Origin: Leptolyngbya sp. PLA1
Lineage (GTDB): Bacteria > Planctomycetota > Phycisphaerae > Phycisphaerales > UBA1924
Direction: 5' to 3'
Assembly (NCBI GenBank): GCA_021405315.1
Contig: QWIH01000013.1
Span: 1-64,000, forward strand
DNA: 64,000 nucleotides
The stretch's first letter is position 1, and each line of letters opens with the position of its first letter. Made by a program: the position numbers and the translations under genes. The notes beneath the pieces are model-generated. The model was not told where the DNA came from and did not search any database. It saw nothing but the letters and a program-made list of their open reading frames with translations. Below, one piece after another: positions 1 through 64,000 of this stretch.

Positions 1-1
1 C

Positions 2-475
2 TCCGGGAAGTCCACGCTGCTTCGCGCCGCCGCGGCGCACGCCCGCACTCTGCGCTGGCGCGTGACCGCTCCGCCGTGGGACCGACCGGGCGCGGCACCA
101 GATCGGCCCGTGATCGACCTTCTGCGCGGCCCGCTCGCGGAGTGCATCGCAAGCCTCGCCCGCGCGGGGCTTGGCGAGCCGGCCCTCTTCGCCCGCACGC
201 CCCGCGAGCTCTCGGAGGGCGAACGCTTCCGCCTTCGCCTTGCTCTGGCGCTGCACGAATCCCAGTCGGACCCCTCCTCCCAGCCTCTGTTGCTCATCGA
301 TGAGTTCGCCAGCGCACTGGACAGGGTCACGGCCCGAACACTCTGCGTGTGCCTGCGACGATGGGCGGCCCGCCACCGGGTGCGCGTGGTGTGCGCCACA
401 GCCCACGACGACGTGGCGGGCTGGCTGAGCCCGGACCTCCGGCTCTCGCTCACTCTCGGGGCGAACCGTGCGTGA
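2..475 (+). CDS. ABC-type ATPase, 5' end outside window
   Basis: The open frame enters from the left edge with the end of a Walker A loop (SGKSTLL) already in frame, so the true start lies upstream. It then shows an ABC-signature-like LSEGERFR, a Walker B plus catalytic Glu (LLLIDEF) followed by a D-loop-like SALD, and a late His (TAHDD) that fits the H-loop. No membrane segment is visible, so this looks like a soluble ABC ATPase rather than a transporter subunit. The stop overlaps the next gene (GNAT fold) by 8 nt, implying co-translation. COG2401 proteins fuse an ABC ATPase to an acetyltransferase domain; here the two are separate adjacent genes. Role unknown; DNA-linked work is inferred from the terminase-like gene downstream. 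Confidence 0.8.
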   Translation, partial: SGKSTLLRAAAAHARTLRWRVTAPPWDRPGAAPDRPVIDLLRGPLAECIASLARAGLGEPALFARTPRELSEGERFRLRLALALHESQSDPSSQPLLLIDEFASALDRVTARTLCVCLRRWAARHRVRVVCATAHDDVAGWLSPDLRLSLTLGANRA

Positions 476-1289
476 CGCGCCCGGTTCCATCGCGCGCGTT
501 GGCATCTCCTCGGGCGCCCACTCCGACCTCGAGGCCCTGCGCAGATTCCACTACTGCTCCGGGAGGCCGAGCCCGCCGGTGCTGGTGCTGCGGGCCCGCG
601 TGGGGCGTGAACTCGCCGGCGTGCTGGTCGTGAGCATGCCCACGCTCAACGGCTGGTGGCGACGAGACGCGTTCGGGCCGGCCTTCGGCTCGCCCGGCCG
701 CGCGAGCGCCGGGAGGCTCAACGCGGCGGTGAGGCTGTTGTCGCGGGTGATCGTCGATCCTCGGTATCGGGGCCTGGGCGTCGGCGCGGCGCTCGTCCGG
801 GCCTATCTGGCCAGGCCGCTCACCCGCTACACGGAGGCGGTCGCGGGGATGGGCGCCTTCTGCCCGCTCTTCACCGCCGCGGGGATGCGCGAGGTGCCTC
901 TCCGCACCCCCGCGCGCGATGCGCGCCTCGCGCGGGCGCTCCGCGCCCTGGGCCTGAGCGCGCACACCCTCGCGGACCCCGTCCTCGCGCGCGTTCGCCT
1001 TCGCGGCAGCGCCACGCTTCGCCGGTCGGTCCGGGCATGGGCCGCCTCCAGCCGCGCCACGCGGGCCCGGGCCGCCGGTCCGCTGGCCCCGTTGCTCCAC
1101 AGCGCCATCAGCCGCCAACTCGCGCCCCCCCGCGTGTACGTGTTCGACGCCGAACGCCCGAGCCGGGCAGGGGGAGACGCATGGAACGCCCACGAAAGCG
1201 GAGGAAGCCTCGCGCCGGGAAGAAGCCCGCCGTCCCGGAATCGCTCCGGCCGATGCCCGGAACGCCCGACGAACTGCACGCCTGGCTGA
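468..1289 (+). CDS. GNAT-fold protein of ABC/terminase-like cassette
   Basis: 273 residues from a GTG that overlaps the upstream ABC gene by 8 nt. The central part has the GNAT acetyl-CoA loop pattern: strand VIVDPRY followed by RGLGVGAALV (about residues 91-108). An early RFHYCSGRP (about residues 24-32) precedes the core. The C-terminal third is Arg/Ala rich. The last 109 nt overlap the start of the terminase-like gene in another frame, an unusually long overlap, so the true end of the functional domain may lie before the tail. Acetyltransferase chemistry is inferred from the fold; substrate unknown. A DNA-base-modifying role like that of phage Mu Mom, which is also GNAT-like, is speculative. 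Confidence 0.75.
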   Translation: MRDAPGSIARVGISSGAHSDLEALRRFHYCSGRPSPPVLVLRARVGRELAGVLVVSMPTLNGWWRRDAFGPAFGSPGRASAGRLNAAVRLLSRVIVDPRYRGLGVGAALVRAYLARPLTRYTEAVAGMGAFCPLFTAAGMREVPLRTPARDARLARALRALGLSAHTLADPVLARVRLRGSATLRRSVRAWAASSRATRARAAGPLAPLLHSAISRQLAPPRVYVFDAERPSRAGGDAWNAHESGGSLAPGRSPPSRNRSGRCPERPTNCTPG

Positions 1290-2773
1290 TCCGTGTGCTG
1301 GGGCTGCGCATCCCCAGGCGGGCCATCACGGAGGGGCACGCATCCCCGTTTGAGTATCTCTCGTGGGCGTTCCTGGGGCCTGAGCAGGGGCCGGACCGCC
1401 CCCTCTGCGATGCGGTGATCTGGGCGAACCGGGGAGGGGGCAAGACGTTCCTGGGCGCGGTCGCGACCGCCCTCGACCTGATCTTCCTCGGCGGCGTGCA
1501 CGTCCGCGTGCTCGGGGGCTCGCTGGATCAGTCCAGGCGCATGTACGCGCACCTCAGGCGACTGTTCGACCCCGACCGGCACCCGGACCTCGCCTCGATG
1601 GTCCGGGGCCGTATCACCGAGCGACGACTCTGCCTTACCAACGGGTCGGAGGTCGAGCTCTTGGCGCAGTCGCAGACCTCCGTGCGGGGCACCCGCGTCC
1701 AGAAGATCCGCTGCGACGAGGTGGACCTCTTCGATCCCCAGGTCTGGGACGCGGTGCAGCTCGCCACGCGCAGCGCCCAGGTGCAGCTCCCCGACGGGTC
1801 CACTCGAACCGTGCGCGGGTCCATCGAGTGCCTCAGCACCATGCACGTGCCCCACGGCGTGATGCACTCGCTCGTCCAGGAGGCCCGCGAAGGCCGACGC
1901 CGACTCTTCCGGTGGGGCGTCATCGACGTTCTGGGTCACTGCGGTCCGGAGCACGCGTGCGCCGACGGCACCGACTCGCCGTGCCCGCTCTGGAACGAAT
2001 GCCGCGGGCGAGCCAAGGCCCGCCCCGAGGACCGCGCCGGACACATCACCATCGAGGACGCCATCGCGCTCAAGCGGCGGGTCTCCCTCCCCGTCTGGGA
2101 AACCGAGATGCTCACGCGGCGCCCGCGCCGGTCGCACGCGGTCTTCCCGGAGTTCGCACGGGCCGTCCACGTCGTGGGCGAAGCGGGACGCGAGCCCGAC
2201 GCCGACGCCACCCTGAGGGCCGGGGCGGTGCTCTGGGTCGCGGGCATGGACTTTGGCATGCGCGGGGCTACCGCCATTCTCTGGGGCGCGCTCGATCGCC
2301 GGGGGGTGCTCTGGATCCTTGACGAGCGCCACATGGAGGGCGTCATCCTGGGCGAGCACGTCGCCGCGATGCAGCGCGGGCTCGAGAGGCCCGGCGTTCC
2401 CGCCTGGCCCCGGCCCGCGTGGACCGCCATCGACCCCTCGGGCCGCTCCGTTGACGGTCAGACGGGCCTGTCGGCGCACGAGGTGCTCAAGCGCGCCGAG
2501 CTGCGCCCCGTCTACACGAACGAGGGCATCTCCGCCGGCATCGCGCAGGTGCGGGCCCGGCTGGCCCCCGCGAGCGGCGACACGCCACGTCTGTTCGTGC
2601 ACGCGCGCTGCGTCAAGCTCATCGAGGCCCTGGAGCGGTACAGCTACCCCAGGCACGACCCGCTGACCGAGAAGCCCGAGAAGGGCGAGTTCGACCACGC
2701 CGCCGATGCGCTGCGATACCTCGTGCGACATCTCGACCGCCCCCGCCCCCAGGCGGCCTCAGGGCTCTATTGA
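1181..2773 (+). CDS. terminase large subunit-like ATPase/nuclease
   Basis: 530 residues from the ATG behind GGGGAG; an open frame runs further upstream but lies over the GNAT gene. The N-terminal ATPase part has Walker A (ANRGGGKT, near residue 85) and Walker B (IRCDEVD, near 178). The C-terminal part has RNase H-like nuclease acidic motifs: GMDFG near 355, AIDPSG, and a final DHAADALRY near 505-513, which is the usual end motif of terminase nucleases. Between them sits a four-cysteine cluster (C254, C260, C268, C274). Terminases package phage DNA into capsids, but no portal, capsid or small-subunit gene is visible here. The partners are an ABC ATPase and a GNAT-fold gene, so a domesticated or non-packaging role is possible. 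Confidence 0.85.
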   Translation: MERPRKRRKPRAGKKPAVPESLRPMPGTPDELHAWLIRVLGLRIPRRAITEGHASPFEYLSWAFLGPEQGPDRPLCDAVIWANRGGGKTFLGAVATALDLIFLGGVHVRVLGGSLDQSRRMYAHLRRLFDPDRHPDLASMVRGRITERRLCLTNGSEVELLAQSQTSVRGTRVQKIRCDEVDLFDPQVWDAVQLATRSAQVQLPDGSTRTVRGSIECLSTMHVPHGVMHSLVQEAREGRRRLFRWGVIDVLGHCGPEHACADGTDSPCPLWNECRGRAKARPEDRAGHITIEDAIALKRRVSLPVWETEMLTRRPRRSHAVFPEFARAVHVVGEAGREPDADATLRAGAVLWVAGMDFGMRGATAILWGALDRRGVLWILDERHMEGVILGEHVAAMQRGLERPGVPAWPRPAWTAIDPSGRSVDGQTGLSAHEVLKRAELRPVYTNEGISAGIAQVRARLAPASGDTPRLFVHARCVKLIEALERYSYPRHDPLTEKPEKGEFDHAADALRYLVRHLDRPRPQAASGLY

Positions 2774-2802
2774 TGCCGCGCCCACGACGCGCAGGACGCC
2801 CA

Positions 2803-3246
2803 TCACTTCAGGCGAACGAGCTTGCCCTTGCGCTTCACGATGTTCTTGTAGTCCCACTGAATCTCGACGGACTTCTTCAGCCAGCGCTTGAGGTCCCTCA
2901 GAGGAATGTCATCAGCAGCGGTGAACCGAGCCGCGGCGGCTTTGAACTTGCTCTTGGGCGGGTCGGCGGGCAGGCCGGGCTCGTCGAAGGATTTCCCGCT
3001 CCAGAACATGAGACGGACGCAGCCGGGCACGCCCCTCGCGCCTCCCTTGAGCTTGTGATAACCGACGATCGGGTTGCCCTCGATGAACCAGACCGGGTGG
3101 CGATGCCAGACCTTGCACTCGGCGCCGGCAACAGGCTTCTTGCCGAAGAAGTGAGCGTCGATCACCCCGGCCAGCGTCTCGCAGATCGCGCGGTCGGCAG
3201 CGGTCTGTGCCTTGTGATACGCGAGTATGTCCGCGGGAAGGGGCAT
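2803..3246 (-). CDS. DUF1801 family protein
   Basis: 147 residues. The sequence matches the DUF1801/YdhG-type alpha-beta fold in pattern: KVWHRHPVWFIEGNPIVGY followed by an aromatic FWSG segment and a Lys-rich helix. Members are small cytosolic proteins of unsettled function, sometimes linked to iron or stress. It ends 29 nt from the terminase-like gene, which converges on it, and lies 36 nt downstream of a small Ala/Pro/Lys-rich gene on the same strand, probably one transcript. No Shine-Dalgarno is evident right before the ATG. Confidence 0.8.
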   Translation of the reverse strand: MPLPADILAYHKAQTAADRAICETLAGVIDAHFFGKKPVAGAECKVWHRHPVWFIEGNPIVGYHKLKGGARGVPGCVRLMFWSGKSFDEPGLPADPPKSKFKAAAARFTAADDIPLRDLKRWLKKSVEIQWDYKNIVKRKGKLVRLK

Positions 3247-3282
3247 GGGTGCGAGTTCGGCGCGGGCAAGCAGGGTCTAACG

Positions 3283-3522
3283 CTACTTCTTGGCGGGATT
3301 CGCAGCGGGCTTTGGCGCGGAGGCAGCCTGCGTGGGAGATGCGGCTGGCTTGGGAGGTGCGGCCGGCGGCTTGACCGCCGCGGACATCGCCTTCACCTGC
3401 CCCGGGAGCTTCTGAGCCGTCTTGAGCAGGTTCTGCATGTTCGCCGAGGGCGGTGCGGCTGGCGCAGCCTTCGGCTGGGGCACACGCAACGACGAGTTCT
3501 TGGAACCGGGCTGGATACCCAT
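3283..3522 (-). CDS. small Ala/Pro/Lys-rich hypothetical protein
   Basis: 79 residues from the ATG preceded by AAGGGAG at good spacing; the frame is open for 31 more codons upstream but those lack a ribosome site. The middle (NLLKTAQKLPGQVKAM) could form an amphipathic helix. The C-terminal half is low-complexity Pro/Ala/Lys ending in NPAKK, resembling disordered basic tails of nucleic-acid-binding proteins. No family recognised. Probably co-transcribed with the DUF1801 gene. Confidence 0.55.
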   Translation of the reverse strand: MGIQPGSKNSSLRVPQPKAAPAAPPSANMQNLLKTAQKLPGQVKAMSAAVKPPAAPPKPAASPTQAASAPKPAANPAKK

Positions 3523-3648
3523 GGCAAGCTCCCTTTCCAGTGGCCCGGCTGGCATCCGAACGCGTGCGGAGTCTACCCAGAATCCACTGGCCGAGTGCGG
3601 GGAGGGGAGCCGCACGTGGTTAGATCCGCATCACACAGGTCGGGGCTG

Positions 3649-4839
3649 TCACACGTACCTCGCCACTTCCTTCGCCACCTCGATCGTGGTGTTCTTCCCG
3701 CCCATGTCGTAGGTCTTGACCTTGCCTTCCTTGATGACGCGTGCGACGGCGGCTTCGAGTCGGGCGGCCATGTCCTTCTCGGTCTTGCCACCCCCGCCGT
3801 GGCCGTCGCCCAGCCAATCGAGCATCATCTTGGCGGTGAGGAGCATGGCGTGGGGGTTGACCTTGTACTGGCCCGCGTACTTGGGGGCGGAGCCGTGGGT
3901 GGGCTCGAAGACGGCGTAGGTATCGCCGAGATTGGCGGAGGGGGCGAAGCCCAGGCCGCCGACGAGGCCGGCGCAGAGGTCGCTCACGATGTCGCCGAAC
4001 ATGTTCTCGGCGACGATGACGCTGTAGTCCTGGGGGTTCTTGAACATCCACATGCAGATGGCGTCGATGTTGGCTTCATCGGCCCAGATCTCGGGGTACT
4101 CCTTGGCCAGCTTCTTGAAGACACGGGTCATCAGGCCGCCGGTCTCGCGGAGGACATTGGGCTTTTCGACGAGGGTGACGCGCTTGCGGCCGGTCTTCTT
4201 CGCGTATTCGAAGGCCTGGCGGCAGATGTTGGTGCAGCCCTGCACGCTCACGATGCGGGTGGAGAGGGCGACGTTCTCGAGCCCCTTGTCCTTCCAGGGC
4301 TTCATCTTGGGGTTGAGGCAGAGCGCGTCGTAGACGGACTGCGGGAGGGGGAAGAACTCCACCCCGCCGTAGGACCCTTCGGTGTTCTCGCGGAACACGA
4401 CCTGATCGATGGGGACGTCCTTCACCTTGCCGTCGGGCCCCGCGGGGTTGGCGATGGAGGTGCCGCGGTAGTTGAGGGGGTTGCCCTCGTAGGACTTGCA
4501 GGGGCGCATGTTGGTGTGGAGGTTGAAGAGCTGGCGGAGGCGGACGATGGGGGAGAAGTAGACGAGCTTCTTGTCCTTGAGCTCGGGGGCGAGCTCTTCC
4601 CTGGCCTCGTCCTGGGGCTTGCTGGTGATGGCGCCGAACAGGCCGCAGGTGGTGGACTGCAGGGTCTTGATCGATCGATCGGGGAGGGCGTTGCCCTCCT
4701 TGCACCAGAACTCCCAGCCGATGTCGGTGTGGATGTATTCGGCGTCGAGCTTGAGGGCATCGAGGACGAGACGAGTGGCTTCCATCACGTCGTTGCCGAT
4801 GCCGTCACCGGGCATCCAGGCGATGCTGAACTTGGCCAT
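3649..4839 (-). CDS. isocitrate/isopropylmalate dehydrogenase family protein
   Basis: 396 residues from the ATG behind AAAGGA; longer in-frame starts lack a ribosome site. Hallmarks of the beta-decarboxylating dehydrogenase family are present: nucleotide-side start AWMPGDGIGNDV, substrate Arg motif TNMRPCKSYEG, FRENTEGSYGG, the metal-site segment SVIVAENMFGDIVSDL and the cofactor loop EPTHGSAPKYAGQY. ENTEG and the overall size fit an NAD-type isocitrate dehydrogenase of the TCA cycle; isopropylmalate or homoisocitrate activity cannot be excluded from motifs alone. Cytosolic, single-gene unit, divergent from the DinB gene. Confidence 0.88.
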   Translation of the reverse strand: MAKFSIAWMPGDGIGNDVMEATRLVLDALKLDAEYIHTDIGWEFWCKEGNALPDRSIKTLQSTTCGLFGAITSKPQDEAREELAPELKDKKLVYFSPIVRLRQLFNLHTNMRPCKSYEGNPLNYRGTSIANPAGPDGKVKDVPIDQVVFRENTEGSYGGVEFFPLPQSVYDALCLNPKMKPWKDKGLENVALSTRIVSVQGCTNICRQAFEYAKKTGRKRVTLVEKPNVLRETGGLMTRVFKKLAKEYPEIWADEANIDAICMWMFKNPQDYSVIVAENMFGDIVSDLCAGLVGGLGFAPSANLGDTYAVFEPTHGSAPKYAGQYKVNPHAMLLTAKMMLDWLGDGHGGGGKTEKDMAARLEAAVARVIKEGKVKTYDMGGKNTTIEVAKEVARYV

Positions 4840-4960
4840 GGCGCGGGTCCTTTCGGGTGCAGAGGTCGCTGGCGCACCGCACGTTTGGGTGCGGGGAGAG
4901 TGTATCAGGCGTTGAGCGGGTGCCGTGGCGCGTGACCCAACGGGGCGGGCGGGACTCAGG

Positions 4961-4966
4961 TATCCT
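4961..4966 (+). promoter_or_regulatory. -10 box TATCCT, leaderless DinB gene
   Basis: TATCCT ends 6 nt before the GTG at 4973, so initiation about 7 nt downstream would start the mRNA at the start codon. No Shine-Dalgarno is present. Confidence 0.5.
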
Positions 4967-4972
4967 CGGCGC

Positions 4973-5503
4973 GTGAACGCGGTCACGATCTATGAGTACC
5001 TGGCAAGGACGCGGGCGAGGATGCTCGACGCGGTTCGGCTGCTGGAACCGGAGCAGCAGCGCCGGGCATTCCCGATCGGCCTGTCCACCATCGCCTCGAC
5101 CGTGACACACATGATGATCTCAGAGGGGTACTACGCGGACCGCCTGCAGGGGCTCGACGTCCCCCCGTATGAGCAGTGGCCGATCAGGTACGAATCCCCG
5201 CCGGATTTGGGCGTCGTCGAACAGGTTTGGCGCGTCCAGACGGACCGCGTGCGGGGGATCGTCGCCGCGGAGCGGGATTGGGCCCGCCCGGTCACGTGGG
5301 TTTCGTTTCCTGATGAGCACGGCCGCCGGAGCCGCATCGGGACCACCTCAGGCGGGTTGTTCACGCAACTGGCGCTGCACGAGGTGCATCACCGGGCCCA
5401 GGTGATGGCGATGCTGAAGCTTCTGGGGGACGACCTGCCGGCCGGCGCGGCGCTCGAGGACCTTGATTTCAACGCGTGGATGTTCGAGCGCGTACCCCTG
5501 TGA
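4973..5503 (+). CDS. DinB-like metal-binding protein
   Basis: 176 residues using GTG at 4973, chosen because a TATCCT box sits just upstream and no ribosome site supports the longer frame. It has the four-helix DinB/YfiT pattern with metal-ligand histidines: THMMISEGYY early and LALHEVHHRAQVMAMLKLLG late, the latter giving the usual HxxxH pair. DinB-like proteins are cytosolic, often thiol-dependent S-transferases or damage-responsive proteins; substrate cannot be predicted. It is followed 20 nt later by a GNAT gene with its own promoter. Confidence 0.85.
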   Translation: MNAVTIYEYLARTRARMLDAVRLLEPEQQRRAFPIGLSTIASTVTHMMISEGYYADRLQGLDVPPYEQWPIRYESPPDLGVVEQVWRVQTDRVRGIVAAERDWARPVTWVSFPDEHGRRSRIGTTSGGLFTQLALHEVHHRAQVMAMLKLLGDDLPAGAALEDLDFNAWMFERVPL

Positions 5504-5512
5504 CGTGGCCGA

Positions 5513-5518
5513 TACCAT
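5513..5518 (+). promoter_or_regulatory. -10 box TACCAT, leaderless GNAT gene
   Basis: TACCAT ends 5 nt before ATG 5524 and no Shine-Dalgarno intervenes, suggesting a leaderless message. Confidence 0.45.
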
Positions 5519-5523
5519 CGCCC

Positions 5524-6561
5524 ATGTCGATCGGCCCCCGAGTCCAGCCCCACGAAGTGCGACTGCGTCCTGTCCTTCCGGATGACCTGCCGTGGCTGTT
5601 CGAGTTGCAGAGGGACCCGGAGGCCAGCCGGCTCGCGGGTGTGAAGCCCCGCACGCGCGAAACGTACTTCGCGGCGTGGGAGAAGATTCTGAAGGATGAG
5701 GCGATCCGGCCGCGGCTGATCGAGCTGGTCGGGCCCGGCGGCCCCGAGCCGGTGGGAGCGCTCTCGATCTTCCAGGCGGAGGGACGCAACTGCACCGGGT
5801 ATTGGATCGACAGGCGCCACTGGGGGCGGGGCATCGCGTCCCGAGCGCTCACGCTGCTGCTGGAGGAAGACGCGAGGCGGCCGATCCATGCGACCGCGGC
5901 GAGGACCAACCTCGCCTCCGTTCGGATTCTCACCTCGCACGGGTTCAGGCTTGTGGGCTACCACATGGGCGAGGAGACGGAGCGCTACGAGGCGCGCGAG
6001 GTCGCCGAGTTTGTCCTCGACGCGACCGAGGCGGACCTGCCCATCGAGCGCTTGTCGCCCCTCGGCCCGACCGAACGCGACCTGGACGACCTTGCGGCGC
6101 TGCTGGTCGACGCGGTGGAGTCCGGGGCCGCGGTGAGCTTCTTGAAGCCGCTGGAACACTCGACGGCGCGCGCCTGGTGGCAGCGCACGCTGAAGGAGAT
6201 GTCGCCCCGGAGCACCATGCTCGTCGCGCGGTCGTGCGGACGCATCGTCGGCACCGTCCAGGCTGTGGCGGCGTGGGCGCCGAACCAGCCCCACCGGGCC
6301 GAGGTTTGCAAGATGATCGTGCATCGGTGCTGCCGCGGCACGGGGTTGGGCCGGCGCCTGATGGACCGCATCGAGCAGGAGGCGGCGGCGGCCGGATTCA
6401 CGCTCCTGACGCTGGATGCGAAGGCCGGCGGCGCGGCGGAACGGCTGTACGCCCGCTGCGGGTGGGCTCGCGTCGGGGAGATCCCCCGCTACGCCCTGGA
6501 CACCGACGGCGTGACGCCCCACGCGACGGTCATCTTCTACAAGGTCGTCGGGGCTCGGTAG
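5524..6561 (+). CDS. tandem GNAT-domain acetyltransferase
   Basis: 345 residues holding two GNAT domains. The first (about 10-160) is RimJ/RimL-like: VRLRPVLPDDLPWLFEL, then acetyl-CoA motif DRRHWGRGIASRAL and the closing SVRILTSHGFRLVGY. The second (about 180-345) has MIVHRCCRGTGLGRRLMD and AERLYARCGWARVGEIP. Single GNAT domains are about 150 residues, so the length fits two. Both acetyl-CoA loops look intact. Likely an N-acetyltransferase for a protein terminus, amine or antibiotic-like molecule; substrate unknown. ATG chosen because a TACCAT box lies 5 nt upstream. Confidence 0.88.
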   Translation: MSIGPRVQPHEVRLRPVLPDDLPWLFELQRDPEASRLAGVKPRTRETYFAAWEKILKDEAIRPRLIELVGPGGPEPVGALSIFQAEGRNCTGYWIDRRHWGRGIASRALTLLLEEDARRPIHATAARTNLASVRILTSHGFRLVGYHMGEETERYEAREVAEFVLDATEADLPIERLSPLGPTERDLDDLAALLVDAVESGAAVSFLKPLEHSTARAWWQRTLKEMSPRSTMLVARSCGRIVGTVQAVAAWAPNQPHRAEVCKMIVHRCCRGTGLGRRLMDRIEQEAAAAGFTLLTLDAKAGGAAERLYARCGWARVGEIPRYALDTDGVTPHATVIFYKVVGAR

Positions 6562-6598
6562 CGTGAGGCAACCGGACCTGCGCCACTCGCGGGGCTGC

Positions 6599-6604
6599 TA
6601 CGCT
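6599..6604 (+). promoter_or_regulatory. -10 box TACGCT of DUF1428 gene
   Basis: TACGCT lies 36 nt before ATG 6641. Unlike its neighbours this gene keeps a leader with a GGAGAG ribosome site. Confidence 0.4.
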
Positions 6605-6640
6605 GCACGGCACGACCATCACGCCACACGGAGAGCACAC

Positions 6641-7015
6641 ATGGCCACGTACGTTGACGGATTCGTCATCCCGATCAAGAAGAAGAACCTGCCCGCGTAC
6701 CGCAAGCTCGCGAAGCTGGGGGCGAAGGTGTGGATGGAGCACGGCGCGCTGCAGTACGTGGAGGCCGTGGGCGACGAACTGAAGACCAAGATGCTCGGTG
6801 CGCCATTCCCGAAGATGGCGAAGCTCAAGGCGGGCGAAACGCTCGTCTTTTCGTTCATCATGTACCAGAGCAAGGCGCATCGGAACCGCGTGAACGCGGC
6901 GGCGATGAAGGACCCTCGCCTCGCGGCGCTGTGCGACCCCAAGAAGATGCCCTTCGACATGAAGCGGTTGGCGATGGGCGGCTTCAAGTCGCTCGTCGAG
7001 GCCGCGAAGCGCTAG
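6641..7015 (+). CDS. DUF1428 family protein
   Basis: 124 residues, ATG behind CGGAGAG. The start YVDGFVIPIKKKNLPAYRKLAK and later the FSFIMYQSKAHRNRVNAA segment match DUF1428 (YbaA-like), a ferredoxin-like dimeric alpha-beta barrel family of unknown activity related to stress-type monooxygenase folds. Cytosolic. The final codons overlap the 3' end of the convergent zinc-ribbon membrane gene by 4 nt. Confidence 0.88.
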   Translation: MATYVDGFVIPIKKKNLPAYRKLAKLGAKVWMEHGALQYVEAVGDELKTKMLGAPFPKMAKLKAGETLVFSFIMYQSKAHRNRVNAAAMKDPRLAALCDPKKMPFDMKRLAMGGFKSLVEAAKR

Positions 7016-7857
7016 CCCGGCGGGCTTTGAGGCTGCTCCGCGCGGCCCAGGGCGGCCTGGCGGGCAACCTCGCGCGCCAGCCGCACGAACAGCACCGCGC
7101 TCCAGACCATGACGCCGGCCCGCATGAGCGTGATAGGCGTGGTGAACCATGGGTACGCGCGCCAGAACCCGCCCGATGGGTTGCCGAACCGGATGGCCAC
7201 CTGGACGGCGACCTGGGAGATGAGGCCCAGCCCCGCCGCGACGAGCGCAAAGACCAGCACCGCCATCAGGGACGCCGCGAGCGGCTCGGAGGGCACCCGG
7301 CGCGCGATCCACATGAGGTAGCGGACCAGCAGGATCATGAACACCACGTGCACCAACTGGGCACCGACGCCGGTAACCGTCTGAAGAACCGGCGGCGCGC
7401 CCGCCCACTGGCCGAAGACCGCAGCGGCGACCTGCAGGACCGCGAGAAAGCCTGCGGCGATCATGAGCGAGACGCGGAGTCCCGAGGCCTGCGACTCCGA
7501 GAGTTGGCCGGGGTCGGAGCGCGCGAGCAGGAATGAGGCGCCCACCTCCGTCAGCACGAGCACGGTCCAGAGCGCGGCCCACACCACCAGGGTTGTCGGG
7601 TTCCACAGATTCGCGCCTGTGAGCGGGGGGAGCACGGACGCGGTGCACGAAGCCAGTGTGAGCGCGACCTGGGCGCCGGCGGTGCAGGCAAGAAGCATCA
7701 GCCCGACGCGGAGGGATCCCAGGTATCCCGGCTCGGCGTAACGCAGCAGGTCGCCCGCGAGGGACCTGGCGACGGGCAGCGAGCACTCCGGGCACCTGGC
7801 GCCGTGGTCCAGCCCGGAGAGGTTGTAGCCGCAGCGGAGGCAGTGGACCGTGCTCAT
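7012..7857 (-). CDS. zinc-ribbon multi-pass membrane protein (paralogue A)
   Basis: 281 residues. An N-terminal zinc ribbon (CLRCGYNLSGL, then CPEC) precedes about six hydrophobic segments. A loop SDPGQLSE is shared with the upstream paralogue (RPDPGQLGE), as is the CGY-L-GL ribbon. The start ATG overlaps the paralogue's stop in an ATGA, so the two are translationally coupled. No catalytic residues seen; function unknown. The pattern looks familiar from planctomycete genomes, but that is from memory. Confidence 0.75.
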   Translation of the reverse strand: MSTVHCLRCGYNLSGLDHGARCPECSLPVARSLAGDLLRYAEPGYLGSLRVGLMLLACTAGAQVALTLASCTASVLPPLTGANLWNPTTLVVWAALWTVLVLTEVGASFLLARSDPGQLSESQASGLRVSLMIAAGFLAVLQVAAAVFGQWAGAPPVLQTVTGVGAQLVHVVFMILLVRYLMWIARRVPSEPLAASLMAVLVFALVAAGLGLISQVAVQVAIRFGNPSGGFWRAYPWFTTPITLMRAGVMVWSAVLFVRLAREVARQAALGRAEQPQSPPG

Positions 7858-8885
7858 GGGTTCCCCATTGCGTTCACTTCAGCAACGGCCTGCTCCCGGA
7901 GCGCCGCGAGCTTCGCGCGTTCCATTGCCGCCGCGACACCCTTGCTGAGCCGGTGGAGCATGATGAGGAAGAGAATGGTGGCCGCAAGCGGACCAAGCCC
8001 GCAGAGCAGGATGCCCACGGTGTTGAGGATCGGCAGGAGCCAGAGATTTCGGGTGGCCTCCTTGTGAAGCGTGGCATCGGGGACACGCGGTGCCAACGTG
8101 CGGATGTACGCCACCGCCGCGAAGAATCGGCCGGTGGACGCCGCGATGGTCGCGAGCCCGCTGACGGCGACGATCACGAGCCCCATGGAGATCACGGGCG
8201 GCCCGGTGCCGGACATGGCGTTGGCCATCGCGGCCTGCCATCCCGGCACCATGGCGACCACAAAAGCGCCGAGCGTGGCGGCGATCTCGGCGACCAGAAA
8301 GATGCGGAGCCAGTTTCGGGACTTCACGCCGGCGTCCTCGCCGAGTTGGCCGGGATCGGGCCGGGAGAGCAGCCACCAGCCCGCCAGCACCACGATGGAC
8401 CCGAGAAACTCGGTGATGCGGGGGACGACTTCCGTCCAGCGTCCCCCGGTGACGTTGGCGCCGCTCTGCGCGGCGATGCCGAACACCGCGGCGGCGAGAC
8501 CGACGGCGAAACTGAGCCCCATACCGACGAGGGTGCCGATGAAGACGATCCGGGCACCGAGGCGCATGTCGCGGAGGAACTCGGTAGCGGCGAACTCGAG
8601 AAGGTTGCCTCTGAGGGAACGTTCGATGTTGGCGCCGCACTCCGGGCAGGCGCCGGTTGAGACGAGCCCTCGAAGGTCATAGCCGCACGCCAGGCAGGGG
8701 CGCGACTCGGCGAGGACGTGGGGCGCGATCGGGGCATGGACGACGGGCGCGACATCCGGCCGGCTCGTCATGGCCTGGGCGGCGAGTTCCGTGCGGGTGT
8801 GGAAGCGGCTGCACGCGGGGCAAGCCCACCCGCCGGGCTGAGGCGCACCTCGGAATGGCTCGCCGCAGCCGGCGCAGCGGATCAT
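7854..8885 (-). CDS. double zinc-ribbon multi-pass membrane protein (paralogue B)
   Basis: 343 residues. Two zinc ribbons in the cytosolic N-terminus: IRCAGCGEPF with CPAC, then CLACGYDLRGL with CPEC. About six hydrophobic segments follow between residues 100 and 320, with a PDPGQLGE loop near the middle. It starts 3 nt after the methyltransferase stop, and the ribosome site GGGGAG overlaps that stop, so it is expressed in the methyltransferase operon. A sensor or scaffold role is only a guess. Confidence 0.75.
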   Translation of the reverse strand: MIRCAGCGEPFRGAPQPGGWACPACSRFHTRTELAAQAMTSRPDVAPVVHAPIAPHVLAESRPCLACGYDLRGLVSTGACPECGANIERSLRGNLLEFAATEFLRDMRLGARIVFIGTLVGMGLSFAVGLAAAVFGIAAQSGANVTGGRWTEVVPRITEFLGSIVVLAGWWLLSRPDPGQLGEDAGVKSRNWLRIFLVAEIAATLGAFVVAMVPGWQAAMANAMSGTGPPVISMGLVIVAVSGLATIAASTGRFFAAVAYIRTLAPRVPDATLHKEATRNLWLLPILNTVGILLCGLGPLAATILFLIMLHRLSKGVAAAMERAKLAALREQAVAEVNAMGNP

Positions 8886-8888
8886 GCG

Positions 8889-9854
8889 TCACTCCCCGTA
8901 CGGGCAGAAGGCCTTTCGCGCCACGACGGTGATGGTACACGTGGTCAGGTCGTCCCTGGAGAAGTTGAAGGGCGGCGCCATGAGGTGGGGCGGCGGCTCA
9001 TTCTTGATCTTGTTGGTCTGCCACCCGGCGATATCAAACCCGGCCTCGATGACGAACTGCTTGAGTTGGAAGGGCGTCACCTTGTTCAGCGAACTCTTGG
9101 CAAAGCCGGTGGTGAACGCAACGTGCGGAAAAACCTCGCGGAACTCGCCCTGGCAGGTGAGGTGCGCCCAGGGCTGACTGCGCTTGAAGTACGGGCATCG
9201 GGTGCAGTCTTCGGGGGTCAACCTCTTTTCCATCTCGTCGGTCCACGTCCACCAGAGCTTCTCCTTGACCCCGGCCCGGTGCTGGGCGGATGCGGCGCAC
9301 TTGTCCGGTGCGTCCCAGCAGGCGGGTCCCTGGCGGACGATCGCGGGACCGTCGCCGTAGTTCAGGAAGCCGTGGTCGTGCGACCCCACGGGCTGGTAGT
9401 AGTTGTCGTGGTTGGTGATGAACAGCCCCCCCGGCTTCAGCAGCCGCCCGATGAGCGGGAGTTGCCTGGGCAGGTCGAGCATGTGCTCGGTGACGGTGTT
9501 TGCGAAGATGAAGTCAAAGGAACCGTGGCGCGAGGAATCGCCGGCGTAGTCCACGATGCCCATCTTCTCGAAGCGCAGGTTGGGGATATGCCCCATGGCC
9601 TTCTGACAGTCCTCGACCTGGAGCCAGGAGTCGATGGCCTCGCACGCGCCGGCGCCGCGCTCGATGAAGAGGAGCGCGAAGATGCCCGCGCCGCACTCCC
9701 AGTCCAGCACGCGCTTGCCCGCGAGGTCCGCGGGCTTCAGGTGGCCCTGCGCCATCAGGCGGTCGAGCTGCGCCGTGTAGCGCTCGTACATGTGTGCGAG
9801 GCCGGGGGCCTTCTCCAGAACCTCGCGGGCGATGGGGCTGTTGAGAACGGGCAT
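8889..9854 (-). CDS. class I SAM-dependent methyltransferase
   Basis: 321 residues from an ATG behind AAGGAG. Motif I is VLDWECGAGIFALL (about 63-76), slightly divergent from the usual GxGxG; an acidic strand end follows, and FDFIFANTVTEH gives the motif IV region typical of methyltransferase domain type 11/23. The C-terminal half contains a CTRCPYFKRSQPW cysteine segment. Substrate unknown. First gene of an operon with two zinc-ribbon membrane proteins. A TAGACT box at 9877-9882 sits just inside the gap to the phosphatase gene. Confidence 0.8.
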   Translation of the reverse strand: MPVLNSPIAREVLEKAPGLAHMYERYTAQLDRLMAQGHLKPADLAGKRVLDWECGAGIFALLFIERGAGACEAIDSWLQVEDCQKAMGHIPNLRFEKMGIVDYAGDSSRHGSFDFIFANTVTEHMLDLPRQLPLIGRLLKPGGLFITNHDNYYQPVGSHDHGFLNYGDGPAIVRQGPACWDAPDKCAASAQHRAGVKEKLWWTWTDEMEKRLTPEDCTRCPYFKRSQPWAHLTCQGEFREVFPHVAFTTGFAKSSLNKVTPFQLKQFVIEAGFDIAGWQTNKIKNEPPPHLMAPPFNFSRDDLTTCTITVVARKAFCPYGE

Positions 9855-9876
9855 GGTCGCTCCTTGTTGAGCGACC

Positions 9877-9882
9877 AGTCTA
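9877..9882 (-). promoter_or_regulatory. -10 box TAGACT of methyltransferase operon
   Basis: TAGACT on the minus strand 22 nt before ATG 9854, with AAGGAG between them. It separates this operon from the upstream phosphatase gene. Confidence 0.4.
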
Positions 9883-9888
9883 GAGCGA

Positions 9889-11019
9889 TCAGGGCCGGGC
9901 CGTCGGACGCGGTCCCAGGACCTCCGCAATCCGGCCCGCGGCCCTTGGCTGGGCGCTGCTGAAGTCCAGTCCCGCCGTCGCCGCGAGCGTCGCCGCGAAC
10001 TGCGACTGCGTGATGGGCTCGACGTTGGTCCGCTCCCCCAGGGGCTGGATGCCGGGGCCGAGGATGGCCATCCAGATATGCTCGGAGCCGGGCGTGGCGC
10101 CGTTGTGATCCCCCCAGGCTCGGTCCTTCAGGAACAGGTCGCCACGCCCGTGGTCGCACGTGATCATGAGCGTGGTCCTGCCCGCGTACTGCGCATCGGA
10201 CTGCAGGAACTCCCACAGGCGGCGGAGATAGGCGTCGGCCTGGTGGGCCGCGTCGAGGTACCGGGCGTAGTCATATTCGTGCGCCCACTCGTCGGTCTCG
10301 CCCATGCCCAGGAAGAGCGCGCGGGGCCTGTTCACCTTCACCCACTCCAGCGCCGTGTTCACGGTGAGCGCGTCGAACGCCACGCCGGGCCAGCGATACG
10401 GCACCTCGGTGCGCAGCCGGTTCAGCACAGCGAGTTCCGGCGAGCCCGTGCCGGCGGTGAAGGCACCGTTGCCGTCGTCCACCGGGAAGCCGCAGGTTTC
10501 CGCGCGGAAGATGAACCGGAAGGTCTGCCACGACCCGAACGCCGCCGCCGTCCCCCGGAAGGCCTCCTGCTGGTTCAGGAACTCCAGCACGGTGGGGTTG
10601 GGGTTCACGATGTGGCGGTTGTCCTTGATGACCGGCTCCGCCACGCCGCAGAGTGCTTCGGCGTATCCGGGGTAGGAGACCCCACGCCCGTTGGTGATGT
10701 CCGCGGTGCTGCCCTTGTAGCGGTTGCCGAAGATCTGGCCTTCCTTCGCGACGACGGACCAGAGGAAGGGCATGAGAGTCTCGCGGCGTTCCTCGGGCGT
10801 GCCGCGGTGCCAGCGTGCGAGCAGCGGCTCGGGCTTCTCGACCTTGCCGACGGCGTTGGTCATGTACCTCTCATCGGCGCCGGTGAAGACCTCTTGCCAG
10901 CGGAGGCCGTCGATCATGACGAGGACGAGGTTCTCCGCCGGCTGGGAGGCGGGCTGCGCCTGTGCAACGTGAGCGGAGCAGGAGACCGCCGCGATGAGAA
11001 GGAGATTGCGAAGGGCCAT
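9889..11019 (-). CDS. exported alkaline-phosphatase-fold hydrolase
   Basis: 376 residues with an N-terminal signal peptide ending around AQA. The alkaline phosphatase/phosphodiesterase metal site can be read in order: VMIDGLRW (Asp), VSYPGYAEAL (Ser as probable nucleophile), ETDEWAHEYDY (Asp and His), ITCDHGRGD (Asp-His), SEHIWMA (His). Likely a periplasmic phosphomonoesterase, phosphodiesterase or sulfatase-like enzyme; the substrate cannot be fixed. ATG 11019 follows a TATACT box by 6 nt without a ribosome site. Confidence 0.85.
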   Translation of the reverse strand: MALRNLLLIAAVSCSAHVAQAQPASQPAENLVLVMIDGLRWQEVFTGADERYMTNAVGKVEKPEPLLARWHRGTPEERRETLMPFLWSVVAKEGQIFGNRYKGSTADITNGRGVSYPGYAEALCGVAEPVIKDNRHIVNPNPTVLEFLNQQEAFRGTAAAFGSWQTFRFIFRAETCGFPVDDGNGAFTAGTGSPELAVLNRLRTEVPYRWPGVAFDALTVNTALEWVKVNRPRALFLGMGETDEWAHEYDYARYLDAAHQADAYLRRLWEFLQSDAQYAGRTTLMITCDHGRGDLFLKDRAWGDHNGATPGSEHIWMAILGPGIQPLGERTNVEPITQSQFAATLAATAGLDFSSAQPRAAGRIAEVLGPRPTARP

Positions 11020-11025
11020 GGCGCG

Positions 11026-11031
11026 AGTATA
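11026..11031 (-). promoter_or_regulatory. -10 box TATACT, leaderless phosphatase gene
   Basis: Near-consensus TATACT ends 6 nt before ATG 11019. It touches the base of the hairpin that ends the upstream lectin gene. Confidence 0.55.
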
Positions 11032-11059
11032 CAGGCCGCCCCGAGGTGGGACGGCCTGT
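11031..11059 (-). terminator. hairpin after lectin gene, no U-tract
   Basis: Twelve-pair stem (one G-U on the minus strand) with a 5-nt loop, 33 nt beyond the stop of the lectin gene. No T-run follows, so it may act as a weak terminator or RNA end-protector. Its arms match the terminator at 36262-36288. Confidence 0.5.
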
Positions 11060-11091
11060 CGTGCGTGAATCAGAGGGTTGAAGAGGTGACC

Positions 11092-12900
11092 TCAGGGGCA
11101 CCCACCGCCACCGATGGCGTTGATGAGTGCGGCGACGTCGTCCTGATCGACGTTGCCGTCCTGGTTGAAGTCGGGGTCGATGCCGGAGGGGTTGTCGCCG
11201 CCGCCGACGACGTTGATGAGGTAGAGCACGTCGTCCTGATCGACGTTGCCGTCCTGGTTGAGGTCGGGGTCGCAGGAGGGGTTGACGGTGAGGTAGAAGC
11301 CGCTCCCGACACCGCTGCAGTTGTTGCCCACGCTGTAGTCCCACTGGCCGGCGTGCTCGGGGCCGACGGCGAGGATGACCAGCGTGTCGGAGTCGGAGCC
11401 GATGATGTTGCCATCGTCGAAGACCTGATCGCCGTTGAGGAACCAGCTGTAGGTGAGGGGCATGCTGCCGGAGCCGGTGAAGTGGAACTCGACGAGATCA
11501 CCGGGGTTGGCGGACTGATCGAAGATGAAGGAAAGCAGGTCGGTGTTGAGGCAGCCCTGGGAGTTGCCGAACCGCCAGGTAAGGATGTCCTGGTTCGCGA
11601 AGACGGCGCCGGTGCCGCCGGTGAAGCCGACCCACGCGGCCTCGCCATCGCTCATGTCGGCGAAGTCGACGTTGGCCTCGGCGATGGGCAGGCCGTCCAC
11701 GGCGACGCGGAGAACCCGGCCGTCATAGGCGATGACGGCGCGGTGCACCTCGTTGTCGTTGATGTCAAAGGGCAGCACGCCCAGGCTGAGCGAGTCCGCG
11801 TCGTCGGCGCTGTTGGGGTCGCCGAATCGGGTCTGGATGCTCACGTGGTCCGCGGGGGCTTCGACTCCGGTGAAGGAGAATGTGTCGAACTCGACCGCGA
11901 GACTGCGGGAGATGCCCGTGGGCCCGTTGGTGGCATACCCCAGGCCAGAGCCGCCCGCGCCGAGGGCACCGGTACCGGAGTCCTGAACCACAAACGCGAA
12001 GCCGTCGGCCTGGCCGTCAAGCCGGAACTCAAAGGTCGTGACCCAGGGCTCTACCACGATCCGCTTCTGCAGGTTCCACGCGGCGCCGGCCTGCCCTGAG
12101 ACGGCTTGCGTCAGCCGCAGCGCGCCGCCCTGGAAGGTGGCGTCACCCACCGGGAAGGCGTCGTCGAGGGTCGAGAAGGAATCGACGTTGATTCCCAACT
12201 CGCCGAAGGCCCAGTCGGTGATGATCTGGGCTGCGAACGCTCCCCCCGTGGAGGCGGTGAACCCGGCGACGGCGCAGCCGCCGGACGAAACGATGTCTTG
12301 GGTGAACGCGATGGGCTGGGTGAAGAGCAGCAGGCCGTCGACATAGACCGAGAGGTCGGTGCCGTCGTACATGACGCGGGCGCGGTGAGGCAGGTTGTCG
12401 TTGATGTCGAAGGGGAGGACCGCGGCGACGATCGAAGACCCGTCGCCGGAGCTGTTGGGCGAGCCGAAGTTGGACTGCACGCTCACATGGTCTTCGGGGA
12501 TCTCACCGCCGAACGCGAACGTGTCGAACTCGATGGCGAGTGACCGCTCGAGCCCGTCGTAGCCCAGGCAGGAACCGCCGCAGGTGCCGCTGGTCCAGGC
12601 GTCGACATCCTGAAACACGAGCGCGAATCCGTCGGACTGGCCGTCGAGCCTGAACGTGAACTCCGTGAACCAGGCATCGGTCAGCTTGGGCTTGAAGGGT
12701 GCGAACCAGGCCGCGCCGACCTGATCGGGCGCGGCGGGGGTGAGGTGCAGTTCGTCGCCGACGATCTGTGCCGAGCCCAGCAGCCGGATGTCCGGCCTTC
12801 CGGCAAACCCGGGAAAACCGAAGGCACCCTCGTAGCAGGTCTGTCCGAGGACGGGGGCAGCGAGCAGGAGCGACGCGAGCGCGAATGAACTGCGAGTCAT
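11092..12900 (-). CDS. exported tandem L-type lectin protein with dockerin tail
   Basis: 602 residues; signal peptide to about residue 19 (ending LGQ). Two homologous L-type (legume) lectin-like domains occupy about 20-230 and 235-450; each carries the pair FRLDGQSDGFALVFQD / FRLDGQADGFAFVVQD, then RSLAIEFDTF / RSLAVEFDTF and a DHVS(V/I)Q strand. An Ig-like segment follows (about 455-540, with AGQWDYSV), then the 60-residue dockerin-like pair (11092-11274) ending GGCP. Probably a surface or secreted carbohydrate-binding protein. ATG lies behind GGAGGG. Confidence 0.85.
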   Translation of the reverse strand: MTRSSFALASLLLAAPVLGQTCYEGAFGFPGFAGRPDIRLLGSAQIVGDELHLTPAAPDQVGAAWFAPFKPKLTDAWFTEFTFRLDGQSDGFALVFQDVDAWTSGTCGGSCLGYDGLERSLAIEFDTFAFGGEIPEDHVSVQSNFGSPNSSGDGSSIVAAVLPFDINDNLPHRARVMYDGTDLSVYVDGLLLFTQPIAFTQDIVSSGGCAVAGFTASTGGAFAAQIITDWAFGELGINVDSFSTLDDAFPVGDATFQGGALRLTQAVSGQAGAAWNLQKRIVVEPWVTTFEFRLDGQADGFAFVVQDSGTGALGAGGSGLGYATNGPTGISRSLAVEFDTFSFTGVEAPADHVSIQTRFGDPNSADDADSLSLGVLPFDINDNEVHRAVIAYDGRVLRVAVDGLPIAEANVDFADMSDGEAAWVGFTGGTGAVFANQDILTWRFGNSQGCLNTDLLSFIFDQSANPGDLVEFHFTGSGSMPLTYSWFLNGDQVFDDGNIIGSDSDTLVILAVGPEHAGQWDYSVGNNCSGVGSGFYLTVNPSCDPDLNQDGNVDQDDVLYLINVVGGGDNPSGIDPDFNQDGNVDQDDVAALINAIGGGGCP

Positions 12901-12987
12901 GGATCCCTCCGGGAATGGGGCGAGGCAAGAGCCTTAGCCCGCCCGGAGGGGGGTTCTGACAAAAATCGTCGGGGAAACCGGAGGAGC

Positions 12988-14028
12988 CTAGGGGCAGGGG
13001 CCGCCCGCGATGACTCCGATGAGGGCGGCGATGTCGTCCTGGTCGGCGTTACCGTCCCGGTTGAAGTCCGGGTCGATGCCGGTGGGGTTTTCGCCGCCGC
13101 CCACCACGGAAACGAGGTAGGCCACATCGTCCTGGTCGGCGTTGCCGTCCTGGTTGAGGTCTGGGTCGCAGGGGAAGCCGACGTATCGAACGGCGACGGC
13201 GGACCCCGGGAGAAGCTCAAAGCCCGGCGCATCAAGCGCGTCGAACGCGCCATTCGGCAGGAACGTGATGAGCGTAAACGGCTGGCCAATCGAGGGTACA
13301 AATCCCGGCGCGAGGCGAACGCGCAGCGTGCCCGCGCGGATGCTGGGGAACGAGACCTGCAGACGGTCCGCCTGTGCGAAGGCGGGCCCCGCGATATCGA
13401 ACTCCAGCACGCTGGAAGGGCCGAGGATGAGGCGGTCGACCTGGATCTCGCCGATGGCGCCCGGGCCGACGCCGGGCGCGAGCGTGCCCTGGAGGGTGAG
13501 GTCCGCCTGCACGGCGCCGCGGCCTTCCAGCCGGATGCCGGGCGCGGTCGTCACCGGTCGGCCCGAGGCGCGGATCACCGCGAAAGGCAGCACGAGTTGC
13601 GGGTGCGCGTTCAGCACGACGCGGCCCGTGCCCTCGAAGAGGACGAACGGCGGCACGAATGCCTCGACCGCGGCAGGGCTGCCGAACACCGCGTCGCCGA
13701 TGCGGAGCACGCCGTCCACTCGGTGCGTGGTGCCGTGGAGTTGGAGCGTCTCGCCCCCGCGAAGGGCGAGGGTGGCGTCGGGGTTGAGCAGAGAGAACCG
13801 GGAGCAGTACGCCACGCCCGTGCTGAACCCGACGGTGTACTGGCCGGGGACCGAGATGTCCACCACGCTGGTCTGGTTGGGAACGGAGGGGGGGCCCCAG
13901 TTCGTGGGCGTGCACCAGCAGCCGCCGGCGGGGTTCACCCAGAGGTGCGTCTGAGCCTGGGCGATTGAGGCCCCGCCCGCGGCGAGCGCCAGGGCGAGCA
14001 CACGACACGATGGACGGTCTGCAAGCAC
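12988..14028 (-). CDS. exported beta-rich protein with dockerin tail
   Basis: 346 residues using GTG 14028 behind GGGAGC; an ATG at 14076 is open but would place 16 residues before the signal peptide (cleavage near AQAQ). The body begins WVNPAGGCWCTPTNWG, a pattern seen in exported beta-helix/autotransporter-like repeat proteins, and continues as beta-strand-rich sequence with no catalytic motif. The last 60 residues (12988-13170) are the dockerin-like pair, here with two NADQDD loops, ending GGPCP. Probably a cell-surface structural or adhesive protein. Confidence 0.78.
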   Translation of the reverse strand: MLADRPSCRVLALALAAGGASIAQAQTHLWVNPAGGCWCTPTNWGPPSVPNQTSVVDISVPGQYTVGFSTGVAYCSRFSLLNPDATLALRGGETLQLHGTTHRVDGVLRIGDAVFGSPAAVEAFVPPFVLFEGTGRVVLNAHPQLVLPFAVIRASGRPVTTAPGIRLEGRGAVQADLTLQGTLAPGVGPGAIGEIQVDRLILGPSSVLEFDIAGPAFAQADRLQVSFPSIRAGTLRVRLAPGFVPSIGQPFTLITFLPNGAFDALDAPGFELLPGSAVAVRYVGFPCDPDLNQDGNADQDDVAYLVSVVGGGENPTGIDPDFNRDGNADQDDIAALIGVIAGGPCP

Positions 14029-14115
14029 GGAGGGGCTCCCCGGGGTTCGTGAATCCGAGCTCGGATTGTCCCACAAACGCCCGGGTTTGCAAGCCCCGGC
14101 GAACGGAGCCGGACG

Positions 14116-16848
14116 CTAGTTCCCTGCCGTCGCGGGCGGGTTCTCGGGCTCCGGGGAGGGGCCATCGACATCCCGCGGGACGCGGGCCGCGGCGACGACA
14201 GTGTCGCCCTCGTTCAGGGAGGCCACGCGGACGCCCATGGCACCCCGGCCGCACTCGCGGATCTCGGACGCGGGGATGCGTACGAGCTGGCCGAGCTTGG
14301 TGACGATCACCACGTCGTCCTCCGCCCTGACGCTGAGCGCCGCGACCGACCTGCCGTTGCGCTCGCCGGTGGCGATGTCAACGCGGCCCTTGCCCCCGCG
14401 GGACTGGCTTCGCATCTTGCCGCTCTCGGGCTGCACGCGGTACTCGTCGATGGGCGTGCGCTTGCCGAAGCCCTTCTCGCAGATGGTGAGGAGCCCGATG
14501 GCGGGGTCGGCGGTGGTGGTGTCCCCCGCGGCGTCCTGGAGCATGGGGATGCTGACCACGCCGATGACCTCGTCGTTGTCGGCGAGCTCGATGCCCTTGA
14601 CACCGGCGGCGGCGCGGCCCATGTCTCTCGCGTCCTGCTCGCTGAAGCGGATGGCCATGCCCTCCGCCGTCGCCAGCAGGATGTCGTCCATCCCGCCCGT
14701 GAGGGTGACATTGAGGAGCGAGTCGCCCTCCTTCAGGCCGACGGCGATGAGTCCGGCGCTGCTGACGTTCGCGTAGGCCTTGAGCGCGGTCCGCTTCACG
14801 ATGCCGCCCTTGCTGACGAAGGTCAGGAAGTGGCTGCCGGCCTCGAAGTTGCCGATGGAGAGGTACGCGCAGGTCTTTTCGCCGGGGCGGAGCTCGATGA
14901 GGTTGACGATGTTCCGCCCGACGCTGGTGCGGGACATCTCGGGGATCTGGTAGACCTTGATGCGGAAGACCCGGCCGGTGTTCGTGAAGCAGAGCAGGTG
15001 ATCGTGGGTGCTGGCCAGCAGCACATGCTCGATGAAGTCGTCATCGCGGGCATCGCCGGCGCGGATGCCCTTGCCGCCCCGGCCCTGCTGGCGGTAGGTG
15101 TCCAGCGGGACGCGCTTCACGTAGCCCTGGTGGCTGATGGTGACCGCGACGTCCTCGACGGGGATCAGGTCCTCGACGAGGATGTCGGTGTCCGCATCCT
15201 CGATGACGGTCAGGCGGGGCGAGTCGTAGCGGGCGCGCATCTCATCGCACTCGGCGCGGATGATGCCGAGCACGCGCGCGGGGCTCGCGAGGATTCCCTC
15301 GTAGTCTTCGATGTCCGCGACGACCTTTGCGTACTCCGCGACCAGCCTGGTGATCTCCAGCCCGACGAGCTGGATGAGCCTCATGGCACCGATGGTTTCC
15401 GCCTGCACGCGGGTCAGCACCACCCCGCCGGAGGTCCTGGCGGCGCGGACGCGGGCGACCAGCGACGCCGGCAGTTCCTTCATGTGCGGGTGATCGTCGG
15501 GGATCCTGAACCCACGAGCCATGAGCCGCTCGATGGCCTCTTCGCGGGTCTCGCTCTCGCGGATCTCGCGGATCACCTCGTCGATGTCGCAGACCGCGTA
15601 GATCATGCCCTCCAGCACGTGGGCCCGCTTCTTGGCCTCGCTGAGCAGGTGCGTGGTCTTGCGCCGCGTCACGTCGATGCGGTGATCGATGTAGATCCCC
15701 AGCATCTCGGGGAGCGAGAGCGTGCGCGGCTGGCGGTTCACGAGCGAGATGTTGATCATCGAGAAGGTCTGCTGCAGGGGCGTGAACTCGCAGAGTTGCT
15801 TCTCGACCACGCGGGGGTCGGCGCCCTTCTTGAGCTCGATCACCACGCGCGTCTGGGCCTCCCGGCCGGACTCGTTGCGGACGTCGGCGACGTCGAGCAC
15901 GCGCTCTTCCTTCACCGCCGCCACGATCCACTCGACGAGGTTGTTCTGCGCGAGCATGAAGGGGATGGAGTCGATGACGACCTGCTGGCGACCGCCGGCG
16001 AGGTCTTCCACGTGGGTGGTTCCCCGGAGGGTGACTTTTCCTCGCCCGGAGAGGTACGACTCGATGATGCCGCGCTTCCCGGCGAGCACGCCGCCGGTGG
16101 GGAAGTCCGGCCCCTTGATGCCGCGCCGGACGACGGCGCCGGAGGCGTCGGTCACGTCCTGCATCAACTCCTCGACCGGCAGGCCCGACCTGCCCGCCAG
16201 GCGCGCGTCGATGGTCCGGATGATCGAGTCGAAGACCTCCGTGGGGTTCTGAGGGCAGAGGCTGGTCGCCATGCCCACGGCGATGCCGATCCCGCCGTTG
16301 ATCAGCAGGTTGGGGAACTTGCCGGGCAGGACCACGGGCTCCATCAGGCGGTCGTCGTAGTTGGGCTGGAAGTCGACGGTGCCCAGGTTGAGGTCCGCGA
16401 GCATGTCCACCGCCGCGGCGGTCATGCGGGCCTCGGTGTACCGCATCGCCGCGGGCGGGTCGCCCTCGATCGAACCGAAGTTGCCCTGCGGGTCGATGAG
16501 GGGCGTGCGCATGCGCCACTTCTGGGCCATGTTGACCAGCGTCGGGTAGATCACGCTCTCGCCGTGCGGGTGATAATCGCCCGAGGTGTTGCCGGCGATC
16601 TTCGCGCACTTGAGGTGCTTGCGCCCCGGCCGGAGGTTCAGGTCGTTCATCGCGATGAGGATGCGTCGCTGGCTGGGCTTGAGCCCGTCGCGCGCGTCCG
16701 GGAGCGCACGATCCATGATCGTGCTCATCGCGTAGGTGAGGTACGAGTCCTTGAGCTCCCGCTGGATGTCCTGCTCGACCACGCGCGACTGCGGGGCGCC
16801 GCCCTCCGGGTCCGGGCTCAGGCGAATGGCGTCGTCGTGCTCGGGCAT
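14116..16848 (-). CDS. gyrA: DNA gyrase subunit A
   Basis: 910 residues. Starts within [20 protein letters not shown], then [16 protein letters not shown], the quinolone-pocket region [14 protein letters not shown], and the catalytic tyrosine in [12 protein letters not shown] GyrA-box variant QQGRGGKGI precedes the C-terminal DNA-wrapping propeller, supporting gyrase over topoisomerase IV. It works with GyrB to introduce negative supercoils. The propeller seems complete but has a short tail. ATG 16848 was chosen for family-like length; upstream in-frame codons overlap the promoter region. gyrB is not in the window. Confidence 0.97.
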
Positions 16849-16940
16849 GGGCGTCGCACTCCTTGCTCGCCGGCCGGTCCGAGACCGCCCCGAAAGGGGC
16901 GAAAAACCCCGCCGGAACGGGCCCGAAAAGGCCGTCCGCA

Positions 16941-16946
16941 ATCATA
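16941..16946 (-). promoter_or_regulatory. -10 box TATGAT upstream of gyrA
   Basis: TATGAT on the minus strand, about 93 nt before the gyrA ATG. The implied leader contains a 6-bp GC hairpin at 16886-16901. No clear -35. Confidence 0.4.
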
Positions 16947-17006
16947 GCGATCCCCCCGGCTCTGGGCCGGTTTTGACGCCCGTTCAGACGCCAGATCTCG
17001 CCCCGT

Positions 17007-18863
17007 TCAGCGGGGGCTCTGGGCCTTCCGGCGGGCCGCGAGCCGCTTCCCCGCGGCGTCGATGGCGTCCACGGTTTCGCGCAGGGTCAGGAGCCCCATC
17101 GCGGAGGCATCCACCGGCTGGTGGGCATCCCACGTCGCCGCCCGGATGCCCCAGGCCGCCCGGGCCGGCTCCAGGGCCAGCGAGGTCACCGCCTCGTCCG
17201 CGGCGAGTTGCCGGGCGAACCGCGCCCCCGCCACCACGCGCGCCAACTGGGGCAGCAGGTCCTCGTCCCCGGTCAGCCTCTCGTCCGCGAGCATCCGGGC
17301 GAGGAACGAGAGCGGACGCAAGGACTGCCAGGTGGGGCGCCGGGCCCCCTCGCCGGAGAGCACAAGCCCTCCCGCAAGGTCCAGGGCGTCCGGCTCATCG
17401 CCCCCAACCTGCACCCGCCAGCACTGCTCACGCATCTCGCGGAGCGCGATCGAGGCGGGCAGGTCGCCGGGTCCCGCGAGCATGAGTTCCGCCAGGCCCA
17501 GCCAGGGCATCTGCGCCACCAGCTTCTCCGGGGGCGTCTCCCGGAACACCGATCGCACCGCGCGCTGCGCCTGCTCCCACGCCGGGTTCACCTCGGCGGG
17601 CGACGCCTGGGCGGCATCGACCGCTCGCGCCGCCAGCGCGAGCGCCACCACGCCCCGATGTCTTGGGTCGGTTTTCTCATCCCACTGTGCGTTGCCGAAC
17701 CTGCCCGACACCGCCGTGTCGAGCCGCGCCAGTCGCGTCTCGTCGACGCGTGGCGTCTCTCCTCCCGCCAGCAACTCGCGGATGGCCAGCAGCGAGAGCG
17801 CTTCCGCCGCGGGATTGCCCCACGCGCTGGGGATCGCTTCCTTTGCCTTGAAGCCCGTCACAGGAGCGGGGGCCGCGGCGGTGGGATCGCGCAGCACAAC
17901 CTGCACGAGCGTCATGGCCGCCGCCCGTGCCGAGCGGGCCTGATCCGAGGCGCCGCGCCAGTTCGCGTACTCCGCGAGCACATAGGCCGTGAGGGCGGCG
18001 TCGTCGGCGTCGGCATTCTGGGCATTCCCCGTGAGATACTGGTACTGCCCGAGACACCCGTCATCCCACACGCGCTGGCACAGGTGGTCTGCGACGCGAT
18101 CGGCAAGCTCCCTCAACGCCGGGAGCGTGATGCCGCTCGGGGGCACGACGCGCCCGCCACGGGTGAGAAACACCGGCTCCCCGCCCGACGCGAGCGTCGC
18201 GATCTGCGAGGTGCGGGCCCGGTAGTAGGTGAGCCCGAACTTCGCCGAGGCGGCGCCGGCCTCAGAGTCCGGCACGCCGGGGATCGCGGCGGCCGCGTCA
18301 CCCGCGGCCGAGGCCACGCACGCCTGCAGCGCGCGGGGGGAGTCCAGCCCGCTCCCCAGCATCCACAACGGAAGCATGCCGGTCGTCACCTCGCCCTTGC
18401 GAACAACGATCGCATCCAGGCCCGGCTCGGTCACGGTGGCGGCGTCGGCGAAGGTCTCGCACCGGATCGGTACCATCGCGCCCGCCAGCTCCATCGTCAT
18501 CGTCGAGGACGCGATGAGCGACGCGCGATGGTCGGCCTCCACCACATCCCTGCCCGGCGGCAAGCTTCGATCCAGCTCCGCGAGCAGCGCATCGCACGCC
18601 GCGGCCAGCGAGCCGTCCCCCTCCCACGACTGCCCGCGCGCCACCGGCGTGTTGTTGATCCGCAGGATGACCTCGACCCCTGTCAGCCTCGCCACCCGGG
18701 GCGGCTCGGGTTGCTCCCCACGCACGCGCGCCTGGGCAAAGCGGAAGGCCCGCATGGCGTCCGCCGCTCCGGGCGGCGAAAGGTCCGGGAAGGTCGGGGC
18801 GGGCGTTTGCGCCCGGGCGTGTGTTGGCCAGACGCACGGTGTTGCCAGCACGCCACACGCCAC
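17007..18863 (-). CDS. exported protein of unknown function, start uncertain
   Basis: About 618 residues if GTG 18863 is used; the frame is open up to ATG 19049, but that end overlaps a small gene and its promoter on the other strand. A hydrophobic stretch followed by THARAQ suggests a signal peptide; a CTG near 18899 would give a more typical one. The body is alpha-helical with repeated Ala/Leu/Arg helices (ADDAALTAYVLAEYANW, GVVALALAARAV), reminiscent of alpha/alpha-toroid proteins. No catalytic motif recognised. Gene alone, upstream of gyrA on the same strand. Confidence 0.65.
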   Translation of the reverse strand: MACGVLATPCVWPTHARAQTPAPTFPDLSPPGAADAMRAFRFAQARVRGEQPEPPRVARLTGVEVILRINNTPVARGQSWEGDGSLAAACDALLAELDRSLPPGRDVVEADHRASLIASSTMTMELAGAMVPIRCETFADAATVTEPGLDAIVVRKGEVTTGMLPLWMLGSGLDSPRALQACVASAAGDAAAAIPGVPDSEAGAASAKFGLTYYRARTSQIATLASGGEPVFLTRGGRVVPPSGITLPALRELADRVADHLCQRVWDDGCLGQYQYLTGNAQNADADDAALTAYVLAEYANWRGASDQARSARAAAMTLVQVVLRDPTAAAPAPVTGFKAKEAIPSAWGNPAAEALSLLAIRELLAGGETPRVDETRLARLDTAVSGRFGNAQWDEKTDPRHRGVVALALAARAVDAAQASPAEVNPAWEQAQRAVRSVFRETPPEKLVAQMPWLGLAELMLAGPGDLPASIALREMREQCWRVQVGGDEPDALDLAGGLVLSGEGARRPTWQSLRPLSFLARMLADERLTGDEDLLPQLARVVAGARFARQLAADEAVTSLALEPARAAWGIRAATWDAHQPVDASAMGLLTLRETVDAIDAAGKRLAARRKAQSPR

Positions 18864-18983
18864 GATGACGGCGCACCACGCGCGACACCCGCCGCCGGCC
18901 CTCAGGACCGGTAACCGTGTGGAAATCCCGGTCGGCAGGCCACCCGCGGAGGGATCGCCTTGCTGGCACGCCGGTTGCCAAGG

Positions 18984-18989
18984 TAGAGT
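18984..18989 (+). promoter_or_regulatory. -10 box TAGAGT of small ORF
   Basis: TAGAGT 25 nt before ATG 19015, inside the open 5' extension of the opposite-strand gene. Confidence 0.35.
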
Positions 18990-19014
18990 GACAATCCAAG
19001 AAGAGAGGGATGCC

Positions 19015-19095
19015 ATGAAACTGATGCTCGCCATGACCGACTCTCGCAAGCGCGTCCTCGTGCTTTGCCTGTTCAGCTTCCTCGCCCTGTGCTAG
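19015..19095 (+). CDS. candidate 26-residue hydrophobic peptide
   Basis: Short frame from ATG 19015 to TAG: a charged N-terminus (TDSRKR) followed by a hydrophobic stretch VLVLCLFSFLALC. It has a -10-like TAGAGT and a purine-rich ribosome site (GAGAGGGA) at good spacing. Length and shape fit a small single-pass membrane peptide or a leader peptide. It lies divergent to the unknown exported-protein gene and 86 nt before an aminotransferase with its own promoter. Coding status is unproven. Confidence 0.4.
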   Translation: MKLMLAMTDSRKRVLVLCLFSFLALC

Positions 19096-19168
19096 CCCGC
19101 CCCGCAGTGTAAGACCCTCGCAGCCGTGGCCCGACAGGCGCGGCCCGTGCCCGTTTTTGCCCGGTGGG

Positions 19169-19174
19169 TACCAT
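19169..19174 (+). promoter_or_regulatory. -10 box TACCAT, leaderless aminotransferase
   Basis: TACCAT ends 7 nt before ATG 19182, no Shine-Dalgarno between. Confidence 0.45.
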
Positions 19175-19181
19175 CCGGGCC

Positions 19182-20438
19182 ATGTCACACCCGACCACTC
19201 CCGGCGTCTTCCGCGACCTTCCGTTCATGGGGGTCATCCACGTCAATAACCAGGCGATGCTCGCGGGCTGGAAGATGGGCGACCCGGCGTGGTCGAACCT
19301 CGGCCAGGGTCAGCCCGAGGTCGGGGAGATGGCCGGCGCCCCGCCCCGCTTCAAGAGCCTCCAGATCGACCCCGCGGATCACGCCTACGGCCCTGTCGAG
19401 GGCATCCCGGAGTACCGCCAGGCCATCGCGGACCACTACAACCGGCTCTTCCGCGCCGGCAAGCCGTCCAAGTACACGATGCACAACGTCTGCGTGGCGC
19501 CGGGAGGGCGTGCGGCCCTGACGAGGCTCGCCGCCACGCTCGACAGAACGCGACTGGGCTTCTTCACGCCGGACTACACCGCGTACGAGGACATGCTGAC
19601 CACGTTCGCGCGCATCGAGCCCGTGCGGATCGAACTCCGCGCCGAGCGGGGCTTCCGGATCGATCCGGCCGAGCTCGACCAGCGCGTGCAGCAGGACCGG
19701 CTCAACGCCCTGCTCATCTCCAATCCCTGCAACCCCACCGGCGTCGCGATCCGTGGCGAGGAGCTCGGCGCGTGGGTCCGCATGGCGCGGACGCGTCGGA
19801 CCGTGCTGCTCATGGACGAGTTCTACTCACACTTCGTATACGCCCCGGACATGCAGGGCCCGGTCTCGACCGCCGCCCACGTGGAGGACGTGAACGAGGA
19901 CCCCGTCGTCATCACCGACGGCCTGACCAAGTGCTTCCGCTACCCGGGGTGGCGCTCGGGGTGGATCCTCGCGCCCGAGCACATCATCCGGACGCTCACC
20001 GCCGCGGGGAGCTTCATCGATGGTGGAGCCAGCCGCCCCATCCAGCGGGCGGGCATCGAGGTGCTCTCCCCCGCCCGGGCGGACCAGGAGACCAACGCGC
20101 TTCGCACGGTCTTCGCCCGCAAGCAGCAGATCACCGTGCGGGCACTCCGAGAGATGGGTGTGAAGTTCCCCGCGGAGCCCGTGAGCACCTTCTACGCGTT
20201 CGGCGACGTCTCCGGCCTGCCCGCGCCCCTCAACACGGGCGAAGGGTTCATGCGCGAGGGCTTCAAGCACCGCGTGCTCACGGTGCCGGGCGAGTTCTTC
20301 GACGTGGACCCGGGCCGAACACGCCGGGGCCCCTCTCGGCTGGGGAGCATGGTGCGATTCTCCTTCGGCCCGCCACAGGAGAACCTTGAAGCAGGGCTCG
20401 GTCGGCTCGCGGAGATGGTGCGGAAGCACCGCGGGTAA
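19182..20438 (+). CDS. class I/II PLP-dependent aminotransferase
   Basis: 418 residues. PLP-fold type I landmarks: ISNPCNPTG, LLMDEFYSHF (Asp for the pyridine nitrogen), and the Schiff-base lysine in TDGLTKCFRYPGWRSGW, whose second Arg would bind substrate carboxylate. Cytosolic amino-acid aminotransferase; substrate not assignable from motifs. A single transcription unit, convergent with cinA 32 nt away. Confidence 0.88.
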   Translation: MSHPTTPGVFRDLPFMGVIHVNNQAMLAGWKMGDPAWSNLGQGQPEVGEMAGAPPRFKSLQIDPADHAYGPVEGIPEYRQAIADHYNRLFRAGKPSKYTMHNVCVAPGGRAALTRLAATLDRTRLGFFTPDYTAYEDMLTTFARIEPVRIELRAERGFRIDPAELDQRVQQDRLNALLISNPCNPTGVAIRGEELGAWVRMARTRRTVLLMDEFYSHFVYAPDMQGPVSTAAHVEDVNEDPVVITDGLTKCFRYPGWRSGWILAPEHIIRTLTAAGSFIDGGASRPIQRAGIEVLSPARADQETNALRTVFARKQQITVRALREMGVKFPAEPVSTFYAFGDVSGLPAPLNTGEGFMREGFKHRVLTVPGEFFDVDPGRTRRGPSRLGSMVRFSFGPPQENLEAGLGRLAEMVRKHRG

Positions 20439-20470
20439 CTTCCCGGCTCACGGGGAGCAAGCCCGGTGCC

Positions 20471-21769
20471 TCAGGGGTGCTCTTGCCGGAGCAGCTTCAC
20501 CGGGCCCACGCCCGCCAGCCGCTGGCGGAGCATCGCGAGCGCCGCTTTGCAGGCCCAGTCCCGGACCGCACCGCGCGCGCCGGACATCCGAAACCGCCGG
20601 GCATCGACATCACGCCCGCGCGAGGCGAGCGCGATCCACACGGTGCCCACGGGCTTCCCCGCGGAGCCCCCGCCCGGGCCGGCGATGCCCGTGACCGCGA
20701 GACAGTGATCCACGCCCAGCCTCGCAAGCCCTCCCCGCGCCATCGCGGCGGCGGCCTCCTCGCTCACGGCGCCGGGGCCGCCCTCGGCGAGGATCGCGGC
20801 CTCGACCCCCGCGAGCGCCGTCTTCATCCCGTTGGAGTACGTCACAAGCCCGCCCATGAAGACGGTCGACGCGCCCGCGGGGTCCGTGAGCATCTGCCCG
20901 AGCATGCCCCCGGTGCAACTCTCCACCACACCCACCGTCTGCCCCGCGGCCTGCGCGAGCCCGAGCACGGCATCCGGCAGCGTCACGTCCCCCTCGCCGA
21001 AGACAAACTCCCCGGCCCGCGCCCTCACCTCTCTCGCCGCGGTCTCCATCAGGGCGTCGGCCTCTTCGCGCGACAGGGGCCCCTCGTATCGCAGGCGGCA
21101 GGACACCACGCCGCCGGACGCCGTCGTGCCCAGCAGCGGCGAGCGATCCCGGGCCATGAGTCCGCCCAGCCTGGTGGCCAGGTCCGATTCGCCGATGCCG
21201 AAGGTGTGGAGGACCCTCGTGCGGACCGTGCGGCCCGGGGGCGGTCGCAGCCGGGGGACCACGCACGAACTCCACATGGGCCGCGCCTCCCCGGGCGGGC
21301 CGGGAAGGCAGAACACCTCGCACGAACCGATGGACGCCATGAGCCCCGGGGCTGTGCCATGCAGATTCTGGAGCGCCACGGCGGAGGCGGGCCGGAGCGC
21401 CTGCACCGCGTTGATCGCCGGCATCTCCCGCCCGCGCCCGGTGAACCACGCACGCACCTGCGCCATCGAAACCGGGTCCTCGACCAGCGCCTCCCCCACC
21501 GCCTCGGCGAGGGCCTGCCTCGTGAGATCATCCGCGGTGGGCCCCAGCCCGCCCGTGGAGACGATGAGGTCCACCTTCGAGGCCAGACGGCGGAGCGTGC
21601 CAGCGTGGGCCTCCAGATCATCCGGCACCGTCACGTGCTCGACGGTCACGATGCCGAGGTCCGCCAGCGCAGAGGCGATCCACTTCGAGTTGGTGTCCAG
21701 GGTCTGCCCGAGCGTGAGCTCATCGCCGATCGAGAGCAGTGCCGCGGTGCCGTGCGCCGTCGTCGTCAT
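20471..21769 (-). CDS. cinA: CinA-family protein / NMN amidohydrolase
   Basis: 432 residues, two domains. N-terminal molybdopterin-binding-like domain (about 1-170): SIGDELTLGQTLDTNSKW and STGGLGPTADDLTR. C-terminal PncC domain (about 270-432): VVESCTGGMLGQ with the catalytic Ser, a YSNGMKTALAGV segment and the AVTGIAGPGGG loop. PncC deamidates nicotinamide mononucleotide to recycle pyridine nucleotides; full-length CinA proteins may also have ADP-ribose pyrophosphatase activity. Cytosolic. ATG follows a TACGCT box by 6 nt without ribosome site. Confidence 0.93.
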   Translation of the reverse strand: MTTTAHGTAALLSIGDELTLGQTLDTNSKWIASALADLGIVTVEHVTVPDDLEAHAGTLRRLASKVDLIVSTGGLGPTADDLTRQALAEAVGEALVEDPVSMAQVRAWFTGRGREMPAINAVQALRPASAVALQNLHGTAPGLMASIGSCEVFCLPGPPGEARPMWSSCVVPRLRPPPGRTVRTRVLHTFGIGESDLATRLGGLMARDRSPLLGTTASGGVVSCRLRYEGPLSREEADALMETAAREVRARAGEFVFGEGDVTLPDAVLGLAQAAGQTVGVVESCTGGMLGQMLTDPAGASTVFMGGLVTYSNGMKTALAGVEAAILAEGGPGAVSEEAAAAMARGGLARLGVDHCLAVTGIAGPGGGSAGKPVGTVWIALASRGRDVDARRFRMSGARGAVRDWACKAALAMLRQRLAGVGPVKLLRQEHP

Positions 21770-21775
21770 CCCGCA

Positions 21776-21781
21776 AGCGTA
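21776..21781 (-). promoter_or_regulatory. -10 box TACGCT, leaderless cinA
   Basis: TACGCT ends 6 nt before the cinA ATG at 21769. Confidence 0.5.
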
Positions 21782-21795
21782 AGGCCCGGACGGCG

Positions 21796-22785
21796 CTAGC
21801 GGTCCTTCACCTTGTAGCCCTGCCCCGCGCGCTCCATGGCGATCATCGCGGCGCCGAACACGCCCGCGGTGTCCTCCAGCGTGCTCTCCACCACATCCAC
21901 CTTCTTGCAGGCGTCCGGGAACGCCACGTCGCGCACGACCTTCTCCACCCGTTCGACGAAGGCCGGCCCCAGCGCCTCGGTCAGTCCGCCCCCGAGCACC
22001 ACCCGGGGCAGGCTCAGCAGCGTCACGATGCTCCCGATGGACTGCCCGAGCAGGACCGCGGCTTCGTCGATCACCTCCACCACCAGCTTGTCCTCGCGCT
22101 CGCCCTCGCGATAGTGCCGCGCCAGCGTGCGGGACTTGATCTTGCCGAGGTCATCGCCGACCTCGGCGGTGATCTTGGTCTTCTGATTGGCCTGGATGAG
22201 CCGAACAAGGCGATCGACGATCGATGTCCGCGAGCAGTTGTTCTCCAGCGAACGGATGCCCCGGGGCAGGTTGGGGAAGAGGATGGTGTGCCCGATCTCG
22301 CCCGCGGTCCAGAAGTGCCCGTAGTAGAGCGAGCCGTTGAGGATCAGCCCGCCCCCGATGCCGGTGCCGAGCCACACGCCCAGCAGGTTCTTCGCGTTCT
22401 TGCCGTTGCCCAGCTTGTTCTCGCCGTACACGGCGACGTTCACGTCGTTGTCGAGGTACGACTTCACGCGCATGCGCTTGGTCAGCAGATCCGCGAGGGG
22501 GACGTCGTCCCACCGGAGGTTCACCGCCTCCAGCACCACGCCCCGGTCCGGGTCCACCGCGCCCGGCGCGCCGATGCCGAGCCCCCCGAGGTCCGACACC
22601 GCGATCCCCGCGGCTTCGCACGCCTCCTCAACCCCCGCGAGGATGCGTCCCAGCACGCCCTCGAGCTTTTCCTCGGCCTTGGTCTTGCGCTTGGCCTCGG
22701 AGAGGAGGCGCAGGTCCGGCGAGATGATCCCGATCTGGATGTTGGTGCCGCCCAGGTCGACACCGGCGAAGGGTTTGGGGGGCAT
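21796..22785 (-). CDS. ROK family sugar kinase lacking zinc motif
   Basis: 329 residues from the ATG behind GAGGAG. The ATPase-fold signature starts FAGVDLGGTNIQIGI, then GIGAPGAVD, DNDVNVAVYGE (catalytic Asp), GTGIGGGLILNG, GEIGH and late VVLGGGLTEAL. This is the glucokinase/ROK kinase pattern: ATP-dependent 6-phosphorylation of a hexose. The zinc-binding CxCGxxGCxE that normally follows GExGH is absent, replaced by RGIRSLENNCSRTSI. Glucokinase is the default guess. The gene shares a bidirectional intergenic region with the HIT gene. Confidence 0.85.
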   Translation of the reverse strand: MPPKPFAGVDLGGTNIQIGIISPDLRLLSEAKRKTKAEEKLEGVLGRILAGVEEACEAAGIAVSDLGGLGIGAPGAVDPDRGVVLEAVNLRWDDVPLADLLTKRMRVKSYLDNDVNVAVYGENKLGNGKNAKNLLGVWLGTGIGGGLILNGSLYYGHFWTAGEIGHTILFPNLPRGIRSLENNCSRTSIVDRLVRLIQANQKTKITAEVGDDLGKIKSRTLARHYREGEREDKLVVEVIDEAAVLLGQSIGSIVTLLSLPRVVLGGGLTEALGPAFVERVEKVVRDVAFPDACKKVDVVESTLEDTAGVFGAAMIAMERAGQGYKVKDR

Positions 22786-22801
22786 GAGGACTCCTCGGCC
22801 C

Positions 22802-22807
22802 AGAGTA
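22802..22807 (-). promoter_or_regulatory. -10 box TACTCT of ROK kinase gene
   Basis: TACTCT 16 nt before ATG 22785, leaving a very short leader with GAGGAG. Confidence 0.4.
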
Positions 22808-22860
22808 TCGGCCCGGCGCGGGCGCGGGTGCAGCCGGGGTTGTCGCCAGCAGGCGGACCG

Positions 22861-22866
22861 TACGCT
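22861..22866 (+). promoter_or_regulatory. -10 box TACGCT, leaderless HIT gene
   Basis: TACGCT ends 6 nt before ATG 22873, no ribosome site. Confidence 0.5.
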
Positions 22867-22872
22867 TCGGGC

Positions 22873-23418
22873 ATGACGCAGCAGCCCACTCCGGAAGGCC
22901 CCCGCGCCCTGCAAGCCCCGTGGAGGCTGGACTACCTCGAAGCCGCGGACAAGTCGGAGAGGACCGCGGGCGCCCCCAAGGCCGGGTCCGGGTCCTTTCT
23001 GCTGGACGCCTGGAGCGCCCCGTCGGATGACCGGCACACCCACGTGATCTATCGCGATGCGCACGGCCTCATCATGCTCAACCGGTACCCCTACGCCAAC
23101 GGACATCTGCTCGTCGCGCTCGGAGAGCCCCGGCCCACGCTGCTGGACTACACCCCGGCGCAGCGCACCGCGCTGTGGGCCCTCGTGGAAACCGCGACGG
23201 ACCTGATGCAGCGCACGCTCGAACCGCAGGGGATCAACCTGGGAATCAACCAGGGCCGGGCCGCGGGCGCGGGCGTGCCGCAGCATCTGCATGTGCACCT
23301 CGTGCCCCGCTGGTCCGGCGACGTGAACTTCCTCACGACCGTGGGCGAGGTCCGCGTGATACCGGGATCACTGGATCGCATGGCGGCGAGGTACCGGGCC
23401 GTGGCCGCGACCCGCTAG
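22873..23418 (+). CDS. HIT-family nucleotide hydrolase/phosphorylase
   Basis: 181 residues. The histidine-triad motif is complete in QHLHVHLVPRW (HxHxHxx), preceded by LMLNRYPYANGHLLVAL and GINLGINQGRAAGAGVP, the usual HIT order. The approximately 40-residue N-terminal extension resembles the Ap4A-phosphorylase-like HIT subgroup. Likely cleaves or transfers a nucleotide from dinucleoside polyphosphates or adenylates, in the cytosol. ATG chosen because a TACGCT box sits 6 nt upstream. The stop overlaps the convergent zinc-ribbon gene by 4 nt. Confidence 0.9.
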   Translation: MTQQPTPEGPRALQAPWRLDYLEAADKSERTAGAPKAGSGSFLLDAWSAPSDDRHTHVIYRDAHGLIMLNRYPYANGHLLVALGEPRPTLLDYTPAQRTALWALVETATDLMQRTLEPQGINLGINQGRAAGAGVPQHLHVHLVPRWSGDVNFLTTVGEVRVIPGSLDRMAARYRAVAATR

Positions 23419-24047
23419 CCGAACTTGTGCCCGCAGTTGCCGCAGAACTTCGCGGTTCCGGAGTTGTCCGCGTCGCAGTTCGGGCAGGTGAGACGTCGCT
23501 TCACCTCGGCGCCGCACTCGCCGCAGAACTTGCCCGTGACCTTCGCACCGCAGGCACACGTCGCCGCGTCGACGGGCTTCCCGTCCGGCTGCATCATGTC
23601 GATGTTCTTGGCCATGTCGCCCTGGCGGGCCTGGCGCCACATGTGCTCCGCGGTGACCGTGTTCTGGGCCGCGACCATCTCCTCCTGCAGGTCTGGCGCG
23701 CACTTCTCGCACATGTTCCGCGTGTCGTTCCAGCACGCCGCGGGGCACACCCACTTCCCGCAGCGTCCGCAGAGCTTGAAGTGCTGCTTCATCTCCGCGA
23801 CCGCTGCCTTCAGGGCCTCGTCGCGCTCCTTGCCCCGGAGCAGGTCCTGGGCGTTGTCCTTCGCGCTCCCGAACCCGCCGAGGAACGACGACGCGGAGGA
23901 CAGCAGCGAGCCCGCGATGCCGATCTTGCTCGCCCGGAACGGTGACATGAGCCCCGTGCCGCACCCGTCGCAATAGAACTCGAACTGGTACCCGGTGTTC
24001 GTCGAGCGGTCGGCGTAGTTGTTCGTGAACTCGATGAGGCTGCCCAT
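23415..24047 (-). CDS. multi-zinc-ribbon cytosolic protein
   Basis: 210 residues, ATG behind AAGGAG. Cysteine pairs suggest several zinc sites: YCDGCG, LCGRCGKWVCP, MCEKCAP, ACGAKVTGKFCGECGAE and LTCPNCDADNSGTAKFC, the last two forming a double zinc ribbon (about 160-210). A Ser/Gly segment AGSLLSSASSFLGGFG lies in the middle. No enzymatic motif; zinc ribbons of this type usually mediate protein or nucleic acid contacts. Function unknown. Confidence 0.75.
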   Translation of the reverse strand: MGSLIEFTNNYADRSTNTGYQFEFYCDGCGTGLMSPFRASKIGIAGSLLSSASSFLGGFGSAKDNAQDLLRGKERDEALKAAVAEMKQHFKLCGRCGKWVCPAACWNDTRNMCEKCAPDLQEEMVAAQNTVTAEHMWRQARQGDMAKNIDMMQPDGKPVDAATCACGAKVTGKFCGECGAEVKRRLTCPNCDADNSGTAKFCGNCGHKFG

Positions 24048-24121
24048 GGATGCTCCTTGTCGGCTGCGGTGCATTGTCGGCGCTCGGACGCCCCGTCGCA
24101 AGCCCCCTCTTCTCGAAAACC

Positions 24122-24127
24122 TACGCT
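24122..24127 (+). promoter_or_regulatory. -10 box TACGCT, leaderless class IV aminotransferase
   Basis: TACGCT ends 6 nt before GTG 24134. Confidence 0.5.
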
Positions 24128-24133
24128 CCCCCC

Positions 24134-25024
24134 GTGATCGTCCACCTCAACGGCTCACTGATCCCCAGCGCCCACGCCTCCATTTCCCCGCTCGACCGGG
24201 GGTTCCTCCTCGGCGACGGCCTCTACGAGGGCCTTCGGGCCTTCGACGGCCGCGTGGTCTCGCTCGCCCGTCACGCCGAACGCCTCCGCGCAGGGCTTGC
24301 CCTCGCCGGCATCCCGTGGGACGTCGCGGAGCTCGGCCCCATCTGCCACACGCTCATCGAGGCCAACCACGCGCCGGACTGCTTCATCTATCTTCAGGTG
24401 ACGCGCGGTGCTCCTGCGCCGGGGCAACCCCCGCGGGCTCGCGTGCTGAGCGGAAAGGTCACCCCCACCGTCTTCGCCTACGCCGTCCCCGCGCCGGCGC
24501 TCTCGGCCTATCCCCCGGTCCCGTCAAAGTCCGCCCGGACCGTCGTCGACCAGCGCTGGCTGCTGGGCCACGTGAAGTCCATCTCGCTCATGGGGGGCGT
24601 CATCGGCGCCATGGAGGCACACGCCCACGGCGCGGACGACGCCGTGCTCATCCGATCACGCCCCGATGGTGACTTCGCCGCCGAGGGCACTTCGGCCAAC
24701 CTCATCGCCGTCTTCGAGTCGCCGCATGGCAGCGACATTGTGACCCCACCCCTGGGCCACTGCCCCATCCTCGCCGGGGTGACCCGCGACCTGCTCCTGG
24801 AAGCCTGCGCCGGCTCCTCCCTCCGGATCGTGGAGCGCCCCATCCCGGCGGAATCGCTCCCCCGGGCCACGGAGCTTCTGCTCTGCGGCACGCTCACCAT
24901 GGTGACCTCTATCACCTCCTTGAACGGCACGCCCGTGGGCAGCGGCAAGCCGGGTCCCATCGCCCTGGCTCTGCTACACGCCCTCTGCGACCGAATCCGA
25001 GCCGAAAAGCGGGCGATCTCCTAA
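24134..25024 (+). CDS. class IV aminotransferase
   Basis: 296 residues from GTG 24134, chosen for the TACGCT box and because family members begin with the strand IVHLNGSLIP. Class IV landmarks: DRGFLLGDGLYEGLRAFDGR, the PLP lysine in HVKSISLMGGV, and AEGTSANLIAVF. The group includes branched-chain aminotransferase, D-amino-acid aminotransferase and aminodeoxychorismate lyase; the length is nearest to the last two, and which one is unclear. Cytosolic. Confidence 0.88.
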   Translation: MIVHLNGSLIPSAHASISPLDRGFLLGDGLYEGLRAFDGRVVSLARHAERLRAGLALAGIPWDVAELGPICHTLIEANHAPDCFIYLQVTRGAPAPGQPPRARVLSGKVTPTVFAYAVPAPALSAYPPVPSKSARTVVDQRWLLGHVKSISLMGGVIGAMEAHAHGADDAVLIRSRPDGDFAAEGTSANLIAVFESPHGSDIVTPPLGHCPILAGVTRDLLLEACAGSSLRIVERPIPAESLPRATELLLCGTLTMVTSITSLNGTPVGSGKPGPIALALLHALCDRIRAEKRAIS

Positions 25025-25178
25025 CGGGGTCCGAAACCTCTCGGCGGCCACCACTTCACAATTTCAAACTCAAAGTGGCGACTTTGGTGGCCGTCTGCGC
25101 CGTCTGTGGCACCTTTCCGGACGACGGCGCGCACGAGTTGCGCCGCCATGGGCCGGGTTTTGTTTGGAGAGGTGAGCC

Positions 25179-26000
25179 GTGAAGAAGTCTCTCGCAATCG
25201 TGGCCGCCGCGGGCGCCGTGTGGACGGCGCCGGCACTGGCAACCATCTACACCCTCGAAGACGGAAACTCCCGGGCGCTGGTGAACGACACCGGCACCGT
25301 GGGAGGGATGACGTCGTGGGTGGTGGACGGGGTTGAGAACCTGGCCCTTCAGGGGTTCTGGTTCCGCACGAACGCCATGAGCAGCGAGCAGAACATCAGC
25401 ACGCTGCCCATCGCGGGCGTGGTGCACACCGACACCAACGGCATCAGCGATCCCCGCGCCGACACGCTCAGGCTCCGGTACGACGGCGGGGGCTACTTCA
25501 TCGAGACGCGATGGTCCCTGCGGGGCGGCACGTCCGGCAGCTTCACCTCCGACATCGCCGAGACCATCTCCATCATCAACACCTCCAGCACGCCGCTGGT
25601 CATCTCCTTCTTCCAATACTCCGACTTCGATCTGGGCGGGTCGGTGATCGACCAGTCCCTCTCCATCGGCGGCCCCGGCAGCCAGGTCGTCAGCCAGTCC
25701 GACATCGGCTTCGTCGCGAACGAGACCGTCGTCACCCCGGGTCCCACCGCGTACGAGGTCGGCTTCTTCCCCGGGCTGCTCAACCGCCTCAATGACGGCG
25801 CCGTCGACAACCTCGCGAACGTCGGCGGCCCCATCGGCCCCGGCGACCTGTCCTGGGCCTACCAGTGGGACTTTGTCATCCCAGCGGGCCAGTCACGCAT
25901 CATCAGCAAGGACAAGCAGATCGTCCCCGCTCCGGGCGCTTTCGCGCTCCTCGGCCTCGGCGGCGCCGTGGTGCTCTCCGCCCGCGGCAAGCGCCGCTGA
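25179..26000 (+). CDS. exported protein with PEP-CTERM-like tail
   Basis: 273 residues from GTG behind GGAGAGG. Signal peptide MKKSLAIVAAAGAVWTAPALA. The body is beta-rich and unrecognised. The last 25 residues have the PEP-CTERM layout: VPAPGA, then a hydrophobic helix (FALLGLGGAVVLSA), then a basic GKRR end. This is the exosortase-type sorting signal expected to be cleaved during export. No exosortase gene is in the window. A 154-nt gap precedes it, with nothing recognisable apart from a locally AT-richer stretch. Confidence 0.75.
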   Translation: MKKSLAIVAAAGAVWTAPALATIYTLEDGNSRALVNDTGTVGGMTSWVVDGVENLALQGFWFRTNAMSSEQNISTLPIAGVVHTDTNGISDPRADTLRLRYDGGGYFIETRWSLRGGTSGSFTSDIAETISIINTSSTPLVISFFQYSDFDLGGSVIDQSLSIGGPGSQVVSQSDIGFVANETVVTPGPTAYEVGFFPGLLNRLNDGAVDNLANVGGPIGPGDLSWAYQWDFVIPAGQSRIISKDKQIVPAPGAFALLGLGGAVVLSARGKRR

Positions 26001-26068
26001 GCCTCCGCTCCAGCACTCTCTCACCGGCTCGGGCCATGCCCCGGGCCGGTTTTCGTTGCAGGGCGCCG

Positions 26069-26074
26069 TACACT
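26069..26074 (+). promoter_or_regulatory. -10 box TACACT, leaderless pdxA
   Basis: TACACT ends 5 nt before GTG 26080. Confidence 0.5.
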
Positions 26075-26079
26075 CGGGG

Positions 26080-27078
26080 GTGATCCCCACCATCGCCGTC
26101 AGCATGGGCGACCCCGGCGGCATCGGCCCCGAAGTCTTGGTCAAAGCACTGGGTGACACCACGCTGCGAGCCCGCGCCCGGTGGGTGGTGCACGGTCTGC
26201 AGACCCCGATGACCCTCGCGGCGCGTGCCGCGGGAATCGAGCCCTACTGGTCTCTCCACGCATCGAGCGGTCCGCCCCCGGGAATCCCCGGTGTCGTGCT
26301 GGTCGATCATGAGCAGCTCGCCGGTCCCGGCCCCTGGCCGGCACATGACGACTCCCGCGCGGGAGCCGCATCCCTCGCATTTCTCAATGCCGCGATTGCG
26401 GATGCACAGCGGCCCGGCCCCGAGCGAGCCCGGGCGATTGTGACGGGTCCCATCAGCAAGGCGGCGTGGGCGCTCGCGGGCGAGCGCCGGTTCCACGGCC
26501 ATACCGAACTGCTCGCGCACCGCTTCGGGGACGCGCCGCACGCGATGATGTTCGCCAGCCCGGTGCTCAACGTCATCCTCGTCACGGCGCACGTGCCCCT
26601 CGCGCGCGTCCCCGGCCTGCTCAACCCGCAGCACATCGCCCGCACCATCAGGCTCGGGCACGACGCCATGCGCACGCTTGCCGGTTCGTCGCCCCGCATC
26701 GCGGTCTGCGGCGTGAACCCGCACGCGGGAGAGTCCGGCCTCCTCGGCGATGAAGACGCGCGGCTCATCGCCCCCGCCATCGAGTCGGCGAAGCGAGAGG
26801 GGATCGACGCCTCGGGTCCATTCCCCGCGGACACGATCTTCCTGCGGGCCCTCTCGGGCTCTGCGCGGCGCTTCGATCTGGTGGTTGCGATGTACCACGA
26901 CCAGGGGCTGATCCCCCTGAAGCTGCTCGCGCGGGACACCGCCGTGAACATGACCGTGGGCCTGCCTGTGCCCCGCACCAGCCCTGACCACGGGACGGCG
27001 TTCGACATCGCGGGTCGCAACCTCGCGGACCCCGGCTCGATGCGTGCGGCGTGTGAGATGGCGGTCCGGCTGGCGTGA
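26080..27078 (+). CDS. pdxA: 4-hydroxythreonine-4-phosphate dehydrogenase
   Basis: 332 residues from GTG 26080, matching the usual PdxA length of about 330. Opens TIAVSMGDPGGIGPEV; metal-ligand His segments are seen in FHGHTELLAHRF, TAHVPLARVPGLL and MYHDQGLIPLKLL. The end RTSPDHGTAFDIAG is typical. It oxidises 4-phosphohydroxy-L-threonine in DXP-dependent pyridoxal phosphate synthesis; several PLP enzymes lie nearby but are not pathway partners. Cytosolic dimer. Confidence 0.95.
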   Translation: MIPTIAVSMGDPGGIGPEVLVKALGDTTLRARARWVVHGLQTPMTLAARAAGIEPYWSLHASSGPPPGIPGVVLVDHEQLAGPGPWPAHDDSRAGAASLAFLNAAIADAQRPGPERARAIVTGPISKAAWALAGERRFHGHTELLAHRFGDAPHAMMFASPVLNVILVTAHVPLARVPGLLNPQHIARTIRLGHDAMRTLAGSSPRIAVCGVNPHAGESGLLGDEDARLIAPAIESAKREGIDASGPFPADTIFLRALSGSARRFDLVVAMYHDQGLIPLKLLARDTAVNMTVGLPVPRTSPDHGTAFDIAGRNLADPGSMRAACEMAVRLA

Positions 27079-27081
27079 GTC

Positions 27082-27118
27082 AAAAAGCAAAGCGCCGCCG
27101 CAGATCGCGACGGCGCTT
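27082..27118 (-). terminator. intrinsic terminator of RRM gene
   Basis: Twelve-pair stem with one G-U and a 5-nt loop on the minus strand, followed by TTTGCTTTTT; it begins 24 nt past the RRM stop. The T-run is on the RRM side, so pdxA is served poorly. Confidence 0.75.
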
Positions 27119-27141
27119 CGATGAAACTTCAGGGACTTGGC

Positions 27142-27495
27142 TTACCAGCCGCCGCGGCCACCGCCGCCGCCGCCAAACTTCTTCCCGCCGCCACCGCCGC
27201 CGAATCCACCGCGGGATCCGCCGCCGCCGCCGAACCCGCCACGGGAGCCGCCCTCGCGGGGCTTGGCCTCGTTGACGGTGAGATCGCGCCCGTCAACGTT
27301 GGTGCCGTTGAGGGCCGCCATCGCGGCGTTGGCCTGCGCGGCATCGGGCATCTCGACGAAGCCGAAGCCACGGGGACGGCCAGTCTCGCGGTCCATGACG
27401 AGGGCCGCGGACGAAACCGCGCCGTGGGCCTCGAACAGGGCCTGCAACTGGGACTCGGTGGTGCTGAACGAAAGGTTACCGACGTACAACTTCAT
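27142..27495 (-). CDS. glycine-rich RRM RNA-binding protein
   Basis: 117 residues. One RNA recognition motif (1-80): RNP2 KLYVGNL at the very start and RNP1 RGFGFVEM near residue 43. The tail (about 84-117) is Gly/Arg-rich with repeated RGGFGGGG, as in bacterial and cyanobacterial cold-inducible Rbp proteins. Likely a cytosolic RNA chaperone. ATG 27495 is fixed by the family start; the frame is open upstream but that part has no similarity and falls in the divergent control region. Confidence 0.9.
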
Positions 27496-27798
27496 GACTC
27501 GATTCCAAGGCCCAAGTGTGTAAAACCGCTGCTTGAACCTGGGCGAGACGAAGCGTCGGTGATCCTCGTGCTCGCTCGCGCGGACTCTCGAATCGGGAGA
27601 AGCGTAGGCAGGGAAGGCGCCCGGGGCGCTCGGAGCGGTCGGAATATTCGCCCCACCGCGATGTGAATCCCGGCCCCGCACCGGGTTGCAAATGTCGCAG
27701 AATGCCGGATCCCCTCGAACCAAGACCCGTTCCGCAGTGTACGCTGAGTGTGGAGTTTACTGTCCGATTTCTAACTTGCCGGTCGCCGAGGGCGACAC
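27496..27798. other. 303-nt divergent control region
   Basis: Non-coding stretch between the divergent RRM and desaturase genes. It is AT-richer than its surroundings. It contains a TAACTT box at 27772-27777 about 22 nt before the desaturase GTG, and on the minus strand a long potential leader for the RRM gene with a TTTTACACAC element. Cold-regulated leaders are known for both gene types, but nothing here proves it. Confidence 0.45.
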
Positions 27799-28869
27799 GT
27801 GGGTTGGCGAATCCTAATCGCGGCGGCTGCCACCGAGTGCGGCGGCCGCTTGGAGGCCCCGTTGCTCAACCTGCCCACCGCCCCGACGAGCATTGATCCC
27901 TCAGCATCCGCCGTGGCCGACGTTCGCCCACTCAAGCCAGACTCTCAGTCGCCTGTCCCGCTCCGGACCCGCCTGGTCAACCTGGCCGCGGTCGTGATCC
28001 CCTTCGCCGGGGTGCTTCTGGCGATCTGGTTGCTGTGGGGCACGGCGTTCAACGCGACGCACCTGGCCATCCTGAGCGGCATGTTCCTCATCACCGCGCT
28101 TGGGATCACGGTCGGCTTCCACCGGCTCTGCACGCACAAGGCGTTTCACGCCCCGGGCTGGGTGCGCTACCTCCTCGCCGCGGCCGGGTCGATGGCGGCA
28201 CAGGGCCCCGTCATCGAGTGGTGCGCGGAGCACCGCCGGCACCACCAGATGTCGGACACCGAGGCCGACCCGCACTCTCCCCACGCGAGCAGGGACGGGG
28301 GCTGGGGCGACGGCATCATGGCGACACTTCGCGGCGCCGCGCACGCCCATGTCGGCTGGCTCTTCGCCCGTTCGCGCCCGGACCTCTCCCGCTACTCCAA
28401 GGACCTCGAACAGGACCGGGCCCTGATGCTCGCGAACAACCACTTCCGCTGGCTCGTGCTCGCGGGCCTGCTCCTGCCGGCGGCGGTGGCCGGCCTGCTC
28501 ACCCTCAGTTGGTCCGGGGCCCTGCTCGGCCTTCTGTGGGGAGGGCTCGTGCGCATGTTCCTGGTTCACCACGTGACGTGGAGCGTCAACTCCGTCTGCC
28601 ACCTGTGGGGCTCCCGTCCCTTCAGCACCGGCGACGAGAGCCGCAACAACGCCATCGTCGGATTCCTGGCGCTGGGCGAGGGGTGGCACAACAACCACCA
28701 CGCGTTCCCGACGAGCGCACGCCACGGGCTCCGCTGGTGGGAGATCGACGTTTCATACGCGTGCATCCGGCTCCTGGAACTGGTCGGGCTGGCCCGGCAG
28801 GTGCGAGTCCCCACGCCCGAGCGGGTCGCCGAGAAGCGCCGGAAACCACGCCGCACGGCGTCCGGCTGA
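27799..28869 (+). CDS. acyl-CoA/stearoyl Delta9-type fatty acid desaturase
   Basis: 356 residues from GTG 27799; a TTG about 50 nt later is an alternative start. The three histidine boxes of membrane di-iron desaturases are intact: HRLCTH, EHRRHH and HNNHH. Hydrophobic segments flank them (about 55-100 and 210-250). It would introduce a double bond into acyl chains in the cytoplasmic membrane using O2 and an electron donor, so it implies aerobic growth. Divergent from the RRM gene. Confidence 0.92.
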   Translation: MGWRILIAAAATECGGRLEAPLLNLPTAPTSIDPSASAVADVRPLKPDSQSPVPLRTRLVNLAAVVIPFAGVLLAIWLLWGTAFNATHLAILSGMFLITALGITVGFHRLCTHKAFHAPGWVRYLLAAAGSMAAQGPVIEWCAEHRRHHQMSDTEADPHSPHASRDGGWGDGIMATLRGAAHAHVGWLFARSRPDLSRYSKDLEQDRALMLANNHFRWLVLAGLLLPAAVAGLLTLSWSGALLGLLWGGLVRMFLVHHVTWSVNSVCHLWGSRPFSTGDESRNNAIVGFLALGEGWHNNHHAFPTSARHGLRWWEIDVSYACIRLLELVGLARQVRVPTPERVAEKRRKPRRTASG

Positions 28870-28881
28870 GCACCGGCGCGG

Positions 28882-28887
28882 TATTCT
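28882..28887 (+). promoter_or_regulatory. -10 box TATTCT, leaderless class V aminotransferase
   Basis: TATTCT ends 6 nt before ATG 28894. Confidence 0.5.
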
Positions 28888-28893
28888 GCCGGG

Positions 28894-30189
28894 ATGCTCC
28901 ACCGACGCACGTTCCTCGCCGCCGCGGCCGCCGCTGCCTGTTCTCCCGCGCTGGTTGCCCGGGGCCGCACGCTGAGCGCGCTGCGCGAGCGGGCGGGCGA
29001 CCCCCGCGACGCCGCGAGCCTCGCCAGCGACGAGGACTTCTGGCTGCCGGTTCAGCAGGCGTTCATGCAGGACCGGTCGATCATCAACCTGAACAACGGC
29101 GGGACCAGCCCCTGCCCCACGCACGTGCACGATGCGCTGAAGCTCCGGCTCGACGAGGCAAACCGGCTCCCGCCCCCCTACGCGCTCTGGCAGCTCCAGC
29201 ACCCGCAGTATGAAGTGGTCCGAACCCGCCTGGCCCGGCACTGGGGCGTGGACGCCGAGGAGCTCGCCCTCACCCGCAACAGCAGCGAGAGCCTGATGAT
29301 CTGCCAGCTCGGGATCGACCTGAAGCCCGGCGACGAGATCGTCACCAGCACGCAGGATTATCCGCGCATGCTCGCGGCGTTCCGGCAGCGAGAGGCCCGC
29401 GAGGGCGTGAAACTCGTGCAGGTGAAACTCCCCGTGCCCTGCGAGGACGACGGGGAAGCCGTCCGCCGGTTCGAGGCCGCGATCACGCCCCGGACGCGCC
29501 TCATCCTTGTTTCCCATGTCATCAACCTCACCGGACAGATCCTCCCCGTCAGGCAGATCGTCGCGATGGCCCGCGCCCGCAACGGCGGGATCCCCGTCAT
29601 CGTCGACGGCGCCCACGCCCTCGCCCAGTTCCGCTTTTCCATCGCCGACCTCGGGTGCGACTACTACGGCGTGTCGCTCCACAAGTGGCTGCACGCCCCC
29701 GTCGGCACCGGCCTGCTCTACGTGAGGCGCGACAAGATCGCGCCCCTCTGGCCCCTCACCCCGGCTCCGCCGGGCAGGGAGTCCGACATCCGCAAGTTCG
29801 AGGAGATCGGCACGCACCCCGAAGCGAACATCCTGTGCGTCGCGGAGGCCCTGACCTTTCACCAGCTCATCGGCGACGACCGCAAGGAGGCGCGGCTGCG
29901 CTACCTGCGCGAACGCTGGACCGCCCGTCTCGCCTCCTCCGGCAGGGCCACGTTCAACACCCCCGCCTCACCCACCCACGCCTGCGCCATCGGCAATGTT
30001 CGCCTCGATGGGCTGGACACCGCGAAGCTCCAGGCCTGGCTCTGGGACAAGCACCGCATCCTCACCGTCGCCATCCTCCACGAGGAGTGCACCGGACTGC
30101 GCATCTCCCCCAGCATCTACACCACCCTCGATGAGCTCGACCGCTTCGGCGACGCGATCGAGCACGCGCTGGCCCACGGCATGGGGTAA
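28894..30189 (+). CDS. exported class V aminotransferase-like PLP enzyme
   Basis: 431 residues. The N-terminus HRRTFLAAAAAAAC looks like a Tat signal, with a Cys that could be a lipobox. The PLP core includes TRNSSESLMICQLG, VIVDGAHALAQF (Asp) and the lysine in GVSLHKWLHAPVGTG. This is the cysteine desulfurase/isopenicillin-N-epimerase-like subgroup of class V. Export with cofactor already bound fits Tat. Substrate unknown; a cysteine desulfurase role is less likely because of export. Confidence 0.85.
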   Translation: MLHRRTFLAAAAAAACSPALVARGRTLSALRERAGDPRDAASLASDEDFWLPVQQAFMQDRSIINLNNGGTSPCPTHVHDALKLRLDEANRLPPPYALWQLQHPQYEVVRTRLARHWGVDAEELALTRNSSESLMICQLGIDLKPGDEIVTSTQDYPRMLAAFRQREAREGVKLVQVKLPVPCEDDGEAVRRFEAAITPRTRLILVSHVINLTGQILPVRQIVAMARARNGGIPVIVDGAHALAQFRFSIADLGCDYYGVSLHKWLHAPVGTGLLYVRRDKIAPLWPLTPAPPGRESDIRKFEEIGTHPEANILCVAEALTFHQLIGDDRKEARLRYLRERWTARLASSGRATFNTPASPTHACAIGNVRLDGLDTAKLQAWLWDKHRILTVAILHEECTGLRISPSIYTTLDELDRFGDAIEHALAHGMG

Positions 30190-30233
30190 TTCCCCGAAAG
30201 CACGCGGAACCCGGCGCCCGCACGGTGGGTCCA

Positions 30234-30239
30234 TACAGT
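30234..30239 (+). promoter_or_regulatory. -10 box TACAGT of AsmA-like gene
   Basis: TACAGT about 42 nt before ATG 30282, with GGAGGG in the leader. Confidence 0.4.
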
Positions 30240-30281
30240 GCCTGACCCCGGGGTGGCTCCGGGGGCCCACGGAGGGTGCGC

Positions 30282-33200
30282 ATGCCGGACAACACGGGCG
30301 ATTTCTGGGGCAAGGGCTCCGGCCAGCCCCCCGAAGAATCGGGGCTGCGTGACAAGAAGAACGACGCGGGCACAGGCTTCTACGCCAAAGGCGGCGGGGA
30401 GGAGCCCGCCAAGCCCGCAGGCGGCTTCTGGACCAAGGCCGAGGATCGGCGCCAGCAGGACCAGAAGGAGCGGGATGAGCTTCTGAAGGACCCGCACCGC
30501 CCCACCCGCAAGAAGCGGCGCATCGTGCGCAACATCATCCTGGGCCTCGTCTGCGCCCTGGTGCTGCTCGGGGTCGTGGGTGGCGCACTCGGCCCCACCA
30601 TCGCCGGGGCCATCGCCCCCGGGTACATCCGTGGCATGTCCGGCACCACCATCGCAGGCAAGATCGATGTGGAGGACGTGGACCTCTCATGGGCCGGCCC
30701 CCAGAGCGTCTCCGGCTTCTCGCTCCGCGGCGCCGACGGCGCACTCATAGCCAAGGGCTCCGTCACCACCGACGCCACGCTCTGGTCCCTCATCACAGGA
30801 CCCAAGGACCTGGGTGAGATCACGCTCTCCGGGGGCACGCTCGCCCTGATCCGCGAGGCGGACGGCTCGCTCAACGTGCAGACCGCCACCTCCCCGCCCG
30901 GGAAGAGCGGCACCAAGCCCCCCTCGACCCCCACGACCAAGGGTGTGGGCGAGCAGGCCAAGCCCACCCTGCCCCCGGGCCTCAAGGCCAAGATCGCCGT
31001 CAAGAACCTCGACGCGACGTTCACTGACAAGTCCGCGGCGGACGCCGCGACCGTGACGCTGGAAGACGCGGATCTCAACGCCGAGGTCGAGGTCGGGCAC
31101 AAGGCCAAGGTGAGGCTCGAGAGCACGGCGTACGTCGGCACCACGCGACCGGACAGCGGCGCCGGGCGCCTCGCGGTCAACGCCACCGTCGACCGCTGGT
31201 CCACGCCGGAGGGCACGCTCACGCTCGACAAGGCAAAGGGAGAAGCAGACGTCACGCTCGCCTCCTTCCCCGTCCATGTGGTGGACACGCTGCTCGGCCC
31301 CGTGGGCCGCACCGCGGACGGCGCCGCGGTCACCCTCCGTGGTTCGCTCGGTCCGGCGCTGGACCTGTCGCTCGTCGCCTCCGGCGACGGCAAGGCGGCG
31401 AACATCACCTTCGGCCTCTCACTGGATGGCGCCCGGGCCGCGGGCGAGGCGGCCATCGCCGATGGCGTGCTCTCGCTCACCAAGCCCCTCGAACTCTCCG
31501 CCAAGGGCGCCGCGATCCGCGCGCTCCTGCCCCGGACCGAGCAGTATTTCGCGCCCGGCGCCTCCCCGTCGCTCGATGCCATCCCCGACACGTCCGTGGT
31601 GGTGGAGCGCCTCAAGCTGCCGTACGACGCCGCGGGCCCGGATCTGCGGAAGCTCGACGCCGCCGTCCGCGTGAGCGTCGCGCCCGGGTCCGGCCGCGTG
31701 GTGATCGAGCAGGGCAAGCCCCCCTCGGTGTTCACGACGACGCCCCTCACGCTCTCACTGGACACCACCTCGCTCGGTACGAGCGTGCGCGTACAGGCGG
31801 GCACGAGCGCGACGCTCGCCGGCAACCCGGCGGGCGAGATCCGCGTGGACGCCACGCTCGGGGGCCTCATCGACGCCGCGGGCAAGTTCGCCGCCATGCC
31901 CGCGTCGATCGAGGGCGCCGCCACGGTGAAGGGTGCCGCGACAGCGATCCTGCAACCCCTCGTCGCGGGGCTCGACATCGACCTCTACAACGACGTGGGC
32001 CCGACGGTCGACCTCTCTGTTCGGGCGTCGGCGTCCGGAGCCACGCCCGCCCAGGGCGACCGGCCCATCGCGATCGATGCGACCTTCCGGAGCGCGGGCG
32101 TCAGCGCCGACGCGGCCCTCGAACTCAGCGAGTCCGCCATCCGCGCCCGCGACCCGGGCATCCGCGCCGACGTGCCGGGCGCGGGGGCCATCGCCTCCCG
32201 CTTCGTGAAGCCCGCCAGCGGCTGGAGCCTCACGCCCGCGCCGGGCGGGGGCCGGGCCGTCCTGCAGGTCCAGCGTCTCGCCATTCCTCGCAGCCCCGCG
32301 GGGCTCGAGCTCGACCGCGCCGAGTTCAAGGGAACGCTCGACCTGACCGGGCTCTCCCTCATGGCCATCGACACGAGCGGCAGCACCCGCGCCGGCGTCT
32401 CCGGCCCGGTCTCCCTCGCCTCCACCCGCGTCGTCGCGGACCTCTCGCAGGGTTCCGCCAAGGTCGACCTCGCCGGCAGCGCGACCTACGACGGCGCGCC
32501 GTTCTCCCTCGCGGCCCGCTTCGACCTCCCGGGCCTGCTGCGGGCCACGACCACGGGCGGCGTGCGCGTCCTCGAGATCGCCCCGCCCCTCTCGCTGCGC
32601 CCCGCCGGCACCCTGCTCGCCAAGGACGTGCCCCCGACGCTTGCCCGGGCTGTGATGCCCCGGGGTGAAGGCCCCCTGGATACCCCCGCCCTCGTGTCGC
32701 AGGCGCTCGGCGGCCCGACAACGATCGAAGTCACCACCAAGCCCGCCCCGGAGAACGCCGTCGACGTCACCCTCGCCGTCCGCTCGGCGAAAGTCGCGGC
32801 GGACCTCGGTGGCGTCGTCGAGCCCGCCGGCGTCACGCTCCGTCAGACCGTCGCGGGCATCGAGGTCACGCCCGCGCTCCTCGAGACGCTCCTCGCCGCC
32901 TACGCGCCCTCCATGGCCCAGGGTGGAGGCGGGTCGCTCTCGCTCGTGGGCCCCGCCCGCGTCCGTGCCACGCTGGAGCCCATCACCATCCCGCTCACCG
33001 CCGAGAGCACGCCCGCGCTGGACCGCATCGGTACCGCGACGCTCACCGTCACGCTCGCGGAGAAGACGCAGGTGGATGGCCTGAGCGTGGCGGACGAGGG
33101 CGGCACGCGCCGTCCGCTGGGCCGCGTCGGCGTGGAGGGACTCTCGCTTCGCGCCGCGGTTCCGGTGGGCGCGCTCACCGCGCCGGCGCTGGTCGGCCAG

Positions 33201-34922
33201 CGCGCGGTTCGAGTGGACGTGACCGGCGGTCTGCTTGGCAACCAGGGAACACTCATCGCGGCGCTCACCGGCAGCATGGCCGGAGAGATCAGCGAGGGCC
33301 GCCTCGCGGGCCCGCTCACCACCACCGCGTCATTGGAACGGGTCTCCACCGCCGACGCCGAGAAGCTCGCGGGACTGGAGGGCCTCCTCACCGGGCTGCT
33401 GGGCGACACGGCTCAGGTCCGCACGTCCGTGACGCTCACCCCGCCCCAGGGCGGCACCGTGGCGCTCGCCGACGCCGACTTCGACGCGGAACTCGCGGTG
33501 AGCGCGCCGCGGCTCCGCAGCGATGCACCCCTCCGTGTCCGAAGGGCCGCGGACCGCACCTCCCTCGTGCAGCCCGCGAAGCTGACCATCCAGCCCGACG
33601 TCGCCACCGTGAACAGGTTCCTCGCCGGGCCCGAGGGCAAGGGCATGAAGCTCCAGCAGAGCGGCCCGATCACGCTCGACATCGCGAGCATCGTCCTGCC
33701 CCGCCCCACCCCGGGCACCCCGAGCGTCGTCCGGCCCTCGCTGGCCGTTTCGCTGGCTCTCCCCTCCGCGAGCTTCGCCGGCGCGGACGCACAGACCATC
33801 CGCATCGGCGGCCTCGCGCTCGCCGTCTCCACGCCCCCGCCCGCCCCGGGAGAAAGACCCTCCGCCTCTCAACCTGTCGAGCTTCGACTCCTGCTCGCCG
33901 AGGCCGCGGTGGGCGACACGCCCCCCGCCAGGGACATGGCCATCACGGGGACGCTGTCGCACCTGTTCTCCCCCGAGGGCGCCCTCGAACCCGACAAGGC
34001 CCGTCTTACCGTGCGGGGCGACCTTCCCGCCCTCCCCACCGCACTCGTGGATGTGCTCGCGAACCGAAAGGGTGCGCTCGTGGAGGGCCTCGGGCCCACC
34101 GTCGCTGTCCGCATCGACGCCGACCGCGTGCCCATCACGAGCAGCGCGGATGTCAGCAGGGAGCAGCCCACGCTCCGCGTCACGCTCACCTCGCCCCGCG
34201 CCTCCGCGGAGATCATGGGCGTCTTCGGCAACGGCACCTTCACGGCACAGCAGCCCGTCCGCGTCAGCGTGAGCGAGGTCACCCGCCTCTTCGCCGACCG
34301 GTTCCTGGGCATGACGCCCCTCCTCGGCGCACTCGAGAAGACCCGGGATGACGCGCCCGCCATGCTCACCGCGACGGGGCTCGTCGCCCCGCTCGACGGC
34401 GACATGCGCAAGCTGAACGGCGACGTCACCATCGACCCGGGCCAGTGCCGCTTCGAGACCGCGGGGCTCTTCTCCAGCGTGCTCAAGAACCTGGGACAGC
34501 GCACCGCCGGCGCCGCCGGCACCCGGCTCGAGCCCCTCGCGATCCAGGTCCGCAGCGGGGTCGCGACCTACGGCCCGTGGCGGGTGCCCGTCGGTGAGTT
34601 CAGCATGATCCTCCAGGCCGATCAGGACTCCATGTCCAGGGGCATCGACCTCAACGCGAAGCAGATCGACATGGTGGTGTGGATCCCGGCGGGGGCGCTC
34701 GCGGATAAGGCCGCGGGCCAGCTCAACACGGGCCTGGGGAGCCTGCTCAGCCGCGCCCCCGTGCTGGACGCCCTGACCCTCACCCCGTGGCGCGTCAAGG
34801 GCCCGCTGGACAAGCCGGGGGTATCCCTGGACAGCGAGTTATGGGCCAAGACCGCGGTGAAGAAGCTCTCCCCCGAGGGGCTCCTGCGCGGGGGTCTCAA
34901 GGACCTGTTGAAACCGAAGTAA
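30282..34922 (+). CDS. large AsmA-like membrane-anchored protein
   Basis: 1546 residues from the ATG behind GGAGGG (a GTG two codons earlier is possible). About 80 polar residues, rich in Gly/Lys/Pro, precede one membrane helix (about 85-107, NIILGLVCALVLLGVVGGAL). The rest is repetitive beta-strand sequence with the AsmA opening pattern GTTIAGKIDVEDVDLSW, ending QLNTGLGSLLSRAPVLDALT. AsmA/TamB-type proteins bridge the periplasm and are thought to move phospholipids between membranes. A 1546-residue length is at the large end. Topology: N-terminus in the cytosol, body in the periplasm (inferred). Confidence 0.78.
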   Translation: MPDNTGDFWGKGSGQPPEESGLRDKKNDAGTGFYAKGGGEEPAKPAGGFWTKAEDRRQQDQKERDELLKDPHRPTRKKRRIVRNIILGLVCALVLLGVVGGALGPTIAGAIAPGYIRGMSGTTIAGKIDVEDVDLSWAGPQSVSGFSLRGADGALIAKGSVTTDATLWSLITGPKDLGEITLSGGTLALIREADGSLNVQTATSPPGKSGTKPPSTPTTKGVGEQAKPTLPPGLKAKIAVKNLDATFTDKSAADAATVTLEDADLNAEVEVGHKAKVRLESTAYVGTTRPDSGAGRLAVNATVDRWSTPEGTLTLDKAKGEADVTLASFPVHVVDTLLGPVGRTADGAAVTLRGSLGPALDLSLVASGDGKAANITFGLSLDGARAAGEAAIADGVLSLTKPLELSAKGAAIRALLPRTEQYFAPGASPSLDAIPDTSVVVERLKLPYDAAGPDLRKLDAAVRVSVAPGSGRVVIEQGKPPSVFTTTPLTLSLDTTSLGTSVRVQAGTSATLAGNPAGEIRVDATLGGLIDAAGKFAAMPASIEGAATVKGAATAILQPLVAGLDIDLYNDVGPTVDLSVRASASGATPAQGDRPIAIDATFRSAGVSADAALELSESAIRARDPGIRADVPGAGAIASRFVKPASGWSLTPAPGGGRAVLQVQRLAIPRSPAGLELDRAEFKGTLDLTGLSLMAIDTSGSTRAGVSGPVSLASTRVVADLSQGSAKVDLAGSATYDGAPFSLAARFDLPGLLRATTTGGVRVLEIAPPLSLRPAGTLLAKDVPPTLARAVMPRGEGPLDTPALVSQALGGPTTIEVTTKPAPENAVDVTLAVRSAKVAADLGGVVEPAGVTLRQTVAGIEVTPALLETLLAAYAPSMAQGGGGSLSLVGPARVRATLEPITIPLTAESTPALDRIGTATLTVTLAEKTQVDGLSVADEGGTRRPLGRVGVEGLSLRAAVPVGALTAPALVGQRAVRVDVTGGLLGNQGTLIAALTGSMAGEISEGRLAGPLTTTASLERVSTADAEKLAGLEGLLTGLLGDTAQVRTSVTLTPPQGGTVALADADFDAELAVSAPRLRSDAPLRVRRAADRTSLVQPAKLTIQPDVATVNRFLAGPEGKGMKLQQSGPITLDIASIVLPRPTPGTPSVVRPSLAVSLALPSASFAGADAQTIRIGGLALAVSTPPPAPGERPSASQPVELRLLLAEAAVGDTPPARDMAITGTLSHLFSPEGALEPDKARLTVRGDLPALPTALVDVLANRKGALVEGLGPTVAVRIDADRVPITSSADVSREQPTLRVTLTSPRASAEIMGVFGNGTFTAQQPVRVSVSEVTRLFADRFLGMTPLLGALEKTRDDAPAMLTATGLVAPLDGDMRKLNGDVTIDPGQCRFETAGLFSSVLKNLGQRTAGAAGTRLEPLAIQVRSGVATYGPWRVPVGEFSMILQADQDSMSRGIDLNAKQIDMVVWIPAGALADKAAGQLNTGLGSLLSRAPVLDALTLTPWRVKGPLDKPGVSLDSELWAKTAVKKLSPEGLLRGGLKDLLKPK

Positions 34923-35071
34923 CCAGATTCGCCGGGGGGCGAACAACTCCCCGGCCCGGGGGGTGGATCAGAAGCAGGGCGACGGAGCCGTTTCGCCGCC
35001 AGCACCCGGTCCGGATTCACACGCCCCCGGCCGAGTCAGGCCGCCGGGGCCCGACACAAGGAGAAAAAGAG

Positions 35072-36232
35072 ATGCGCCTTGCCGCCCGTTCCACGTTCGC
35101 GCTGGCCTGTGTCCTTGCCGCCGGAGCCGCTCACGCCCAGGTCGGCGAGGTCTGCGAAGACTCCATCCCCGTTGGAGAGGGCTCTTTCCCCTTCGACAAC
35201 TCCGGCCTGACCACCCAGATGCAGGTGGACTGCGCCCCGTCCAACAAGGACATCTGGTACATCTACACCCCGACCACCAGCGGCTACGCCACCATCGACA
35301 CCTGCGGTTCGTCCTTCGACACCGTCCTCGCCGTCGTTCTCGACTGCTTCGTGGACACCCAGTGCAACGACGACGCCTGCGGGCTGCAGAGCGTCATCGC
35401 CGGCGTCCCGGTCTTTGAGGGCATCAGCATCGGCATCCGCGTCGCCGCCTACGGCTCGACCGGCGCCGGCGGCTCGGGCGTCCTCAACATCAACGTCACC
35501 CCGCCCGCCCAGTGGGACGAACAGATCAACGGCCAGGCCGACGCCGGCCAGGAACTCAACACCGCGCAGGTCCCCACCGGCTCCGGCCCCTTCACCAGCA
35601 TCTCCGGCGGCTTTGACTGGGAGGGCGACTGCGATATCTACCAGATCAATGTCTGCGATGTCGGAGCCTTCTCCGCCACCACCGCCCTCAACACCGATCC
35701 CTTCTTCGACACCCGCCTCTTCCTCTTCGATTCCTCCGGCGCCGGTGTCACCTTCAACGACGACGTTCCCACCGGCACCCCGGGCGACGACACCCTCCTC
35801 TCTCACATCTCCGGTGCCTTCGTCCCCGCCACCGGAAACTACTACCTCGCCGTCACCCAGTACGACGACATGGCCCTCGACGGCATGGGCTCCGCCATGT
35901 GGGCCGAAACCCCCTTCAACACCGAGCGCGCACCCGACGGGCCCGGCAGCGCCGGCCCCCTCGCCTCCTGGCGCGGCGGCGGGCTGGACATCGGCGCCTA
36001 CCGCATCGACATGACCGGCGCCTGCTTCCCCGGCGGCGGCGGGCCCACCTGCGACCCCGACGTCAACCAGGACGGCAACGTCGATCAGGACGACGTCTCC
36101 TACCTCATCAACGTCGTCGGCGGCGGTGACAACCCCACCGGCATCGATCCCGACTTCAACCAGGACGGCAACGTCGATCAGGATGACGTCGCCGCACTCA
36201 TCAACACCGTCGGCGGCGGCGGCTGCCCCTGA
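35072..36232 (+). CDS. exported beta-sandwich protein with dockerin tail
   Basis: 386 residues, ATG behind AAGGAG. Signal peptide to about residue 20 (AHAQ). Two pre-peptidase-C-like beta domains are suggested: CEDSIPVGEGSFPFDNSG...DIWYIYTPTTSGYATIDTCG (about 23-130) and GDCDIYQINVCDVGAFSA...NYYLAVTQYDD (about 160-300). The final 60 residues (36050-36232) are the dockerin-like pair ending GGGGCP. No enzyme domain seen. A strong terminator follows at 36262. Confidence 0.82.
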   Translation: MRLAARSTFALACVLAAGAAHAQVGEVCEDSIPVGEGSFPFDNSGLTTQMQVDCAPSNKDIWYIYTPTTSGYATIDTCGSSFDTVLAVVLDCFVDTQCNDDACGLQSVIAGVPVFEGISIGIRVAAYGSTGAGGSGVLNINVTPPAQWDEQINGQADAGQELNTAQVPTGSGPFTSISGGFDWEGDCDIYQINVCDVGAFSATTALNTDPFFDTRLFLFDSSGAGVTFNDDVPTGTPGDDTLLSHISGAFVPATGNYYLAVTQYDDMALDGMGSAMWAETPFNTERAPDGPGSAGPLASWRGGGLDIGAYRIDMTGACFPGGGGPTCDPDVNQDGNVDQDDVSYLINVVGGGDNPTGIDPDFNQDGNVDQDDVAALINTVGGGGCP

Positions 36233-36261
36233 GCCCCGCATCCTGAATCCGTGACCCTTCG

Positions 36262-36296
36262 CAGGCCGTCCCACTCCGGGGCGGCCTGTTTTTCTT
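36262..36296 (+). terminator. intrinsic terminator after dockerin gene
   Basis: Eleven-pair stem (one T-G) with a 5-nt loop followed by TTTTTCTTC. Same arms as the hairpin at 11031-11059. Confidence 0.85.
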
Positions 36297-36330
36297 CTCT
36301 CCGCTCCTCCCGCGCCGCCAATGATCCCCC

Positions 36331-37308
36331 GTGCACGCTCACGCCAAACTCAACCTCATCCTCTCCGTCGGCCCGCCCAACCCGCCCGACACGGACCACC
36401 CCGGCTGGCACCCCATCTGCTCCTGGATGGCCCCCATCGACCTCGCCGACGAGCTCGATCTGACCCGCGCCGACGCGGCCAGCACCTACGCCATCGACTG
36501 GGCCCCAAACGCCCCCAGGCCCAGCCCCATCGACTGGCCCCTCGACACGGACCTCGCCGTCCGCGCCCATCGCGCGCTCGAGGCCCGCGTCGGCAAGCCC
36601 CTGCCCGTCCGCATGCACCTCCGCAAGCGGGTGCCCGTCGGCGGCGGCCTCGGGGGCGGCTCGTCGGACGCGGCAGCCATGCTCCTGGCCCTCCGCGACC
36701 TGTACGACCTCGACCTCGACGACACCTCGCTCGCACGCATCGGCGCCACGCTCGGCTCCGACGTCGCCTTCTTCTGCCGTGGCGAGCGCGATCCCGCACA
36801 GGCGATCGTCGAGGGCTTCGGCGAGCGCATCGAGCGCGTGCCCGGCGTCCCCGGCCGGGTGGTGCTCGTCATCCCGCCCTGGTCCTGTGCCACGCCCGCG
36901 GTCTATCGCGCCTTCGATGGCGTGATCGAAGAGGCCGACCGTCGCCGACGCATCGAGTGGGAGGTCGAGGCCCAATCGCGCGAAGCGAGAGGGGAGCACC
37001 GGGGGAGAGAGCCCCTCCCCCACCGCGTCCGCGCGGACCTGGTCCGCGCACGCATGCAGGCCTGCGGCTCGCGGCTCGATGGCACGCGACTCTTCAACGA
37101 CCTCTGGCCCGCCTCCTGCCTTGTCGAGCCCCGCCTCGCCGACCTCGCGTCCTCGCTCCGCCGCGTCACCCGTGAAGACGTGCACCTCACCGGGAGCGGG
37201 AGCTGCCTGTTCATCGCCACGGCCAAGCCCGAGAAAGCGCTCGAACAGTGCCTGCGCGTGGTCGCCCCCGTGGAAGGCGCAGCGGCGGTGATCTGCTCGT
37301 TGTGCTGA
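36331..37308 (+). CDS. ispE: 4-diphosphocytidyl-2-C-methyl-D-erythritol kinase
   Basis: 325 residues from GTG. GHMP kinase pattern: AHAKLNLILSV (catalytic Lys), ATP loop PVGGGLGGGSSDAAAML, GSDVAFF (Asp) and the late LTGSGSCLFI loop. IspE phosphorylates CDP-methylerythritol in the MEP pathway for isoprenoids, in the cytosol. Length is slightly above the typical 280-300, with an insert around 215-235 (EVEAQSREARGEHRGREP). An AATGAT element ends 5 nt before the GTG, so this may also be leaderless. Confidence 0.92.
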   Translation: MHAHAKLNLILSVGPPNPPDTDHPGWHPICSWMAPIDLADELDLTRADAASTYAIDWAPNAPRPSPIDWPLDTDLAVRAHRALEARVGKPLPVRMHLRKRVPVGGGLGGGSSDAAAMLLALRDLYDLDLDDTSLARIGATLGSDVAFFCRGERDPAQAIVEGFGERIERVPGVPGRVVLVIPPWSCATPAVYRAFDGVIEEADRRRRIEWEVEAQSREARGEHRGREPLPHRVRADLVRARMQACGSRLDGTRLFNDLWPASCLVEPRLADLASSLRRVTREDVHLTGSGSCLFIATAKPEKALEQCLRVVAPVEGAAAVICSLC

Positions 37309-37318
37309 CCCCGCACGC

Positions 37319-37324
37319 TATCAT
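37319..37324 (+). promoter_or_regulatory. -10 box TATCAT of pepA
   Basis: TATCAT 29 nt before ATG 37354; the leader carries CAGGAGC. Confidence 0.45.
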
Positions 37325-37353
37325 CCCTGCTCATCCCGATCTCAGGAGCAGGC

Positions 37354-38841
37354 ATGTTCACATCCATCAGCGTCGGCGGCGAGAGCACCAGCACCGTGAT
37401 CGTCGCCCGATTCAAGGGCCAGCCTCTCGATCATGCCACGCTGAAGCGGCTCCAGAAGCTCGGCGCCGCGGCCGCCGCGGTGGCCGCCTGCGAGCGTGCG
37501 GACGCCACCGGCGACGCCGGGACGTTCGTCGAGGCCTACCCGGGCGGACAGGTGGACCGCCTGATCATCGCCGGCCTCGGTGACGCCAAGGCCCTCACCC
37601 TCGACTCGATCCGCACGCTGGGTGGCAATGCCGGACGCCGCCTCGCCGCCGCGAAGGCAACCTCGGCCCTCATCGACCTCGCCGGACCTCTCAACGCCGC
37701 GGGGCTCGATGCGCGCCGCGCAGGTCAGGCTTTCGGCGAGGGCCTGGGCCTCATCGGCTGGGTCTGTGATTCCTTCCGGGGCAAGGCGACCGACGCGCCC
37801 CAGCGCACCCCGCTCAAGGTCCGCGGCGACGCCGCCAAGTTCACCCAGGGCCTCGAGACGGGCCTCGGGCTTGCGGAGGGCGCCAACCTCGCCCGCACTC
37901 TCAGCCAGACCCCCCCCAACATCGCCACCACCGGCTTCATGGCCGCCCAGGCGAAGGCCCTCGCCAAGCAGTGCGGCATGGCCTTCAAGGAGTGGGAGGG
38001 CGATGCCCTCGAAAAGGAACGCTTCACCGGCCTCATCAACGTGGGCAAGGCCAGCGAGAACAAGCCCCGCCTGGTCCGCCTCGAATACAAGCCCGAAGGG
38101 AAGGCCGACGGCAAGCCGATCGTCCTCGTCGGCAAGACCATGACCTACGACACCGGCGGCCTCTCCCTGAAGATCAACAACGGCATGGTGGGCATGAAGC
38201 GCGACAAGGACGGCGGGTGCGCCGTGCTCGGCGCCATGCACGCCGTCGCCACCGTGCTCAAGCCCAAGCGCCGCGTCGTCGCCCTCCTCTCCATCGCCGA
38301 GAACTCCATCTCCGACGAGGCCTACCGCCCCGACGACGTCATCACGTACCGCAACGGCGTGACCGTCGAAGTCACCAACACCGACGCCGAGGGCCGCCTG
38401 GTCCTCGCCGACGCCCTCTGCTGGGCCTGCGAGAAGGAAAGCCCCGCCTGCGTCATCGACATCGCGACGCTGACCGGGGGCGTCGTGGTCGCCCTGGGCA
38501 GCACCTTCGCCGGCATGTTCTGCGAAGACGACAAGCTCCGCGCCCGGGTCGAGGCTGCCTCCGCCCTCACCGGCGAGCGCGTGTGGCGCCTGCCCATGCA
38601 CAGCGAGTACCGCGACCTCATGAAGAGCCCGGTCGCGGACATCCTCAACAGCAACCCCAACCGCAAGGCGCACCCGATCCAGGGCGCCGCGTTCCTGTCG
38701 TACTTCGTCACCGAGGGCACACCCTGGTGCCACCTCGATATCGCGGGCGTCCACGCCGCGGAGAAGAACGCCGGGTGCTTCATCGAGGGACCCACCGGCT
38801 GGGGCGCACGCCTGCTCGCGACGCTCGCCTCGTCCTACTGA
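37354..38841 (+). CDS. pepA: leucyl aminopeptidase (M17)
   Basis: 495 residues, the family's usual length. Catalytic C-terminal domain carries VGKTMTYDTGGLSLK (Lys and Asp ligands), MKRDKDGGCAVLGAM and NTDAEGRLVLADAL (Asp, Glu, Arg). The N-terminal half is the macrodomain-like M17 domain. Two-metal cytosolic hexameric exopeptidase removing N-terminal residues. In some bacteria PepA also binds DNA; nothing here addresses that. The stop overlaps the convergent hydrolase gene by 7 nt. Confidence 0.95.
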   Translation: MFTSISVGGESTSTVIVARFKGQPLDHATLKRLQKLGAAAAAVAACERADATGDAGTFVEAYPGGQVDRLIIAGLGDAKALTLDSIRTLGGNAGRRLAAAKATSALIDLAGPLNAAGLDARRAGQAFGEGLGLIGWVCDSFRGKATDAPQRTPLKVRGDAAKFTQGLETGLGLAEGANLARTLSQTPPNIATTGFMAAQAKALAKQCGMAFKEWEGDALEKERFTGLINVGKASENKPRLVRLEYKPEGKADGKPIVLVGKTMTYDTGGLSLKINNGMVGMKRDKDGGCAVLGAMHAVATVLKPKRRVVALLSIAENSISDEAYRPDDVITYRNGVTVEVTNTDAEGRLVLADALCWACEKESPACVIDIATLTGGVVVALGSTFAGMFCEDDKLRARVEAASALTGERVWRLPMHSEYRDLMKSPVADILNSNPNRKAHPIQGAAFLSYFVTEGTPWCHLDIAGVHAAEKNAGCFIEGPTGWGARLLATLASSY

Positions 38842-40079
38842 CCGCCCCTCTCGCCCGCGCGCATCATCTCCACCACCTTGCCCATCAGCCCGTTGGGCAC
38901 CGGCACGGTCAGGTTGTACTGCGTGATCCTCCAGCCCCGCTCCGTCCGGATCAGGGCGCCCGTTCCGCGGCACAGCCCGAGCTTCGCGTTCTGCAGGTCC
39001 TCGTCGAACCACGCCGTGTTCCCGTCCGGAGAGACGCCCACCGACCGCCGCCCCGGGGTGTACGTCCACGCCGTCTCCCGCTCGAAGTACGGCCTCGACC
39101 ACTCCTTGAACTCCTCGACCGTCCATCGCTCCGCGGGGTCCGTCCCCAGGAAGACCCCGCCCGGCGCAAAGTGCGCGAAGTACCGCTCCTCGTCCGCCTT
39201 CGCCGCCGCGTCGTGGAAGTCGTCCAGGACCAGCCCGATGGCCTTCGACGCGGCGTCCCGGGCGAGCTGCGCCGCCCTCGCCGCGGGCCGGCGGAGGTTC
39301 AGCAGATCGAAAAGCTCCCCCGGCTCGAGTGTCAGCACGTGCGCCTGCCCCGGCACCACTCGGAGCGAGCACTCACCCCCCAACGCTCGCACCTGCTCGC
39401 TGGTGCGTTTGCTCTCCGTCACCCAGTAGTCATTGTCTCCCTGGCCCACCAGGAGCGCCGTCGGCACGTTCTTCAGACGATCAAGCCTCGCGTAGTCCGC
39501 CGCCGAGGGAGGCACGCCGGGAAGACCCGTCAGCGACGCGTACCGGCCCGGTGAGTCCAGCGCCGCCCGGAACGCCGCCCGCCCCCCGTTGCTCGATCCG
39601 GCGATGTGCACGAGCCCGTTCTCCGACCGCACCGTCTTCGCCACCTCGTCCAGAAGTTCGCCCACCAGCCCCGCGGCGGAATCGACGAACGAGCGGCCCG
39701 CGGGCGCCGCCGGACACACCACCACCCACCCCCGCTTCCTCGCCTCGGCCTTCCAGTACATCGCCAGGCACCGCCGCACCATTTCCTCGCTCTGGTCACC
39801 CGGGGGCAGCACCAGCAGCGTGGGCCAGGCCCGCACGGGGTCATACCCCTCGGGCTCCAGCAGCACATAGCGCACCAAAGTGCCATCGCTCGCGGTGAAC
39901 GAGCGGAACTCCTCGGTCGACGGCGGGGCGGGGGTGGCCTCCGCCTCGGGTGCCTTCGCCGGCTCGGGCTGCGCGGGCGTGCCCGCGGCGGGCGGCTGCG
40001 TCTCGGGGGACGGCTGCGCCGCGCCGAGGACGGCACTCAGGGCGTACGCCAGGCACACCGCGACTCGTTCGAGCTTCAT
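38835..40079 (-). CDS. exported alpha/beta hydrolase fused to NTF2-like domain
   Basis: 414 residues; ATG 40079 gives a signal peptide MKLERVAVCLAYALSAVLGAA. A Pro/Ala/Glu-rich linker (about 22-52) leads to an alpha/beta hydrolase domain (about 55-265) with nucleophile GSSNGG, Asp in GQGDNDYW and His in GQAHVLTL. A second domain (about 285-410) resembles SnoaL/NTF2-like folds: DDFHDAAAKADEERYFAHFA and WTVEEFKEWSRPYF. Likely a periplasmic esterase or peptidase; the NTF2-like part may aid dimerisation. The frame continues upstream but across the antisense of the tRNA. Confidence 0.8.
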   Translation of the reverse strand: MKLERVAVCLAYALSAVLGAAQPSPETQPPAAGTPAQPEPAKAPEAEATPAPPSTEEFRSFTASDGTLVRYVLLEPEGYDPVRAWPTLLVLPPGDQSEEMVRRCLAMYWKAEARKRGWVVVCPAAPAGRSFVDSAAGLVGELLDEVAKTVRSENGLVHIAGSSNGGRAAFRAALDSPGRYASLTGLPGVPPSAADYARLDRLKNVPTALLVGQGDNDYWVTESKRTSEQVRALGGECSLRVVPGQAHVLTLEPGELFDLLNLRRPAARAAQLARDAASKAIGLVLDDFHDAAAKADEERYFAHFAPGGVFLGTDPAERWTVEEFKEWSRPYFERETAWTYTPGRRSVGVSPDGNTAWFDEDLQNAKLGLCRGTGALIRTERGWRITQYNLTVPVPNGLMGKVVEMMRAGERGGQ

Positions 40080-40136
40080 GCGACATTGTTGCCGCCCCGG
40101 GCGGCTGGGCTCCTGCCTCCCTAATGTCCAGCTTCC

Positions 40137-40210
40137 GGCCCCGTAGCTCAGTTGGATAGAGCACCGTGCTTCGAACGCGGGGGTCGCAGGTTCGAGTCCT
40201 GCCGGGGTCG
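40137..40210 (+). tRNA. tRNA-Arg (anticodon TCG)
   Basis: 74 nt folding into a cloverleaf: acceptor GGCCCCG with CGGGGTC (one G-U), D-stem GCTC/GAGC, anticodon stem CCGTG/CGCGG with loop CTTCGAA giving TCG, and T-arm GCAGG/CCTGC with loop TTCGAGT. Reads CGA arginine codons. No encoded CCA. A TTTT follows closely. It lies 60 nt before glycyl-tRNA synthetase. Confidence 0.95.
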
Positions 40211-40270
40211 TTTTCAAGGCCCGCCGCCGGTGCCGCGCTACCCATTGCCCTCTCTCCAGGAACCACTTCC

Positions 40271-41836
40271 ATGTCCGATGCGCCCGCGACCAACGCCCCG
40301 AAGTCCATGGACGCCATCATGGCCCTCTGCAAACGCAGAGGCTTCATCTTCCAGGCCAGCGACATCTACGGCGGGATCAACGGCTTCTGGGACTACGGCC
40401 CCCTCGGCGCCCAGATGAAGAAGAACCTCCGCGAGGCCTGGTGGCAGGACATGATCATGAACCCCGCCTGGGGCAAGAAGGGCCCCAACGGCGAACGCGT
40501 CCGCTGCGTCCCCGTCGAGACCCGCATCATCCAGCACCCGAAGGTCTGGGAGGCCAGCGGCCACGTCGGCGGCTTCAACGACCCGATGGTGGATTGCCGC
40601 GAGACCAAGCAGCGCTACCGCTACGACCATGTCAGCGTGTTTGTTCCCGCGGCGGGTGACGCGGGCGACAAGCCGATGTTTGCGTTCATGAAGGACGCGC
40701 CCAGCGAACCCAAGCAACAGAAGAAGGCGGAGAAGGCCTTCGGCACGGTCAAGGTCGTGCCACTCACAAGCATCCCCGTTGCGCAGTTCGGGAGGGTTCT
40801 GGGCCCTGATGCTGAAAAAGTCGGCACGCTCACCGAGCCGAAGCAGTTCAACCTCATGTTCTCGACGCACGTCGGCGCCACCGCATCCGCCGATGACAAG
40901 GCATATCTCCGCCCCGAGACCGCCCAGGGCATCTTCGTCCAGTTCAAGAACGTCGTGGACTCCACGCGCGTCAAGGTTCCCTTCGGCATCGGCAACACCG
41001 GCACCTCCTTCCGAAACGAGGTCACGCCCCGCAACTTCACCTTCCGATCACGCGAGTTCGAGCAGGCCGAGCTCGAGTTCTTCTGCCACCCCTCCGAATC
41101 ACAGGACTGGTACCGCTTCTGGCGCGACTTCCGCATGGAGTGGTGGCAGTCCATCGGCCTCAAGGGCGAGAACCTCATCCTCCGCGAGCACGACAAGGAC
41201 GAGCTCTCCCACTACTCCTGCGGCACCAGCGACGTCGAGTACCGCTTCCCCTTCACCGCGCCCGGCTTCGGCGAGCTCGAGGGCATCGCCCACCGGGGTG
41301 ACTACGACCTCACCCAGCACGCCAGGCACAGCGGCGCCAAGCTCGAGTACTTCGACCAGGCGCGGGGCGAGAAGCTCCCCAACGGCTCAACCAAGGGCGA
41401 GCGGTACATGCCCCACTGCATCGAGCCCGCCGCCGGGCTGGACCGGGGCGTGCTCGCGCTGCTCTGCGAGGCGTACACGGTGGACCCCAGCCGCCCGAGC
41501 CCGGAGCTCATGAAGTTCCACCCGCGCATCGCCCCCATCAAGGCCGCGATCTTTCCGCTGGTGGACAAGGACGGCATGCCCGAAGTCGCCGAGAAGCTCT
41601 ACGACGAGCTCTTCGCCCGCTTCGGCCGCCAGGGCTTCATCGAGATGGACGCCAAGCAGTCCATCGGCAAGCGCTACGCCCGCATGGACGAGGCCGGCTG
41701 CCCATTCTGCTTCACCATCGACGGCCAGACGCTCACCGACCAGACCGTCACCTGCCGCGACCGCGACACCGGCTCGCAGCAGCGCCTCGCGCTCTCGCAG
41801 GTCGGCGCGTTCCTCGCTGAGAAGCTGGGGGGCTGA
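40271..41836 (+). CDS. glyQS: glycyl-tRNA synthetase, single-chain type
   Basis: 521 residues, ATG preceded by CAGGAACC. Dimeric class II GlyRS landmarks: ALCKRRGFIFQASDIYGG, FWDYGPLGAQMKKNL, YLRPETAQGIFVQFKN, motif 2 SFRNEVTPRNFTFRSREF, and motif 3 LDRGVLALL. Anticodon-binding domain about 415-521. Charges tRNA-Gly in the cytosol. The eukaryote-like alpha2 form, not the alpha2beta2 form of E. coli. The upstream frame runs through the tRNA and is not used. Confidence 0.96.
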   Translation: MSDAPATNAPKSMDAIMALCKRRGFIFQASDIYGGINGFWDYGPLGAQMKKNLREAWWQDMIMNPAWGKKGPNGERVRCVPVETRIIQHPKVWEASGHVGGFNDPMVDCRETKQRYRYDHVSVFVPAAGDAGDKPMFAFMKDAPSEPKQQKKAEKAFGTVKVVPLTSIPVAQFGRVLGPDAEKVGTLTEPKQFNLMFSTHVGATASADDKAYLRPETAQGIFVQFKNVVDSTRVKVPFGIGNTGTSFRNEVTPRNFTFRSREFEQAELEFFCHPSESQDWYRFWRDFRMEWWQSIGLKGENLILREHDKDELSHYSCGTSDVEYRFPFTAPGFGELEGIAHRGDYDLTQHARHSGAKLEYFDQARGEKLPNGSTKGERYMPHCIEPAAGLDRGVLALLCEAYTVDPSRPSPELMKFHPRIAPIKAAIFPLVDKDGMPEVAEKLYDELFARFGRQGFIEMDAKQSIGKRYARMDEAGCPFCFTIDGQTLTDQTVTCRDRDTGSQQRLALSQVGAFLAEKLGG

Positions 41837-41853
41837 ACGGCTCGGGGCCCGAC

Positions 41854-42867
41854 CTAGCGCGCTCGCTGCGTCGGCCACAGCACCACCGGCACACGCGCCA
41901 TCAACGCCCCATCGGGGCCACGAACCACCACCACCGCCCCGTCCGGCCCGCGGAGGCGTGTGACCGCCAGACGGATGGTCGTGCCCTCGATCGTCGCCGA
42001 GAGCCCCTCGATTCCCGGCTCCACCTCGAGCGTGCACGCGGGCAACTCGGTCGAACTCCCGACGGGTCGCAGCCGAACCTCCGCCCTGGCCGGCTCACCG
42101 ACGCTCGCGCGCAACCGCGCCGCGCCGGGCGAGGCCGCCCAGGGCAGCACGGTCCGCACGCGAATGGGTACACGCAGGGCCGCCGCCTCCGGCGCGGAGC
42201 CGACCGACACCCAGCCGTCGAAGATGCCGGGCGGCGTCGGGCCCAGTTCGAGGCCGGCGCGCACCGCGGACGGGCCATCGGGCGCCGTGACATCCTGGAA
42301 CGCGACGGGCTGAATCCAGAGGCCAGGTCCCGCCGAGATCACCGGGCGCAGCGCATCCGGCGCCATCGCGTTGGTGGTGGCCTCCCGGACCCACATCGGC
42401 ACGCGGAGCGGCTCGCCCGCGACGCACCACGCCGCGATCTCCGTCGGCCGCACAACCAGATCCGTCGAGGGCGAGTACCGCACCACGACCTCGCCCTCGA
42501 CCGAGCGGAGTTGCTCGTCCACACTCCACGACACGACGTACTTCGCCGACAGGTCTTGCGCCGGGCCGGCCGGGACCGCCGTCCCCACGATCCGGATCGT
42601 GAACTCGGCCCCCGGGCTCACGGCTTCCGGCTTCGCGGTCGCCTGCAGGCACCCGCACGAGACCCAACTGATTCTCGGGCGCAGCGCGTGCTCGGACGTA
42701 TTGCGGAACCGGAGTTCCCGCACCACCGCCACACCACCGTGAACCGTGCCAAGGTCCTCCGGCGTCGCGCTGATGAGCCGGAAGGGCTCCGCGGGGGGCT
42801 CCGAGACCGGCGCCGGAGGCTGCCCGGGACACGTGCCCAGCGCCAGCACGACCATCGCGAGCATCAT
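41854..42867 (-). CDS. exported DUF1573 protein
   Basis: 337 residues; ATG 42867 overlaps the preceding stop (ATGA) behind GGAGG. Signal peptide near residues 1-15, possibly with a lipobox-like GTC. DUF1573 (Ig/ASPM-like fold) at about 25-130: LGTVHGGVAVVRELRFRNTS with the diagnostic SCGCLQA. A further beta-rich half (about 140-337) looks like two more Ig-like domains. DUF1573 proteins are exported beta-sandwiches of unclear function. Last gene of a three-gene coupled operon. Confidence 0.82.
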   Translation of the reverse strand: MMLAMVVLALGTCPGQPPAPVSEPPAEPFRLISATPEDLGTVHGGVAVVRELRFRNTSEHALRPRISWVSCGCLQATAKPEAVSPGAEFTIRIVGTAVPAGPAQDLSAKYVVSWSVDEQLRSVEGEVVVRYSPSTDLVVRPTEIAAWCVAGEPLRVPMWVREATTNAMAPDALRPVISAGPGLWIQPVAFQDVTAPDGPSAVRAGLELGPTPPGIFDGWVSVGSAPEAAALRVPIRVRTVLPWAASPGAARLRASVGEPARAEVRLRPVGSSTELPACTLEVEPGIEGLSATIEGTTIRLAVTRLRGPDGAVVVVRGPDGALMARVPVVLWPTQRAR

Positions 42868-44012
42868 CGCGCCTCCTGCGGCTCGCCAAGCAGCCGCATC
42901 GCCCCGGGGCGCATCTCCCGCCAGGTCGTCCACACGCCCGTCAGCCCGTCGTACATCCTCGTGTCGGACAGCATCCGATCCGCAAAACGCCGCAGGGGCG
43001 TCCGCGGCGTGAGCGTCGCGGACTCGATGAACAGCACCTGGGGACAGACGATCTCCTGGTCCGGCCTTCCCGCGCCAATCGGGAGATACACGGTGCCGAT
43101 GACAATACTCCCGGGCTTCCAGCCCCCTTCGAAGATTTCACGCATCTGCCCCCGCAGGGCCTCGCCGACGCCGAACTCATCGAGGGGAAGGCCCTCGAGC
43201 GAGTTGGCCCGTTCGAAGTCCTGCAGCCGCTCCGGCGGTAACTCCGGGACGCGCTCCAGTGCCTCGTACCCATGCACGATGGCGATCCGCGGGAGCCACA
43301 CCCCCCGCTCGGCCTCGAACACGTCCACGACGCGCGTCTCCTCTCCCACCTGCCCGGTTCCGAGCCTGACCAGGCGGATCACCCGCGGACAGAACCCGTG
43401 ATCCGGATCCACCCGAACCTCGAGATCGAGTGCGCCCGCCGAGATCGGCGCCGCGTCCCGCGCGCGGATGCCCGGCCACGGCTCCGACGCCGTCGGCTCA
43501 AGGTACTCGCGAGATGACGCCGCAGCGATCACCTCGGGGAGCGAGCGGCCCCGTCGTGTGGCCTGAAGATCCGTGAGTCTTCCCAGACACCCCCAGAGGG
43601 TCGGGCCCCACACGTGGAAGTTGGTCGGCTCGGTCAGCATCCCCTCGTCGAGGTCGAGGTCCGCGCACGCGCGAACACCCCCGTTGCCGAAGCTCACCTC
43701 CTCCTTGAAGGTGACGTTCCAATCGTCCTCCGGGCCCGAGCGGCGGTGCCTGATGTCCAGACCCCAGTTCCAACGCTCGTCCATGTATCGCCCCGAGGAC
43801 TCCAGGAGCGACCACGTGGGCCTGTGCGCAAGCTGGCACGGGGGGAGGTACGTGCGCTGCCGCCACTCCACCGCCGCCGTGTCCGCCGAGTAGCCCTCGA
43901 TCGCCGCGACCAGGGCACGAAGCTCGGGTCCCCCAGTCGGCGCGGCCGTGGGCGGCTGGCCTCCATACGCCATGGAGCACACGAGCACCGCCATGGCCGG
44001 GAGCACGCTCAC
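42864..44012 (-). CDS. exported protein of unknown function, coupled operon
   Basis: 382 residues using GTG 44012, which overlaps the preceding gene's stop as GTGA; a longer frame exists but would overlap that gene. Signal peptide SVLPAMAVLVCSMAYGG. The body is mixed alpha/beta with conserved-looking aromatics (RYMDERWNWGLDIRHRR, FHVWGPTLWGCLGRL) and resembles LolA-like or outer-membrane lipoprotein sorting folds only loosely. No recognised family. Coupled on both sides, so it probably acts stoichiometrically with the cysteine-rich and DUF1573 proteins. Confidence 0.72.
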   Translation of the reverse strand: MSVLPAMAVLVCSMAYGGQPPTAAPTGGPELRALVAAIEGYSADTAAVEWRQRTYLPPCQLAHRPTWSLLESSGRYMDERWNWGLDIRHRRSGPEDDWNVTFKEEVSFGNGGVRACADLDLDEGMLTEPTNFHVWGPTLWGCLGRLTDLQATRRGRSLPEVIAAASSREYLEPTASEPWPGIRARDAAPISAGALDLEVRVDPDHGFCPRVIRLVRLGTGQVGEETRVVDVFEAERGVWLPRIAIVHGYEALERVPELPPERLQDFERANSLEGLPLDEFGVGEALRGQMREIFEGGWKPGSIVIGTVYLPIGAGRPDQEIVCPQVLFIESATLTPRTPLRRFADRMLSDTRMYDGLTGVWTTWREMRPGAMRLLGEPQEAR

Positions 44013-44455
44013 GGGATGCACCGCCGAACGGTGCAGGGCTGACCGGTGTACCACCGCGGCGGCGCGCAGCCGCACCCGTTGATGTCCCCGGTGGTCGGGG
44101 TAGCCGTGAAGCAGGTCCCGTTCCCCTTGTCGCCGCACGGCACGGACGAGCCCGTGGTTGCGAGCGTGCAATCGGAGCCCGGCTTGCGGACGCAGAGCTC
44201 GACTGAGGTCGAACCCCCGCTGCAGGTCGTGCACCCGCCCGCACAGGTGAGCGCGGTGCAGCCGTTCGACCCGCCCGAATCCACGAGGATGGTGTCCTTG
44301 GGACAGCCCTGGTCAAAGGTCTCACACTTGTAACCGGGAATCACCACCGTGGATGTGAGACCATCCTCCTCAAATGCGAATGGCTGGGCTCGGCACACGC
44401 CGTGGGCAAGGAGCAGCACGGTTCCGGCGACGGCCGCAGAGATGAGCATCTTCAT
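44009..44455 (-). CDS. cysteine-rich exported protein
   Basis: 148 residues. Signal peptide KMLISAAVAGTVLLLAHGVCRAQ. The mature part has 14 cysteines in about 125 residues, an even number that fits seven disulfides, with short CxxC-like clusters (GGCTTCSGG, NGCGCAPP), and no catalytic motif. First gene of the three-gene operon. ATG 44455 follows a TAGACT box by 7 nt with no ribosome site, so it appears leaderless. Function unknown; an extracellular structural or peptide-like factor is possible. Confidence 0.75.
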   Translation of the reverse strand: MKMLISAAVAGTVLLLAHGVCRAQPFAFEEDGLTSTVVIPGYKCETFDQGCPKDTILVDSGGSNGCTALTCAGGCTTCSGGSTSVELCVRKPGSDCTLATTGSSVPCGDKGNGTCFTATPTTGDINGCGCAPPRWYTGQPCTVRRCIP

Positions 44456-44462
44456 GCGCGCG

Positions 44463-44493
44463 AGTCTACCCCCCCCCCCGCTCGCCCTGTCAA
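44463..44493 (-). promoter_or_regulatory. promoter with 11-nt G-tract in spacer
   Basis: On the minus strand: TTGACA (44488-44493), a 19-nt spacer containing an uninterrupted run of 11 G (44469-44479), then TAGACT (44463-44468), 7 nt before the start codon. One of the few promoters here with a consensus -35. Confidence 0.6.
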
Positions 44494-44619
44494 ACGCGAC
44501 CCCACGGGTGTAGGTAGCAACGCACGCAGAGCCGGCGCGGGTGCATGCCACGCCCGTGTTACATGGTGCTGCCGGCAGAGGTTGCAGCGGTCGGAGGGGG
44601 CGACCTGTCCCACCTTCAC

Positions 44620-45915
44620 TTACGGACAAGTCCCCCCGGCCACCACGTCAATCAGCGCCGCGATGTCGTCCTGATCCACGTTGCCATCGAGGTTGAAATC
44701 GGGGTCAATCCCCGTGGGGTTGTCCCCGCCCCCGACGACGTTGATGAGGTACGACACGTCGTCCTGGTCGACGTTGCCGTCCTGGTTCACATCCGGGTCG
44801 CACGCGACGGCCGGGCAACCCCAGCGGGCGAGAGCCGTCGTCGACTTTCCCCCGGCCTCGGTGAAGCCGCCGCCCGCGACGAAGTCGCCCGAGGGCAGTT
44901 GAAGCAGCGACATGACGTACTGGTTCATGCCCGAGTCCATCGGCGCCCATGAGACGCCGTTCCAACGGGCGATCTTCGACATGGGGGTGGTGCCCGAATA
45001 CCAGAAGTGACCGCCGGCGATGAGGTCGCCCGAGGGGAGCGTGAGGAAGCACAGGGGCTGGGCGTTCAGGCCCGTGTCCATGGGCCACCACGCCGAGCCG
45101 TCCCAGCGGGCGACGTGGGCAGCGCTGGACAGGCCCGCGGTGGTGAAGAGGCCGCCCGCGACGATGTCCCCCTCGCCGAGCCGGCCGAGCGCGAGCACGG
45201 TCGCGTTCATCCCGGCGCTCATGCCGTTCCACGAGGCGCCATCCCAGCGGGCCACGCGCCGGCGGTTGGCAACGCCCCCCGCCGACTGGAACGTGCCGCA
45301 GACGTAGACGTTGCCGTCCTGTGTTGCCACGATGGAATAGACGATCCCGCCCACGCCGTCGGATGATCCGGAGCCAAGGCTGGACCACGCGGCCCCGTTC
45401 CAGCGTGCCACGTTGTGGGCCGGCGCTCCGCCCGCACTGATGAAGTTGCCCCCGGCGTACAGAGTCCCGGTGGGACCGACCGCGAGCGCGAAGCACTCCC
45501 CTCCCAGCCCGGCGCCCAGCGCGGTCCACCCCGATCCATCGAACACGGCGATGTTGTTCGCGGGCGCGCCCCCCGCGGTCGAGAAGCTCCCCGCGACCAC
45601 CAGGCGACCATCGGGCAGAACCGTCATGGCGTTGATCCCGCCGTTCACACCCTCGCCAAGGCTGCTCCACGCGGACCCGTCCCACGACGCAACGTACCCC
45701 ACCGGCACGCCGTCCGCCTCGGTGAACGTCCCGCCCGCGACGACCCTCGCCGCGAGCGGTCCCTCGCCGTCGGGATCCCACCAGGCCAGAGCGTCAACGC
45801 TGGGCGAAACGCCCCCGAGCCCGCCCACGGGGTTCCACTGATCGGTGCACTGGGCAGCCGCGATCGAAACGGGCAGCCCCGCAAGTGCCGCTCGCAGAAT
45901 GTTCCGGGTTCTCAT
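44620..45915 (-). CDS. exported delta-60/Kelch-like propeller with dockerin tail
   Basis: 431 residues, ATG behind GGAGGAGAA. Signal peptide to about residue 20. The body is seven or so repeats of about 50 residues following VARWDGSAW-LG-G ... L-GDLVAGG-F, a delta-60-like or Kelch-like beta-propeller pattern. The last 60 residues (44620-44802) are the dockerin-like pair ending GGTCP. The repeats resemble proteins that bind ligands at a surface; no enzyme. Third of three co-oriented dockerin genes. Confidence 0.82.
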   Translation of the reverse strand: MRTRNILRAALAGLPVSIAAAQCTDQWNPVGGLGGVSPSVDALAWWDPDGEGPLAARVVAGGTFTEADGVPVGYVASWDGSAWSSLGEGVNGGINAMTVLPDGRLVVAGSFSTAGGAPANNIAVFDGSGWTALGAGLGGECFALAVGPTGTLYAGGNFISAGGAPAHNVARWNGAAWSSLGSGSSDGVGGIVYSIVATQDGNVYVCGTFQSAGGVANRRRVARWDGASWNGMSAGMNATVLALGRLGEGDIVAGGLFTTAGLSSAAHVARWDGSAWWPMDTGLNAQPLCFLTLPSGDLIAGGHFWYSGTTPMSKIARWNGVSWAPMDSGMNQYVMSLLQLPSGDFVAGGGFTEAGGKSTTALARWGCPAVACDPDVNQDGNVDQDDVSYLINVVGGGDNPTGIDPDFNLDGNVDQDDIAALIDVVAGGTCP

Positions 45916-45950
45916 GGGTGCTTCTCCTCCCGATGCGCGCCTCACCTTCG

Positions 45951-47717
45951 TCAGGGGCATGCCCCACCCGCCACCACGTCGATGAGCGCCGCGACATCGT
46001 CCTGATCGACATTGCCGTCGAGGTTGAAATCGGGATCGATCCCGGTGGGGTTGTCGCCGCCCCCGACGACGTTGATGAGGTACGACACGTCGTCCTGGTC
46101 GACATTGCCGTCCTGGTTCACATCCGGGTCGCACGCCGTCGGACCGAGTCTCGTCACGGTGATGTTGTCCGCGAGGAAGATCACGCCATAGTCCTGGCAG
46201 GTCGGGGGAGGCGCGTCGTAGTGCACCACGGCCCGATCAAACCCGCCCGGCACCGAGATGCTCAGCCTCCCCGTGGGCCATGTGCCCGGGGTCGAGAGTG
46301 TGGTGGTGGCGGTGCCGACCTGCTGCGCACCCAGGAACGCCGTGACCCGCATGCGGGCGGAGTCATCACACGCCAGCTCCTGCGGGGAGTAGAGCATCGA
46401 GAAGTAGGTGAGGGCCTCGGAGAACTCCGCCGTCAGGTCCTCCCTGAACACGCTGTTCGGGTAGACGCACAGGCCTTCGAAGCCCGCCGGCGTGAACCCC
46501 AGCGTGCCCGCCGGCTGGATGGAGTACGCGCCGGTGAGCAGCATCCCCAGCCCGTCCGACTGCAGCGCCGTAGGAAGTGACGTGTGCACGGGCCCATCAT
46601 CGATCGTGAACGTCGTCGACTTCGCGTCGTGAACGAAGACCGCCCGCAGCGAACGATCCGAGTCCGCCGCGAAGGTGTACACCGGGGAGGTGCTCACGGG
46701 CGTGCCCCAGTCCTGCCACTCCGCGAACACGAAGCCGGGCAGAGGGGCCGCCGTCACCGTCACGCTCGCGCCCTGGTTGAAGACTCCCCCTCCGGTGGCC
46801 GAGCCGCCGTATGTCGGGAACGCCGCCACGCTGATGTCGAACGCGGGCGTGAACTCCGCGACCAGGCTGCGGTTGGCGGTCACCGGGAAGGTGTACACCC
46901 GGCTGCCGCTGACCTGCGCCCCGCCCTCGGCCCAGCGCACGAACCCGAACCCCGCCGCCGGGTTCGCCGTCAGCGTCGCGTTGCTGCCCGACGGATACGA
47001 CCCGGCGCCGCTGATCACTCCCCCCTCCGGGGGTGAGGCGGACGCCGAGATCGTAAACGTCGGTGCGCTCGAGGCGAACAGCGTGAAGGTGCAATCGCCC
47101 GTGATGAAATGGAACATGCCCCCCGTGCCGCCCACGCGCCGGAAGTGCGACGCGTCGCCGCCCGTGCCCCGCGCCCAGCTCCAGTCCGGGGGCCAGTAAT
47201 ACGTCGGCGTCAATCCCTGCGACGCGATGATCTGCAGCCAGTACTTCACGCCCGCCTGCGCCTGGAATGCCGAGGGGAGCGTGAAGTGGTAGTCGTACAT
47301 GTTCACGCCGCCCACCTGCCCCGCCGGCGTCTCCCCCGCATTGCTCCCCGTGTAATAGCGCACCAGGCGCCCGTTCACGACGTTGGGCTGGCTGCCCCCC
47401 GCGATGGACGAGTAGATCGCCACGCTGAAGTCGTACACGGGCGCCAGCCCCGCGCCGGACAGGTAGTTTGTGTACGCGCCCCGCCAGCGGACCTCGGTGA
47501 TGGCGGCGTCCGCCGGGAGCGTGAACGCGTCCCACACGTTCTCGTCGCTGTCCAGACCGTCCGGGGCGTACCACGCGGACTTGTACTGGCCGCCCGTCGG
47601 GTACTGGGCGTGCGAGTACACCGCGACCTGCCCGCGTGACTCGCCCGGCCAGCACGCCAGGATCATCAGAAGCAAGACCACCCACCGACCAGCACGCGCA
47701 GAGAGGTTGCTGTTCAT
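45951..47717 (-). CDS. exported repeat protein with dockerin tail
   Basis: 588 residues, ATG behind GAAAGG. Signal peptide with hydrophobic WVVLLLMILACW. About 30-225 is a beta-rich jelly-roll-like region. Two bacterial beta-repeat (InlB B-repeat-like) units follow: NPAAGFGFVRWAEGG and AAPLPGFVFAEWQDWG, each ending in RSL-A-F. A galactose-binding-like region (about 385-525) precedes the dockerin pair (45951-46133, ending GGACP). Likely an adhesin-type surface protein. Confidence 0.82.
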   Translation of the reverse strand: MNSNLSARAGRWVVLLLMILACWPGESRGQVAVYSHAQYPTGGQYKSAWYAPDGLDSDENVWDAFTLPADAAITEVRWRGAYTNYLSGAGLAPVYDFSVAIYSSIAGGSQPNVVNGRLVRYYTGSNAGETPAGQVGGVNMYDYHFTLPSAFQAQAGVKYWLQIIASQGLTPTYYWPPDWSWARGTGGDASHFRRVGGTGGMFHFITGDCTFTLFASSAPTFTISASASPPEGGVISGAGSYPSGSNATLTANPAAGFGFVRWAEGGAQVSGSRVYTFPVTANRSLVAEFTPAFDISVAAFPTYGGSATGGGVFNQGASVTVTAAPLPGFVFAEWQDWGTPVSTSPVYTFAADSDRSLRAVFVHDAKSTTFTIDDGPVHTSLPTALQSDGLGMLLTGAYSIQPAGTLGFTPAGFEGLCVYPNSVFREDLTAEFSEALTYFSMLYSPQELACDDSARMRVTAFLGAQQVGTATTTLSTPGTWPTGRLSISVPGGFDRAVVHYDAPPPTCQDYGVIFLADNITVTRLGPTACDPDVNQDGNVDQDDVSYLINVVGGGDNPTGIDPDFNLDGNVDQDDVAALIDVVAGGACP

Positions 47718-47790
47718 GGCCTGCCTTTCAGAAAGAAGGCCCGGTCGCCCGTGGTGCAGACGCACGCACGGGCGCCGGACATCGGGGGGC

Positions 47791-49374
47791 TTATGGGCAG
47801 GCACCGCCCGCGACGACGTTGATCAGCGTCGCCGCGTCGTCCTGATCGACGTTTCCGTCGAGGTTGAAGTCCGGGTCGATCCCGGCGGGGTTCTCCCCGC
47901 CGCCGATCACGTTGATCAGGTACGCCACGTCGTCCTGATCCACGTTCCCGTCCTGGTTCACATCCGGGTCACAGGAGGGCCCGCAGTTGTCAACGACCAG
48001 CGGCACCGCTCGGCTGTAGACCGCCTGGAAGTCGTTGTAGATCATCGCCTGATAGTCGCCCGCGTCCGCGGTGGTCACGTTGTGCACGAACAGCGTGCTC
48101 GACATGCCCTGCGGCCCGGGCATGATCGTGTAGTGAGGGCTGTTCGGATCGATCGCCTGCCCGTCGTGATACCACACGTAGCTCGGGGGCAGCATCGTGT
48201 CCGCGTCCACCTTGAACCGCGCCGTCGTCCCCCTGCACCCCTCGTACGGGTCCGGCTCGCTGTCCACCGCCACCGGCACGTGCACCGTCAGCGTCGCCGA
48301 CTCCGTGACCACAAAGCCGCAGTCGTTCGTGATCACGCAGTCATACTGCCCCGCGGATTCAAGCCGGAGCGGTTCCACCTGCAGGTCGGGCTGGTCCTCG
48401 CCCACCAGCGGCACGCCCTCGTGCCGCCACTGATACTCGACCGTCCCGCCCCCGTCCGGTTCGACGGCGGTGATGTGGAACCACGCGCGATCGTCGTACA
48501 CGCCCGCGGTGTCCACAGGCTGCTGCGTGATCTGCGGCATATAGGGCGCCGGGCAGGAGTACCCCTGCGAGAGGCTCGCCGTCAGCACGTCACCCATCAG
48601 CTCGCCGGGCCCGTCCTGCCACACGCCGTTCACCAGCGTGCGAGAGTTCTCGAACACCCGGTACGCGACAACCTCGCTCACGGTGCTCGCCGGTCCCGGA
48701 GCGTCCTCCTCGGTCAGGATGGGCGTGCCGGCCTCCAGTTCCTCCACCGCGTGCACCGTCGAGCCCAGGATCAGCGGGTCGTCCGGCATCAGTTCCTCGA
48801 GCTGCACGTCGCGCCCGAGCACGCGAGTCACCCGACGCTGCACCCACATCCGGCGTCCGAGCGGATCGTTGTTCTCGACACGCTCCCGAACCACCCAACC
48901 CTGCCCGGGCAGCCACACCACCTCCGAGCTCACCGTCGGCAGCGCGAGGGGCGGGGGCGGGGGAGGCGGGGGCGGGGGAGGGGGCTCCGCCGGACCTGCC
49001 ACCTTGCCCAACGTCCAGCGATACCGGATCGCCGTCGCGCGGCGCCCGTTCGCGATCGAGACGCCGAAGTGCTCGATCACGTTCACGTGCGTCGCACGCA
49101 TCGGGTTCATGTACTTCACGCTCGTGCCCGTCGCCGTCCGCGTGATCCGGGGCGGCCCGTAGTTCGGGTTCCGGTATGTGTGGTACACGTCCTCCGGATT
49201 GATGTCGTCCAGCTCGATCTCGAACTCGTTGCAGTCGTCGCCCTCCCGGTTCGGAACGTCGAAGTTCCCGAGAGAGCCATAAATCACGATGTCCGCGCTC
49301 GCCGTCCCCGCGGCGAGCGCCAGACACGCCGTCGCCGCCAGCGCCGTCCGATTGAACCATGAGTCCCGATGCAT
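47791..49374 (-). CDS. exported Ig-like protein with poly-Pro linker and dockerin tail
   Basis: 527 residues, ATG behind GGGAG. Signal peptide ending ASA. N-terminal region (about 28-140) unknown; then a run of 12 prolines near residue 150; then a Trp-rich middle part; then two Ig-like domains, each with a Tyr-corner pattern (SAGQYDCVI, DAGDYQAMI). The dockerin-like pair (47791-47973) ends GGACP and has one loop altered to DQDDAA. Extracellular; function unknown. Confidence 0.8.
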   Translation of the reverse strand: MHRDSWFNRTALAATACLALAAGTASADIVIYGSLGNFDVPNREGDDCNEFEIELDDINPEDVYHTYRNPNYGPPRITRTATGTSVKYMNPMRATHVNVIEHFGVSIANGRRATAIRYRWTLGKVAGPAEPPPPPPPPPPPPLALPTVSSEVVWLPGQGWVVRERVENNDPLGRRMWVQRRVTRVLGRDVQLEELMPDDPLILGSTVHAVEELEAGTPILTEEDAPGPASTVSEVVAYRVFENSRTLVNGVWQDGPGELMGDVLTASLSQGYSCPAPYMPQITQQPVDTAGVYDDRAWFHITAVEPDGGGTVEYQWRHEGVPLVGEDQPDLQVEPLRLESAGQYDCVITNDCGFVVTESATLTVHVPVAVDSEPDPYEGCRGTTARFKVDADTMLPPSYVWYHDGQAIDPNSPHYTIMPGPQGMSSTLFVHNVTTADAGDYQAMIYNDFQAVYSRAVPLVVDNCGPSCDPDVNQDGNVDQDDVAYLINVIGGGENPAGIDPDFNLDGNVDQDDAATLINVVAGGACP

Positions 49375-49564
49375 CCCATGCTCCCTAGCTGTGCGGCGCC
49401 TGCCCGCCCCGGCGGACCGCGTTCCCCCCTCACCGGCCCGGCGCACACGCGACGTGAACCGTGAGGATGCGGGAGTATCGCGGCGCCACCAGCGTCCGAG
49501 TAGAGGGGAAAGTCGGTATTCCCACGGGGGATTGCGCGGGTTTCCCCGGCAGCCCCGGCAAGGC
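49375..49564. other. 190-nt gap upstream of dockerin array
   Basis: Non-coding between the Ig-like dockerin gene and the response regulator, both on the minus strand. Contains a possible minus-strand ATACTCC box near 49470 and no clear terminator. Confidence 0.3.
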
Positions 49565-50230
49565 TCACCCGCCGCTGCCCCCGATGAGGCCCGTCTCGAT
49601 GGCGAGCCTCACCAGGTCCGCACGGCTCTTCAGCCCGAGTTTGTGCATCATCCTCGCGCGGTACGACTCCACGGTCTTCACGCTGAGCCCCACGCGATCG
49701 GCGATCTGCTGGTTGGTGTTCCCCTGCGCCACCTCGCGCAGCACCTCCAGCTCCCGCTCGCTCAGCCCCGCGAACGGGCTGCTCGCCGCGTCCGCGCCGG
49801 GGACCAGCACGCCCTTGAGGCCCACGGCGCTGGGCACGTCCACGTACGCGCGGCCGCGCACCACCGCGCGGATGGCGTTCAGCAGGTCCGTCCCCGCCGC
49901 GCTCTTCACCATGTACCCGCTCGCGCCCATCGCCAGCGCCGACCGGACGTACGCCGGGTCATCGTGCATCGTCAGCACCAGCAGCTTCGCTCCGGGCGCC
50001 GCCTTCGCCAGCCGCTCCACACCCGCGATCCCCGACCCGCCCGGCATCGCGAGGTCGAGCGTGATCACATGCGGGGAAGTGCGGGCCGCCTCCTCGACCG
50101 CCCCACGCAGGTCGCCCGCCTCCCCCACCACTTCCATGTCCTCCGCGGACTGGATCAGCAACCGCAGACCGCCCCGCACCATGGCGTGGTCATCCACGAT
50201 CAGCACCCGCGTCTTGCCTTGTGCGCTCAT
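49565..50230 (-). CDS. NarL/LuxR-type response regulator
   Basis: 221 residues. Receiver domain (1-125): VLIVDDHAMV, phosphoacceptor Asp in VITLDLAMPGG, and GYMVKSA lysine. LuxR-type helix-turn-helix (about 155-215): LSERELEVLREVAQG and QIADRVGLSVKTVESYR. The ATG overlaps the sensor kinase's stop as ATGA, so the pair is co-translated. DNA targets unknown; dockerin genes lie on both sides. Confidence 0.95.
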   Translation of the reverse strand: MSAQGKTRVLIVDDHAMVRGGLRLLIQSAEDMEVVGEAGDLRGAVEEAARTSPHVITLDLAMPGGSGIAGVERLAKAAPGAKLLVLTMHDDPAYVRSALAMGASGYMVKSAAGTDLLNAIRAVVRGRAYVDVPSAVGLKGVLVPGADAASSPFAGLSERELEVLREVAQGNTNQQIADRVGLSVKTVESYRARMMHKLGLKSRADLVRLAIETGLIGGSGG

Positions 50231-51108
50231 GCTTGCTCGCTCCGGGGCGTCGCGGGCAGCCACGCGCTCACCCGAGTGCCCTCCCCCGGTCCCCCCCACG
50301 TGGTCAGCTCGCCCCGTGCGAGCTGCACACGCTCCTGCACGCTCCGGAGCCCGAGGCCCGGCGCGACTTCGGTCCGGAACCCCGGCCCATCGTCGCTCAC
50401 CTCCACGCGGATGCCCCCTCGCTCCTCTCGCAGCGTGACGCCCACCCGAACGCCCGGGCCCGCGTGCTTTGCGCAGTTCGTGAGCGACTCCTGCACCAGG
50501 CGGTACGCCGCCGACTCCACGTTCGGGTGAAACCGCGCCGTGTCCGCGAGCGTCACGTCGGGCTTCACGTCTCCCGGCGTCGGATAGTCCTCGCACAGCC
50601 GCCGCACCGCCACCGCGAGCCCGAAGTCCTCCAGCACCGCGGGATGCAGCCCCCTGGCGATCCGGCGCACCTCCTCCAGGCTCCGGGACGCGAACGCCGC
50701 CAGTTCCCCGGATCGGCGTCTGGCCTCCTCCGGGCGGCGCTCCAGCTCCAGCCCCCTCAGCCCCAGCGCCAGCGCCGTCAGGTCCTGCCCGAGCTGGTCG
50801 TGCATGTCCCGCGCCAGCCTCGCTCGCTCCTCGTCCCGCGCCGCGATGAGACGGCTCAGCAGTTCGCCGCGCTCGCGCGAGACGTCACGCAGCGGCCTCA
50901 CCGCGACCACCCACAGCACGGGGCCGAAGATGCACGAGAGGATCACCGCGTCCGCCACGCTCTCCCCGACCGACCCGGGCGGGAACGGGCTCACCCGCCT
51001 GAGGACGAGCATGATCGCGCCCTCGACGCCGAACGCGACCAGCAGCGACACCCAGAAGACTCGCCACGGAGAGACCTCCCGCCGCCGGTTTGACCACAGC
51101 CGCCGCAT
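50227..51108 (-). CDS. sensor histidine kinase, HisKA_3 type
   Basis: 293 residues from ATG 51108, 6 nt after a TACGCT box. Two membrane helices (about 17-35 and 50-70) enclose a short periplasmic loop, so there is no large sensory domain. Dimerisation/phosphoacceptor ERARLARDMHDQLGQDLTAL (His), then ATPase domain with ESLTNCAKHAG (N box), VSDDGPGF and LGLRSVQERV. Partner of the overlapping NarL-type regulator. Signal unknown. Confidence 0.93.
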   Translation of the reverse strand: MRRLWSNRRREVSPWRVFWVSLLVAFGVEGAIMLVLRRVSPFPPGSVGESVADAVILSCIFGPVLWVVAVRPLRDVSRERGELLSRLIAARDEERARLARDMHDQLGQDLTALALGLRGLELERRPEEARRRSGELAAFASRSLEEVRRIARGLHPAVLEDFGLAVAVRRLCEDYPTPGDVKPDVTLADTARFHPNVESAAYRLVQESLTNCAKHAGPGVRVGVTLREERGGIRVEVSDDGPGFRTEVAPGLGLRSVQERVQLARGELTTWGGPGEGTRVSAWLPATPRSEQA

Positions 51109-51114
51109 GGCGCC

Positions 51115-51120
51115 AGCGTA
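51115..51120 (-). promoter_or_regulatory. -10 box TACGCT, leaderless kinase gene
   Basis: TACGCT ends 6 nt before ATG 51108 on the minus strand. Confidence 0.5.
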
Positions 51121-51139
51121 GCCCGCGCCCGCCCCGGCG

Positions 51140-53368
51140 CTAGGGACAGGGCCCGCCCGCAACCACGTCGATCAGCGCGGTCACATCGTCCTGGTCCACG
51201 TTGCCGTCGCCGTTGAAGTCCGGATCACGCCCGCTCGGGTTCTCACCGCCGCTCACCACGTTGATCAGGTAGGCCACGTCGTCCTGGTCCACGTTCCCGT
51301 CGTTGTTGAAGTCCGGCGAGCAGGGCGGCAGCACCACATACGTCACCGTGGCGCCGTTGTCCGCCGGGTCCGGCGCCGCCACCGTGACCGAGCCCTGCGG
51401 GAACGCAAGGTCCAGGCTCAGGCTCCCGAACTCGCCCGCGAGCACCGCCCACGACCGACCCGCGAGCAGAGGCACCGGCTGCGTCGACCCGTCCCCGCCG
51501 AACTCCGGGCGTTCCAGCAGGGGCAGCCTCGACAGGAGCACCCCGTTGAGCGCCGCGTACGTGTCTGCCCCCGTCAGGTTCACCACCACCAGCATGTCGA
51601 AGGCCTCATTCGTCCCGGTCGCGCTCGACACGTTGTACCCGACATCAAAGCCCGATGGGCCAAGGTCAAACCGAACCACCGCCGCCGTGGCGCCCACCGG
51701 CGCGTTCGCGATGGCATCGCTGATCGTCGTGTCCGCGAGCGACGCGGGCAGCAGCCCGAACGGACCCGGCCCGCCCCCGATGTCCGCGCCCCCCGCCGCC
51801 GAGGGCACGATGTTGGGAGTGACCAGCCCCGCGAAGTACGGGCTGTTCCACACCGGCGCATGCGTCATGATCCGCGAGACGTACACCGGCGTCACGACGT
51901 GGCCGTACCCCGGTGACCCCGCCGCGGCGTCCGAATACAGCACCCGCCCCGGCTGCCCGGGCAGCGTGTTCCCCAGCCCGCCCGCGATGTCGATCGAGCC
52001 CGCGCCGGCCACCAGCGTTGCGGAGATGAAGACCGCTCCACCCGCGCCGGCGCCACCGCCGCCCCCGTTGCCGCCTTCCGCGCCCTCACCGCCCATCCCT
52101 CCCTGCCCGCCAGCGCCGCCGGGACCGCCCGGAGTTCCCAGCCCACAGCTCGGGCCGGCGGGCATGCCGCCCTGTCCTCCCACGGCTCCGACCACACCCG
52201 GAGAACCGGCTGATCCATTCTGAGGCCCGCTGAACGTGCCGCCCCGCGCGGAGATCGCACCATCGCTGTCGATCCGGCCCTGCACCGACAACCACAGCCC
52301 GCCCCCACCCCCGCCGCCATCCCCGCCCCCACCGCCGCTGCCGCCCTCGCCCCCGCGGCCACCAGAGCCGCCCGCGCCCCCACCGCCGCCGCCACCGCCG
52401 ACGCACCCGAACACCGGGTTCCCGTTCCCCCCTCCGCCTCCGCCGCCCCCCGCGCCGGTAGTTCCTCCGCCGCCACCTCCACCGCCTCCTCCACCCCCGC
52501 CTCCCGCGCCGCCGTTGCCGCCATTCAGCACCGGCTCCGCGGCGAACGAAGGCAGGAACGTGGCGGCGTTCGCACCCGAGAAGCCATTGCCCGCGTTGTC
52601 AAAGCCGGGGTTGCCGGGACCGCCAATCTCTCCGGGCGTGCCCGGGCCTCCGCCGCCGGCACCGCCTCCCCCGCCACCACCCGGCATGCTGCCCCCAGCG
52701 CCACCCAGGCCGCCGCCGCCACCACCCGCTCCCGCGGGAGGATTCACCGGGTTGTTCATTCCAGGAGCACCCGCCACGCCGCTGTCACCGGGCTCGCCCG
52801 TCTCCCCGTTGGAGCCGATGCCGCGTGCAAACCCAGCACCTCCTCCAATCCCCGCGACCAACGTCCCGTCCCCGGCCGGACCGCCCTGCCTCGGGAGTTG
52901 TCCGCCCTGGCCACCGACGGACCCGGAGCCGTTCTGGCCGTTCTGCCCCGGGATGTTCTCCCCGCCGCCGCCGAGCCCACCGGTTCCGCCGGAGCCGCCG
53001 GAACCGCCCTGCCCGCCCTCGCCGCCCCCGGGCCCGGGATTCCGCGCGTCCGCGTCCGCCTTGAACGTTGCTGTCGGAGGCACGGACAGGTGCCCGCCCA
53101 CGCTCACTTTGGCGAGATTCGAGCCCGTGAACTTGAGCTCCGCATTCGCGGGCACGACCATGTGCCCAAGGACCGCCCAGGTGCGCACGCCGCCCGACAC
53201 GCCGCGGTCTACGAGGGGCACGCCCTGAAAGGTCACAATCGGCGAGCCGTTCAGCCTCACCGTGCCGTCACCGGTATTGAACTCGTAACGGGGCTGCGCC
53301 GCCGCCTGCCCCGCCGCGAGCGTCAACGCCACAACCGAACCCAACGACGCAGCCGACTTGGTACGCAT
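51140..53368 (-). CDS. exported glycine-rich protein with dockerin tail
   Basis: 742 residues. Signal peptide RTKSAASLGSVVALTLAAGQAAAQ. A beta-rich head (25-110) is followed by a Gly-rich region (about 115-470) of GG-x repeats and runs of up to 14 Gly, with occasional collagen-like GxxG stretches. A folded C-terminal part (about 475-680) precedes the dockerin-like pair (51140-51322), which is the most divergent copy (CSPDFNNDG). Probably an extracellular matrix-like or cell-wall-associated protein. Low-complexity sequence makes the middle hard to compare. Confidence 0.8.
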   Translation of the reverse strand: MRTKSAASLGSVVALTLAAGQAAAQPRYEFNTGDGTVRLNGSPIVTFQGVPLVDRGVSGGVRTWAVLGHMVVPANAELKFTGSNLAKVSVGGHLSVPPTATFKADADARNPGPGGGEGGQGGSGGSGGTGGLGGGGENIPGQNGQNGSGSVGGQGGQLPRQGGPAGDGTLVAGIGGGAGFARGIGSNGETGEPGDSGVAGAPGMNNPVNPPAGAGGGGGGLGGAGGSMPGGGGGGGAGGGGPGTPGEIGGPGNPGFDNAGNGFSGANAATFLPSFAAEPVLNGGNGGAGGGGGGGGGGGGGGTTGAGGGGGGGGNGNPVFGCVGGGGGGGGAGGSGGRGGEGGSGGGGGDGGGGGGGLWLSVQGRIDSDGAISARGGTFSGPQNGSAGSPGVVGAVGGQGGMPAGPSCGLGTPGGPGGAGGQGGMGGEGAEGGNGGGGGAGAGGAVFISATLVAGAGSIDIAGGLGNTLPGQPGRVLYSDAAAGSPGYGHVVTPVYVSRIMTHAPVWNSPYFAGLVTPNIVPSAAGGADIGGGPGPFGLLPASLADTTISDAIANAPVGATAAVVRFDLGPSGFDVGYNVSSATGTNEAFDMLVVVNLTGADTYAALNGVLLSRLPLLERPEFGGDGSTQPVPLLAGRSWAVLAGEFGSLSLDLAFPQGSVTVAAPDPADNGATVTYVVLPPCSPDFNNDGNVDQDDVAYLINVVSGGENPSGRDPDFNGDGNVDQDDVTALIDVVAGGPCP

Positions 53369-53547
53369 GATCGAGGACACCCCACTGAAAGAGCCCGGCA
53401 CCCGCTGCCAAGCACCCGCAGAATACTGCCCGTGTCAAGACCAGCGATCGGCCCGTCACGCCCGCACCCCTTCGGCCCCCGGCCTGCCGCGCCGAGGAAG
53501 CACGGGGTGGGAGTTCGCCCGGCGGCAGCCCCCGACGCCACCCAACG

Positions 53548-53575
53548 AAAACAGCCCCGGCTCGGGCCGGGGCTG
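53548..53575 (-). terminator. intrinsic terminator of atpA
   Basis: Ten-pair GC stem with TCGG loop (53552-53575) followed on the minus strand by TTTT, 55 nt after the atpA stop. Confidence 0.85.
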
Positions 53576-53630
53576 CTCGGTCTGATCATTCCGGAATGGC
53601 CGCCACCGCTGGGATCGGTGGCCACCGCTC

Positions 53631-55187
53631 TTACTTCTTCGCGACGAACGTGCTCTTGAACGCCTTGATCGCGTCCGCCAGCTTCTTCTCCGTGTCGCCG
53701 TCGAGGCTGCGCTTCGTGTTCAACTCATCCCAAACGGGCTTGCCCACGGTCTTGAAGTACTCCAGCATCTTGGTCTCGAACTCGCGCACGCTCGCGAGCG
53801 GCACGTCGTCGAGGAAGCCCTTGGTGCCGGCGTAGATCGAGATCACCTGGTCCACCACGTGGAAGGGCACGAGCTGGGGCTGCTTGAGCAGCTCCACCAT
53901 CGCGGCACCACGGTCGAGCTGGCGCTGGGTCGCCTTGTCCAGCTCGGTGCCGAGCTGCGCGAAGGCCTCGAGCTCGCGGAACGCCGCCAGGTCCAGTCGC
54001 AGCGAGCCGGCGATCTTCTTCATGGCCTTCACCTGGGCGTTGCCGCCCACGCGGGAGACCGAGATACCGACGTTGATGGCCGGGCGCACACCGCTGAAGA
54101 ACAGCTCGGGCTCGAGGTAGATCTGCCCGTCCGTGATCGAGATCACGTTCGTCGGGATGTACGCCGACACGTCGCCTTCCTGCGTCTCGATGATGGGGAG
54201 CGCCGTGAGCGAGCCCGCGCCGTTCTCGTTGCTCAGCTTCGTCGCGCGCTCCAGCAGGCGGCTGTGGAGATAGAACACGTCGCCCGGGTACGCCTCGCGC
54301 CCCGGGGGGCGCCGCAGCAGCAGCGAGAGCTGGCGGTACGCCACCGCCTGCTTGGAAAGGTCGTCGTAGATGCACAGGGCGTGCTTGGGGGTCTTCCCGT
54401 TCTTGCCCTGCCACATGAAGTACTCGCCCATCGTGCAGCCGGAGTACGGGGCGATGTACTGCATCGGGGCCGCCGCCGACGCCGACGCCGACACCACGAT
54501 CGTGTAGTCCATCGCGCCGTGCTTCCGCAGCGTCTCCACGACGCCCGCCACCGTGGATTCCTTCTGGCCCACCGCGACGTAGATGCACACCACCGCGTCC
54601 GGCGTGCCCCAGTACTGCTTCTGGTTCACGATCGCGTCGATCGCCACCGCCGTCTTGCCCGTCTTGCGGTCACCGATGATCAGCTCGCGCTGCCCGCGCC
54701 CGATCGGGATCATCGCGTCGATCGCCTTGATGCCCGTCTGCAGCGGCTCGTGCACCGGCTGACGCTCCGCGATGCCCGGCGCGATGATGTCCACCTTGCT
54801 GAACTGCGTTGCGTTGATCGGCCCGCGGTCATCCAGCGGGCGCCCCAGCGGGTCCACCACGCGCCCCAGGAGCGCCTCACCCACAGGCACCTCCAGCAGA
54901 CGCCCGGTGCTCTTCACCGTGTCGCCTTCCTTCACCGCCAGATAGTCGCCGTAGATCACCGCGCCGACCGTGTCCTCTTCCAGGTTGAACACCTGCCCCA
55001 TCACGGCGCCCTCCGCCGTCTGGAACTCCAGCAGTTCGCCCGCCATCGCCGTCGAAAGCCCATAGATGCGGGCGATCCCGTCGCCAACCTCCACCACCCG
55101 GCCCACCTGCGACACCTCGAGCTGCGCGGAAAACTGCTCGATCTCGGACTTGATAACGCTGGTGATCTCGTCGGTTCTGATCTTCAC
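53631..55187 (-). CDS. atpA: F1F0 ATP synthase subunit alpha
   Basis: 518 residues from GTG behind GAGGATT. N-terminal helix [16 protein letters not shown] is the delta-binding end. Nucleotide site [21 protein letters not shown], and the late [17 protein letters not shown] segment with the catalytic-interface arginine. Structural and regulatory subunit of the F1 head. It stands alone: the gamma gene is 3 kb away and no delta, beta or epsilon gene is in view. A terminator follows. Confidence 0.97.
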
Positions 55188-55484
55188 GGCGGAATCCTCG
55201 TGGTGCGGCCTGTGCGTCGCGCTCAATAACCCGATTCGCTCGCTGCCGGTAGGTGACCGTTCGTACGCCACCTCCCGGCATCGGCAGGGGGTCAAGGGTA
55301 GACACCACGCCCTCCCTTGTCATCCGAGCACGCGAACCCCTGCGCGCGGTTCGGTATCCACCCAAAATCCTAACACGAGCCGCCTCTTTTTTTGTTTGCC
55401 TCCCTGCAAGGTTCTGAGCAACCGATGCAAGTCCCTCTCGGAAGTCTCGCCGCGTCCGTTCGCGGCCTGTGCATAGGGGAAGTC
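55188..55484. other. 297-nt divergent control region atpA / dockerin gene
   Basis: Divergent promoter region. A TAGGAT box on the minus strand (55367-55372) with an A-rich element upstream (55385-55397) could serve atpA. On the plus strand a direct repeat TGCAAG occurs at 55405 and 55426. Confidence 0.4.
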
Positions 55485-57128
55485 ATGAACACCGCCCAAA
55501 CTCTGTCCGCTGCGTCACTTGTCGCGCTCGCCTCCGCCTGCGCCTCCGCACAGATCTCCGCCTACGCCAGCGGCTTGCTCCACCGCTCTGTTGGTGGAAC
55601 CTCGAGCCTTGACGTCAGCGGCCGGCGCCTCATCACCTGCTGCCTCGGCTCCAGCGGCGAGGACGGCGTCGAGGTCCAACTCCACTCCCGCGTCGGCGGT
55701 GGCGTCAGCGTTGACATCGGCCAGTTCCTCACCCCCTCCCCCTCCAGCCGCGAGATCAAGATCCGCCCCAAGGGCTGGGACGGAACCATCAAGGGCCACA
55801 TGCGGCTGATCTCCAACCCCGGCGCCGCCGGCCTCATCGAGATCTACGACTTCAGCATGGTCCCGGGCGTCACCGCCCTCCATTGGGCCCTCTACGACCC
55901 GGCCGGCAACGAGCTTGCCTCCGGCGAGTCCGCCGGCCCCATCCTCGACTGGATGATCAACGTGCCCTCCAACGGCACCGTGGAGTGCAACAAGGTCTAC
56001 TCGTTCGACGGCCCGCCCGCAGCAGCCCGCGCCGCCAACCAGGGCTTCTTCGACCGTGTGGTCTCCGTCTCCGGCCTCACCCCGGACACCATCACCAACG
56101 TGCAGTCCATCTCCGTCACCCCGCGAACCTGCCTCGGCTGCCCCCCGCCATTCGTCGACCTCGACTTCGTCGCCATCACCGGCGCCGGCATGCCGACCCT
56201 GACCCTCAACGACGCGCACCTTCGCACCTTCGGTTCCGGAGGCAGCGTCGGCAAGCCCATCCGCAACTGGGGCACCGGATCCGCCCGCATCGAGGAGCGC
56301 CCCGGCGGCGACCTCGATGGCGATGGCATGCCCGACCTCGTCGTCTCCGTCAACAACATCGGCTCCAGCGGGCAGGACGGCGTCGCCATCGACTTCGGTG
56401 GCCATGGCGGCGGCGGTGGCGGTGGCGGCAGCGGCGGCTCCACCTGGAGCGTCTCCGGCAACTGCTGCCGGGGTCACGTCATCATCATGAAGGCCTTCGA
56501 CGACGAGGGCAACGAGCAGGCCCGCGTCATGCGCACCACCGACGCCGCTTCCACCGACAACGGCATCTCGTGCGACTTCTCCATGATCGGCTCCCCCGAG
56601 TGCCTCGTCGACTTCCGCGACGCCGCCGGCAACACCGTCTATTCCCGCATGCTCCCCCCCGGCGAACCCGTCTTCTACACCGCCTGCGACGACACCGCGC
56701 CCTATGAGTCGTTCACCTCCGCCCCGCATCCCGCCACCGGAGAGGTCGAGCTCCGCCATCACCTCTGCGGCGACACCAACCACTTCCGCCTCGCCGACGG
56801 CACCTCGCCCCCCGGCGCCGTGCTCGCCGCCTTCCGGCCTGTCACCGGGTCCATGCACCTCACCTCCCTCGCCGAGATCACAGGCTCGGGCATCTCCACA
56901 TTCAACGTCGCGCTCGCCGCCCACCTCCCGCCCGTCGCGCCTCCCTGCGACCCCGACCTCAACCAGGACGGCAACGTCGACCAGGACGACGTCCTCTACC
57001 TCATCAACGTCGTCGGCGGCGGCAACAACGACACCGGGATCGACCCCGACTTCAACCAGGACGGCAACGTCGACCAGGACGACGTCACCGCCCTCATCAA
57101 CACCGTCGGCGGCGGCGGCTGCCCCTGA
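55485..57128 (+). CDS. exported protein with dockerin tail (large)
   Basis: 547 residues, ATG behind AGGGGA. Signal peptide to about residue 23 (ASAQ). Two beta-rich halves share an opening that ends in a cysteine pair (LITCCLGSSGEDGVEVQL early; SVSGNCCRGHVIIMKAF later), separated by a GGHGGGGGGGGSGG linker near 305, suggesting an internal duplication. EF-like DLDGDGMPD near 282. Dockerin-like pair at 56946-57128 ends GGGGCP. Function unknown; secreted. Confidence 0.82.
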   Translation: MNTAQTLSAASLVALASACASAQISAYASGLLHRSVGGTSSLDVSGRRLITCCLGSSGEDGVEVQLHSRVGGGVSVDIGQFLTPSPSSREIKIRPKGWDGTIKGHMRLISNPGAAGLIEIYDFSMVPGVTALHWALYDPAGNELASGESAGPILDWMINVPSNGTVECNKVYSFDGPPAAARAANQGFFDRVVSVSGLTPDTITNVQSISVTPRTCLGCPPPFVDLDFVAITGAGMPTLTLNDAHLRTFGSGGSVGKPIRNWGTGSARIEERPGGDLDGDGMPDLVVSVNNIGSSGQDGVAIDFGGHGGGGGGGGSGGSTWSVSGNCCRGHVIIMKAFDDEGNEQARVMRTTDAASTDNGISCDFSMIGSPECLVDFRDAAGNTVYSRMLPPGEPVFYTACDDTAPYESFTSAPHPATGEVELRHHLCGDTNHFRLADGTSPPGAVLAAFRPVTGSMHLTSLAEITGSGISTFNVALAAHLPPVAPPCDPDLNQDGNVDQDDVLYLINVVGGGNNDTGIDPDFNQDGNVDQDDVTALINTVGGGGCP

Positions 57129-57160
57129 GCCGGCCACATCTTCTCCGACTTCCCCTCCGC

Positions 57161-57190
57161 GCCCCGCCGGCCTTCGTGCTGGCGGGGCGT
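57161..57190 (+). terminator. hairpin after dockerin gene
   Basis: GC-rich stem of about 10 pairs (57161-57188) 33 nt past the stop, followed by only a weak T content (TCTTG). Confidence 0.5.
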
Positions 57191-57353
57191 CTTGCGTTGA
57201 TGCTCCCGCACGCACGCCGATGCGCCACGCCTCTCTTTCTTCTCCCCCAGGCCTCCGTTCGCTGCAAGGTTTCCGGTCCTGCACGCAAGTCTCCGCGGCC
57301 GGACGCAGCGTGCGACGGTCATCAGAACAAGCCACTCGCACAGGAGACCGTCC

Positions 57354-58052
57354 ATGTTCGCCAGGACCACCGCCATCGCCGCGCTCACGATCGTCACCGG
57401 TTCCGCCTTCGCCCAGGTTGATTACAACCGAAGCCTCCGCGCCGGCGACATCTCCATCTCGCCCGCTCCCACGCCCGACGAAGTCATCATCTCCGTCAAG
57501 GGTCGCATCGCCAACCAGCGACGTGCCACCACCAACCTCTCCTCCGTCGTCCGCGTCTTCGTCGATGGCGAACTCGTCGGCGTCGGCGAACTTACCTACA
57601 TCCGACAGGGCGGACAGACCTGCAACGGCTCCTGCCCCACAGGCGACTGCTCCGCCAACGGCACCGGCTCCGAGTGCTCCGACTTCGCGCCCCTCGGCGG
57701 CCAGGGGTGCGCCTGCGACGTCGTCGTCACCCCGGGGGGCGGCAACACCCACTGGACCGCCCGCGTCCGCCCCGGCTCCGTCATCGGTGTCGAGGTCGAG
57801 CCCCTCCCCGGCTCCATGCCTGAAATGTTCACCGCCGACGATGTCGTCTTCATCCCCGTCGAACAGCCCTGCGACCCTGACATGAACCAGGACGGCAACA
57901 TCGACCAGGACGACGTCCTCTTCCTGATCAGCGTCATCGGCGGCGGGGACAACCTCACCGGCATCGACCCGGACTTCAACAGGGACGGCAACGCCGACCA
58001 GGACGATGTCCTCGCCCTCATCCAGGTCATCGGCGGCGGCGACTGCCCCTGA
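57354..58052 (+). CDS. exported protein with dockerin tail (small)
   Basis: 232 residues, ATG behind CAGGAG. Signal peptide FARTTAIAALTIVTGSAFAQ. Beta-rich body with a central cysteine cluster (TCNGSCPTGDCSANG, then CACD) and no known domain. The dockerin-like pair (57870-58052) ends GGGDCP and carries NIDQDD and NADQDD loops. Shares upstream direct repeats with the preceding gene, so the two may be co-regulated. Confidence 0.8.
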   Translation: MFARTTAIAALTIVTGSAFAQVDYNRSLRAGDISISPAPTPDEVIISVKGRIANQRRATTNLSSVVRVFVDGELVGVGELTYIRQGGQTCNGSCPTGDCSANGTGSECSDFAPLGGQGCACDVVVTPGGGNTHWTARVRPGSVIGVEVEPLPGSMPEMFTADDVVFIPVEQPCDPDMNQDGNIDQDDVLFLISVIGGGDNLTGIDPDFNRDGNADQDDVLALIQVIGGGDCP

Positions 58053-58079
58053 CCGAACCAGCCGGCCTTCTCTCTCCAC

Positions 58080-58107
58080 GCCCCGCCGGCCCGCAGGCCC
58101 GCGGGGC
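58080..58107. terminator. hairpin between convergent dockerin gene and atpG
   Basis: Stem of 11 pairs with one C-C mismatch and a CGCA loop, between convergent stops. Weak T-tract toward the plus side only (CTTCCTT). Confidence 0.5.
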
Positions 58108-58124
58108 GCTTCCTTCAGAGCGGC

Positions 58125-58997
58125 CTACTTCAACGCCGCGGCGCCCGAGATGATCTCCGTCAGCTCCGTCGTGATCTGCGCCTGGCGGGCCCGGTTGTAC
58201 ACGCGGCTGAGCCTCTTGCCCATCTTCCCCGCGTTGTCCGTCGCCGCCTTCATCGCCACCATCCGCGCCACGTGCTCGCTCACGATCGCGTCGTTGAAGA
58301 CCTGGAACAGCGTCGCCTTCACCGCCGCGGGCAGCAGCTCCCCCAGGAGCGCCGCGGCCCCGGGGCTGAACTCGTAGATCTTGTGGGAGCCCGCCTTCGC
58401 CTCCGCCGCCTTGTTGGGCGGGTCGAAGGGAAGCAACTGCAGCACCGTCGGGAGCTGACGCCCCGCGGAGATGTACTTCATCGACACCACCCGCACCTTG
58501 CTGATCTCGCCCGACAGGTACCGCTGCATGTACGCCTCGGCCAGCGCGCGAACCACGTCATAGCTCACCTTGTCGCCGATGGCGTGCTGCTTGGAGACTG
58601 TCACCCCCGCGTACTTCAGGAAGCCCGCGCCCTTCTTGCCCACCACCTCGACCTCGCCCGACGACGCCGTGGGCGTCATCCGCAGCAGGTTCATCGCCTG
58701 CCTCAGCACCGCGCCGTTGTACGGCCCGCACAGCCCGCGGTCGGACGTCAGGATCAGCGTCACTTCCTTCCCCGAGCTGCCCTTGGGCGCTTCCAGCAGC
58801 GGGTGCGACACGTCCCCCAGACCCTCCGCCAGCTCAGACACCAGTCCGAACAGCGTCTCCGTGTAGGGCTTGCTCGCCACCGCCGCCTGCTGCGCGCGGG
58901 CGAACTTGCTCGTGGCGATCATCTGCATCGTCTTCGTGATGCGGCGGATGTTGCCCACCGCCTTGATGCGCTTCTTGATCTCGCGGGTCTTGGCCAT
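58125..58997 (-). CDS. atpG: F1F0 ATP synthase subunit gamma
   Basis: 290 residues. Starts AKTREIKKRIKAVGNIRRITKTMQMIA, the N-terminal helix of the rotor, and ends ITTELTEIISGAAALK, the C-terminal helix. Middle Rossmann-like part contains TSDRGLCGPYN. Gamma is the central rotor shaft linking F1 to the membrane ring. Isolated from atpA by two genes on the other strand. ATG 58997 lies 9 nt after a TATCCT box, no clear ribosome site. Confidence 0.95.
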   Translation of the reverse strand: MAKTREIKKRIKAVGNIRRITKTMQMIATSKFARAQQAAVASKPYTETLFGLVSELAEGLGDVSHPLLEAPKGSSGKEVTLILTSDRGLCGPYNGAVLRQAMNLLRMTPTASSGEVEVVGKKGAGFLKYAGVTVSKQHAIGDKVSYDVVRALAEAYMQRYLSGEISKVRVVSMKYISAGRQLPTVLQLLPFDPPNKAAEAKAGSHKIYEFSPGAAALLGELLPAAVKATLFQVFNDAIVSEHVARMVAMKAATDNAGKMGKRLSRVYNRARQAQITTELTEIISGAAALK

Positions 58998-59006
58998 AGG
59001 GAGGCA

Positions 59007-59012
59007 AGGATA
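59007..59012 (-). promoter_or_regulatory. -10 box TATCCT of atpG
   Basis: TATCCT ends 9 nt before ATG 58997; any leader would be only a few nt. Confidence 0.4.
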
Positions 59013-59099
59013 GGCCCGCACCCATCGCCCGTTGTGTCACTCCGCCCCATGTTCGGCAACCGGCAGGGTCTGTTGCTCCCAGCACACACGCGAGTCCGC

Positions 59100-59105
59100 T
59101 ATGCT
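59100..59105 (+). promoter_or_regulatory. -10 box TATGCT of lipoprotein gene
   Basis: TATGCT 44 nt before ATG 59150; leader has GGAGAA. Confidence 0.4.
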
Positions 59106-59149
59106 TTGGATGGTCCGCCCGCGTTTGTGGCGGCCTGGAGAAAATCCCC

Positions 59150-59407
59150 ATGAACAAGATCGCTCTCGTCGCCACCGCCGCCCTCGCTCTCGCCCTCGGC
59201 GCCTGCGCCTCCAACAAGTCCTCCCAGTCCGCCAGCATGGGCGTCGTCAACTCCAAGTGCCCCATCGTCCCCTCCCACGCCTCGACCACCAAGACCGTGG
59301 TGGAGTTCAAGGGACAGAAGGTCGGCCTGTGCTGCGCCGGCTGCATCGCCAAGTGGAACGCGTTGAGCGATGCCGACAAGCAGGCCCGCCTCGACGCCGC
59401 CAAGTAA
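59150..59407 (+). CDS. small cysteine-containing lipoprotein, YHS-like
   Basis: 85 residues, ATG behind GGAGAA. Lipobox LGAC near residue 19. The mature part has CPIVPSHAS, then EFKGQKVGLCCAGCIAKW, resembling the CP-x(n)-F-G-x-CCxGC layout of YHS/TRASH-like metal-binding proteins. The cysteines could bind copper or another soft metal. Lipid-anchored. It ends 32 nt before the RyR-domain gene on the same strand, which has its own promoter-like box. Confidence 0.75.
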   Translation: MNKIALVATAALALALGACASNKSSQSASMGVVNSKCPIVPSHASTTKTVVEFKGQKVGLCCAGCIAKWNALSDADKQARLDAAK

Positions 59408-59424
59408 GCCGCCGCAAGGCCCCA

Positions 59425-59430
59425 TAGACT
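59425..59430 (+). promoter_or_regulatory. -10 box TAGACT of RyR-domain gene
   Basis: TAGACT ends 9 nt before ATG 59440, no ribosome site. Confidence 0.4.
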
Positions 59431-59439
59431 CGCCGCGAG

Positions 59440-61176
59440 ATGGGCATCCGCGAGGTTCAGTCCGCGATGCGGACCTTCCGTGGCGCCGCACGGGTCACGC
59501 ACCCGGCTCAGTGGCTCACCGCCCTCATCGCGGCGCTGCTCGTGGTGGTCTTTGGCTACCTCGGCTTCGTCCGGCTTTTCGAGGCACGTGGCATCGCCTG
59601 GGACCCGATCGAGCCCCTCTTCCTCGCCGTCTCCCTCTTCTTCGCCAAGTTCCCCCAGGAGCTCGGGCACGATCTCCCTCTCGATCTCCAGATCGTCCGC
59701 TTCGCGGCCCCGTGGGTTCTCGCCTACTCCATCATCTGGGCCTTTGTCCGCGCCTCGCTCTGGAAGCTCGCACACTTCCGCCTTCTCCTCATCCGCGGGC
59801 ACGTGCTCATCCTGGGTCTGAACGAGCGCACCGTGGCGCTCGCCCGCGACCTCCGCGCCCGTGGTCGCCGGGTCGTCATCGTCGACGAGACCGCCAGCGA
59901 GGAGCACCTCACCGCCTGCCGCGAGAGCGGCGCCCTGCTGATCGCGGGCCTCGCCACCTCGCCCCGCGTGCTGCGATTCGCGAAGTCCTCCCGCGCGTCG
60001 GACGTCGTGGTGCTCGGCGATTCCGACTCCGCCACGCTCGAGGCGGCCCTCGCCGTCGACGCCCTTGCCGGCGCCGATCGCCCGGTCATCCACGCCGCCC
60101 TCGGCTCGCTGCCGCTGCTCGCCCGCGTCGCGGCGGCCCGGGAGGGCGAACTCTCTTCGCGGGTCCGACTCTTCAGCGACGACATGCTCGCCGCCCGCGC
60201 CATCCTCGACCAGCACCCCCTCGATCACGACGGCATCGCACCCGACTCTCCGCTACGCGCCTATCTGGTTCTCGCCGGCACCACGGACCTCGCGGCGTCC
60301 CTCTCCTCGCTCGCCGCCCGCATCGGGCACTTCGCCAACGGCACCTCGGTCAGCGTCTGCATCCTTGCTCCGCGAGCCGGGGACACACTCGACCACTGGC
60401 TTCGCATCGAGCCCCGTCTCGGGCAGGTCGTGGAGTTCCGAGCCGTCGACGCCGACCCATCCACACCCGCGGCCTGGGAGTCCGCCCTCGCTGCCGCCCG
60501 GGCGCCCGCGCTGGTCTCCATCTTCATCGATCAGCCCGACGAGTCCCTCGCCCTGGCCTCCGCCCTCGCGATCCCGTCTCCGCCCGAGGGCCTGCGTCTC
60601 AGGGCGGCGCTCATGCTCCGCGACCGGCCGCGGCTCTCCACGCGGCTGCCGCAGGTCGCCGCCGGATTCCGCCTCGAGGTCATCGACCCGCTCCGCCTCG
60701 CCTTCACCGAGCCCAACGTCATGCTGGGAGGCCTGGACACCATCGCCCGCGCGGCCCACGAGCACTATCTCGACGCCATCCGCGAGACCGCCGTTGCTCC
60801 CGGTCAACCCTCGCACCGCCCCTGGGACCTTCTGCCCTGGGAGTTCAAGGTCGCCAACCGGCTGCAGGCGGCTCACGTCGGCGTGAAGGCCCGTGCGCTC
60901 GGCCTGACCATCGTTCCCGCCCGCGACGCAAGCGCCGGCCCGGCCCTCGACGCCGCGGATATCGAGGCCCTTGCCGCCTGCGAGCACCGTCGCTGGATCG
61001 CCGACAAGACGCTCGCGGGCTGGACCGCGGGCCCGGTGAAGGACACCGCCGCCCGCGTGACCCCGTACCTCTGCGACTACGCGAGCCTGCCCGATGACGT
61101 GAAGGAACTGGACCGGCGCACCGTGCGCAGCATCCCCGACCTGCTCGCGAGGGCCGGCCTGGGCCTGAAGCGCTGA
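59440..61176 (+). CDS. two-helix membrane TrkA-N protein with RyR domain
   Basis: 578 residues. Two membrane helices (about 25-46 and 88-107) enclose a 40-residue amphipathic segment (LFLAVSLFFAKFPQEL) in a pore-loop position, without a K+ filter TVGYG. A TrkA-N/RCK-like Rossmann domain follows (HVLILGLNERTVALARDL, VVIVDE), then a second alpha/beta part. The C-terminus (about 455-565) fits a RyR domain: ACEHRRWIADKTLAGWTAG, then PYLCDYASLPDDVKELDRR. Ryanodine-receptor repeats exist in bacteria, often with TrkA-N. Possibly a nucleotide-gated ion channel in the inner membrane; the ligand is unknown. Confidence 0.8.
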   Translation: MGIREVQSAMRTFRGAARVTHPAQWLTALIAALLVVVFGYLGFVRLFEARGIAWDPIEPLFLAVSLFFAKFPQELGHDLPLDLQIVRFAAPWVLAYSIIWAFVRASLWKLAHFRLLLIRGHVLILGLNERTVALARDLRARGRRVVIVDETASEEHLTACRESGALLIAGLATSPRVLRFAKSSRASDVVVLGDSDSATLEAALAVDALAGADRPVIHAALGSLPLLARVAAAREGELSSRVRLFSDDMLAARAILDQHPLDHDGIAPDSPLRAYLVLAGTTDLAASLSSLAARIGHFANGTSVSVCILAPRAGDTLDHWLRIEPRLGQVVEFRAVDADPSTPAAWESALAAARAPALVSIFIDQPDESLALASALAIPSPPEGLRLRAALMLRDRPRLSTRLPQVAAGFRLEVIDPLRLAFTEPNVMLGGLDTIARAAHEHYLDAIRETAVAPGQPSHRPWDLLPWEFKVANRLQAAHVGVKARALGLTIVPARDASAGPALDAADIEALAACEHRRWIADKTLAGWTAGPVKDTAARVTPYLCDYASLPDDVKELDRRTVRSIPDLLARAGLGLKR

Positions 61177-61177
61177 C

Positions 61178-62242
61178 TCAGCCCCCCACGCGCCCGCGTG
61201 ACTCGATGAACACGTCCACCGCCTGGCCCGGATAGGTCGGCGTCGCCGGCGCCTGCGTGCCGGGCAGCATCTCGAACACGGCCTCGATCACCCGCGTGTC
61301 CACCCGCTCGCGGTTCGAGCCCGCGAGGTCCTGCTTCGGCCTCGCATAGGGCTCGATCCGCACCAGCTTCAGGGGGATGTCCACCACCACCGCGCCGCGC
61401 GTTCGCGCGACCGCCCGCGGGGCGTCCCCCACCAGTCCGATGTCCTCCTCATCGATCTGCGCCCGGACCCACAGCCTGGAAAGGTCCCCCAGGATCATGG
61501 GCGGGGTGGTCCCGCTCACCATCGCCTGCTCTCCCGGCTCGATCTCCCGCCTGAGCACCGTCCCATCCCGCGGCGCCCGCACGGTCAAACGCTCGATGAG
61601 CAGCTTGAGCGCGTCCACCTCCGCCACGCGGAGCGCGAGCTGCGCCTGCGCGAAGATCAGGTCCGGCTCCCACCCCCCCGCCTCGGCCCGCTCCAGGTCC
61701 GCCTGGGCCCGCGCGAGCGTCGCCCCCGCCGCCTCCAGCGCGAACTGGGCGGCGGCGAGGTCGCGCTCCCCCACGCTCCCCTTCTGCGACGCCTCTCGCA
61801 CGCGGGTCAGCACGTCCTTTCGGTCCTCGTGCTGCGCCCGCGCCTGGGCCACCGCCGCCCGAAGCGGGGGCAGGTCTTCCTTGCGGGGCAGGGCGTGCCA
61901 CCGGGCGATCTCCGCCCTCGCCGCCTCCACGCCCGCCGACTTCTGGAGCAACTCAGCCTCCAGCAGCCGCGCGTCGAGCCTGAAGAGGGCGTCGCCCGCT
62001 TTCACCCGATCTCCCACATTCGCCATCACCTCGACGACCAGGCCCGTCTCCGGGGGCACCACCCCGACCGCGCGGCCCGCCGGCTCCACGATCCCCAGCG
62101 CCGCCACGCCCTGCTCGTACGGGTTCACCGAGGCCGGGCGGCTGAGCGGGAGGTTCACCGGCGGCTGGTCCGCCGTCGACACCGCCCACACGCCCACCGC
62201 AAGCCCCAGCACCGACAGCACGATCGTGACCCATCGCAGCAT
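61178..62242 (-). CDS. HlyD/membrane-fusion-type adaptor protein
   Basis: 354 residues. N-terminal membrane anchor WVTIVLSVLGLAVGVWAV, then lipoyl-like half VVPPETGLVVEVMANVGDRVKAGDALFRLD, a coiled-coil hairpin rich in Ala/Glu/Arg (about 95-215), and RAPRDGTVLRREIEPGEQ closing the lipoyl domain, then a beta-barrel. This is the periplasmic adaptor of tripartite efflux or secretion pumps. No pump or outer-membrane partner is in view. ATG follows a TACGAT box by 5 nt. Converges with the RyR gene, 1 nt apart. Confidence 0.9.
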   Translation of the reverse strand: MLRWVTIVLSVLGLAVGVWAVSTADQPPVNLPLSRPASVNPYEQGVAALGIVEPAGRAVGVVPPETGLVVEVMANVGDRVKAGDALFRLDARLLEAELLQKSAGVEAARAEIARWHALPRKEDLPPLRAAVAQARAQHEDRKDVLTRVREASQKGSVGERDLAAAQFALEAAGATLARAQADLERAEAGGWEPDLIFAQAQLALRVAEVDALKLLIERLTVRAPRDGTVLRREIEPGEQAMVSGTTPPMILGDLSRLWVRAQIDEEDIGLVGDAPRAVARTRGAVVVDIPLKLVRIEPYARPKQDLAGSNRERVDTRVIEAVFEMLPGTQAPATPTYPGQAVDVFIESRGRVGG

Positions 62243-62247
62243 GTCGG

Positions 62248-62253
62248 ATCGTA
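62248..62253 (-). promoter_or_regulatory. -10 box TACGAT, leaderless HlyD-type gene
   Basis: TACGAT ends 5 nt before ATG 62242, inside the 24-nt gap to cdaR. Confidence 0.45.
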
Positions 62254-62266
62254 CGGCCCTCCCGGC

Positions 62267-63328
62267 TCACAGCCCCGGCTTGGGGACCTCCCGCCGTGTG
62301 ATCGAGAGCCTCACCATGCGGTTGGCCGCCTCGAACTTCAGCGACGTGGGCATGAACGAGAACACAGCCTCCTTCGAAGCGATCTGCCGCTCCAGCTCTT
62401 CGAAGCTCAGGGGCACCACCGCGACCACGGGCAGCGTCTTGTCCTCGATCTGCCGGATCAGGTCCACGGGACCAGAGACGGTGACGTCGATGAGCGTTCG
62501 GTCCGAATCCGGCACCTGCACGTCGAACTTCGCCATCTCGCTCGGAGCGATGCGGATGTGCACGGGCACCGACACCAGCTTCGTGCTCGCCTGCCTCGCG
62601 CCCGTGGTGACCAGCACGTCCACCGTCGGGGGCTCGATCGCGAGGCGCCCCCCGCCCGCCAGCTCCGCCGGGGGCGTCACGCGCACGTTGGGCACGGTCT
62701 CTCGCCGGCCCGGCACGAGCGACTCGATGGCGCGCTGATCGATCGTGGCCAGCGCCACCGCGTCGGTCGCGAGCCGCCTCATCGTCCGCGCGGGCGCGCT
62801 CACGCGCACGACGCCGGGCCTGGCCTCCGCGAGCCCTTCCACACCCTCGGGAGTCCGCACGTTCACGCGGAGCTCGCGGGTCTGCAGCTCGTCCACCCAC
62901 ACGCGCACGGATTCCGGCTCGGTCTTCCCGATGCTCACGCCCTGGGTCTGCAGCTCCGGATGCCCCGCGAGCAGGTCCCTGAATCGAACCGTGTGCAGCC
63001 CGCTCTCGCTGGGCAGCCCCGCGACACCCGGCCTCACGCGCAGAGCCCCGCGACGCAGCCGCCTGGCCACCACGTCCACCGCTTCCGCCGAGCCCTCGAG
63101 CTGCACACTCACCCGCGACGAGGCCGGCCCCGGCAGGGCCGCCGGCGCCTCCGGCGGCGAGTTGGGGTCCACGATGTCCACGACCCGCCGATCCTGGGCG
63201 GTCTCGGGCTCGAAGAGCAGATCAGCCGACACCTCCACGCTCCTCAGCGACTCCGCCTCGGCGAACGCCCAGATGAGCACCGTCACGAGGGAAACCAGCA
63301 GCACGAGTTTGACGCTCAGGCCCTTCAC
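62267..63328 (-). CDS. cdaR: YbbR-domain c-di-AMP cyclase regulator
   Basis: 353 residues from GTG behind GGAGGAGG, overlapping the cdaA stop as GTGA. One N-terminal membrane helix (KLVLLVSLVTVLIWAFAEAE), then extracytoplasmic beta-rich YbbR-like repeats with the ELQTRELRVNVRTPEG pattern. CdaR binds and modulates the diadenylate cyclase CdaA in Firmicutes. Adjacent order and coupling support the same role here. Repeats are divergent, so the number of YbbR units (3-4) is uncertain. Confidence 0.82.
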   Translation of the reverse strand: MKGLSVKLVLLVSLVTVLIWAFAEAESLRSVEVSADLLFEPETAQDRRVVDIVDPNSPPEAPAALPGPASSRVSVQLEGSAEAVDVVARRLRRGALRVRPGVAGLPSESGLHTVRFRDLLAGHPELQTQGVSIGKTEPESVRVWVDELQTRELRVNVRTPEGVEGLAEARPGVVRVSAPARTMRRLATDAVALATIDQRAIESLVPGRRETVPNVRVTPPAELAGGGRLAIEPPTVDVLVTTGARQASTKLVSVPVHIRIAPSEMAKFDVQVPDSDRTLIDVTVSGPVDLIRQIEDKTLPVVAVVPLSFEELERQIASKEAVFSFMPTSLKFEAANRMVRLSITRREVPKPGL

Positions 63329-64000
63329 GCCGCCTCCTCCGAGGCGGGCGCTCCGCCCGCCGAGGGCTCCGTGCGCAGCCTTCCCGTGAGTTCGGCCCTC
63401 AGGTCCTCCGCGAGCATGCGGTCCGAGAGCTTTCCTCGCTCGGCGATCCGCACGGTGCCGGACTCTTCGCTCACGACCACCACCAGCGCGTCGCACTCCT
63501 TCGAAAGGCCCACCGCCGCACGGTGCCTCGAGCCCAGCGACGGGTCCGGCATGTCCCCCGGGTCCGCGAGCGGGAGCTGGACCCCCGCCGAGTGCAGCCG
63601 GTTGCCCCGAACGATCACCGCCAGATCGTGGAGCGCCGAACCGGGGAAGAAGATCGTCTGGAGCAGGCGGCTGGTGAGCTCCGCGTCCAGAACGGTCCCC
63701 CCCTCCACCAGCCCCGCCGTCGCCACCTGCCTCTCGATCACGATGATCGCGCCGAACTTGGCCCGGGCGAGGTACGACGCCGCCGTCGAGATCTCACCGA
63801 TCACCTTCTCGATGTCCTTGGGCGACGCCCGGAAGAACGGCGTCTCCCCCAGCCTCACCAGGGCTCGCCGGAGCTCGGGCTGGAAGATCACCACCAGCGC
63901 GATCGCAAACAGCGCCAGGAACCGGTCATACAGCAGACCCAGCCTCTGGAACGAGCCGCCCCCGCCCATCACGCGGCTGAGCACCGTCGCCAGCACCACC
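63325..64000 (-). CDS. cdaA: diadenylate cyclase CdaA, 5' end outside window
   Basis: At least 224 residues; the N-terminal membrane part is cut by the window edge (the remaining YDRFLALFAIALVVIFQPELRRAL is the last helix and linker). Catalytic DAC domain: SRLLQTIFFPGSALHDLAVIV and LGSRHRAAVGLSKECDALVVVVSEESG. It joins two ATP into c-di-AMP at the membrane. Two conserved positions deviate: the usual DGA reads DLA and the GLSE segment reads GLSK; the RHR is intact. C-terminal tail is short and disordered. Coupled to cdaR. Confidence 0.88.
   Translation of the reverse strand, partial: VVLATVLSRVMGGGGSFQRLGLLYDRFLALFAIALVVIFQPELRRALVRLGETPFFRASPKDIEKVIGEISTAASYLARAKFGAIIVIERQVATAGLVEGGTVLDAELTSRLLQTIFFPGSALHDLAVIVRGNRLHSAGVQLPLADPGDMPDPSLGSRHRAAVGLSKECDALVVVVSEESGTVRIAERGKLSDRMLAEDLRAELTGRLRTEPSAGGAPASEEAA

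What the first reader, a model, noticed from the sequence alone, without database searches (positions are those of the whole stretch)
2..2773. ABC ATPase / GNAT-fold / terminase-like cassette outside a prophage
Three overlapping co-oriented genes encode an ABC ATPase, a GNAT-fold protein and a terminase-like ATPase-nuclease with both catalytic domains apparently intact. No portal, capsid or tail gene follows; the next genes are ordinary chromosomal ones. The ATPase and GNAT parts resemble the fused COG2401 architecture, here split. A domesticated packaging motor working with an ATPase and a modifying enzyme would be an under-described system, possibly for DNA handling, defence or gene transfer. 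The upstream side is not visible.
Basis: partly seen in the sequence, partly recalled or inferred. Interest (0 to 1): 0.65.

Follow-up and report, generated by a model that had tools for sequence, protein, structure and literature searches.

The report
Packaging operon of a candidate gene-transfer agent
The three genes are part of a phage-derived DNA-packaging operon that nearly all bacteria of one planctomycete class (Phycisphaerae) have kept, together with a separate set of phage-head genes, which suggests that this class makes virus-like particles (a gene transfer agent) not described in any paper I could search.

Summary
The trio is real: ABC ATPase (cut by the contig edge), GNAT-fold protein, terminase large subunit (TerL) with ATPase and nuclease motifs intact. 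It is no relic. TerL is present in 35 of 41 related genomes. Of 60 genome loci with enough upstream DNA, 59 also carry ABC, GNAT and an HTH gene, and 53 a divergent LexA/CI-like repressor. The missing upstream side was found on another contig of the same genome.

An SPP1-type portal is in 19 of 20 genomes, in a cluster with scaffold and SU10-type capsid genes; the capsid family is in 33 of 41 genomes and co-occurs with TerL (Fisher p=4e-4). Four sampled genomes of one family lack both. Both genes follow host taxonomy and are under purifying selection. Phage contigs exist that carry relatives of both within 5 kb. Named phages have the order ParB-ABC-GNAT-TerL-portal.

Best reading: a vertically inherited, dispersed gene-transfer agent of Phycisphaerae. 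Its repressor-controlled operon packages DNA, possibly after base modification (the ABC-GNAT role predicted in the literature). Particles, packaged DNA and transfer were not tested. No such agent in Phycisphaerae was found in the searched literature.

The parts
1..475 (+). ABC-type ATPase, C-terminal 157 aa (full protein about 215 aa after joining contig C30); Walker A remnant 2-13, signature LSEGE 209-223, Walker B/catalytic Glu 299-304
   Evidence: motifs invariant in alignment A4; dN/dS 0.19 against G005
468..1289 (+). GNAT-fold protein, acetyl-CoA motif RxxGxG in SRVIVDPRYRGLGVG; predicted DNA-base acyl modifier (literature prediction, not shown)
   Evidence: (invariant H28 Y29 R101 E123); dN/dS 0.17
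1181..2773 (+). terminase large subunit (TerL), ATPase plus RNase H-like nuclease; alternative start 1253
   Evidence: dN/dS 0.135
1430..1447 (+). TerL Walker A, RGGGKT (residues 84-89)
1715..1720 (+). TerL Walker B / catalytic Glu, D179 E180
1940..2002 (+). four invariant cysteines C254, C260, C268, C274, zinc-knuckle-like; also in phage relatives L086, L098
2249..2251 (+). TerL nuclease Asp 357
2432..2434 (+). TerL nuclease Asp 418
2693..2707 (+). TerL nuclease motif D505-H506-A-A-D509

Best explanation
The trio is the DNA-packaging operon of a phage-derived element that the class Phycisphaerae inherited from a common ancestor and keeps as a dispersed gene-transfer-agent-like system. Full operon: divergent S24 (LexA/CI-like) repressor | HTH (sigma-r4-like) - ABC ATPase - GNAT - [ParB-like - small protein in the position of a small terminase, not detected in most genomes of the window's family] - TerL. 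A second locus encodes portal, scaffold, SU10-type major capsid and about eight further conserved genes. Proposed working: (1) the repressor holds the operon off at a GTTCA-N8-TGAAC site and is inactivated by LexA-type self-cleavage after DNA damage (inferred); (2) HTH, ABC-GNAT and TerL are made, and the HTH may switch on the head locus (inferred); (3) ABC-GNAT acyl-modifies DNA, perhaps protecting it in the recipient (inferred from a published prediction); (4) TerL cuts chromosomal DNA and pumps it through the portal into the capsid (inferred from homology and conserved catalytic residues); (5) particles deliver host DNA to kin (inferred). Shown by sequence: the genes, their conservation, co-occurrence, vertical inheritance, constraint and phage ancestry.
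For: Distribution: TerL in 35/41 relatives; strong hits (E<1e-140) in six sampled families f1 and f5-f9 of the class, only weak hits in other classes. Operon: 59/60 loci with ABC, GNAT and HTH, 53/60 with repressor, and in 32/60 the same two downstream neighbours. Capsid side: portal PF05133 in 19/20 genomes; portal-scaffold-MCP cluster (SU10_MCP 4.6e-88, Phage_scaffold 1.1e-8); MCP in 33/41 genomes, 0/14 controls. Co-occurrence: both 32, TerL only 3, MCP only 1, neither 5, Fisher p=4e-4. All four sampled f2 genomes lack TerL and MCP, and the two of them tested have only LexA as S24 protein. The two loci are 9-25 kb apart on one contig in families f4 and f5. TerL and MCP trees need the minimum number of family changes. 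dN/dS 0.04-0.24 for eight genes. Phage ancestry: contigs L393-L396 and L431 carry homologous TerL and MCP within 5 kb or so; named phages have ParB-ABC-GNAT-TerL-portal. Repressor: Ala-Gly site, Ser and Lys conserved in 25-26 of 26. Operator: in 13/58 divergent regions, 0 in 892 kb elsewhere in those loci.
Against: No tail, lysis or receptor-binding protein was identified by profile; several conserved genes next to the capsid have no match. The operator does not occur at the head locus, so joint control is unproven. ParB and the small protein, a possible TerS, were found in few genomes of the window's family. Nothing here shows particles, packaged DNA or transfer. G015 has TerL but no capsid or portal, G003 (71% complete) and G033 have TerL but no capsid, and G023 has capsid but no TerL. 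Most genomes are MAGs.
Confidence: 0.72

Rival explanations
1. Capsid-independent domesticated terminase: the ATPase-nuclease, ABC ATPase and GNAT act on DNA inside the cell (repair, end processing or segregation) under SOS control, unconnected with the head genes.
For: No portal or capsid gene next to TerL in about 30 neighbourhoods; a dedicated LexA-like repressor; G023, G015 and G033 break the TerL-MCP pairing; a second family (f30) has ABC-GNAT-TerL with no portal within about 6 kb.
Against: Portal, scaffold and capsid are conserved in the same genomes and are missing together with TerL in five. The translocase and nuclease motifs both stay invariant, as packaging needs.
Confidence: 0.13
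2. Anti-phage or phage-parasite function: the operon modifies DNA or captures the heads of invading phages, in the manner of satellite packaging interference.
For: Phage-type module with modification-like enzymes; weak ABC similarity to defence ATPases (mads_3).
Against: Single copy, inherited vertically across a class; its genomes encode their own head genes; TerL and GNAT have no match in PADLOC.
Confidence: 0.08
3. Remnant of a prophage, decaying and without function.
For: Phage origin is clear; G033 TerL carries a stop codon and that genome has no MCP.
Against: Purifying selection on eight genes, MCP dN/dS 0.038; single copy and tree congruent with host families; intact catalytic residues.
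Confidence: 0.05

Closest known systems
Gene transfer agents RcGTA, BaGTA and BhGTA (PMC9662315)
   Same: Caudoviricete-derived head and packaging genes, endogenised over several loci, vertically inherited with the host
   Different: Different phylum; packaging operon separate from the head cluster, with ABC ATPase, GNAT, HTH and its own S24 repressor; particle and transfer not shown. Direct homology to those three was not tested.
ParB-ABC-GNAT-TerL-portal modules of phages (Gordonia NHagos, Pseudomonas hairong, Rhizobium RHph_N1_10)
   Same: Same gene kinds in nearly the same order upstream of TerL
   Different: In those phages the portal follows TerL directly or within a few genes; in Phycisphaerae it lies at another locus
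COG2401-like ABC ATPase-GNAT DNA-modification system (predicted in PMC7824862 and its reference 136)
   Same: ABC ATPase paired with a GNAT-superfamily protein; GNAT model matches Mu Mom (Z 12.0) among many GNATs
   Different: Split into two genes here; modification chemistry not shown here and called uncharacterised in that paper
Large terminase of phage D6E (5oea)
   Same: Closest solved structure, Z 27.1 over 382 residues, both domains
   Different: 15% identity; a stretch with four invariant cysteines marks the present family

Membership tests
Gene transfer agent (attributes in PMC9662315) | Caudoviricete-derived genes for a particle | tested here: met
   TerL, portal PF05133, scaffold PF06810, MCP PF17236; tail genes not identified
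Gene transfer agent (attributes in PMC9662315) | Endogenised in the host genome, often over several loci | tested here: met
   Packaging operon and head cluster at separate chromosomal sites, single copy in most genomes
Gene transfer agent (attributes in PMC9662315) | Mostly vertical inheritance, co-diversifies with host | tested here: met
   TerL tree 8 changes = minimum, 0/200 shuffles; MCP tree 7 = minimum; family level only, no host marker tree built
Gene transfer agent (attributes in PMC9662315) | Packages mostly random host DNA | not testable with these tools
   Needs particles
Gene transfer agent (attributes in PMC9662315) | Its genome cannot be fully packaged (limited head size) | not testable with these tools
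   Particle size unknown
Gene transfer agent (attributes in PMC9662315) | Delivers DNA to other cells | not testable with these tools
   Needs experiment
RcGTA/BaGTA/BhGTA lineages | TerL and capsid group with those GTAs | not tested
   Their sequences were not compared; closest phage relatives found were other contigs
Large terminase | Walker A/B ATPase plus RNase H-like nuclease with acidic residues, TerL fold | tested here: met
LexA/CI-like S24 repressor | HTH plus S24 domain, Ala-Gly cleavage site, Ser-Lys dyad | tested here: met
   PF00717 2.8e-17; residues conserved in 25-26 of 26; RecA-dependent cleavage not testable
COG2401-like ABC-GNAT | ABC ATPase motifs paired with GNAT fold | tested here: met
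   DNA modification activity not testable
Ordinary prophage | Sporadic, contiguous phage gene set at variable sites | tested here: not met
   Near-universal in the class, syntenic neighbours, split loci

The most novel reading that the evidence does not exclude
Phycisphaerae make an independently exapted gene transfer agent that marks DNA with an acyl base modification (ABC-GNAT) before packaging. It would be switched on by DNA damage through a dedicated LexA-like repressor and kept across a whole bacterial class.
Probability: 0.35. Interest if true: 0.92.

Novelty: new variant of a known kind. Interest (0 to 1): 0.8.

Why it matters
The three gene transfer agent groups classified in PMC9662315 come from Alphaproteobacteria and spirochaetes. 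A class-wide, slowly evolving one in Planctomycetota would add an independent exaptation, with its packaging operon, regulator and head genes laid out for testing. It would also give a route for gene exchange in a large group of mostly uncultured bacteria, and a setting in which the predicted ABC-GNAT DNA modification can be tested.

Tried and rejected
Portal PF04860 (4/41 genomes), capsid PF05065 (4/41) and portal phrog_12 (1/14) suggested that no capsid system exists; these were the wrong families, and PF05133 overturned that conclusion. PF05136 portals (6/20; two in G000) are sporadic and look like ordinary prophages. Defence models gave no match for TerL or GNAT. TerL has no hit in NCBIfam, and the first GNAT search found none in named phages. 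The operator search showed no wider regulon: sites away from the operon are near chance number. The small protein cl6 has no match to a terminase small subunit; 'TerS-like' rests on position and size. The GNAT match to Mu Mom (Z 12.0) is tied with general GNATs, so it is not specific. The small terminase and tail genes remain unidentified.

Full report
Observation. The window is the first 64 kb of a contig (G000:C47) of a 3.4-Mb planctomycete genome. The record titles of the nearest relatives are mostly Phycisphaerales or Phycisphaerae. Bases 1-475 encode the C-terminal 157 residues of an ABC ATPase, 468-1289 a GNAT-fold protein, and 1181-2773 a terminase large subunit. The TerL profile hits are moderate (Terminase_6C 3.1e-7; phrog_2 1.6e-11), but the AlphaFold model (mean pLDDT 90) aligns with the complete D6E terminase at Z 27.1 over 382 residues. 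Its Walker A, Walker B, coupling and nuclease residues are invariant in 31 homologues, as are four cysteines.

Upstream side. The own genome has two S24 proteins, a LexA-like one and a second on contig C30. The end of C30 overlaps the window start by 11 bases within the Walker A codons, and the reading frame continues. The joined ABC protein is about 215 residues with GPSGSGKS, LSEGE and LLIDEF motifs. Ahead of it lie a 148-residue HTH gene and a divergent 291-residue S24 repressor, then genes that I judged from the sequence to be chromosomal. The join is an inference, supported by the same contiguous order in the sister genome G005.

Conservation. TerL is present in 35 of 41 relatives, usually once, and in sampled families f1 and f5-f9 of the class at E below 1e-140, but only weakly in other classes. 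Among 60 GTDB loci with enough upstream DNA, 59 have HTH, ABC and GNAT, 53 the repressor, and 32 the same two downstream neighbours. The fullest form, seen in families f3-f7, adds a ParB-like gene and a small gene before TerL. All host families represented by several genomes are one side of a branch in the TerL tree; the labels need 8 changes, the minimum, against 20.5 on shuffling. dN/dS between G000 and G005 is 0.06-0.19 for the five operon genes (own Nei-Gojobori script).

Regulation. The repressor family keeps the Ala-Gly cleavage site and the Ser and Lys of the S24 dyad in 25-26 of 26 sequences. The divergent promoter region carries a palindrome GTTCA-N8-TGAAC, found exactly in 13 of 58 such regions and nowhere in the other 892 kb of the same loci. 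Genome-wide, sites away from the operon are near chance number, so the repressor seems dedicated to the operon. Two f2 genomes tested, which lack TerL, have only one S24 protein, LexA-like.

The capsid question. Three first searches, with portal PF04860, capsid PF05065 and portal phrog_12, found little and would have supported a capsid-less system. The SPP1-type portal PF05133 changed this: 19 of 20 genomes, nearly always one match. Around it lies a conserved cluster: portal, scaffold (PF06810 1.1e-8), major capsid of the SU10 type (PF17236 4.6e-88; phrog_1328), then genes p2, p4, p5, p7, p8, p12, p18 and p9 without a clear family, next to the same phosphohexomutase (glmM-like) gene in families f5, f6 and f9. 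The window's genome has it on contig C32 (L331). The capsid family is in 33 of 41 genomes and in none of 14 control genomes. TerL and capsid are both present in 32, both absent in 5, with TerL only in 3 (one genome 71% complete, one with a stop codon in terL) and capsid only in 1 (Fisher p = 4e-4). In families f4 and f5 the two loci lie 9-25 kb apart on one contig in several genomes. The capsid alignment averages 71% column identity over the class, its tree also fits the families, and dN/dS is 0.038.

Phage ancestry. Phage contigs L393-L396 and L431 carry relatives of both TerL and the capsid a few kb apart, so one ancestral phage could have given both. Named phages show ParB-ABC-GNAT-TerL-portal in one run: Gordonia NHagos with a fused ABC-GNAT, Pseudomonas hairong and Rhizobium RHph_N1_10. 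Phage contigs L086 and L098 have a TerL with the same four cysteines followed by a portal-like gene; the L098 one was confirmed by profile.

What the ABC and GNAT do. Earlier work predicted that a GNAT coupled to an ABC ATPase acyl-modifies a DNA base (PMC7824862, citing its reference 136, which was not held). The GNAT model matches phage Mu Mom, a DNA modifier, at Z 12.0, but general GNATs score as high, so this is compatible and not specific. I infer a modification step before packaging.

Comparison with known GTAs. Of the six attributes in PMC9662315, three could be tested and are met: caudoviricete-derived genes, endogenised at several loci, vertical inheritance. Three need experiments: random host DNA, particle smaller than its genes, delivery. 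No paper in the searched library describes a GTA in Phycisphaerae. PMC7947584 mentions only a Zavarzinella prophage whose TerL lies near the RcGTA group. Homology to the three classified GTA lineages was not tested.

Limits. The claim that particles carry host DNA is inference.

Noticed in passing
L249, L252-L261, L263 (family f30 of another planctomycete class): An ABC ATPase-GNAT unit (fused in L249) directly precedes a different TerL lineage (phrog_2 4e-35) in twelve genomes, with no related portal found within about 6 kb; possibly a second, separately domesticated system.
   Followed up: partly
L081, L082, L083, L122 (IMG/VR viral contigs): The relative of this TerL is split into separate genes, an ATPase of about 310 aa with the cysteine stretch and a nuclease of about 170-210 aa, several genes apart, with a ParB-like gene nearby.
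   Followed up: partly
L392 (IMG/VR 39-kb contig): Carries the Phycisphaerae-type head cluster (portal to p18) but is filed as a virus; the GTA-like locus is probably mistaken for a virus in viral catalogues.
   Followed up: partly
L390 and L391: Phage-like contigs with a capsid 54-59% identical to the chromosomal one but almost none of the neighbouring genes; closest phage capsids found.
   Followed up: partly
G000:C81:4515-5486 and G000:C83:21261-22235 (own genome): Two lambda-type portal genes (PF05136), probably ordinary prophages unrelated to this system.
   Followed up: no
G033:C33:167262-168665 (L030): terL interrupted by an in-frame TAA in a genome that also lacks the capsid gene; looks like joint decay of the system.
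   Followed up: partly
G005:C108:6292-6753 (L069): A second, weakly matching terminase-like ORF (684 aa) with no cassette genes beside it; perhaps a prophage.
   Followed up: no
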